A stretch of DNA of 38,572 nucleotides from Thermodesulfovibrio sp. (GTDB lineage Bacteria; Nitrospirota; Thermodesulfovibrionia; Thermodesulfovibrionales; Thermodesulfovibrionaceae), in contig JANXCZ010000095.1 of the NCBI GenBank assembly GCA_025060075.1, positions 1 through 38,572 on the forward strand, read 5' to 3'. The position numbers and the translations under genes are program-made. Positions 1 through 38,572 of this stretch are shown here, in pieces. The notes beneath the pieces were generated by a model, which was not told where the DNA came from, ran no database searches, and saw nothing but the letters and a program-made list of their open reading frames with translations. Within the stretch, counting starts at the first letter, position 1. Every line of letters starts with the position of its first letter.

Positions 1-133
1 CTTCATAGTAGGCATACTTTGTATCACAGTATGTGCATCTTAGATTGCATCCTGTGAGTCTTACAAAAATCATAGGTATCCCTGAAAGAGAACCTTCTCC
101 TTGAATACTTGCAAAGACTTCGCAGACTTTCAT
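1..133 (-). CDS. queE: 7-carboxy-7-deazaguanine synthase (radical SAM), N-terminal part; truncated by window edge
   Basis: Reverse-strand translation [44 protein letters not shown]; typical QueE N-terminus with CxxxCxxC motif. Not in the ORF track because it runs off the window; ATGA overlap with the upstream gene. Confidence 0.88.
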
Positions 134-1032
134 ATTCTGAGGTTAGAGTTTAATATTTTATAGCCTTGAGGAGAGTCCTTTAACCAAACTTTTACAGTAA
201 ATCTATCATTTGGTAAAAATCCGTAAGAAAGTTCTCTCCATAAAACTACAGTTACATCTCCTTCATGTTTAGTCTCTGCTACAGGATGTTTTGCGAAAGA
301 AAGAAAGACTTTTACGGATTTAGACTCTTTTGATTTTAGAATCGCAGGTTCATTTTTAATCTTATATCTTTCATCAAAATATACTTTTTTTGTAAATAAA
401 TCAACAAATCCCGTTATATATTCATCTGAATGTTTTGCTACAAACCACCATCTTAGAAAATCATTGACAAGAGGATAAACTCTATACTGATGGGCTTCTA
501 TTTTTTGTTTTAATAAATCTCTTGCTTCTGCTTTAAGGTATGCCTTAGTTCCCATATAAATCACAATAAATATCATTGAAACTATATACAAAACTTTTGC
601 TTGATTTTTGAGTTTAAATGACAATAATAAAGCAAACAAAAGAGGAAATAAAACATATGGATCAACTACAAAAGCTAATGAAAGACTATAATAGTTCCAG
701 TCAAGAGGTGAAAGAATCTTTACTCCATACTGATTTGTAAAATCAAGTAAAATATGGAGTGCATAGGCTAAAAAAGAAGCAAAGTATGTTTTAAAAAAAC
801 CTAATTTTTTATGGAAAAGTAATGCAGTTAAAATAGGAAATATAAACAAAGCTCCAACCCCATGAGTAATACCTCTATGATACATTAAAAAAAGTTCTCT
901 ACTATGAAGTCTTAAAAGAATGTCAATATCAGGTAGAAGTGTGCTAATAAGAATAATAACAAGAATTTTTTTGTTCTTTGTTATTGTTTTTCCTAATACA
1001 AATCCAGAAAGAGCATGAGTAACGGGATCCAT
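130..1032 (-). CDS. YdjM/DUF457-like membrane-bound metal-dependent hydrolase
   Basis: [14 protein letters not shown]...LLPDIDIL...HRGITHG...[11 protein letters not shown] metal-binding His/Asp motifs plus multiple TM segments. ORF track starts at 1047 (TTG); ATG at 1032 is the more likely start. Confidence 0.75.
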
Positions 1033-1072
1033 AAAAAATTGTAACAAAATTTAGAGAGTTTAAACGATATAC

Positions 1073-2383
1073 TCATTGAAAATTTCTTGACTTTATTATG
1101 TATGAATAAAAAGATGCTGCCTTAGTTGGAGTTCTTTTGTATGTTCTAAAATCCACTCTGTAAAGTCCAAATCTTGCATCAAGTCCATGAAGCCATTCGT
1201 AGTTGTCAATTAGTGACCAATAGAAGTATCCTCTAACATTTATTCCTTCAGATATGGCACTTTCAAGAACATCAATATGTGCCTTAATAAACTTCATTTT
1301 TTTGTTGTCATCCTTAGTGGCTATACCGTTTTCTGTGATTATGAGCGGAACATTTAGTTTAGAGGCATATCTTAGAACTTTTTTTAATCCTTTTGGATAT
1401 ATTTCCCAACCCATGTCTGTAAGTCCATGTCCATCTATATCTCTGTGTCTAAACTCAATAAATAGCTTTCTAAAAGGATTAAATCTCATATGAACTCTTG
1501 TGTAGTAGTTTATTCCTAAAAAATCAAGTTTACCTTGAATAGGTACATCTATCTCAAGAGTCTTTCTTAGTGGTATAGGCAGTTTAATTTTACCACTCAT
1601 AAATCCTTCAATAACGGATTGATTATAGAATTTTTTTGCAATCTTCGTTAAAAATCTATCCAAGGGATTCCACTTTATCCAAGGAGCAAATACAGCCATG
1701 TTATGAGCTATACTTACCATACTATTTTTATTTTTTAGATGAATAAGATCATAAATCTTTCCGTGACATATAAATATATTTTTCAGTGCCTTTATAGCTA
1801 AGCTTAAGTCTTTGTATCCTGGAGGAATGCATCCTTCAATATATCCTCCGAGGATTAGTATATATGGTTCATTAAAGGTTATCCAGTAGTTGACACCCTT
1901 TATGTTTTCAACTAATCTTTCTACATACTCTATAAACTTTTCTATAGATTTTTTCTTATGCCATGGATACTTTGTTATAAACCAAACAGGATGAGTAAAG
2001 TGGTGAATAGTCACCATAGGTGTAATGTTATTTTCATTTAATAAATCAATAATCTTTTGGTAGTGGTTTACTACTTCTTTACTCCAGTAGTCTTCTGATG
2101 GTTGAATTCTACTCCATTCGATTGAAAATCTATAAGCATTGACACCGAGATTTTTTATTAATTTTATGTCTTCCTTGTATAGTTCGTAATGATTCGTAAT
2201 CTTTGGATTAAGATTAAAGATACTATCCCAGGTAGACCAGTCTGCATAGGGAGAGCCTTCAAGTTGAAAAGCTGAAGTTGCCACACCCCATAGGAATTTA
2301 TTGTTTTTTCTATTTGTTTGGGATTGATATATAGACTTTTGTTCCCTTGCCGTATTCACTCTCAATTGAGATGCTTCCTCCAA
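1073..2383 (-). CDS. Glycoside hydrolase family 1 (beta-glucosidase-like)
   Basis: FLWGVATSAFQLEGSP N-terminus, acid/base motif TFNEP and nucleophile motif ITENG. Start uncertain (ATG 2383, TTG 2365 or GTG 2359), all inside the preceding HK gene. Confidence 0.85.
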   Translation of the reverse strand: MEEASQLRVNTAREQKSIYQSQTNRKNNKFLWGVATSAFQLEGSPYADWSTWDSIFNLNPKITNHYELYKEDIKLIKNLGVNAYRFSIEWSRIQPSEDYWSKEVVNHYQKIIDLLNENNITPMVTIHHFTHPVWFITKYPWHKKKSIEKFIEYVERLVENIKGVNYWITFNEPYILILGGYIEGCIPPGYKDLSLAIKALKNIFICHGKIYDLIHLKNKNSMVSIAHNMAVFAPWIKWNPLDRFLTKIAKKFYNQSVIEGFMSGKIKLPIPLRKTLEIDVPIQGKLDFLGINYYTRVHMRFNPFRKLFIEFRHRDIDGHGLTDMGWEIYPKGLKKVLRYASKLNVPLIITENGIATKDDNKKMKFIKAHIDVLESAISEGINVRGYFYWSLIDNYEWLHGLDARFGLYRVDFRTYKRTPTKAASFYSYIIKSRNFQ

Positions 2384-2996
2384 GAATATTTATTAACTCT
2401 TTTGTTATGTAAAGTCCAAGTTTAGAACTTTCATATGTTTTTTCATGGGAAAAATTATCTGAGAAGAAGGGATTAAATATATAGCCTTGTTCTTCCTTTG
2501 GAATTCCTACTCCTGTGTCTTCCACTTTAATTAAAACATAGTTGTTTAACTTACTAAGACTGAATAAGATATAACCTTCTTTAGTAAACTTTGCAGAGTT
2601 TGATGCAATATTTATAAGAATCTGTTTTATTTTAAGGAGATCTGAGGATACAATAAGTTCTTCCTCTTCAAAAGCAGTTTTTATCTGTATGGGTTTACTC
2701 TCTATTAGTATTTTCGTTATCTCCACTACTTCATGGAGAATTTCAATAATATTAAACTCTTCTATAACTAAATTTTGTTTGCCTGATTGAATTTTATCAA
2801 GTTCAATTGTGTTTGAAATATAGTTTTTCATAAATATTACTTGGGATGTAATGATAGATGTATATTTTTTTATCTTTTCTTTGTTTGGTTCTTCAAGGCT
2901 TAACTCAATAAGTTTAGCAAGATTAAGTATGGTATTAAGAGGAGATTTTAGTTCATGAGAAAAGACTAATAAATATGGAATATTATTCTTAATCAT
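2310..2996 (-). CDS. Histidine kinase consisting only of HisKA and HATPase_c
   Basis: H-box FSHELKSPLNTIL, N-box NIASNSAKFTKEGY, G1 DTGVGIPKEE, F-box IFNPFF, G2-like LGLYITKELINILGGSISIES; no sensor or TM region. Confidence 0.88.
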   Translation of the reverse strand: MIKNNIPYLLVFSHELKSPLNTILNLAKLIELSLEEPNKEKIKKYTSIITSQVIFMKNYISNTIELDKIQSGKQNLVIEEFNIIEILHEVVEITKILIESKPIQIKTAFEEEELIVSSDLLKIKQILINIASNSAKFTKEGYILFSLSKLNNYVLIKVEDTGVGIPKEEQGYIFNPFFSDNFSHEKTYESSKLGLYITKELINILGGSISIESEYGKGTKVYISIPNK

Positions 2997-4014
2997 TTCT
3001 TCTGTCTTTGAATACTACCGAACCATTACTTATCCTTGCAATTCTTTTTGCCTCTGCTTTCACTTCTGAGGCAATTGAGGCAAGATGAGCAAAGGAAGTT
3101 ATATTTCTCGTCTCAGTGCTTACAATTGCACAGGTAAGGGAAAGAAGTTTAAATACTTCATTTTCTTCTTTTCTGTTTTTTGATATATAGTAACCTTTTA
3201 TAAAGTCCTCTCCATGAAAGTATGGTAAGAGCTCTTCAAAAGCTTTTATTATGTTTTGACATATTGATATGGAAACTTTTGGTGGTGATATGAAAATAAA
3301 GTCATCTCCTCCAATATGCCCTATAAAAATTTCAGGAAAGTTTTTTGCTGTCTCTTTAAGAATATTTCCGATACTTATAATTACTCTATCTCCCTTTTCA
3401 AATCCATAGCAATCATTAAAAGGTTTAAAATGGTTTATATCTATGTAACATACATCAAAGAGACATTTACATTTAATTCTTCTTTCTATCTCTCTTTGAA
3501 TAGCCCAGTTTCCAGGTAGTCCAGTAAGAGGATTGGCATCTCTTGCTATTATCAATGATCTCTGAGTTATGGCTTCAAGCAATACACTTATAGGAACAAC
3601 TCCGTGATACTCATTATTTTTGCTTACAATGATATCATCGTATATTTTTTTGAGCTCTCTTTTTTGAACTATCATTGAAGCCTCCTCAAGAGTCATAGCA
3701 TAATCAATAATGAAGGTTGGTTCTTCCATAACTTCAAATACGCATTTTTTAGCATTTAGATGAATTCCATAACCAAATCTTCCGAGAACTGTATTTTCTA
3801 AGAATCTATTTCTGTGAAGCTGTCCTATTACAGTATTTTTATCTACTACTGGAATTAGATTTAGTTTTTCGTCTTTCATAAACCTAAGAAATGCATCCAT
3901 AATCTTAGCTTTCTTGTTTAGCGGTTCAACCTTAACCGCGATATCTCCTATTGATAAATCTAATATTGATGGTTCTATATCACACTTTATAGAATTTAGA
4001 TCATCTATCAACAT
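2989..4014 (-). CDS. CBS-domain diguanylate cyclase (CBS-GGDEF)
   Basis: DxLT motif (DANPLTGLPGN) and GGDDF active-site motif (HIGGDDFIFI), preceded by CBS-like repeats; overlaps the upstream EAL ORF by 14 nt. Confidence 0.88.
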   Translation of the reverse strand: MLIDDLNSIKCDIEPSILDLSIGDIAVKVEPLNKKAKIMDAFLRFMKDEKLNLIPVVDKNTVIGQLHRNRFLENTVLGRFGYGIHLNAKKCVFEVMEEPTFIIDYAMTLEEASMIVQKRELKKIYDDIIVSKNNEYHGVVPISVLLEAITQRSLIIARDANPLTGLPGNWAIQREIERRIKCKCLFDVCYIDINHFKPFNDCYGFEKGDRVIISIGNILKETAKNFPEIFIGHIGGDDFIFISPPKVSISICQNIIKAFEELLPYFHGEDFIKGYYISKNRKEENEVFKLLSLTCAIVSTETRNITSFAHLASIASEVKAEAKRIARISNGSVVFKDRRND

Positions 4015-4765
4015 TTCTATTTTTATTTATTTTCTCTTCAGGTTTTCCAAGATAAAATCCCTGAAGAAGATCAGCTCCCATATTTATAACCTCACTTAAC
4101 TGAGTAGGAGTTTCAATTCCTTCAGCTACGACCATTATATTTAATTTATGACAAACTTGCACTGTAAAATCTATAAAATACTTTGAAAAATTGTTTTCTT
4201 CTATGGCATGTATAAAATACTTATCTATCTTTACAATATCAGGTTCAAGAAGACTAAGAAGCTTAGGACCTCCGAATCCTGCTCCAAAGTCATCTATTGC
4301 TATTTTGTAACCTCTATTTTTATAGTAAGATACAGACTTGATAAATATCTCATAATTTTCAATGGCTGACTGTTCAGTTATTTCAAGGACTATTCTATTT
4401 TTTGGAAATCCAAACTCTTCTGCAAATCTGTCAGTTATCCCAACTTCATGATTAGGATAGGATAGAGTTTCAGGACATATGTTAATAAAAAGATAACTGT
4501 CAATATTTTGTCTTGAGGCTTCTTTTATTGCATTTCTTCTGCATATCATATCAAGTATAAATATTGAGCCATTTTTTCTTGCCTCAAGAAAAAGATTTTT
4601 TATATTTTTTATTGATTTATGTCTCGTCAGAGCCTCATAACCAAAGATTGTACCAGTCTTTGCAGAGAATATAGGCTGAAAATGAACTTTAAGATCTGAA
4701 TATGGTAAATCTAAGTTTTTATTTTGATAGATCCTATATTCTGTCTGTAGCACTTTTACCTCCAC
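4001..4765 (-). CDS. EAL-domain c-di-GMP phosphodiesterase
   Basis: FGYEALTRH, NICPETL, EITEQS, DDFGAGFGG, KIDKYFI, VAEGIE, QGFYLGKP motifs. Start probably GTG at 4753 (after GGAGG) rather than GTG at 4765. Confidence 0.88.
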   Translation of the reverse strand: MEVKVLQTEYRIYQNKNLDLPYSDLKVHFQPIFSAKTGTIFGYEALTRHKSIKNIKNLFLEARKNGSIFILDMICRRNAIKEASRQNIDSYLFINICPETLSYPNHEVGITDRFAEEFGFPKNRIVLEITEQSAIENYEIFIKSVSYYKNRGYKIAIDDFGAGFGGPKLLSLLEPDIVKIDKYFIHAIEENNFSKYFIDFTVQVCHKLNIMVVAEGIETPTQLSEVINMGADLLQGFYLGKPEEKINKNRNVDR

Positions 4766-4798
4766 TTTATTTTTCTTATGAAGATTATCTCATAGTTT

Positions 4799-4838
4799 TG
4801 TTACAGAAAAATTAAGAGATTGTTAAAGTATTGTTAAA
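4799..4838 (-). promoter_or_regulatory. Putative PhoB box array (4 x 11-bp repeats), leftward promoter
   Basis: Minus strand: TTTAACA-ATAC-TTTAACA-ATCT-CTTAATT-TTTC-TGTAACA, then 9 nt (AAACTATGA), then GATAAT (-10 at 4789-4784). Third repeat is degenerate. Confidence 0.75.
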
Positions 4839-4851
4839 TTTCAAAGAAAAA

Positions 4852-4906
4852 TTTAACAGAAATTTAAAGAACATTTAACTTTCATGTAACTTCATAGGTT
4901 TATTAT
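4852..4906 (+). promoter_or_regulatory. Putative PhoB box array (4 x 11-bp repeats) plus -10, rightward promoter
   Basis: TTTAACA-GAAA-TTTAAAG-AACA-TTTAACT-TTCA-TGTAACT (repeats start at 4852, 4863, 4874, 4885), 9-nt spacer TCATAGGTT, then TATTAT at 4901-4906. Confidence 0.8.
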
Positions 4907-4917
4907 TGAATTAAGAA

Positions 4918-5607
4918 ATGCTCTTATGTGATTTTCATATTCACACTAAATACTCAGATGGTTCTATGGAGCTTAAAGATGTAGTTGATCTTTTCGGGCA
5001 AGCAGGATTTGATGTTATTGCCATTACTGACCATGTTGTAAATGGAGACAGTATGATTGGAAAGTTTGCATATAAGTTTAGATTTACAGTTACTGAAAAA
5101 AACTTTAATGAATACATAGAGAACATAAAATATGAAGCAAAAAGAGCTTGGGATAAATATGGAATGCTTGTTATTCCAGGGGTTGAGATAAGTAAAAACT
5201 ACTTTTCCTCTGAAAAATCCGCTCATATTTTAATAATCGATATAAAGGATTTTATTCCTGCCTGTGAATCCTATGAAAAGATATTTCTTGAGGCAAAAAG
5301 ACAAAAAGCCTTGGTTGTTGCCTGTCATCCTCATCATATGAAGGGAGAAATTCGCAATACTTTGTATTTATGGAAAAACAGAAATAAATATGGAAAGTAT
5401 ATAGACGCATGGGAAATAGCAAATAGAGATGATGTGTTCAATGTTGTAAGTGTTAAAAAATATCCTTACATAGCAAACAGCGATTTTCACAAAGCAAGCC
5501 ATCTTTACTCATGGAAAACACTTCTTAACTGTAATAAGGATGTAACATCTGTAAAAAACTGCATAAAAGAAAATAAAGGTGTAGCAATAACACTTTTTAG
5601 GGGGTAA
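4918..5607 (+). CDS. PHP-domain metal-dependent phosphoesterase/hydrolase
   Basis: CDFHIHTKYSDGS N-terminus, ITDHV, PGVEIS, ACHPHH, ANSDFH metal-site motifs. Confidence 0.85.
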   Translation: MLLCDFHIHTKYSDGSMELKDVVDLFGQAGFDVIAITDHVVNGDSMIGKFAYKFRFTVTEKNFNEYIENIKYEAKRAWDKYGMLVIPGVEISKNYFSSEKSAHILIIDIKDFIPACESYEKIFLEAKRQKALVVACHPHHMKGEIRNTLYLWKNRNKYGKYIDAWEIANRDDVFNVVSVKKYPYIANSDFHKASHLYSWKTLLNCNKDVTSVKNCIKENKGVAITLFRG

Positions 5608-5609
5608 GA

Positions 5610-6782
5610 ATGATTCTGTGGATATTTTTGTTTTTAGTTTTTTTAAGCTTAACAGTTTATATTTTGCAAACCTTGGCATTAAGAAGAAAACTTATAGAAA
5701 ATTATATTCCTAAAAGCCTTCCTCCAGTATCAATAATTAAACCTCTTAAGGGACTTGATGACAATCTCTTTGATAATCTTGAAAGTTTCTGTAAACAGGA
5801 TTATCCTGCGTATGAAGTTATTTTATCATTAAACGATTATAATGATCCTGCATACAGGATTGCTCAAAAAATAAAGAGCAGATATCCTAACCTTGTAAGG
5901 ATTATTGTTGACAATTCATCTAATGCTTTAAATCCAAAGGTAAAAAATATGATTTCTGCCTATGAAGAGTCAAAGTATGATTATTTCCTTATAAGTGACA
6001 GCAATGTCTATGTTGAGCCAGACTATTTACGAAAAACTATTTCTGCTATGACTTCAGATACAGGTCTTGTTACCAATCTTATCATAGGGCAGGGAGGTAA
6101 AACCTTTGGTGCCAAACTTGAAAATCTTCATCTAAACTCATTTGTAATTACAAGTGTATGTTTTCTTGATAAATTTCTCAAGATGCCATGTAGTATTGGT
6201 AAATCCATGCTCATGAGAAAAAAAGATTTTGAAGAAATAGGCGGTTTTAATGCAGTAAAAGATGTTTTAGCAGAAGACTATATAATAGGAAAATTAATGA
6301 ATGAAAAGGGTAAGAAAGTTGTACTTTGTAGCTACACAGTAAAAAATATAAATGAATACTGGTCATTTAGGAAGTTTTTAAACAGACACACAAGATGGGC
6401 AAAGATAAGATGGAAAATAGCAGGAGTAAAATACTTTAGTGAACCTCTAAGTAATCCTGTTTTTTTATCATTTTTTATTCCAATTTTAGAGGGATTTTCA
6501 AGGATTTCTATAACAGCATTTATATTGACAGTTATAATAAAAATTGCTTTTGATCTCTACATAGGCAGAATGATTAAATCTCCCTTAGGATTCTCAAGCC
6601 TTCTTATTCCAATTAAGGATTTGATAACTGCCTTTATATGGTTTGTTCCTCTTATTAGTTGCAAAGTTAACTGGAGGGGAAATATTTATAAAATTGGAAA
6701 GAATACTGTAATAGTGCCCTATGAGGGAAATTCCTCTATAAAGATTATGTTTAATAAGCTTAAAACAGCTATAACAAATTAA
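5610..6782 (+). CDS. GT21-like (ceramide glucosyltransferase / HpnI-like) membrane glycosyltransferase
   Basis: N-terminal TM, PPVSIIKPLKGLDDNL, GT-A fold motifs (ISDSNVYVEPDY, EDYIIGKL), RHTRWAKIRW resembling the (Q/R)xxRW region, C-terminal TM segments. Confidence 0.8.
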   Translation: MILWIFLFLVFLSLTVYILQTLALRRKLIENYIPKSLPPVSIIKPLKGLDDNLFDNLESFCKQDYPAYEVILSLNDYNDPAYRIAQKIKSRYPNLVRIIVDNSSNALNPKVKNMISAYEESKYDYFLISDSNVYVEPDYLRKTISAMTSDTGLVTNLIIGQGGKTFGAKLENLHLNSFVITSVCFLDKFLKMPCSIGKSMLMRKKDFEEIGGFNAVKDVLAEDYIIGKLMNEKGKKVVLCSYTVKNINEYWSFRKFLNRHTRWAKIRWKIAGVKYFSEPLSNPVFLSFFIPILEGFSRISITAFILTVIIKIAFDLYIGRMIKSPLGFSSLLIPIKDLITAFIWFVPLISCKVNWRGNIYKIGKNTVIVPYEGNSSIKIMFNKLKTAITN

Positions 6783-6794
6783 GGGAGAAAAACC

Positions 6795-8345
6795 ATGGAA
6801 AGAAGAGATTTTCTAAAGGCTTCTTTAGCAAGTTTTATAGCTCTTATTACTTCATCAAAGGAAGTTTTTGCAAGGGTCAGTGACTTAGAAGTTTCAGGAG
6901 CAAAAGGAGTAATATTCATTGTAGGTGATGGTTGGCCCCTTGGAGTTATTAAAGCGATGAATGAGTTTATGGAGATGAAGTTCAAAGAAAAAAGCAATAT
7001 TTTAAGTCTTATCAGAAATTCTAAAACAAGACTCTTACTTCAGAATACTTCCTCTCTTTCTTCTGTTGTTACTGACTCTGCACCTGCATCTGTTGCTTGG
7101 GCTACGGGTTCAAAAACAATAAACAGAAGTCTTTCTGTTTTACCTGATGGAAGAAGTCTAAAAACCATATTTGAGCTTGCAAAGGAAAAGGGAATGTCTT
7201 GTGGATTTGTAACCACTACAAGAATAACTCATGCAACACCTGCAGCATGGTATAGTCATAACTCTAACAGAGATGATGAAGAAAATATTGCTCTTGAGCT
7301 ACTCAACTCTAATTTGGATGTGGCTATGGGAGGCGGTGACAGATTTCTAAATAAAGAAAAGAGAAAGGACAAAAAAGATATCTATGCAATGTTTTTATCA
7401 AAAGGCTATAAAGTAGTTAAGTCTAAGGAAGAGTTAATAAATAGCATCTCTGATGAAAATCCAATTGTTGGAGTTTTTAGCTCATCCCATATAAGTTATT
7501 TTGTTGATAGAATGAATGATGAAAAACTAAGCCAAAAAGAACCCTCTTTGCCAGAGATGACCGCAGTAGCCCTTAAAAAGTTAGCAAAAAACAAAAGAGG
7601 CTTTATTCTTCAGATTGAGGCTGGAAGAATTGACCATGCCTGTCATGCTAATGATGCTTACTCTGCGATGATGGACTGTTACGAGCTTGATAAAACTATT
7701 GGAGTAGTCATGGATTTCATAAATAAAAATCCAGATGTTTTATTAATAGTAACATCAGATCATGGAAACTCAGGTTATGGAATAAACGGAACAGGACCTG
7801 AATACAATGATGCAACAGAGGCTTTAATGAAATATAAAAACAGAGCTTCTTTTGAGTACATGATTAAAAAGATGAAAAATCAAGATTTAAAAACTGTAAA
7901 GGATATCTTTGAAAACTATACTCAACATAAGATTTCCATGGAAGAGGCAGAGGAGATATATAAAAACTTGAATGAAAAGAGAAATATAGTAGTCAATGAC
8001 ATATGGTATGAACCAGAGGCAACAATGGGAAGAATTCTTGCAAGGAGCATATATGAATATGAAAATGAAAGGCTTAATAAACCTGCTAAGGAAAGAAGAG
8101 GAAATGTGGGTTTTACATCAACAAATCATACTGCCGAAGACCAAATTGTTTTAGTTTACGGAAAAAGATTCTCGGCAGGAGAATTAAAAAGCCATATAGA
8201 CAATACTGAGCTTTATAGTTTTATGTGTAAATACTTAGGAATAAAGCATATAAATCCAAAGATGAATAGAAAAGATGCTACTTCCTATGTAAAGGCTATA
8301 TCTAGGGATGAATGGGAAAGACATCTTAAACTTCATATATCTTAA
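6795..8345 (+). CDS. Alkaline phosphatase, PhoA family, with Tat-like signal peptide
   Basis: MERRDFLKASLASFIALITS twin-arginine leader; VGDGW, VTDSAPASVAWATG, THATPAAWYSH, QIEAGRIDHACHAND, VTSDHGN, STNHTAED catalytic/metal motifs. Confidence 0.92.
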   Translation: MERRDFLKASLASFIALITSSKEVFARVSDLEVSGAKGVIFIVGDGWPLGVIKAMNEFMEMKFKEKSNILSLIRNSKTRLLLQNTSSLSSVVTDSAPASVAWATGSKTINRSLSVLPDGRSLKTIFELAKEKGMSCGFVTTTRITHATPAAWYSHNSNRDDEENIALELLNSNLDVAMGGGDRFLNKEKRKDKKDIYAMFLSKGYKVVKSKEELINSISDENPIVGVFSSSHISYFVDRMNDEKLSQKEPSLPEMTAVALKKLAKNKRGFILQIEAGRIDHACHANDAYSAMMDCYELDKTIGVVMDFINKNPDVLLIVTSDHGNSGYGINGTGPEYNDATEALMKYKNRASFEYMIKKMKNQDLKTVKDIFENYTQHKISMEEAEEIYKNLNEKRNIVVNDIWYEPEATMGRILARSIYEYENERLNKPAKERRGNVGFTSTNHTAEDQIVLVYGKRFSAGELKSHIDNTELYSFMCKYLGIKHINPKMNRKDATSYVKAISRDEWERHLKLHIS

Positions 8346-8363
8346 TTAAGGAGTTATTAATCT

Positions 8364-9080
8364 ATGAAGATAGGAATATTAGGTGATATTCATGGGAATA
8401 TAGAAGCTTTAAAGACTGCCTATCAGACTGCTGTTGAAGAAGGTGTTGAAAGAATTTATCATCTTGGAGACCTTGGTGGATATGCACCTTTTGTTAATGA
8501 AGTAGCTGAATTCCTTATAGAAAAAAATATTGAAGGAGTTCAAGGCAACTATGATGAAGCTATAGCATATGACAAGACTCATTGTGGGTGTAAATATGAA
8601 GATGATTTTCAGGCTAAGATGGCTCAACTTTCCTTTGATTGGACAAAGAGAGCTGTAAATGAAAAAACAAAAAACTATATGAAAAATCTTCCTTTCAGTA
8701 TTTCTCTTCAAGTTGAAGAAAGAAAAATAAAGATATTTCATGCTACACCAATAAAGAATAATCTCTACTGGTATGAGGAAAGAGAAGAAAAATTTTATCT
8801 TTTAATGGCTCAAAAAGCAGAGGCTGAAATAATGATTTATGGGCATACCCATATTCCATATTTTAAAAAGATTAAAGATTTTTATTTTATTAATGCTGGA
8901 AGTGTAGGGAAGCCAAAGGATGGCGATCCAAGAACATGCATATGCATAGTTGATATTAAGAGAAAAGATGTCAATGTAAGTTTTATAAGAAAAAGCTATG
9001 ATGTTAAAAAAGTGGCAAATGCAATAATTGAAAGCGGACTTCCTGAGTATTTTGCAGAAAGATTGATTTTAGCTAAATAG
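8364..9080 (+). CDS. Calcineurin-like metallophosphoesterase (YfcE/MJ0936-like)
   Basis: MKIGILGDIHGN, HLGDLGGY, VQGNYD, HATP, YGHTHIPY, NAGSVGKPKDGDPR. Confidence 0.88.
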   Translation: MKIGILGDIHGNIEALKTAYQTAVEEGVERIYHLGDLGGYAPFVNEVAEFLIEKNIEGVQGNYDEAIAYDKTHCGCKYEDDFQAKMAQLSFDWTKRAVNEKTKNYMKNLPFSISLQVEERKIKIFHATPIKNNLYWYEEREEKFYLLMAQKAEAEIMIYGHTHIPYFKKIKDFYFINAGSVGKPKDGDPRTCICIVDIKRKDVNVSFIRKSYDVKKVANAIIESGLPEYFAERLILAK

Positions 9081-9090
9081 GAGGTATCAT

Positions 9091-9465
9091 ATGAAAAGAG
9101 GTAAAATATTATTAGTTGATGACAATGAGAATGACTTAATTACTACGAAAGAGCTCCTTGAGAAAGTAGGTTATACAGTTATTCAAAATCTGGGATGGCT
9201 TGGTGTTACTAAGAATGTTAAGTTTTTAAATCCTGATTTAATTCTTCTTGATGTGAATATGCCAGCATTATCCGGAGATTGTCTTTGTAATTTAATAGAT
9301 AAGTATGTTAAAGAAAAAAAGATTCCAGTTTTGTTTTATTCTGCGTTGGATGAAAACTATCTTAAAAAGCTCACGATTATGAAAGGAGTTACGGATTATA
9401 TTATTAAAGGAGATATATTCCAACTTTACAGAAAAATTTCTCATTACACCAGAAAGTCTAATTAG
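9091..9465 (+). CDS. Stand-alone response regulator receiver (REC) protein
   Basis: ILLVDDNEND, phosphoacceptor ILLDVNMP, FYSALDE, conserved Lys in DYIIKGD; no output domain. Confidence 0.9.
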   Translation: MKRGKILLVDDNENDLITTKELLEKVGYTVIQNLGWLGVTKNVKFLNPDLILLDVNMPALSGDCLCNLIDKYVKEKKIPVLFYSALDENYLKKLTIMKGVTDYIIKGDIFQLYRKISHYTRKSN

Positions 9466-9493
9466 TCTATAGCCCCCACCCCCTCCTACAGAG

Positions 9494-9527
9494 AGCCCTG
9501 AGCATTTTTTTAAGCTCAGGGCTTTTT
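9494..9527 (+). terminator. Rho-independent terminator
   Basis: AGCCCTGAGC-ATTTTTTTAA-GCTCAGGGCT followed by TTTT; 10-bp perfect stem. Confidence 0.92.
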
Positions 9528-9565
9528 AGTTTGAATAACTTAATCTAAAACTGTTAAACTTTGAA

Positions 9566-10246
9566 ATGTTTCTTAAAAACATACCTGCCATAGCTGTTGT
9601 CCTTACAGACAAAGATGTTTTTTCTCTTTCTGAGGAAGAACTAAATGGTGCTGATCTAATTGAACTCAGAGTTGATATGTTTAGTCAGATAGAAAATATA
9701 GAATATATCTTTGCTTTAGCAAAGAGAAAGTACGACTTACCTCTTTTATGCACGGTAAGATTGCCAAGTGAGGGTGGTAAAAAGGAAGTAAAAAATAGGC
9801 TTAATATATATGAAAATGTAATACATTTTTGTAGTTTTTTTGATATTGAGATCTTTTCCGATGAGGTTTCTTTATTAAAAAAGTTAATTGATGGTTCTAA
9901 TATATCTCTTATTGGTTCATATCACAATTTTATTAATACACCATCTTTGGAGGATTTAGAAAAAATCTTTGAGAGAGCCAAATCTTTAGATATTGATATT
10001 ATTAAAATAGCAACAATGGTAACAGAAGAAAAAGATTTGGAAAAACTGCTTTATTTTACTATAAAACATAAAAATGACAAAGTTATTGTTTTAGGAATGG
10101 GACAAAAGGGAATTCCCTCAAGGATAATAAATCCAGTTTTTGGCTCAATGATAACTTATGCCAGCCTTACCGAGGCTTCTGCACCAGGACAGATTCATTT
10201 AAGAGACATAGTTCATATTTTTAAAGTTATAGGTTTAAGAAATTAA
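9566..10246 (+). CDS. aroD: 3-dehydroquinate dehydratase, type I
   Basis: DLIELRVDMF, LLCTVRLPSEGG, LIGSYHNF, IIKIATM, MGQKGIPSRI, FGSMITYASL motifs. Confidence 0.88.
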   Translation: MFLKNIPAIAVVLTDKDVFSLSEEELNGADLIELRVDMFSQIENIEYIFALAKRKYDLPLLCTVRLPSEGGKKEVKNRLNIYENVIHFCSFFDIEIFSDEVSLLKKLIDGSNISLIGSYHNFINTPSLEDLEKIFERAKSLDIDIIKIATMVTEEKDLEKLLYFTIKHKNDKVIVLGMGQKGIPSRIINPVFGSMITYASLTEASAPGQIHLRDIVHIFKVIGLRN

Positions 10247-10250
10247 AGAA

Positions 10251-11013
10251 TTATTTTATATATCTTTTCCAGTATGCTCTAACTTTATCCTTTAAATTTT
10301 GTGGTAATGCTATGTAATCAAGCTTTTTTGCAGTACTCTCACCATCTTTAAATGCCCAGTCAAAGAATTATTAGTATATATTTAGCACCTGTAATAGGCC
10401 AAACCTTTTTAACTGGTGCATTTGTCATCCATGCATAGAAGTGAGTTTTTGCATCAAGATCTACAGATAATGCAGATTCAGAAAATCTTTCAAAGTCTGC
10501 TTTTACAATTTGTCCTGAAGGATTTTTAAGTTTTAAAACAGTAAGCTTATTCTGTTTAACATAGGTAAACTCAACATATCCAATTGAGTTTGGAGTTGTT
10601 TTAACATAGTTTGTAACTCCTTCGTTGCCTTTTGCTTCAATTTCTGTTTTCCACTTTATAGAAGTTTCATATCCATTTTTTACATGAACTACTTAAATAG
10701 TGGGTAAAGATAGCTGTTGTTTATGAGCCATCAAAACTATATAACAGTTATGGGTTTTGAAGGTAAGTTTGGATTTAATGCTTTAATTTTAAGGTCATCC
10801 CATTTTCCTATTTCACCAAGAAATATTTCACAGATTGTTGTTCCATCAAGAACTAAACTGTCAGAATGTTATACCCTGAATATTTACAACTGGAACAATA
10901 CCACCAATTACACCAGGAAATTGCAAAAATTTTGACTTTTCTATTTCTTCAGGCTTAAGTGCCATGTCAGATGCACCAAAATGAATAGTTCTTTCAATTG
11001 CCTGTTTTGTAAC
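10251..11013 (-). pseudogene. pstS: Degenerate phosphate-binding protein PstS (5'-truncated, frameshifted, with stops and an internal deletion)
   Basis: Minus-strand fragments in several frames: TKQAIERTIHFGASDMALKPEEIEKSKFLQFPGVIGGIVPVVNIQG / [39 protein letters not shown] / FDGS*TTAIFTHYLS / KGNEGVTNYVKTTPNSIGYVEFTYVKQNKLTVLKLKNPSGQ...TNAPVKKVWPITGAKYIL / FDWAFKDGESTAKKLDYIALPQNLKDKVRAYWKRYIK*. Confidence 0.9.
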
Positions 11014-11062
11014 AGAAATTTAACATTTCTGTAAAGTTAGTGTAACATTAGCTTTGTATAAT
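11008..11062 (+). promoter_or_regulatory. Putative PhoB box array (4 x 11-bp repeats) plus -10 upstream of the pst operon
   Basis: TGTAACA-GAAA-TTTAACA-TTTC-TGTAAAG-TTAG-TGTAACA (starts at 11008, 11019, 11030, 11041), 9-nt spacer TTAGCTTTG, then TATAAT at 11057-11062. Confidence 0.88.
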
Positions 11063-11099
11063 AGATTATAATAAAATATAAACGAAAAGGAGGATGTCT

Positions 11100-12119
11100 A
11101 TGGGAAATTTAAAAAGTTTATTTCTAAGTAGCGTTTTCCTTTCTGTATTGCTTTTGCTCTTTTCTTTTACTGTAATTCATGCTCAACCTATTATTAAGAT
11201 TGATGGTTCATCAACTGTTTTTCCAATTACCGAAGGTGTGGCAGAGGATTTCCAGAAGGCAAAGAAGGGTGCTGTAAAGGTTACAGTTGGAATTTCAGGT
11301 ACAGGTGGTGGATTTAAGAAGTTCTGCAGAGGAGAGATAGATATATCTAATGCTTCAAGACCTATTCAGAAGAAAGAGATGGATGCATGTAAAGAGGCAG
11401 GTATTAGATATATAGAACTTCCTGTTGCTTATGATGCTCTTTCTATATTTGTAAATTCAAAGAACAACTGGATAAAGGGAGATTGTATAACTGTTGAGCA
11501 GCTTAGAATGATATGGCAGCCTGAAGCTCAAGGTAAGATTACAAAGTGGAATCAGATTGATCCAAGTTGGCCTGACAGACCTTTAAGGCTTGCAGGTCCT
11601 GGAGCAGATTCAGGAACCTTTGAATACTTTACAGAGGCTGTTATGGGTAAAGCAAAGGCAAGTAGAGGAGACTATGTAGCAAGTGAGGATGACAATGTAA
11701 TAATGAATGCGGTAATAAAGGATGAGGGTGGATTAGGTTATGTTGGTTTAGCCTATGTCATGGAGAATAAAGGAAAGATAAAACCTTTGGCAGTTAAAAA
11801 TCCAAAGACTGGTAAATGTGTATTTCCAAGCGAAAAAACTGTTATGGATGGTTCCTATCAGCCCTTTTCAAGACCTCTTTTCATTTATGTAAATGAAAAG
11901 TCAGCAAAGGAAAAACCTGAGGTCAGAGAGTTTGTTGAGTTCTATTTAAGAAATGCAGGTAAGATAGCAAAACAGGTAGGATATATACCTCTTCCACCTA
12001 AGGCCTATGATCTGGCTAAAGAGAGATTTAAGAAAATGCAGGTTGGAACAGTGTTTGGTGGTCAGATTGAGGTAGGTCTTACTGTTGAAGAGCTTCTAAA
12101 GAGAGAAACACGACACTAA
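11100..12119 (+). CDS. pstS: Phosphate ABC transporter substrate-binding protein PstS
   Basis: [65 protein letters not shown] favours ATG 11100 over 11094. Confidence 0.92.
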
Positions 12120-12131
12120 TAGGGATAAGTT

Positions 12132-13025
12132 GTGTTTTCATTCATAGCATATAAAAAATTATTAGACAAATGTGTGCTGGCGGTGTTTTTCACCGCCGGC
12201 TTTATTACTATATTTATCACAGTTGGAATAGTTTATGTTTTACTTTCAGATGCTATAAGGTTTTTTCAGGAAGTTCCAATAGAAAGATTTTTAACAGAGA
12301 AAGAATGGACACCTGTTTTTGCTACTAAGAAGTTTGGTATTTGGCCTCTTATAACAGGAACATTTTTAATAGCAGCCATAGCAGTATTAGTCTCAGTTCC
12401 TCTTGGTTTAGTTATAGCTATATATCTTAGTGAATATGCTTCAGTTAGGGTTAAAGAGATTGCTAAACCTATTATTGAGTTCTTAGAAGCTGTGCCAACT
12501 GTTGTATATGGCTATTTTACTCTTCTTTTTGTTACACCAATTTTACAGAAGATAGTTCCAGGTCTAGAAGCTTTTAACTCTCTCGCACCAGGAATAGTGC
12601 TTGGCTTTATGATTCTTCCGTATACAGCATCAATGGCAGAGGATGCCATGAAAGGTGTACCACAAAGAATAAGAGAAGCCTCTTACGCACTTGGAGCAAC
12701 GAGATTAAGAACAGCTATAACTATTGTATTACCTGCTGCCATATCAGGAGTAGTGGCAGGCTTTATACTGGGTGCATCCCGTGCTATCGGAGAGACAATG
12801 GTTGTGGCAATTGCTGCAGGTATGTATCCTAATCTTACCTTAGATCCAAGAGAACCTATTCAGACTATGACAGGATATATTGTTCAAGTTGCATTGGGTG
12901 ATTTACCTTATGGCTCAATAGAGTATCTTTCAATATTTGCTGTTGGTTTTGCACTTTTTATTATTGCCTTTATTTTTAATTCCATTGCTCTTTGGCTTAG
13001 GTCAAGAATAAGAGAGGCTTATTAG
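12132..13025 (+). CDS. pstC: Phosphate ABC transporter permease PstC
   Basis: Six-TM permease with EAVPTVVYGYF and [44 protein letters not shown] start; first permease in a pstSCAB order. Confidence 0.92.
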   Translation: MFSFIAYKKLLDKCVLAVFFTAGFITIFITVGIVYVLLSDAIRFFQEVPIERFLTEKEWTPVFATKKFGIWPLITGTFLIAAIAVLVSVPLGLVIAIYLSEYASVRVKEIAKPIIEFLEAVPTVVYGYFTLLFVTPILQKIVPGLEAFNSLAPGIVLGFMILPYTASMAEDAMKGVPQRIREASYALGATRLRTAITIVLPAAISGVVAGFILGASRAIGETMVVAIAAGMYPNLTLDPREPIQTMTGYIVQVALGDLPYGSIEYLSIFAVGFALFIIAFIFNSIALWLRSRIREAY

Positions 13026-13949
13026 ATGGGTAGAAAAACTATTAGTTCTAAACCAGACATAATATTTCCAATAATAGGCTTTATAGCGTTTTTATTGGTT
13101 GTTTCTTTTATGATTACACTTATCGTTGATATAGCCATAGATGGTTATGAAAGACTAATAGATCCTTCTTTCTATACATCATATCCTTCAAGATTTCCTG
13201 AGAAAGCAGGGATACTCTCAGGATGGGTTGGAACAACTCTTGTCATGGCTGGTGCTATATTTTGGTCTCTTCTTATAGGAATACCAGCAGGAATATATCT
13301 TGAGGAATATGCAACTAAGAGAGGAATTAGAGGAAAGATTGAGACAATTATAGAGCTTAACATAAATAATCTTGCTGCGGTACCAGCTATAATTTATGGA
13401 CTACTTGCTCTTGGAATCTTTGTATACAGATTTAAACTTGGAGAAAGTATTCTTACAGCAGGGCTTACTTTGAGTATATTGATGTTACCAGTTATTGTGG
13501 TAAATACAAGGGAAGCAATAAGAAGAATTCCTCGTGATATAAGAGAGGGAGCCTATGCAGTAGGTGCTACAAAGTGGGATACAATAAGAGACCATATCCT
13601 TCCATACTCCTTAGGAGGGATACTTACAGGTCTTATAATTGCTGCATCTCGTGCTATTGGAGAAACTGCTCCTCTTGTAACAATAGGTGCTTTAACTTTT
13701 ATTGCCTTTTTACCTCCATCGCCTTTTACTTCAGAGTTTCCATTTTTTTCATTGGAAAAGGCTTGGGATGTTCTGATGTCTCCCTTTACAGTTTTGCCTA
13801 TACAGATTTTTAACTGGGTTTCAAGGCCTCAGGCTGCTTTTCAGATAAATGCTGCAGCTGCAGGGTTTGTTCTATTAGTTTTAACAGTCATAATGAATGC
13901 TTTAGCTTACTATCTCAGACAAAGGGTAAGGAGAAAGTACATATGGTGA
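13026..13949 (+). CDS. pstA: Phosphate ABC transporter permease PstA
   Basis: [58 protein letters not shown]. Confidence 0.93.
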
Positions 13950-14815
13950 TGGTTGGCACAATAATTAACAATATTAAATCTTTATTTTTAAAAACAACAA
14001 ATAAGTCTACAGAGACTGTTAAATTGAATACAAAGAATGATGTTAAAAAGGAGGGTGATATTAAACTTGAGGTAAAGGATTTAAATTTTTACTATGGTGA
14101 TTTTAGGGCTTTAAAAAATATAAATCTAAAAATTCCTACGCGAAAGATTACAGCATTAATAGGTCCAAGCGGATGCGGAAAGACTACTTTACTTAGATGT
14201 TTTAACAGAATGCATGACTTATATCCTGGTTCAAGATATGAGGGTTCTATCATTTTTTATCCTGATGGGATAAATATCTTAGCTCCAAACATAGATCTTC
14301 TTAATCTAAGACGTAAAGTAGGAATGGTATTTCAAAGACCTAATCCATTTCCTAAATCAATTTTTGAAAATGTTGCATATGGACTAAGAGTAAATGGAAT
14401 AAGAGATAAAAAACTAATTCAGGAAAAAGTTGAATGGGCACTTAAGTCTGCAGCACTTTGGGATGAGGTAAAGGACAGACTTAATGCAAATGCTTACTCT
14501 TTGTCAGGAGGACAACAGCAGAGACTTTGTATTGCAAGGGCTATAGCAATTGAGCCAGATATAGTCTTATTTGATGAACCAACTAGTGCCCTTGATCCTA
14601 TATCAACCGCAAAGATTGAAGAGTTAATAATAACTCTTAAGGAAAAACTTACAATAATTATTGTAACGCACAATATGCAGCAGGCAGCGAGAGTTTCAGA
14701 CTATACTGGTTTTATGTACTTAGGAGAACTAATTGAGTTTGATAAAACACAAAAAATATTTACTGTTCCATCACAGAAATTGACAGAAGACTATATAACA
14801 GGTAGATTTGGATAA
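13943..14815 (+). CDS. pstB: Phosphate ABC transporter ATP-binding protein PstB
   Basis: Walker [55 protein letters not shown], Walker [15 protein letters not shown]; overlaps pstA by 7 nt. Confidence 0.95.
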
Positions 14816-14817
14816 AA

Positions 14818-15234
14818 ATGATTCATTTCTTTTGTCCTTCTTGCTGGAGAGAAATATCAGAAAGTGTAGTTATGTGTCCTTATTGTAACTATGATTTGAG
14901 GGATTTTAATTGTCTGTCTTATGATGATAAGTTGATACTCTCACTAAAGCATCCGATAAAGGAAATAAGAAGACTGATAATTTTTTTAATAGGATTAAAA
15001 AAACTTAAAAAAGCACTGCCAGAACTTGAGAAAATGATAGAGTATGAAGAAGACCCTATTGTATTAATTGAAATTGTAAAAACGTTGCAACAAATTAATG
15101 ATAAATATGCAAAAGCTATTCTCAATAAAATGCGATTTCACAGATTTTCAATAATATCTCGGTATATTGAACAAATAGAATATTCTCAAATTAAAGAATT
15201 TTATGGCAAGGCAACAAATTTTAATAATAAATAA
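14818..15234 (+). CDS. Small zinc-ribbon plus HEAT-repeat-like protein of unknown function
   Basis: N-terminal CPSC...CPYC zinc ribbon followed by helical HEAT-like segment (HPIKEIRRLIIFLIGLKKLKKALPELEKMI...DPIVLIEIVKTL); 2 nt after pstB. Confidence 0.65.
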   Translation: MIHFFCPSCWREISESVVMCPYCNYDLRDFNCLSYDDKLILSLKHPIKEIRRLIIFLIGLKKLKKALPELEKMIEYEEDPIVLIEIVKTLQQINDKYAKAILNKMRFHRFSIISRYIEQIEYSQIKEFYGKATNFNNK

Positions 15235-15236
15235 GC

Positions 15237-15266
15237 TTGTTAATGAAAATCTTTAAGCTGTATAAT
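15237..15266 (+). promoter_or_regulatory. Possible sigma70-type promoter for phoU
   Basis: TTGTTA (15237-15242), 18-nt spacer, TATAAT (15261-15266), with AGGAGG before ATG 15294. Confidence 0.45.
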
Positions 15267-15293
15267 AAGCTAGTGAAAGATTAGGAGGAAGTA

Positions 15294-16004
15294 ATGGGTA
15301 TTTTAGATGATGAATTGAGGAAATTAAAGGAAAGAATTTTAATACTTGGTTGTCTTGTAGAGGAAGGAATAAGAAAGGCAGTCAAGGCATTAATAGAAAG
15401 AGATAATGAACTTGCTAAACAAGTTATTTCAAGAGACAGCCTTATAAATGGGCTTGAAGTTGATATAAATGAAGAATGTATAAGGCTTATTGCTCTCAGA
15501 CAGCCTATGGCAAAGGATTTAAGATTTATTACTACAGCTATGAAGATAAGCACAGATCTTGAAAGAATGGGAGATCTTGCAGTAAATATTGCAGAGAGAG
15601 CAATTGAACTAAATCAAGAGCCATTTCTTAAGCCTTTTGTAAATATTCCGAAAATGGCTGAGATTACAGAAAGTATGGTAGAGGATGCTATTAATGCTTT
15701 TGTAAAAGAAGATGTAGACTTATGTTATGAAGTAATCAAAAGAGATGATCTGGTAGATGACCTTCTTGAGAAAAATCATAATGAACTATTCAACTTGATG
15801 ATAAAAAATCCAGAAATTATACCCATTGCTTTAAAGAGAATGTTTATTGCTAAATATCTTGAAAGAATATCTGATCATGCAACAAATATAGCAGAAATGG
15901 TTATTTATATGGTTGAGGGAAAAATGCTAAGAGGAACCTTTGTAACAGAGGAAATCCATAAGCTTTGCCTTGAAGATTTTATGTCAAGAAAAAGATTTCA
16001 ATAA
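15294..16004 (+). CDS. phoU: Phosphate signalling/transport regulator PhoU
   Basis: Duplicated PhoU helical repeats with RQPMAKDLRFITTAMKISTDLERMGDLAVNIAE and LKRMFIAKYLERISDHATNIAEMV. Confidence 0.93.
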   Translation: MGILDDELRKLKERILILGCLVEEGIRKAVKALIERDNELAKQVISRDSLINGLEVDINEECIRLIALRQPMAKDLRFITTAMKISTDLERMGDLAVNIAERAIELNQEPFLKPFVNIPKMAEITESMVEDAINAFVKEDVDLCYEVIKRDDLVDDLLEKNHNELFNLMIKNPEIIPIALKRMFIAKYLERISDHATNIAEMVIYMVEGKMLRGTFVTEEIHKLCLEDFMSRKRFQ

Positions 16005-16918
16005 AGCCAACATCTAACTAAATGTCCTGGACTTACTTCATGAAGACTGGGGGGTTCTTTCATACAGTTTTTATTTTTATAACTACATCTTGGATAAAAT
16101 ACGCATCCTTTTGGTAAATTTTTAAGATTTGGAATATTTCCAGGAATTCCTCTTATTTGTCTTTCCTCTCTTGGTATACAGCTTAAGAGAGCTTGAGTAT
16201 AAGGATGTAATGGATTTTTAAAGATTTCTTCAATTGAGCCAATTTCCATAATTCTGCCTGCATATAAAACCATTACTTTGTCTGCATATTCACCGAGTAT
16301 GTTAATATCATGTGTTATAAGTAGCATTGATCTATTCTCTTTCTTGACAAGCAAGTATAGGAGATCAAGAATTTCCTCCTGTACAGTTACATCCAGTGCT
16401 GTCGTAGGTTCATCAGCTATAATAAGTTCTGGTTCACATACTACAGCCATAGCTATCATTACTCTTTGTCTCATTCCACCTGAAAGCTGATGAGGATAAC
16501 TATTTATTACATGAGATATTTTAAGTTTGGAGAATAATTCTTGGGTTTTCTCTAAGGCCTCTTTTTTAGATATCTGATAATGATAAATAAGCATTTCTGC
16601 CACTTGATATCCAACTTTTAAAACAGGATTTAAAGATGTCATTGGATCTTGAAATATGCATGAAATCTCTCTTCCTCTTATCTTTCTAATTTCAGAGGCA
16701 TTAAGACTTGGAATATCCTTTCCTTTAAAGATTATATTACCCTTAATATTGAAATATTTAGGTAAAAGATTTATTATGGATAATCCTGTAAGGGTCTTGC
16801 CGCTACCACTTTCTCCGACAATAGAGAATATTTCACCTTTTTTAATCTGAAAGTTGAGGTTCTCTATAATTTTTAAATCTTTATAATAAATGTTGAGATT
16901 TTGAACATTTAAAAGCAC
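15998..16918 (-). CDS. Oligopeptide/dipeptide ABC transporter ATP-binding protein (OppD/DppD family)
   Basis: Walker A GESGSGKTLTG, CIFQDPMTSLNPV, LSGGMRQRVMIAMA, ADEPTTALDVTVQ, C-terminal GCVFYPRCSYKNKNCM signature. Confidence 0.9.
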   Translation of the reverse strand: MLLNVQNLNIYYKDLKIIENLNFQIKKGEIFSIVGESGSGKTLTGLSIINLLPKYFNIKGNIIFKGKDIPSLNASEIRKIRGREISCIFQDPMTSLNPVLKVGYQVAEMLIYHYQISKKEALEKTQELFSKLKISHVINSYPHQLSGGMRQRVMIAMAVVCEPELIIADEPTTALDVTVQEEILDLLYLLVKKENRSMLLITHDINILGEYADKVMVLYAGRIMEIGSIEEIFKNPLHPYTQALLSCIPREERQIRGIPGNIPNLKNLPKGCVFYPRCSYKNKNCMKEPPSLHEVSPGHLVRCWLY

Positions 16919-16919
16919 T

Positions 16920-17198
16920 TCATTTATTTAAAGCTTCCTTGAGAGCTTTGCTCATCTTAAAACTTATTACTCTCTGAGCTGGAACCTTGATTTGTTGTCC
17001 TGTCTTAGGATTTCTTGCCATTCTTTCTGGTCTTTGTTTTACTCTGAAGTTAGCAAATCCTCTTATTTCAATCTTTTCACCTTTTGAGAGAGTATCTTTC
17101 ATGCAGTCAAAAATCATATCTATTATTGTTTCAATCTGTTTTTTTGTTAAAATATCTACTTTTTTAGAGACTCTTTCAATTAAATCTGATTTCTTCAT
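16920..17198 (-). CDS. HU/IHF-family nucleoid protein
   Basis: MKKSDLIERV..., GEKIEIRGFANFRVKQRPERMARNPKTGQQIKVPAQRVISFKMSKALKEAL. Confidence 0.93.
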   Translation of the reverse strand: MKKSDLIERVSKKVDILTKKQIETIIDMIFDCMKDTLSKGEKIEIRGFANFRVKQRPERMARNPKTGQQIKVPAQRVISFKMSKALKEALNK

Positions 17199-17213
17199 GC
17201 AACAGCCTCCTTG

Positions 17214-18074
17214 TTAGTTTTTTTGTAATATTGGCGAATATAGATAATAAACCTGTATATAAGGTAGAAACCTTTTTATTAATAACTCAATATCTCCATT
17301 TAAAAGTTCTCTTAAAATAGTTGATTTTCTCATTACTATTTCTGGTTCTCCTTTTATTTTAGCAAGTTGAGCAGCTATTTTTATCGCATGATCAAGATCA
17401 CCTATTTCATCTACAAGTCCAAGTTCCTTTGCTTTTAATCCAGTGAATACCCTTCCATCTGCTATCTTCCTTACTTGTTCAATTGGTATTTTTCGTCCTT
17501 CAGATACAGCTTTAATAAACTGCTCATGTATATCATCAGTTAATTTTTGTAAAATCTCTTTTTCTTCGTTTTGTAAGGATTTAAACGGTGATGTAATGTC
17601 CTTGTATTTACCACTTTTTACTACTTCTGTTTTAACTCCTACTTTATCAAGTAATCCCTTTATATTAGGTATTTCTATTAGTACTCCTATTGAGCCTGTA
17701 AGCGTTCCTGGATTGGCAACAATCTTTGTAGCTGGACAAGAAATATAGTAGCCTCCTGAAGCTGCCACAGAACCCATAGATACTACAACTGGTTTAAATT
17801 TAATCGTTCTTTTTATTTCTTCATATATTTCTTGTGCAGGAACAACAGCACCTCCAGGACTTTCTACTCTTAAAACAATAGCCTTTATGGAAGGATCTTT
17901 TCTGTACTGTTTAATCTCATCAATTGATAATCTTGAATCTACGATAATGCCCTTAATATTTACAATCGCTACTTTACCTGTACTTATGCTTATTTCCATA
18001 ATAGTTATGAAAAGACTTATTAAAATCAGCGTTCCAATAATTATAAGGAAATATTTAATCTTTTTGCTTTTCAT
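17214..18074 (-). CDS. sppA: Signal peptide peptidase SppA
   Basis: N-terminal TM, IKAIVLRVESPGG, SMGSVAASGGYYISCPATKIVANPGTLTGSIGVL, GRVFTGLKAKELGLVDEIGDL. Confidence 0.92.
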   Translation of the reverse strand: MKSKKIKYFLIIIGTLILISLFITIMEISISTGKVAIVNIKGIIVDSRLSIDEIKQYRKDPSIKAIVLRVESPGGAVVPAQEIYEEIKRTIKFKPVVVSMGSVAASGGYYISCPATKIVANPGTLTGSIGVLIEIPNIKGLLDKVGVKTEVVKSGKYKDITSPFKSLQNEEKEILQKLTDDIHEQFIKAVSEGRKIPIEQVRKIADGRVFTGLKAKELGLVDEIGDLDHAIKIAAQLAKIKGEPEIVMRKSTILRELLNGDIELLIKRFLPYIQVYYLYSPILQKN

Positions 18075-19668
18075 CTTCGTATGCCTTTTTCATACTAAGT
18101 CCAATTCTTCTTTTTTCTTTATCTACTCTTACAACCATTACCTTTATTTCATCTCCCTCTTTTACTGTTTGATTCTTATCAATCTCTGAATTGTAAACCA
18201 ATCCCTCTACAATGCCCTCTATATCAACAAATAATCCATGTTCTGTTCTTTTAATAACCTTGGCATTATAGACCTCGCCAACCTTGAATTTTTCAGGAAT
18301 CTCTCTAATCCATGGATCTTCGTAAAGTTGTTTTATACCCAAGGAAAGTTTTTCATTTTCTGGCTCAAGATTTAAAATAACAGCCTCAACTTTCTGTCCT
18401 TTTTTAAAGATTTGAGATGGATGATCAATATGCTTTGTCCAGGAAATATCAGAAATATGAACAAGACCATCAACCCCTTCAGGAAGTCTAACAAACACGC
18501 CAAAGTCTGTTATTGTCTTAACTTTTCCAGAAACTCTATCACCTACTTTGTATTTTTTAGCAACAACTTCCCAAGGTTTTGGTTTTAGTCTCTTAAGGCT
18601 TAAAGATATTCTTCTGTTTTCTTTATCAATATCAATAATTTTTACATTGATCCATTCATCTACCTCAGCATAGTATGTAGGATGCTTCGGAGTTGTCCAG
18701 TCAAGTTCACTTATATGAACAAGTCCTTCAACTCCCTCTTCAAGTTCAACGAAAAGACCAAATTCTTCAATTTTTGTTACTTTTCCTCTAACCTTCATAT
18801 CAGGATGATATCTTTTTTCAATATTTTCCCATGGATCAGGTTTTTTCTGTTTATATCCAAGAGTTATTCTTTCATTTTCAGTATCAGCTTTTAGAACTAC
18901 AAACTCATACTCAGATCCTACTTTAAAAAACTGAGAAGGATGTTTCACCTTTCCCCATGATATATCTGAAATATGAAGAAAGCCATCTAAGCCCCCAAGG
19001 TCAACAAAGACTCCATAGTTAGTTATATTTTTTACAACTCCCTTTATTCTTTCTCCTTCTTTAATTTTTTTAAGTAACTCTTGTTTCATTCTCTCTTTTT
19101 CTTCCTGTAGATAGGCTTTTCTTGAAAAGATCAAAGATGTTTTAAGATTTCTCCAAGGTCCATAGAGATTTTTTGGAGGATCCATTTTTTCTATTTTTAC
19201 TTTCAGAGTTTTTCCTATATATTCATCAAGAGATTTTGGTTTTCCAAGTTCAAGTAGTGATGTTGGAATAAAGCCGCTTATTCCATAGAAGGATGTTAAA
19301 ACTCCACCCTTTGTTTTTCCAGTAATCTTTACCTCAACTGGTATTCCTCTTTCATAGGCGTTCATTAAAATTTCCCAGCCTTTTATTCTTAATGCTCTAT
19401 TTTTTGATAAAGATATCGTTCCCTGTGCATCGTCTATTTTTTCAATAAAAACTTCTATTTCATCTGACTCTTTTATATTTTTTAGTTCTTCTTCGGAAAA
19501 CTCATGAAGAGGGATAATTCCTTCAAATTTATAACCTATATCCACTATTACACCGTCATTTCTTACTCCCATTATTTTCCCTTTTATAATTTCTCCCTTT
19601 TCTACATGAGACAGTGAGCCTTCATATAAACTTTCCAACTCTTGTTTTTCACTAATCTGATTCTGCAT
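18055..19668 (-). CDS. rpsA: Ribosomal protein S1 (multiple S1 domains)
   Basis: Repeated S1 motifs, e.g. GVVKNITNYGVFVDLGGLDGFLHISDISWGKVKHPSQ, GKVTKIEEFGLFVELEEGVEGLVHISELDW, GKVKTITDFGVFVRLPEGVDGLVHISDISW. Confidence 0.95.
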   Translation of the reverse strand: MQNQISEKQELESLYEGSLSHVEKGEIIKGKIMGVRNDGVIVDIGYKFEGIIPLHEFSEEELKNIKESDEIEVFIEKIDDAQGTISLSKNRALRIKGWEILMNAYERGIPVEVKITGKTKGGVLTSFYGISGFIPTSLLELGKPKSLDEYIGKTLKVKIEKMDPPKNLYGPWRNLKTSLIFSRKAYLQEEKERMKQELLKKIKEGERIKGVVKNITNYGVFVDLGGLDGFLHISDISWGKVKHPSQFFKVGSEYEFVVLKADTENERITLGYKQKKPDPWENIEKRYHPDMKVRGKVTKIEEFGLFVELEEGVEGLVHISELDWTTPKHPTYYAEVDEWINVKIIDIDKENRRISLSLKRLKPKPWEVVAKKYKVGDRVSGKVKTITDFGVFVRLPEGVDGLVHISDISWTKHIDHPSQIFKKGQKVEAVILNLEPENEKLSLGIKQLYEDPWIREIPEKFKVGEVYNAKVIKRTEHGLFVDIEGIVEGLVYNSEIDKNQTVKEGDEIKVMVVRVDKEKRRIGLSMKKAYEDEKQKD

Positions 19669-19682
19669 CGTCCAGTTCCTCC

Positions 19683-20552
19683 TTAATTTATAAACTTTTT
19701 AATTTTATCAATAACTTCATTAATTATCCACTGTGGAGTTGATGCACCTGCTGTAACACCAATTTTTTTAGCAGATTCAATCCATTCTTTGTCAATCTCT
19801 TGAGCATCTTCTATATGGTATGTCTTTACTCCTATTTTTCTACAGAGATTGGCAAGTTGTGTAGTGTTTGCACTGTTTTTCCCTCCAACAACAATCATCA
19901 AATCAACCTCTTGGGCAACTTTTTTTGTTTCCTCAAGTCTTTTTGATGTAAAATTGCACAATGTATTAAAAATTCTTATTTCTTCAAACTCATCAAGGGA
20001 GTTTATTATTTTATTCATTATTTCTTTAACCTTAGACAATGGTTGAGTTGTCTGTTGAATTATACCAATTTTTTTATCAAGAGTTGGAATTTTTTCAAGC
20101 TCTGTAAGCTCATTTTGAGCATAATTGATTACAACTGCTTTTTCTCCTGCATAGCTAAGTATACCTTTTACTTCTGGATGTTCCTTGTCTCCGATTATTA
20201 AAACTTGATAGTCTTCATAAGCTAATTTTTCAGCAAGATTTTGAGCTTTTTTTACAAACGGACATGTAGCATCAATTACTTCACAGCCAAGCTTTTTTAT
20301 CTCAATAAGCTTCTCCTTTGGAATTCCATGAGCTCTAATTATTAATGTTTCTATGTTCTTTTGAGAAATATCATCTACTGGATATACTCCTAATTCTTTT
20401 AGTTTTTCTACAACTTGAGGATTGTGAATTATAGGACCTAAGGTGAAAACTCCATCTTTATGTCTTTTTGCAACATCAAAGGCTATATCAATTGCCCTTT
20501 TTACCCCAAAACAAAAACCTGCACCTTCTACAAGGATAATATCCTTTTTCAT
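19683..20552 (-). CDS. ispH: 4-hydroxy-3-methylbut-2-enyl diphosphate reductase
   Basis: GFCFGVKRAIDIA, GPIIHNPQVVEKL, IRAHGIPKE, DATCPFVKKAQ, GVTAGASTPQWIINEV. Confidence 0.95.
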   Translation of the reverse strand: MKKDIILVEGAGFCFGVKRAIDIAFDVAKRHKDGVFTLGPIIHNPQVVEKLKELGVYPVDDISQKNIETLIIRAHGIPKEKLIEIKKLGCEVIDATCPFVKKAQNLAEKLAYEDYQVLIIGDKEHPEVKGILSYAGEKAVVINYAQNELTELEKIPTLDKKIGIIQQTTQPLSKVKEIMNKIINSLDEFEEIRIFNTLCNFTSKRLEETKKVAQEVDLMIVVGGKNSANTTQLANLCRKIGVKTYHIEDAQEIDKEWIESAKKIGVTAGASTPQWIINEVIDKIKKFIN

Positions 20553-20575
20553 ACTGTTTTTGATAATACATGATA

Positions 20576-21244
20576 TTAAGCATCCTCTGCAACTTTTTTT
20601 AAAACTATTGAGACAACTTCTTGTAGTGTAAGTTCTGATGTATCAATATAAAAAGCATCACTACTTATTCTTAATGGAGAAATTTCTCTTAAGGAGTCTT
20701 TCTTGTCTCTTTCTATTACATCTTTTAATGCTTCTTCAAAGGTTATATTTTTGCCTGATTTTATAAGTTGCTCAAATCTTCTCTTTGCTCTTATCTCAGT
20801 AGATGCATCAAGATAAAACTTTTTCCATGCATCAGGGAAAACAACTGTTGTCATGTCTCTGCCTTCAGCTACAATGTTTGCCTCTTTAGCAAAGTTTCTT
20901 TGAATAGGAAGTAGAAAATCTCTAACAACTTTAAGCATAGAAATTTGAGAAGTAATCTCTCCAACTTTTGGATCTCTAATTAAATCTGAAACATCCTCAT
21001 CTGATAGGAAAACTCTTCCATTTTTATAGTGAATCTTTATATTTTTAATTTCTTTTTCTATTTCTTGTTCATTTAAAGATAAAAAGTCATTGATATGGTT
21101 GAATTTTTTTAAAAGATAGTATGCTACTGCTCTATACAAAGCGCCTGTATCAAGATATTGAAATCCTAAGGCCTTTGCTACTTCTCTAGAAACTGTGCTT
21201 TTGCCTGCTCCTGATGGTCCATCAATTGCTATTACTTTTTTCAT
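20576..21244 (-). CDS. cmk: Cytidylate kinase
   Basis: IAIDGPSGAGKSTVSREVAKALGFQYLDTGALYRAVA; AEGRDMTTVVFPDAWKKFYLDAS. Confidence 0.95.
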   Translation of the reverse strand: MKKVIAIDGPSGAGKSTVSREVAKALGFQYLDTGALYRAVAYYLLKKFNHINDFLSLNEQEIEKEIKNIKIHYKNGRVFLSDEDVSDLIRDPKVGEITSQISMLKVVRDFLLPIQRNFAKEANIVAEGRDMTTVVFPDAWKKFYLDASTEIRAKRRFEQLIKSGKNITFEEALKDVIERDKKDSLREISPLRISSDAFYIDTSELTLQEVVSIVLKKVAEDA

Positions 21245-22533
21245 TTTTGAAGTATCTCCAGTAAGTCATAAAAATTAGGGAATGATATATCAACACATTC
21301 TGCGTTTTTTATTGTAGTTTCTCCCTCTGCGATTAGTCCTGCTATGCTTAATGCCATTGCTATTCTATGGTCTTGATAGGAGTAAACCTCAGTTCCAATG
21401 AGTGTGCATGGTCCTTCTATTTCTACTCCATCTTCAAACTCTTCTAAAGTAGCACCCATTTTCCTTAACTCTGATGTCATAGCTTTAATTCTATCCGATT
21501 CTTTTACTCTTAAATCTTTGGCATCTCTTATAATGGTTTTACCTTCTGATTGAGTTGCTACTACACAAAGAACTGGAAATTCATCTATTAGTTTTGGAAT
21601 CATATCCCCTTGCACAGTAATTCCTTTAAGCTTAGGTGAGCTTTTTACAAATATATCTCCAACAGGTTCTCCCGCTTGTTCAGTTATATTTAAAACTTCT
21701 ATATTTGCTCCCATTTTTTTTAAAATTTCAAGAAATCCTGTTCTTGTATTATTGAGATTAACATTTTTAATTAATACTTCTGAGTTTGGAACTATGCAAG
21801 CACCAGCTATAAAAAATGAAGCAGAAGAAAAATCATTTGGAATAGTTATCTCAAAACAATTAAGATCACTCTTAGGAGGATAAATTGTTATAGTATTACC
21901 ATTTATATTGATATGAACACCTATATTTTTCAACATTCTCTCTGTGTGGTCTCTGCTTTTATGTGGTTGTATCAGTGTTGTTTCGTCTTTAGCATAAAGT
22001 GCTGCAAGTAAAATAGAACTTTTTACTTGAGCACTTGCTATTGGCATTTCATAAGTTATTCCTCTTAAGAAACCTCCCTTTATAACAATAGGGGGAAATC
22101 TATTTTCATCTCTTCCTATAATATTTGCACCCATAAGTGAAAGAGGGCTTATAATACGCTTCATAGGTCTGTATCTTAATGAGTCATCTCCTGTAAGAAC
22201 TGTAAGGAATCGCTGTCCTGCAGCTATTCCACTTAATAGTCTTATTGTTGTACCTGAGTTTCCGCAGTCAATTACATTGTCAGGCTCTTTTAAAGAATAT
22301 AAGCCTTTTCCATGAACTATAATCTCTTTTGAGTCAGTTATATCTATTTCTACTCCAAGAGATTTCATAGCATTTATAGTGCTTATAGGGTCTTTTGCCC
22401 ATAGAAAGTTTTTTATTCTTGAGTCTCCCTTTGCCAAAGAAGCAAACATGACTGCTCTGTGAGATATAGATTTATCCGGCGGAGGCGTTATTTCTCCCTT
22501 TAATGCCTTGGCTTTTTTAATTACTCTATCCAT
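21241..22533 (-). CDS. aroA: 3-phosphoshikimate 1-carboxyvinyltransferase (EPSP synthase)
   Basis: PPDKSISHRAVMFASLAKG, CGNSGTTIRLLSG, LRYRPMKRIISPL, DLRVKESDRIKAM, YQDHRIAMAL. Confidence 0.95.
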   Translation of the reverse strand: MDRVIKKAKALKGEITPPPDKSISHRAVMFASLAKGDSRIKNFLWAKDPISTINAMKSLGVEIDITDSKEIIVHGKGLYSLKEPDNVIDCGNSGTTIRLLSGIAAGQRFLTVLTGDDSLRYRPMKRIISPLSLMGANIIGRDENRFPPIVIKGGFLRGITYEMPIASAQVKSSILLAALYAKDETTLIQPHKSRDHTERMLKNIGVHININGNTITIYPPKSDLNCFEITIPNDFSSASFFIAGACIVPNSEVLIKNVNLNNTRTGFLEILKKMGANIEVLNITEQAGEPVGDIFVKSSPKLKGITVQGDMIPKLIDEFPVLCVVATQSEGKTIIRDAKDLRVKESDRIKAMTSELRKMGATLEEFEDGVEIEGPCTLIGTEVYSYQDHRIAMALSIAGLIAEGETTIKNAECVDISFPNFYDLLEILQK

Positions 22534-23385
22534 TTAGTCAATCTCTTGTCTTAGTTTTTTTGCTTTTTCTATAAATTTTTCTATTTGCTCTGAGTCCTTT
22601 TTATAAAGCATATTTTTTATTTTTTCAATATTTTTTATAAAAACCTCAAGACACTCTAAGATATTTTTATCATTCATTAAAAAAATGTCTCTCCAGACTT
22701 CTGGAGAGCTTTTGGCAATTCTTGTGGCATCTTTAAAGCCTGAGCCAGCATAGTTTATGAAACTTTTATCCATCTCTGAAACTGTGTTTACCATACAAAA
22801 ACATATTAAATGCGGAAGATGGCTTACTAAAGCATAGACTTTATCATGATGCTCTGCGCTCATGAATTCAACTTGAGCACCTAACTTCTGCCAAAGATTA
22901 GTTATTCTTTCCAGTGCAGATTTGTTCGTATTTTCAGTAGGAGTTATAATCACCTTAGCTTTCTTGAAGAGATCTCCTCTTGCATTTTCAAAGCCTGTCT
23001 TTTCTGAACCAGCTATCGGATGGGTTCCAACAAAGTATACTCCTTTTGGTAAGATTCTTTCAAAGATATCTATTACGCTTTTTTTTACACTTCCTACATC
23101 AATAATTATCGTTTCCTCTTTAAGATGTTTTATCATATCCATTATAATACTCTCAAATATACCAGTAGGTGTTGCCAATACAATAAGTTCTGCTTGACAA
23201 GCATCTTTAAATGAGGTTGTATAACTGTCTATTATTCCAAGTTTTAGTGCTTCTTTAAGTCTTTGCTCATTTCTTCCATAACCAATAATTTTTTGAGTTA
23301 GTTTTTTTTCTTTTAATGCTAAGGCTAAGGAGCCTCCAATTAGTCCAACTCCAACGATTGATACAGTTTTAAATCCATCTTCCAT
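22534..23385 (-). CDS. tyrA: Prephenate dehydrogenase
   Basis: SIVGVGLIGGSLALALK, VDVGSVKKSV, GTHPIAGSEKTGFENA, AEHHDKVYALVSHLPHLI. Confidence 0.92.
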   Translation of the reverse strand: MEDGFKTVSIVGVGLIGGSLALALKEKKLTQKIIGYGRNEQRLKEALKLGIIDSYTTSFKDACQAELIVLATPTGIFESIIMDMIKHLKEETIIIDVGSVKKSVIDIFERILPKGVYFVGTHPIAGSEKTGFENARGDLFKKAKVIITPTENTNKSALERITNLWQKLGAQVEFMSAEHHDKVYALVSHLPHLICFCMVNTVSEMDKSFINYAGSGFKDATRIAKSSPEVWRDIFLMNDKNILECLEVFIKNIEKIKNMLYKKDSEQIEKFIEKAKKLRQEID

Positions 23386-23386
23386 G

Positions 23387-24412
23387 CTAAACTTCCCTGC
23401 CTACGGCTTCTGCAACGGCTTTAACCCTTTTCATCAAATCTTTAAACTGCTCTGGAGTAAGAGATTGTTCACCATCTGAAAGAGCCTCTTCAGGATTTAC
23501 ATGAACTTCAACTAAAAGCATATCTGCCCCTGCAGCAACTGCAGCAGCTGCCATAGGTATAACAAGATCACGCTTTCCTACTCCATGACTTGGATCTACA
23601 GCAACAGGAAGATGACTTAAGGATTTAAGTAAAGGAACTGCACTTAGGTCAAGTGTGTTTCTTGTGGCTGTCTCAAAGGTTCTGATACCTCTTTCACAAA
23701 GGATAACTTTTTCGTTTCCTCTTGAAAGAATATACTCTGCTGCCATAAGAAGTTCCTTTATTGTTGCAGACATTCCTCTTTTTAGTAAAACAGGCTTGTC
23801 TACTGAACCTACTTCCATAAGAAGTTTAAAGTTTTGCATATTTCTTGTACCGATTTGAAGAATATCAACATACTGTATCATTACATCTATGTCTCTTGGA
23901 TCCATTATTTCACTTATTATGGGAAGTCCTGTTTTTTCTTTTGCCTCTGCCAAATACTTAAGTCCTTCTACTCCAAGTCCTTGAAAGGAGTATGGAGATG
24001 TGCGAGGTTTAAAGGCTCCTCCTCTTAAAAAAGTAGCACCAGCAGATTTTATTTTTTCAGCAATATTCATTAGAGTAATTCTATTTTCTACAGCACAAGG
24101 ACCTGCTGCAACATGAACTTTTGTGCCTCCAATTTCTAAATTGTCCACCTTAATAATAGTGTCTGTTTTCTTAAAATCTCTGCTTGCAAGTTTATATGGT
24201 TTGAGAATCCTTAATACATCTTCTACACCAGGAATGGCTCTTATTGCATTTTCCTCATCTTCTGTTATTTTTGATGTATCCCCAATTACACCAATGATTG
24301 TTCTTTCAGTACCTTTTGAGATATGAGATTTTAATCCTTTAAGTTCAAGTTTTTTAATAATTTTTTCAATTTGCTCTTCACTTATATCTGGCTTTAAAAC
24401 AATAATATCCAT
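23387..24412 (-). CDS. aroF: 3-deoxy-7-phosphoheptulonate (DAHP) synthase with N-terminal regulatory domain
   Basis: [91 protein letters not shown]. Confidence 0.93.
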
Positions 24413-24415
24413 ACT

Positions 24416-25525
24416 TTAACCTCCTAAGAATTTTTTAAATGCTTCAATAAAAGCTTGATTTTCTTCTGGTAAACCAATAGTTACTCTTATTTGGTTTGGT
24501 CCTACAGGCCTTATAATAACTCCTTGTCTTAAGAGAAAATCAAAAACCTCCTTTGATGTAATATTTTCAGGCAAAACTATATAAATAAAATTTGTTTGAG
24601 TTGGTAAATACTTAATAGATGGTATTTTATCAAGCTCTTTATAAAGATATTCTTTCCCTTTCTCATTTATTTCAAGCACTTTTTTTAAGTGTTCTTCATC
24701 TTTTAATGCAACTTCTGCTGCCAGTTGTGCTATGGTGTTTGTATTAAAAGGCTCCCTTATTCTGTTCATCTCTGTTATGATTTCTTTTTTTGCAATTCCA
24801 TAACCTATCCGCAGGCTTGCAAGTCCATAGGCTTTTGAAAAAGTTCTTAAAATTAGTATATCTTTTCCTTCTTTAAAGTATTTTAAGCTGTCAGGATATT
24901 CAGGGTCTGTGACATATTCATAGTAGGCTTCATCCACGATAACTAAGATATTTTCTGGAAGAGCTTCAATAAACTCATCAAACTCTTTTTTGTAGTTCAT
25001 AGTGCCTGTTGGATTATTTGGATTAGCTATAAATACAATTTTTGTTTTATCTGTTATTTCATTAAGCATTCCTTTAAGGTCATGTCTCCAGTCTTTGAGT
25101 GGTACTTCTTTTGCTATCCCTCCTTGAGATATTACACTCATTGGATAAACTACAAAAGATGGGTTAGCCATTACTGCTTCATCTCCTGGTCCTATATATG
25201 TTCTTACTGCAATATCTATAAGCTCATTTGATCCATTTCCAAGAATTATTTCATCATGACTTAGATTTACTCCTTTTTTAATAAAAAAATCACATAGAGC
25301 ATTTTTAAGATAGTATCCGCTTCCCTCTGGATATCTTGCAAGTTCAACAGGATTTGATATTAAATCTTTAATTGCTTCAATAACCTTTGGTGAAGGTCCA
25401 ACTGGATTTTCATTTGATGCAAGCTTTATACACTCCTTTATACCAAGTTCTCTTTCTACCTCTTTTATAGGCTTTCCTGGAATATAAGGTTGAATCTTCT
25501 GTACATAAGGAAGTGGTCTAACCAT
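24416..25525 (-). CDS. hisC: Histidinol-phosphate/aromatic aminotransferase
   Basis: KLASNENPVGPSPKVIEA, GNGSNELIDI, IANPNNPTGT, VDEAYYEYV, LRTFSKAYGLASLRIGYGIA. Confidence 0.9.
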   Translation of the reverse strand: MVRPLPYVQKIQPYIPGKPIKEVERELGIKECIKLASNENPVGPSPKVIEAIKDLISNPVELARYPEGSGYYLKNALCDFFIKKGVNLSHDEIILGNGSNELIDIAVRTYIGPGDEAVMANPSFVVYPMSVISQGGIAKEVPLKDWRHDLKGMLNEITDKTKIVFIANPNNPTGTMNYKKEFDEFIEALPENILVIVDEAYYEYVTDPEYPDSLKYFKEGKDILILRTFSKAYGLASLRIGYGIAKKEIITEMNRIREPFNTNTIAQLAAEVALKDEEHLKKVLEINEKGKEYLYKELDKIPSIKYLPTQTNFIYIVLPENITSKEVFDFLLRQGVIIRPVGPNQIRVTIGLPEENQAFIEAFKKFLGG

Positions 25526-25540
25526 AATATTTTCCTCCTT

Positions 25541-26614
25541 CTATTTAAAAATTGGATAAGAGCCAAGATGAACAAGCTGTATACAGTAGTTTTCTACTTC
25601 TTCAAGAGTTTTCATAACTGTTTCATCTTCAATATGTCCAACAAAATCAACAAAGAATATATACTCCCACTTTCTCATCTTTGCTGGACGAGACTCTATC
25701 TTTGTAAGATTTATTCCTGAATCTTTAAAGGGTTTTAAAGCATTATAGAGAGCTCCTGGTTTATCCTGAAGTGAAAACATTATTGAGGTTTTATCAGAGC
25801 CAGTTTTACTTGGAAAAGTTTTTCCAAGGATGAAAAATCTTGTGTAGTTGTTTTTGTAGTCTTCTATATGTTTTGCAACGAATTTTAGTCCGTAAATATT
25901 TGCTGCAAACTCACTTGCTATTGCTGCTACTTCTTCATCTAATGAAGCTTGTCTTGCTGCTTCAGCAGTGGATGCAACATCATAAACAGGAATATCTGGC
26001 ATATTCTTGCGTAACCACTCTCTGCACTGGGCTTTTGCATGAGGATGAGAGTATATCTTTTTTATTTTTTCCTTTTCTCCTGTAAGAGAAAGCAAATTAT
26101 GTGTTATTGGGATTATTATCTCTCCAGCAATCTTTACTTCATACTCCATAAACATATCAAGAGTATAGGTAACTGTTCCTTCATTTGAGTTTTCTATCGG
26201 GACAACACCAAATTTTGTTAAACCTTTTTCTACACACTCAAAGATACTTCTTATATTGTCTTCTGGTTCAAACTGAGCAAAGCTTCCAAAATATTTTATT
26301 GCTGCAAGATGAGTAAATGTTCCTTCTGGACCCAGATAGGATATTTTTTGTGATTCTTGAAGTGCAAGAGTTGCGGAAAGAATCTCTCTAAAAAGAGTTT
26401 TAACTACATCATCAGGAAAGGGTCCCTTATTTAGTTTTAAAATTTTTTCTATGATATTTTTTTCTCTTACAGGATCATAAAAGGAAAGTCCTTGTTTTCT
26501 TTTGATTTCAGCTATTTTTATTGCGAGTTTTCCTCTTTCACTTAAAAGTTTAAGAATTTTTGTATCAATCTTGTCAATTTTGTCCCTTAGATTCTGTAGT
26601 TTTTCATTTTCCAT
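25541..26614 (-). CDS. pheA: Bifunctional chorismate mutase / prephenate dehydratase
   Basis: N-terminal chorismate mutase helix (LRDKIDKIDTKILKLLSERGKLA), SYLGPEGTFTHLAA, PIENSNEGTVTYTLDMF, NYTRFFILGK, C-terminal ACT (ALYNALKPFKDSGINLTKIESRP). Confidence 0.94.
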   Translation of the reverse strand: MENEKLQNLRDKIDKIDTKILKLLSERGKLAIKIAEIKRKQGLSFYDPVREKNIIEKILKLNKGPFPDDVVKTLFREILSATLALQESQKISYLGPEGTFTHLAAIKYFGSFAQFEPEDNIRSIFECVEKGLTKFGVVPIENSNEGTVTYTLDMFMEYEVKIAGEIIIPITHNLLSLTGEKEKIKKIYSHPHAKAQCREWLRKNMPDIPVYDVASTAEAARQASLDEEVAAIASEFAANIYGLKFVAKHIEDYKNNYTRFFILGKTFPSKTGSDKTSIMFSLQDKPGALYNALKPFKDSGINLTKIESRPAKMRKWEYIFFVDFVGHIEDETVMKTLEEVENYCIQLVHLGSYPIFK

Positions 26615-26653
26615 TTTTTATTCTATCATATAATATGCTAAAATTTTAAAACT

Positions 26654-27772
26654 ATGATAAATCAAAAGAACACTCTCATGGATAGAGTCTTAAACTGGAT
26701 TGCATCTCATGATGATGAACCTCCTTATCTTCTTCTTGACAGAGAAATACTAAAAGAGAAGATATCAATTATTGGAAAAGGAATTAAAAATTCAAAAGTT
26801 TTTTATGCTGTAAAAGCCAATCCAGACATAGAAGTAATAAGATATTTAAATAGTTTTAATATAGGTTTTGAGATAGCCTCAGAGGGAGAACTTGCAATTC
26901 TAAAACAGTTAAAGGTTGAGCCTGAAAGAATAATAACGAGTAATCCTGTAAAAACCTTTAAGTTTCTTAAGGAGGCTGTTGAATATGGAATTGATTACTA
27001 TGCCTTTGACTCTATTGCAGAAGTTGACAAACTTGCCAAATATACCCCAGGAAAAAAAGTTTATGTGAGACTTTCTGTTCCAAATGAGGGAAGTGAATGG
27101 CCTTTAAGTAAAAAGTTTGGAGTTGAGATGGAAGAGGCAGCTCAGCTACTTGTTTATGCTAAAAAGAAGGGGCTTGAGCCTGTAGGAATAACATTTCATG
27201 TTGGGTCTCAATGCAGTAATATTTATAATTGGCATACCGCAATACATAAAGCAGCTCAACTAAAGGAGCTTGCAAAAAAAGATGGAATTGAGATAACCAT
27301 GCTAAATATTGGTGGTGGATATCCTATAGAGTATACAAAAAAGGTTCCTTCCATAGAGACAATAGAGGCAAAGATTAACTGTCTCCTTGAAGAGTATTTT
27401 CCCGATACTGAGATTTTTATAGAGCCTGGAAGAGCTGTTGTTGGAGATGCTGGAGTTTTTGTCTCAAGGATTATTGGTAAAGCTCAAAGAGGAGATGAAA
27501 ATTGGTTATATATAGATGTAGGAGTTTTTAATGGATTAATGGAAAGCATAGGAGGTATTAAATATCAATATGTTGTAGGAAGTAGAGGAGAAGAAAAGGA
27601 ATGGACAATTGCGGGCCCAAGCTGTGATAGTTTTGATGTAATTGACAGAAAAGTGGTGCTTCCTGAACCAGATGTAGGAAGCCTCATTCTTATTCTGTCT
27701 GCAGGTGCATACACAATATCTTATGCATCAGAGTTTAATGGATTTTCTATACCAAAAACATATTTAATTTAG
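26654..27772 (+). CDS. Fold-III PLP-dependent ornithine(/lysine) decarboxylase family
   Basis: VFYAVKANPDIEVI, FGVEMEEA, ITFHVGSQCSN, NIGGGYPIEY, EPGRAVVGDAG, GPSCDSFDV. Confidence 0.88.
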   Translation: MINQKNTLMDRVLNWIASHDDEPPYLLLDREILKEKISIIGKGIKNSKVFYAVKANPDIEVIRYLNSFNIGFEIASEGELAILKQLKVEPERIITSNPVKTFKFLKEAVEYGIDYYAFDSIAEVDKLAKYTPGKKVYVRLSVPNEGSEWPLSKKFGVEMEEAAQLLVYAKKKGLEPVGITFHVGSQCSNIYNWHTAIHKAAQLKELAKKDGIEITMLNIGGGYPIEYTKKVPSIETIEAKINCLLEEYFPDTEIFIEPGRAVVGDAGVFVSRIIGKAQRGDENWLYIDVGVFNGLMESIGGIKYQYVVGSRGEEKEWTIAGPSCDSFDVIDRKVVLPEPDVGSLILILSAGAYTISYASEFNGFSIPKTYLI

Positions 27773-27782
27773 GAGGAATAAA

Positions 27783-28619
27783 ATGATTAAATTTTTTGAG
27801 AAAGACCCTTATTCTCCCATCCAGTATGTGTATGAGGTTGAGAAGATTTTATATAAAGGCAAAAGCAAGTTTCAAGAGATAATGGTTTTTGAAAATTCTT
27901 ATTTTGGAAGAGTTTTAGTTCTTGATGGTGTTGTTCAGCTTACTGAAAGAGATGAGTTTATTTATCATGAGATGTTAACTCATGTTGTTATGCATGCTCA
28001 TCCAGAAGCAAATAATGTGGCAGTAATAGGTGGAGGAGATGGTGGAGCAGTAAGAGAGGTTCTTAAGCATGATTGTGTAAAAAAGCTTTATTTTGTTGAG
28101 ATTGATGAAGAAGTTATAAATGTCTCAAAAAGGTTTTTCCCATCTGTCTCTTCAGCCATAGATGATCCAAGAGTTGAGATTAGATGCATGGATGGAGCAG
28201 AGTTTATAAAAGATATGAAAAACTCCCTTGATGTAATAATTGTTGATTCAACAGATATAATAGGTTTTGCTAAGAGCCTTTTTACAGTTGAGTTTTTCAA
28301 ATCTGTAAGAGATGCCCTAACTGAAAATGGAATATTTGTAACACTTTCAGAGTCTCTTATATTTCATAAAGAGCTTGTATATGAAGTACAGTCTTCTATG
28401 AAACTTATATTTCCAATTGTTGATCTATACACTGCAAGTATAGCAACTTACGCTGGAAACTGGTGGAGTTTTTCTGTAGGATCAAAGTCCTTAGATCCTC
28501 GTGAAATGAGAAAGCCTTTGAAAATAGAGACAAAACTTTATACACCAGAGTTACATAAGGTATGTTTTTTACCTCGTGATATTTATAAAAAACTCCTAAA
28601 TAAAGAGCTTTTATGGTAG
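27783..28619 (+). CDS. speE: Spermidine synthase-like aminopropyltransferase
   Basis: EYFxYHEM-type region (DEFIYHEMLTHV), VIGGGDGGAVREVLKH, IIVDSTDIIGFAKSLFTVEF. Confidence 0.85.
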   Translation: MIKFFEKDPYSPIQYVYEVEKILYKGKSKFQEIMVFENSYFGRVLVLDGVVQLTERDEFIYHEMLTHVVMHAHPEANNVAVIGGGDGGAVREVLKHDCVKKLYFVEIDEEVINVSKRFFPSVSSAIDDPRVEIRCMDGAEFIKDMKNSLDVIIVDSTDIIGFAKSLFTVEFFKSVRDALTENGIFVTLSESLIFHKELVYEVQSSMKLIFPIVDLYTASIATYAGNWWSFSVGSKSLDPREMRKPLKIETKLYTPELHKVCFLPRDIYKKLLNKELLW

Positions 28620-28662
28620 TAGGATATTTGACTTTTTTAGTATTGTCATGCTAATTTAAATA

Positions 28663-28689
28663 TTAGCACTTGAATATGAGGAGTGCTAA
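28663..28689 (+). promoter_or_regulatory. CIRCE operator (HrcA binding site)
   Basis: TTAGCACTT-GAATATGAG-GAGTGCTAA: inverted repeat with 9-nt spacer, one mismatch to the TTAGCACTC-N9-GAGTGCTAA consensus. Upstream TTGACT (28628-28633), 18 nt, TAATTT. Confidence 0.93.
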
Positions 28690-28690
28690 A

Positions 28691-29737
28691 GTGAAAGATA
28701 CTATACTTGATGAAAGGACAAAAAGGGTGCTTTGTGCTGTTGTAGAAAGTTATATTGAAAAACCTGAACCTGTTGGTTCTCGTTATATCATGAAAAAGTA
28801 TGGTTTTGATGTTTGTTCTGCTACAATAAGAAATATAATGTCAGATTTAGAAGATGCAGGCTTTCTCTTTCAACCACATACCTCAGCTGGAAGAGTTCCT
28901 ACAGATAGAGCATACAGATTTTATGTTGACTATATATTTCAAAAAAATTTGATCTCTCAAACATCAGAAATTAAGAAGTTTATAGAAAATCTTACAAAAA
29001 AACTAAAAAGACTAAGAAACAATATGGATTCTTTATTCTTAGAGGCAACTCAAAGTCTTTCTCAGGCCACAAAATATCTCGGTTTAGCTCTTTTACCTGC
29101 AACAGAAAAGACTGCTTTACACCGTGTAGACTTTATAAAATTTAAAGATGATCTTGTAATAGCAGTCATTGTAAATGATAAAGGTATTGTAAAGAGTAAG
29201 ATAATAAGGGCATATCATGAAATAACTCAGAAAGAACTTAACAGTCTCGCAGATTTTGTCAATAAAAACTATCAAGGTAAGACAATTGATGAAATAAGAG
29301 AAGATTTACTCATTAGAATAAAACAAGAAAAACTTTTCTGGGATAAGCTGATTTCAAAGATCTTAAAAATGTGTCAGGAAGCACTTTATTTTTCAAAAGA
29401 AGATGTCTATGTCTCTGGACTTTATAATATAATGCAACTGCCAGATTTTTCAGATATAGAAAAACTTAAAGAAGTTGCAAAAACTATACAGGATAGACAT
29501 CTTTTAATTAAACTTTTTGAAAACATCTCTGAAGATGAGGAAGTAAAGGTGATTATTGGGCAGGAAAATCCTATAAAGGAGTTTAGAAGCTTTAGTATAA
29601 TTGCTTCACCTTATAAAGAAAAAGATAGATCACTTGGCGTTATTGCGCTTGTTGGACCAAAGAGAATGGACTATCAAAAGGCAATTATTTTAGTTAATGC
29701 CTTTGCAAAATCATTAACCAGAACACTTTCAGATTAG
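28691..29737 (+). CDS. hrcA: Heat-inducible transcription repressor HrcA
   Basis: VVESYIEKPEPVGSRYIMKKYGFDVCSATIRNIMSDLEDAGFLFQPHTSAGRVPTDRAYRFYVDY. ORF track starts at 28670 (TTG); GTG 28691 sits 7 nt after GAGGAG. Confidence 0.93.
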   Translation: MKDTILDERTKRVLCAVVESYIEKPEPVGSRYIMKKYGFDVCSATIRNIMSDLEDAGFLFQPHTSAGRVPTDRAYRFYVDYIFQKNLISQTSEIKKFIENLTKKLKRLRNNMDSLFLEATQSLSQATKYLGLALLPATEKTALHRVDFIKFKDDLVIAVIVNDKGIVKSKIIRAYHEITQKELNSLADFVNKNYQGKTIDEIREDLLIRIKQEKLFWDKLISKILKMCQEALYFSKEDVYVSGLYNIMQLPDFSDIEKLKEVAKTIQDRHLLIKLFENISEDEEVKVIIGQENPIKEFRSFSIIASPYKEKDRSLGVIALVGPKRMDYQKAIILVNAFAKSLTRTLSD

Positions 29738-29750
29738 GAGGGATATTTAA

Positions 29751-30374
29751 ATGGAGGAAATAAAGAAAGATACATCTAGTGAAAACCAAGAGCTTGGAGA
29801 AATTTCTTATAAGGGTTCAGCACTTGAAGACAAACCGCGAGATGTTATTGAAAATCTTCAAAATGAGCTTGCACAACAGAAAGACAAATATCTAAGATTG
29901 TACGCTGAGTTTGAAAATTACAAAAAGATGGTTCAAAAAGAAAGAGAGGAGTTGATAAACTATGCCAATGAAAGATTAATAAAGGATTTATTACCAGTGA
30001 TAGACAACTTTGAATTAGCTATAAAGCATGCAGGTGGTGAGCTTAATTCAGAATGGCTTGAGAGCATGAAAAAAGGAGTTGAGAATACACTAAAAGAGTT
30101 TTTAAGAATACTTGAGAAATATGGAGTAAAACAAATTGAAACAGTTGGACAGGTTTTTAATCCAGAGTTACATCATGCTGTCTCTACAGTTGAAACAGAG
30201 GATATGGAAGATAACATAGTTGTAGAAGAACTTCGCAAAGGATACTTATATAAAAATAAGCTATTGAGAGAGTCTTTAGTAACTGTCTCTAAGAAAGTTA
30301 AATCCTCGGAAGAGGCTTCTTTTTCTTCGCACCCATCGGGTGTTCATAATGATAAAAATAAAAAGGAGGATTGA
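29751..30374 (+). CDS. grpE: Nucleotide exchange factor GrpE
   Basis: Coiled coil then [64 protein letters not shown]; gene order. Confidence 0.93.
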
Positions 30375-30376
30375 TC

Positions 30377-32275
30377 ATGGGAAAAGCAATAGGAATAGAC
30401 CTTGGGACAACTAACTCTGTTGTAGCAGTAGTTATAGGCGGTGAGCCTGTAGTAATACCAAATCAGGAAGGGCAAAGAACAACACCTTCAGTAGTTGCAT
30501 TTACAGATAAGGGTGAAAGACTGGTTGGACAGGTTGCAAAAAGGCAGGCAATAACCAATCCTGAAAATACAATTTTCTCCATAAAGAGATTAATGGGAAG
30601 AAAGTATAACTCTCCAGAAGTCCAAGAAGCAAAAAAGAGACTTCCATATAAAATTGTAGAAGCTCCAAATGGTGATGCACATGTTGAAATAATGGGAAAG
30701 AGATACTCTCCCCCAGAAATCTCTGCTATGATACTTCAGAAGCTTAAACAGGCAGCTGAAGATTATCTTGGTGAGCCTGTAACTGAGGCAGTCATCACAG
30801 TACCTGCTTATTTTGATGACAGTCAACGTCAAGCAACAAAGGATGCAGGAAGAATTGCAGGACTTAATGTGCTTAGAATAATAAACGAGCCAACTGCTGC
30901 AGCCCTTGCTTATGGACTTGATAAGAAAAAAGAGGAAAAAATCGCTGTATATGATCTTGGAGGCGGAACATTTGATATATCTATTCTTGAGATAGGAGAA
31001 GGAGTTATTGAAGTAAAGGCAACCAATGGAGATACTTATCTTGGTGGAGATGACTTTGATATGAGAATTATGGATTGGCTAATTGAGGAGTTTAAGAAAC
31101 AGGAAGGAATAGATTTGCGTAAAGATAGAATGGCTCTTCAAAGACTTAAAGAAGCAGCAGAAAGAGCAAAGATTGAACTTAGCTCAGCAATGGAAACTGA
31201 AATCAATCTTCCATTTATAACAGCTGATGCTTCAGGTCCAAAGCACTTACTTATGAAACTTACTCGTGCTAAATTTGAACAGCTTGTTGATGATCTAATT
31301 CAAAAGAGTCTTGATCCATGTAAAAGAGCTCTTTCTGATGCAGGGCTTACACCTACTCAGATAGATGAGGTAATACTTGTTGGTGGCCAGACAAGAACTC
31401 CAAAGGTTCAAAAAGTTGTCCAGCAGTTCTTTGGAAAAGAACCACATAAAGGTGTAAATCCTGATGAGGTTGTTGCAATTGGTGCAGCTATTCAAGCAGC
31501 TATTCTTAAGGGTGAGGTAAAGGAGGTTTTGCTTCTTGATGTAACACCACTTTCTCTTGGAATTGAAACTCTTGGTGGAGTATTTACAAGAATAATTGAA
31601 AGAAACACAACTATACCAACCAGAAAGTCTCAGATATTTACTACTGCTGCTGATAATCAGACTGCTGTTACAATTAAAGTATATCAAGGTGAAAGAGAGA
31701 TGGCAGCAGACAACAAACTTCTTGGTGTATTTGAGCTTGTGGGAATTCCACCTGCACCAAGAGGTGTACCTCAGATAGAAGTCACTTTTGATATAGATGC
31801 TAATGGAATACTTCATGTATCTGCAAAGGATTTGGCAACTGGTAAGGAACAATCTATAAGAATTACTGCATCAAGTGGACTTACTGAGGAAGAAATAAAG
31901 AGAATGATTAAAGAGGCTGAAGCACATGCAGAAGAAGACAGACGTAAAAGACAGCTCGCTGAAGCAAGAAATGAAGCAGACAATATGATATATACTGTTG
32001 AAAAAACATTAAGAGATATGGCAGATAGGATTTCGGCAGATGATAAAAAGAGAATAGAAGAAGCTGTTGAAAAATGTCGGAGAATAAAGGATACAAGCAA
32101 TGATATAAATGAAATAAAGGCAGCTATAGAGGAGCTTGCAAGAGCCTCTCACAGAATTGCCGAAGAACTTTACAGAAAGGCAGGAGCCTCTAAGGCTGAA
32201 GCTACAGGTAGTTCACAAACAAAAAAAGAAGATGATGTAATAGAAGCTGAAGTAGAGGATAAAGATAACAAATGA
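30377..32275 (+). CDS. dnaK: Molecular chaperone DnaK (Hsp70)
   Basis: [81 protein letters not shown]. Confidence 0.97.
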
Positions 32276-33372
32276 AAGACTACTATAGTATTCTTGGAGT
32301 AAGCCGGGATGCCTCTCAGGAAGAAATAAAAAAGGCATTCCGGCGCCTTGCAAGAAAGTATCATCCTGATTTGAATCCAGGAGACAAATCCGCTGAAGAA
32401 AAGTTCAAAGAAATAAATGAGGCATATGCTTGTCTTAGTGATCCGGTAAAGAGAGCTAATTATGACAAATATGGAAATCCAGATGGACCTACTGGAAGTG
32501 GATTTGGTTTTGAAACATATACAACATTTACAGACATCTTTGAGGATATATTCGAAGGATTCTTTGGAAGTTTTGGATTTAGAAAAAATAAACCTACAAA
32601 AGGTGCTGACTTAAGATATGACATTACAATAACTCTTGAAGAGGCTGCAAAAGGCGTTGAAAAAACTATAAGATTTTCTCGTTGGGATATATGTGGAAGT
32701 TGTAATGGTTCTGGAATAAGGCCTGGTAGCGAACCAGTGTTTTGCTCATCTTGTAATGGTAGCGGATATATAAGGTATAATCAAGGATTTTTTTCAGTAT
32801 CCAAGACATGCTCAAAATGTGGTGGAGCAGGAAGAATTATTAGGGATCCTTGCATTGAATGCTATGGAAAAGGAAAGTTAAGGGTAGAACATGAACTTAA
32901 AGTAAAAATTCCTCCAGGTGTAGATACGGGAACTAAACTAAAGGTTGCTGGTGAAGGAGAACTTGGAGAGTTTGGTGGTCCAAGAGGAGATCTTTATATT
33001 TTCGTAAATGTTAAAGAGCATGAGTTTTTCAAGAGAGAAGGAATGAATCTTTATTGTTCAATTCCTATCTCATTTGTAAAAGCAGTTTTTGGTGGAGAAG
33101 TTGAAGTTCCTACTCTTGATGGTAAAGAAAAGATAGAGATACCTCCAGGGACTCCTTCTGGACGGGTCTTTAAACTTAAAGGTAAGGGACTTCCAAGGGT
33201 AGGAGGAACTCAAAGAGGAGATCAGATTGTGACAGTTTACATTGATGTTCCAAAGAAGCTTACTGAACGTCAAAGAGAGCTTCTTGAAGAGTTTGCTAAG
33301 GCATCAGGAGAGGAGATAAAAAAAGGACCAAAAGGCTTAAAGGATAGATTAAAGGACATCTTTTCAATGTAA
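32272..33372 (+). CDS. dnaJ: Chaperone DnaJ (Hsp40)
   Basis: J domain with HPD ([19 protein letters not shown]), four CxxCxGxG-type zinc-finger repeats, C-terminal substrate-binding domain. Confidence 0.96.
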
Positions 33373-33391
33373 AAAAATTTTTAGGAAATAT

Positions 33392-34267
33392 ATGAAAAAG
33401 AGCTATTTTATTGCTTTTATTTTTGTGTTTTTTGTTTTCATATCTTGTTCAAAAATTCCTGAATCAAGCACTAAATCTAAGGTTTTAGTTTACACAAGCC
33501 TTTATCCTCTTAAGCATTTTACAAAATGGATAATGCCTGAGGCTCAAATTGAGGAGCTAATTCCTTCTCAAGTTGATCCTCATAATTTTGAGCCTTCTTT
33601 AAAAGATATTCAAAAACTTTATAATGCAAATATGGTAGTTTATCTTGGCAATACAGATGTAGACAGATGGATAGACAAAATAAAGGAAGATCTTGCTTTG
33701 AAAGGTGTAAAATTAGTGAGACTTCAAGATCATATAGAGTTTAAAAAATATTCATCAACTAAGGAGTTAGACCCTCATTTATGGTTAGATCCTGTTTTGG
33801 TTTTAGAAATAATTAGAGTAATAAAAGATAAAGCAAAGGAGATTTATCCAGAAAACAAGGATGCATATGAAAAAAACTTTTCAATATACACTGAAAGCCT
33901 TAAGGAACTTGACAGAGAGTATAGGCAAAGTCTATCAAACTGCTCATTAAAAGATGTTGTTACTACTCATGAGTTTTTAAACTATCTTAGTGCGAGATAC
34001 GGATTTAGTTTTCATTTTGTTGTTCATGAGCCTGATGAAGAGCCTTCATTGAAGAAGATTAAAAATCTAAAAACTTTGATAAAGAAAAAATCTATTGAAT
34101 ACATTATCTCTGAACCAGAGGGAGAAAGGATTGCTAAAAGTTTATCAGAAGAAACAGGAGTAAAAATACTAACGTTTAATACATTTCATAAAAGCTCTTC
34201 CTCAGATTACTTTCAAACGATGAGAGAGAATCTTAAGGCTTTAAAAACTGCTTTAGAGTGTAGATGA
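33392..34267 (+). CDS. Metal (Zn/Mn) ABC transporter substrate-binding lipoprotein (ZnuA/TroA family)
   Basis: Signal plus lipobox-like VFISC, VDPHNFEPSLKDI, DPHLWLDPVLVL, TTHEFLNYLSARYGF; no long His-rich loop. Confidence 0.88.
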   Translation: MKKSYFIAFIFVFFVFISCSKIPESSTKSKVLVYTSLYPLKHFTKWIMPEAQIEELIPSQVDPHNFEPSLKDIQKLYNANMVVYLGNTDVDRWIDKIKEDLALKGVKLVRLQDHIEFKKYSSTKELDPHLWLDPVLVLEIIRVIKDKAKEIYPENKDAYEKNFSIYTESLKELDREYRQSLSNCSLKDVVTTHEFLNYLSARYGFSFHFVVHEPDEEPSLKKIKNLKTLIKKKSIEYIISEPEGERIAKSLSEETGVKILTFNTFHKSSSSDYFQTMRENLKALKTALECR

Positions 34268-34977
34268 AAGCTATAACTTTAAGAAATGTCTATTACTCTT
34301 TTGATAATACCTTTGTACTTGAAAATATAAACCTTGAGATACAACAAGGAGATTATCTTGGAATTGTAGGTCCAAATGGAGCAGGAAAGACTACTTTGCT
34401 TAGATTAATACTGGGAATAATAAAGCCTCATAGAGGTCAAGTTTTAATTTATGGACAGAATCCAGAGGATTATTTAAAATCTGAGCCTATTGGATACTTA
34501 CCTCAAAGAATATCTCAGACACTATATGATTTTCCTATTACAGTGCAAGAACTTGTAAAAAGCGGATGGAAAAAGATTAAAAAGGAAAACTTTGAGTGGG
34601 CATTAGATGTTTTTAAGATTTCTCACTTAAGAAAAAAGACTTTAAGGGAGCTTTCAGGTGGACAGCGTCAGAAAGCATTTCTTGCCAGAGCTTTAGCTTT
34701 AAGACCAAGAATTCTACTTCTTGATGAGCCAACTACAGGCATTGATCCATACTCAATGGAAGGATTACTTAAAATACTTGAGAGTCTTAATAGAGATTTT
34801 GCTATCACAATAGTCGTGGTTACTCATGATATTGGGACTTTCGCTCATGAAGCAAAATGCATTTTATGTTTAAATAGAAGAGTTGTTTGTCTTGGAGAGC
34901 CACGAAAAATTCTTAAGGATGAATATATTAGCATGTTATATCCTGAACGTACTATTTTCCCACATAAAGATGCTTGA
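34264..34977 (+). CDS. Metal ABC transporter ATP-binding protein (ZnuC family)
   Basis: Walker A GPNGAGKTTLLRLILG, LSGGQRQKAFLARALALRPRILLLDEPTTGIDP. Confidence 0.9.
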   Translation: MKAITLRNVYYSFDNTFVLENINLEIQQGDYLGIVGPNGAGKTTLLRLILGIIKPHRGQVLIYGQNPEDYLKSEPIGYLPQRISQTLYDFPITVQELVKSGWKKIKKENFEWALDVFKISHLRKKTLRELSGGQRQKAFLARALALRPRILLLDEPTTGIDPYSMEGLLKILESLNRDFAITIVVVTHDIGTFAHEAKCILCLNRRVVCLGEPRKILKDEYISMLYPERTIFPHKDA

Positions 34978-35776
34978 AATTTTTGAGTTTAACATAGTAA
35001 AAAGAGCTTTCTTAGTCGTTAGTTTCATAGCACCTTTGGCTCCTATTTTTGGAATCTTTCTTCTCTTTAGAAAATATGCTTTTTTTGCAGATACTCTTGC
35101 CCATGTAGGATTTTTAGCAGTTGCATTAAGTCTTTTTTTTAAAATAAATTCATTAATTTTGCTTATCCTACTAAGTATAGCTGTTTCTCTCTCTGTGGAA
35201 CATTTAAGAGATAAAGGCAGACTTCCAGCAGAAGGTTCTCTTTCATTTTTTCTTTATTCAGGAGTTGCTCTTTCAGTGGTTCTTATAACCTTTTCAGGTA
35301 ATGCTGGATCAATAATGAATATACTTTTTGGAAGTCTCTCTACAGTTACAAAAGAGGATGTCTATCTTATTATTGCTGGAGCCTTTGTTTGCGGAGTTTT
35401 TATTTTAAAATACTATAAAAAACTTGTTAATTTTTGCATTGATGAAGAACTTGCTCATGCTTCAGGAATTAATATATCCCACATTAAACTAATTTTTGCT
35501 ACTACTACTGCACTTTCAATTTCTATTTCAATAAAAACAATGGGTGCTCTTTTAATCGGCGCCCTCATGATAATTCCTCCTTTGATTGCTATGCAAATAT
35601 GTAGAAGTCTTAAGAATACTGTTGTTTTAGCAATTTCTGTTTCTCTTTTATCATCTTATGGAGGAATATTTCTATCCTTTTACTCAGGAATTCCTCTTGG
35701 TGCATCAATCTCAACTGTTTTAATATTTTTCTTTTTGCTTTCTTTTATTTTTAAAGCATTTAATTTTAAGTTATAG
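34970..35776 (+). CDS. Metal ABC transporter permease (ZnuB family)
   Basis: FFADTLAHVGFLAVALSLF, DEELAHASGINI, KTMGALLIGALMIIPPLIAMQI. ORF track start 34883 overlaps the ATPase by 95 nt; ATG 34970 gives an 8-nt overlap. Confidence 0.88.
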   Translation: MLEIFEFNIVKRAFLVVSFIAPLAPIFGIFLLFRKYAFFADTLAHVGFLAVALSLFFKINSLILLILLSIAVSLSVEHLRDKGRLPAEGSLSFFLYSGVALSVVLITFSGNAGSIMNILFGSLSTVTKEDVYLIIAGAFVCGVFILKYYKKLVNFCIDEELAHASGINISHIKLIFATTTALSISISIKTMGALLIGALMIIPPLIAMQICRSLKNTVVLAISVSLLSSYGGIFLSFYSGIPLGASISTVLIFFFLLSFIFKAFNFKL

Positions 35777-38192
35777 TGTTATTTTTTTCGTTCTTTTTTT
35801 CCTCTTCCTTTTCCCTCTTCTTTAGTAGTTCTGACATCTCTTCAAGTTTTTTCATAATGATATAGTTTATGGTTCCTTCTGGATATGTTCCATCTGGTTG
35901 AAGTTTACCTGCTGGCATATCTGTAAGTATCTCAAGTCCTTCTTCTGCATAATCAATTGCATAAATATGAAAAGCTCCTTCTTTGATTGCCTTTTGTATT
36001 TCTTCTTTTAACATCAAGTGTTTTATATTTCTTCTTGGTATAATTACTCCATGAGTTCCATCAAGTCCACGAATTTTACAAAGCTCAAAGAATCCTTCAA
36101 TTTTTTCATTTATTCCACCAACTGGTTGAACCTCTCCTCTTTGATCCATAGAGCCTGTAACAGCTATATTTTGTTTAAGAGGTATCTCTCCAATACTGCT
36201 TAAAAGTGCATAAAGCTCTGCACATGTGGCACTATCACCTTCTATCATCTCATAAAGTTGCTCAAAGGTAAGTGATGCGCTCAGACTTATTGGTTTTTTT
36301 ATGGCGTATTTACTCCAAAGATAGCTTGAAAGAATCATGATGGCTTTTTCATGTATCTTTCCAGACATCTTTGTTTCTCTTTCAATATTTACTATTCCAG
36401 CCTTGCCAAGATAGGTTCTTGCAGTTATACGAGAAGGTTTACCAAAGCTGTAGTCTCCAAGATCAATAACAGCAAGACCATTTATCTGTCCAACCTTTTT
36501 ACCAGATGTCTCTACAATTAATACATCTTCAAGAATTAGCTCTCTTAGTTTTTCCTCTATACTGGCTGATCTGTAAACTTTTTGTTCAAGGGCTTTATTT
36601 ACATGTTCCGCATATACAGTATCCTTACCTTCTTTCTTTGCCCAAAAATGAGCTTCTCTTATTAGATCTGCTATGGAGCTAAATTGAGTTGAAAGTTTTT
36701 CTTGGTGTTCTGCAAGTCTTGAACCATACTCAACAATCTTTGCTACAGCAGAGCGATGGAATGGTAGAAGATCTTCTTCTTTTTGACATAAAGCAACAAA
36801 CTGAGCATATTTCATAATATTTTCTTCAGTTCTTGGCATTCTTATATCAAAGTCTGCCTTAACTTTGAATAACTCTCTATATTCATCATCATAGTTGTAA
36901 AGGATATAATAAAGAAATGGTGTTCCTGTAAGAATTACCTTGACATTTAAAGGAATCGGCTCTGGTCTTAGAGTAGTGGTTGTAATAAGTCTGTATTGTT
37001 CCCATACATCCTCTATCCTAATTTCTTTGCTTCTTAAAGCTCTTTTTAGAGAATCATAGGAAAAGAGATTTTTTATTAGAGCCAAGGCATCTATTACAAT
37101 ATAGCCTCCATTGGCTTTATGAAGGGAACCTGGTTTAATCATTGTAAAATCTGTAATTGCCATTCCATACTGAATTTTATACTCAATTCTTCCAAAGAGA
37201 TTAAGATAAGTTGGATTTGGTTCATAAACTACAGGAGCACCTTCTGTTGTAGAGTTATCAACAAGAACATTTACACTGTATTTAGCAAAAGAGACTTCTC
37301 TTTGGATTTTCATAAAAGGAGGCATTGGAGGAACGGTTTCTTCAGATATTTTAAAATCCTGAATATTGGTAAGTATATCTTCTTTTACTGCGTCAAGATA
37401 GTTTAAGATTTTTTCATTAAAGGAATATTTTTTCTTAAGTTCTTCAATGGGTTGTTCTATTACATCAAGAGCAATCTGACGTTCAAGTCTAAGAAGCATT
37501 TCCTTAACAATTTTTTCTGCCTCCTTCACAGCTCTTACAACATCATCAAGTTTTTCCTGAAGCATTTTACCAATCTCATCAATTCTCTTTCTTGTGTCAA
37601 TGTCAAGGGATTGAAATTCTTCCTCTGTAAGAGGTTCACCATCTCTCTTTAAGGGTACAATTATAAGTCCTGCAAGAGCTTTACGAATTGCAAAGCCCTT
37701 TGATCTTGCCTCTTCTTCTACTGCAGAAAACCACTCTTTTTGCTTCTGTTGAAAATCCTCAAGAATTTTATTTCTTTGTTTGTCATACTCTTTTGATTCA
37801 AAGGCTTTTGGAATTTCTATTTTTAGTGTATTAATAAGATTTTCCATATCTTTTTGAAACTCTACTGCTTTACCAGCAGGTAAACTAACAGCAATTGGAG
37901 CATCAGGATTTTTGAAGTTATAAAGATAGCACCAGTCAGGTGGCACAGGCTCTTTTTTTGCTTTTTCAGAAAGAAGGGTTCTTATAGCGCGCATTTTACC
38001 AGTTCCTGGTGCACCAAGAGCATATATGTTGAATCCCTTTGAGGGAAGATTTAAACCAAACTCTAAGGATGCTATAGCTCTGTCTTGTCCAATAGTTCCT
38101 GTGAGAGGTTCAACCTCTTTAGTTGTCTCAAAATTAAAAATAATTTCCTCGCATCTTTTATATACTTCCTCCGCTTTAAGTTTTATCGCCAT
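35766..38192 (-). CDS. LonB-like ATP-dependent protease (AAA + Lon S16 domain)
   Basis: Walker-type ALGAPGTGKMRAI, GGYIVIDALALI, Ser in EGDSATCAELYALLS and Lys in VGGINEKIEGFFELC (S16 Ser-Lys dyad). Confidence 0.9.
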   Translation of the reverse strand: MAIKLKAEEVYKRCEEIIFNFETTKEVEPLTGTIGQDRAIASLEFGLNLPSKGFNIYALGAPGTGKMRAIRTLLSEKAKKEPVPPDWCYLYNFKNPDAPIAVSLPAGKAVEFQKDMENLINTLKIEIPKAFESKEYDKQRNKILEDFQQKQKEWFSAVEEEARSKGFAIRKALAGLIIVPLKRDGEPLTEEEFQSLDIDTRKRIDEIGKMLQEKLDDVVRAVKEAEKIVKEMLLRLERQIALDVIEQPIEELKKKYSFNEKILNYLDAVKEDILTNIQDFKISEETVPPMPPFMKIQREVSFAKYSVNVLVDNSTTEGAPVVYEPNPTYLNLFGRIEYKIQYGMAITDFTMIKPGSLHKANGGYIVIDALALIKNLFSYDSLKRALRSKEIRIEDVWEQYRLITTTTLRPEPIPLNVKVILTGTPFLYYILYNYDDEYRELFKVKADFDIRMPRTEENIMKYAQFVALCQKEEDLLPFHRSAVAKIVEYGSRLAEHQEKLSTQFSSIADLIREAHFWAKKEGKDTVYAEHVNKALEQKVYRSASIEEKLRELILEDVLIVETSGKKVGQINGLAVIDLGDYSFGKPSRITARTYLGKAGIVNIERETKMSGKIHEKAIMILSSYLWSKYAIKKPISLSASLTFEQLYEMIEGDSATCAELYALLSSIGEIPLKQNIAVTGSMDQRGEVQPVGGINEKIEGFFELCKIRGLDGTHGVIIPRRNIKHLMLKEEIQKAIKEGAFHIYAIDYAEEGLEILTDMPAGKLQPDGTYPEGTINYIIMKKLEEMSELLKKREKEEEKKNEKNNTIT

Positions 38193-38319
38193 CTTTACCT
38201 CCTTGTCGTATTTTTTCTCTATTATACCATTAAATTTAAATTGCTAATTCAAAAAAGATTTTTTGAATCTAGGGTGGAGAAAATATTAAAATTAAATAAA
38301 AAATCTCAAGGAGAAAGTG

Positions 38320-38572
38320 ATGAAGGCATCTAATCTGTGGAAAGAAATACTTAAAGATCCAAACAAAAACTATCACTTATTAAAAGATGTTGAAAAACTT
38401 GCAAAAGAAAATGAAGAAAAAACTACGATTCATTTTGGTACTTCAGGCTGGAGAGGTGAGATAGGCTCAGACTTTACAATGCAAAATGTAAGGGTTCTTA
38501 CAAAAGCCATAGTTGAGACAGTTAAGTCTGAGGAAAAACAGATTCTTGATGCCTTTGGTGTGAAATCTTTTA
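38320..38572 (+). CDS. Phosphoglucomutase/phosphomannomutase family protein, N-terminal part (runs off window)
   Basis: AAGGAG SD then MKASNLWKEILKDPNKNYHLLKDVEKLAKENEEKTTIHFGTSGWRGEIGSDFTMQNVRVLTKAIVETVK; FGTSGWRG is the phosphohexomutase N-terminal motif. Confidence 0.88.
   Translation, partial: MKASNLWKEILKDPNKNYHLLKDVEKLAKENEEKTTIHFGTSGWRGEIGSDFTMQNVRVLTKAIVETVKSEEKQILDAFGVKSF

Follow-up and report, generated by a model that had tools for sequence, protein, structure and literature searches.

The Pho box consists of two 11-nt units, each with seven conserved and four looser bases (PMC4415409), and in E. coli it takes the place of the -35 element (PMC4971064). PhoB control of c-di-GMP enzymes is already known from Pseudomonas (PMC3032545), Vibrio (PMC12351708) and Desulfovibrio (PMC3333781). 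The RapA pathway of Pseudomonas fluorescens employs a PhoB-controlled c-di-GMP phosphodiesterase that is expressed at low phosphate (PMC3032545), and the regulon of the Desulfovibrio vulgaris PhoB, DVU1083, is reported to carry its motif at 14 of 30 targets (PMC3333781). For the Pho regulon of Thermodesulfovibrio, a limited literature search found no study.

The locus described here lies in the window, that is, the whole 38,572-nt stretch of Thermodesulfovibrio sp. (Nitrospirota) DNA that was analysed; it is contig C53 of a 1.2-Mb MAG (68% complete). Positions 4784-4906 very probably constitute a divergent PhoB-dependent (Pho-box) promoter pair that is induced when phosphate is scarce. The pair is a further example of a well-known control element, with unstudied genes attached. 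As in the PhoB Pho box of E. coli and many other bacteria (PMC4415409, PMC4971064), head-to-tail 11-bp direct repeats are found at the promoters of phosphate genes; unlike the E. coli-type box (CTGTCAT), however, the consensus here is TTTAACA/TGTAACA, and every promoter carries four repeats. The DVU1083 motif, a direct repeat (c/t)GT(n)AC, is close to TGTAAC, and the targets of that regulon likewise include pst genes, phoU and HD/EAL phosphodiesterase genes, yet it has many other targets and belongs to a different phylum; the available part of its report describes no divergent array pair (PMC3333781). PhoB-linked genes of c-di-GMP metabolism are also represented by acgAB of Vibrio cholerae (PMC12351708). 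As a difference from RapA, the EAL protein of this locus is encoded by a short ORF of its own, next to those for a CBS-GGDEF protein and a kinase core. In PlcP-Agt lipid remodelling, a Pho-box-controlled phosphoesterase similarly adjoins a lipid glycosyltransferase (PMC4796936), but the phosphoesterase beside the glycosyltransferase here is of the PHP family.

Structure of the arrays

Three arrays with their -10 elements were annotated in the window:

4852..4891, plus strand: Pho-box array of four heptamers at 11-bp pitch (TTTAACA 4852, TTTAAAG 4863, TTTAACT 4874, TGTAACT 4885)
4901-4906, plus strand: -10 element TATTAT, 9 nt (TCATAGGTT) past the plus array, with no separate -35
4839..4851: inter-array spacer of 13 bp, separating the 5' ends of the two arrays
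4799..4838, minus strand: Pho-box array of four heptamers at 11-bp pitch (TTTAACA 4838, TTTAACA 4827, CTTAATT 4816, TGTAACA 4805)
4789-4784, minus strand: -10 element GATAAT, 9 nt (AAACTATGA) past the minus array
11008..11062, plus strand: third Pho array with its -10, upstream of pstSCAB-HEAT-phoU (TGTAACA 11008, TTTAACA 11019, TGTAAAG 11030, TGTAACA 11041)
11057-11062, plus strand: -10 element TATAAT, 9 nt (TTAGCTTTG) past the third array

On recheck, the letters, coordinates, pitch and spacers that the earlier note had given for the divergent arrays were all correct; its back-to-back layout also stands, with transcription running outwards, and only its word 'facing' was loose. The arrays are direct repeats of 11-bp pitch with a conserved heptamer, and they replace the -35, with 9 nt to a sigma70-type -10 in all three arrays of the window. 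In the information profile of related loci, strong information is limited to the four repeats and the -10, the latter being the sole further peak downstream of the array; as for a fifth repeat, information upstream of repeat 1 shows no peak. Repeats 2 and 3 are looser than the others in the weight matrix; in repeat 1, position 6 is always a C, though the search pattern did not require it. The inter-array spacer is 12-13 bp in 10 of the 11 relatives with both arrays and 4 bp in locus L012. A strictly fixed gap was considered and rejected: the distance between first bases is 13-14 bp in the window and ten relatives and 5 in L012, and because of this deviation the gap is not absolute.

Gene content of the two operons

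Of the two back-to-back promoters, one most likely drives a phosphate-scavenging operon to the right and the other a c-di-GMP signalling operon to the left, with the following genes:

4918..5607, plus strand: PHP-domain phosphoesterase at the head of the plus operon (Pfam PHP, 3.6e-9)
5610..6782, plus strand: GT21 glycosyltransferase, ceramide-glucosyltransferase/HpnI-like (Pfam Glyco_transf_21, 2.2e-47)
6795..8345, plus strand: alkaline phosphatase (Pfam Alk_phosphatase, 8.8e-70)
8364..9080, plus strand: calcineurin-like/YfcE-family phosphodiesterase (Pfam Metallophos_2, 1e-27; YfcE above cut-off)
9091..9465, plus strand: receiver-only response regulator at the end of the plus operon (Pfam Response_reg)
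4001..4753, minus strand: EAL c-di-GMP phosphodiesterase at the head of the minus operon (Pfam EAL, 1.3e-46)
2989..4014, minus strand: CBS-GGDEF protein with GGDDF signature (domain match and motif check)
2310..2996, minus strand: histidine kinase core without sensor domain (HisKA, HATPase_c)
1073..2383, minus strand: GH1 glycosidase, probably the last gene of the minus operon (Pfam Glyco_hydro_1, 1.2e-85)

The GT21 protein scored 237 bits against the NCBIfam HpnI model, below its cut-off of 310. The ATG of the PHP gene (4918) lies 11 nt past the -10 and is not preceded by a Shine-Dalgarno sequence; in most of the genus the distance is 10-13 nt, again with no Shine-Dalgarno. Across the order, over 20 loci have a distance of 7-9 nt, likewise with no Shine-Dalgarno, and in another group it is 36-48 nt. 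Loci outside the window with a short distance include L098, L104, L111 and L139. As the PHP start is located 7-13 nt past the -10 at many loci of the order, a leaderless mRNA is predicted, provided that transcription starts where expected. By the same token of start-codon position, the PHP and Zn-ribbon mRNAs (the latter gene is described below) are predicted to be leaderless or near-leaderless. Ordinary leaders with GGAGG were found for pstS and for most EAL genes.

The EAL gene itself likely starts at GTG 4753, after GGAGG at 4763-4759, and not at 4765 as in the ORF list. All catalytic motifs of the EAL domain are kept (EAL, FIN, EITE, IDDFG, VKID, EGIE and QG); where active diguanylate cyclases have the signature GG(D/E)EF, the window and all relatives detected read GGDDF. 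Thus, net c-di-GMP breakdown would be the likelier effect of the minus operon. Within the genus, EAL and CBS-GGDEF are encoded by two ORFs that overlap (4001-4014 in the window), but they form a single protein of ~620 aa in several further families of the order. The GH1, PHP and GT21 genes stay adjacent across Thermodesulfovibrionales (L088-L147), in some Deltaproteobacteria and in Desulfurella, an adjacency that suggests one pathway.

Scores, conservation and the pairing of each array with its operon

A weight matrix of 55 columns was built from 34 genus sites, with the three arrays of the window excluded. It gave 43.3 bits for the plus array (4852-4906), 47.8 bits for the minus array (4784-4838) and 50.0 bits for the pstS array, and the best non-overlapping place elsewhere in the window reached -0.4 bits. 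The maximum was 18.3 bits in 60 order-2 simulated windows and 18.7 bits in 20,000 simulated intergenic regions of matched AT-rich composition. Sites above 14 bits numbered 139 in 68 related loci (1.08 Mb), and none was found in the reversed or the simulated versions of these loci. Similarly, a pattern modelled on the arrays had 39 matches in 16 genus genomes and, read backwards, no match in the same genomes; since this pattern was derived from the window, the matches of the window itself are not independent.

Among the intergenic regions of 13 genus relatives, 11 carry both arrays at the orthologous position, and the plus array is kept before PHP-GT21 at many loci in other families of the order. 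At L007 and L008 only the plus array is present; the divergent neighbour there is yajC-secD and the minus array is missing. In the corresponding genomes (G008 and G013) the EAL-GGDEF-kinase operon is located elsewhere, yet it is preceded by an array (38.8 bits on contig C58 of G008 and 29.6 bits on contig C17 of G013). The G003 locus (L085, 175-1583) lacks the EAL, GGDEF and kinase genes, and there the minus array (52 bits) directly precedes GH1 alone. From these layouts, each array belongs with one particular operon. Support for Pho control of EAL did not extend beyond the genus: the fused EAL-CBS-GGDEF gene is preceded by a weak motif at a distance (18.6 bits at 385 nt in L090; 19.9 bits at 273 nt in L092) or by none (L096, L104, L109, L111 and others).

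These data bear on two alternative readings. Chance periodic runs of TTTAA might be suspected, given an AT-rich region and a heptamer core made up mainly of A and T; this has practically no probability and is already refuted by the simulations and by conservation, as none of the 20,000 composition-matched regions exceeded 18.7 bits, against 43.3 and 47.8 bits for the two arrays, which moreover recur at orthologous positions. The claim of the earlier note that such a double array is unlikely by chance was therefore borne out. It is also very improbable that one array only is a working promoter, the other being a by-product, whether a shared upstream box, a decayed site or a repression site. The minus array does score lower in certain relatives (36 bits in L013 and 31 bits in L012), but here it reaches 48 bits with its own -10 and a Shine-Dalgarno before EAL; furthermore, it is missing where the neighbour is unrelated (L007 and L008), kept where GH1 alone remains (G003), and an array stands before the relocated EAL operon in both G008 and G013. 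Two working promoters thus remain the preferred reading.

Regulon, candidate regulator and proposed mechanism

Strong sites in the 16 genus genomes precede pstS, pstS2, phnD, PHP-GT21, EAL, a Zn-ribbon/HMA_2 gene pair and the receiver gene. With a sequence profile, each genome had between 1 and 7 sites at E <= 0.01, and the weakest of these included partial matches. Four profile sites were found in the present genome, before the PHP operon, the EAL operon, pstS (11008-11062; E 5.6e-12 with profile R1) and the Zn-ribbon plus HMA_2 pair (contig C29). In relatives, arrays were located before pstS2 (L181, L182, L189 and L190), a phnD-like gene (L184), the receiver gene (L075 and L076) and, weakly, pstC2 (L186 and L187). 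As the motif precedes phosphate genes (pstS1, pstS2, phnD and the alkaline phosphatase operon), the arrays represent a Pho box and not a generic 11-bp repeat. The earlier note had placed both divergent operons under Pho boxes, and its interpretation is supported by enrichment of the motif upstream of other Pho genes (pstS, pstS2, phnD) and by conservation in related genomes, where the pair is kept in 11 genus relatives.

The regulator was sought in the same genomes. In the 68%-complete assembly, no Trans_reg_C match and no OmpR/PhoB winged-helix regulator was found, and the phoBR region of relative G015 had no match in a search run without a positive control, most simply because the assembly is incomplete. 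A PhoB-type regulator is present in 11 of 11 genus genomes that are at least 90% complete, with a PAS-type kinase gene directly downstream; its best NCBIfam model is PhoB (TIGR02154), at 278 and 269 bits, below the cut-off of 296.2. No array was found at phoBR in the genus loci seen, which argues against autoregulation through the array motif. The kinase and receiver of the window were considered as the missing PhoR/PhoB and rejected, the receiver having no DNA-binding domain.

It is improbable that the arrays are read by a different member of the OmpR/PhoB family (WalR/VicR-like or MtrA-like), in which case the signal might be something other than phosphate. In Bacillus (low-GC Gram-positive bacteria), PhoP and WalR boxes are TTAACA-type or TGTWAH-type repeats of 11-bp pitch, and TGTWA-type direct repeats at 11 bp are also WalR boxes. 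The genus regulator also matches the YycF/WalR (262 bits) and MtrA (245 bits) models, its best PDB sequence matches are RegX3 and MtrA, and further winged-helix regulators are present in the genus. However, the array targets are pstS, pstS2, phnD and the alkaline phosphatase operon, genomes G004, G008 and G013 have only two winged-helix regulators each, one of them PhoB-like, and RegX3 is itself a regulator of the phosphate response. PhoB as the binder, activation at low phosphate and the attendant physiology are the most likely reading of the sequence.

Under PhoB control, scarce phosphate would lead phosphorylated PhoB to bind head to tail on the four 11-bp repeats of each side, that is, on two 22-bp Pho boxes per promoter; as a Pho box is a pair of 11-nt units that replaces the -35, four PhoB protomers would be expected at each promoter. 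Bound PhoB would substitute for the -35 and bring sigma70-type RNA polymerase to the -10 located 9 nt on. The rightward output would be the PHP phosphoesterase, GT21 glycosyltransferase, alkaline phosphatase, metallophosphodiesterase and receiver, the leftward output the EAL phosphodiesterase, CBS-GGDEF protein, histidine kinase and GH1, and the same regulator would act on pstSCAB-phoU via the array at 11008. The likely outcome would be phosphate scavenging, possibly lipid remodelling, and a lowered c-di-GMP level. A more specific proposal is doubtful: a compact Pho regulon in which starvation switches on a lipid-exchange branch (PHP, GT21 and GH1, with a leaderless mRNA) and a c-di-GMP-lowering branch, both driven by a single back-to-back operator of eight repeats, which together with the leaderless start would determine the response ratio.

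For Thermodesulfovibrio and relatives, the analysis provides a Pho motif and a list of targets that can be tested, and it adds a phylum where low phosphate appears to reach c-di-GMP via PhoB. It also marks the uncharacterised PHP-GT21-GH1 genes, the Zn-ribbon/HMA_2 pair and the receiver-only regulator as likely phosphate-starvation genes.

Several minor features of the regulon were also recorded. The arrays repeatedly target a gene pair for a small Zn-ribbon protein and, after it, a protein with an HMA_2 domain (L067, L068, L074, L089 and L101); in the present genome the array of this pair is at G000:C29:4082-4136 (L191), and the start codon of the Zn-ribbon gene is about 5-9 nt past the -10. 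In G008 and G013 (L075 and L076) a separate Pho array precedes the gene of the receiver-only regulator, although this protein has no DNA-binding domain. A broken remnant of a second pstS (pstS2) is located at 10260-11005 on the minus strand, divergent from pstS1, and intact pstS2 copies are found in the relatives L069, L181 and L182.
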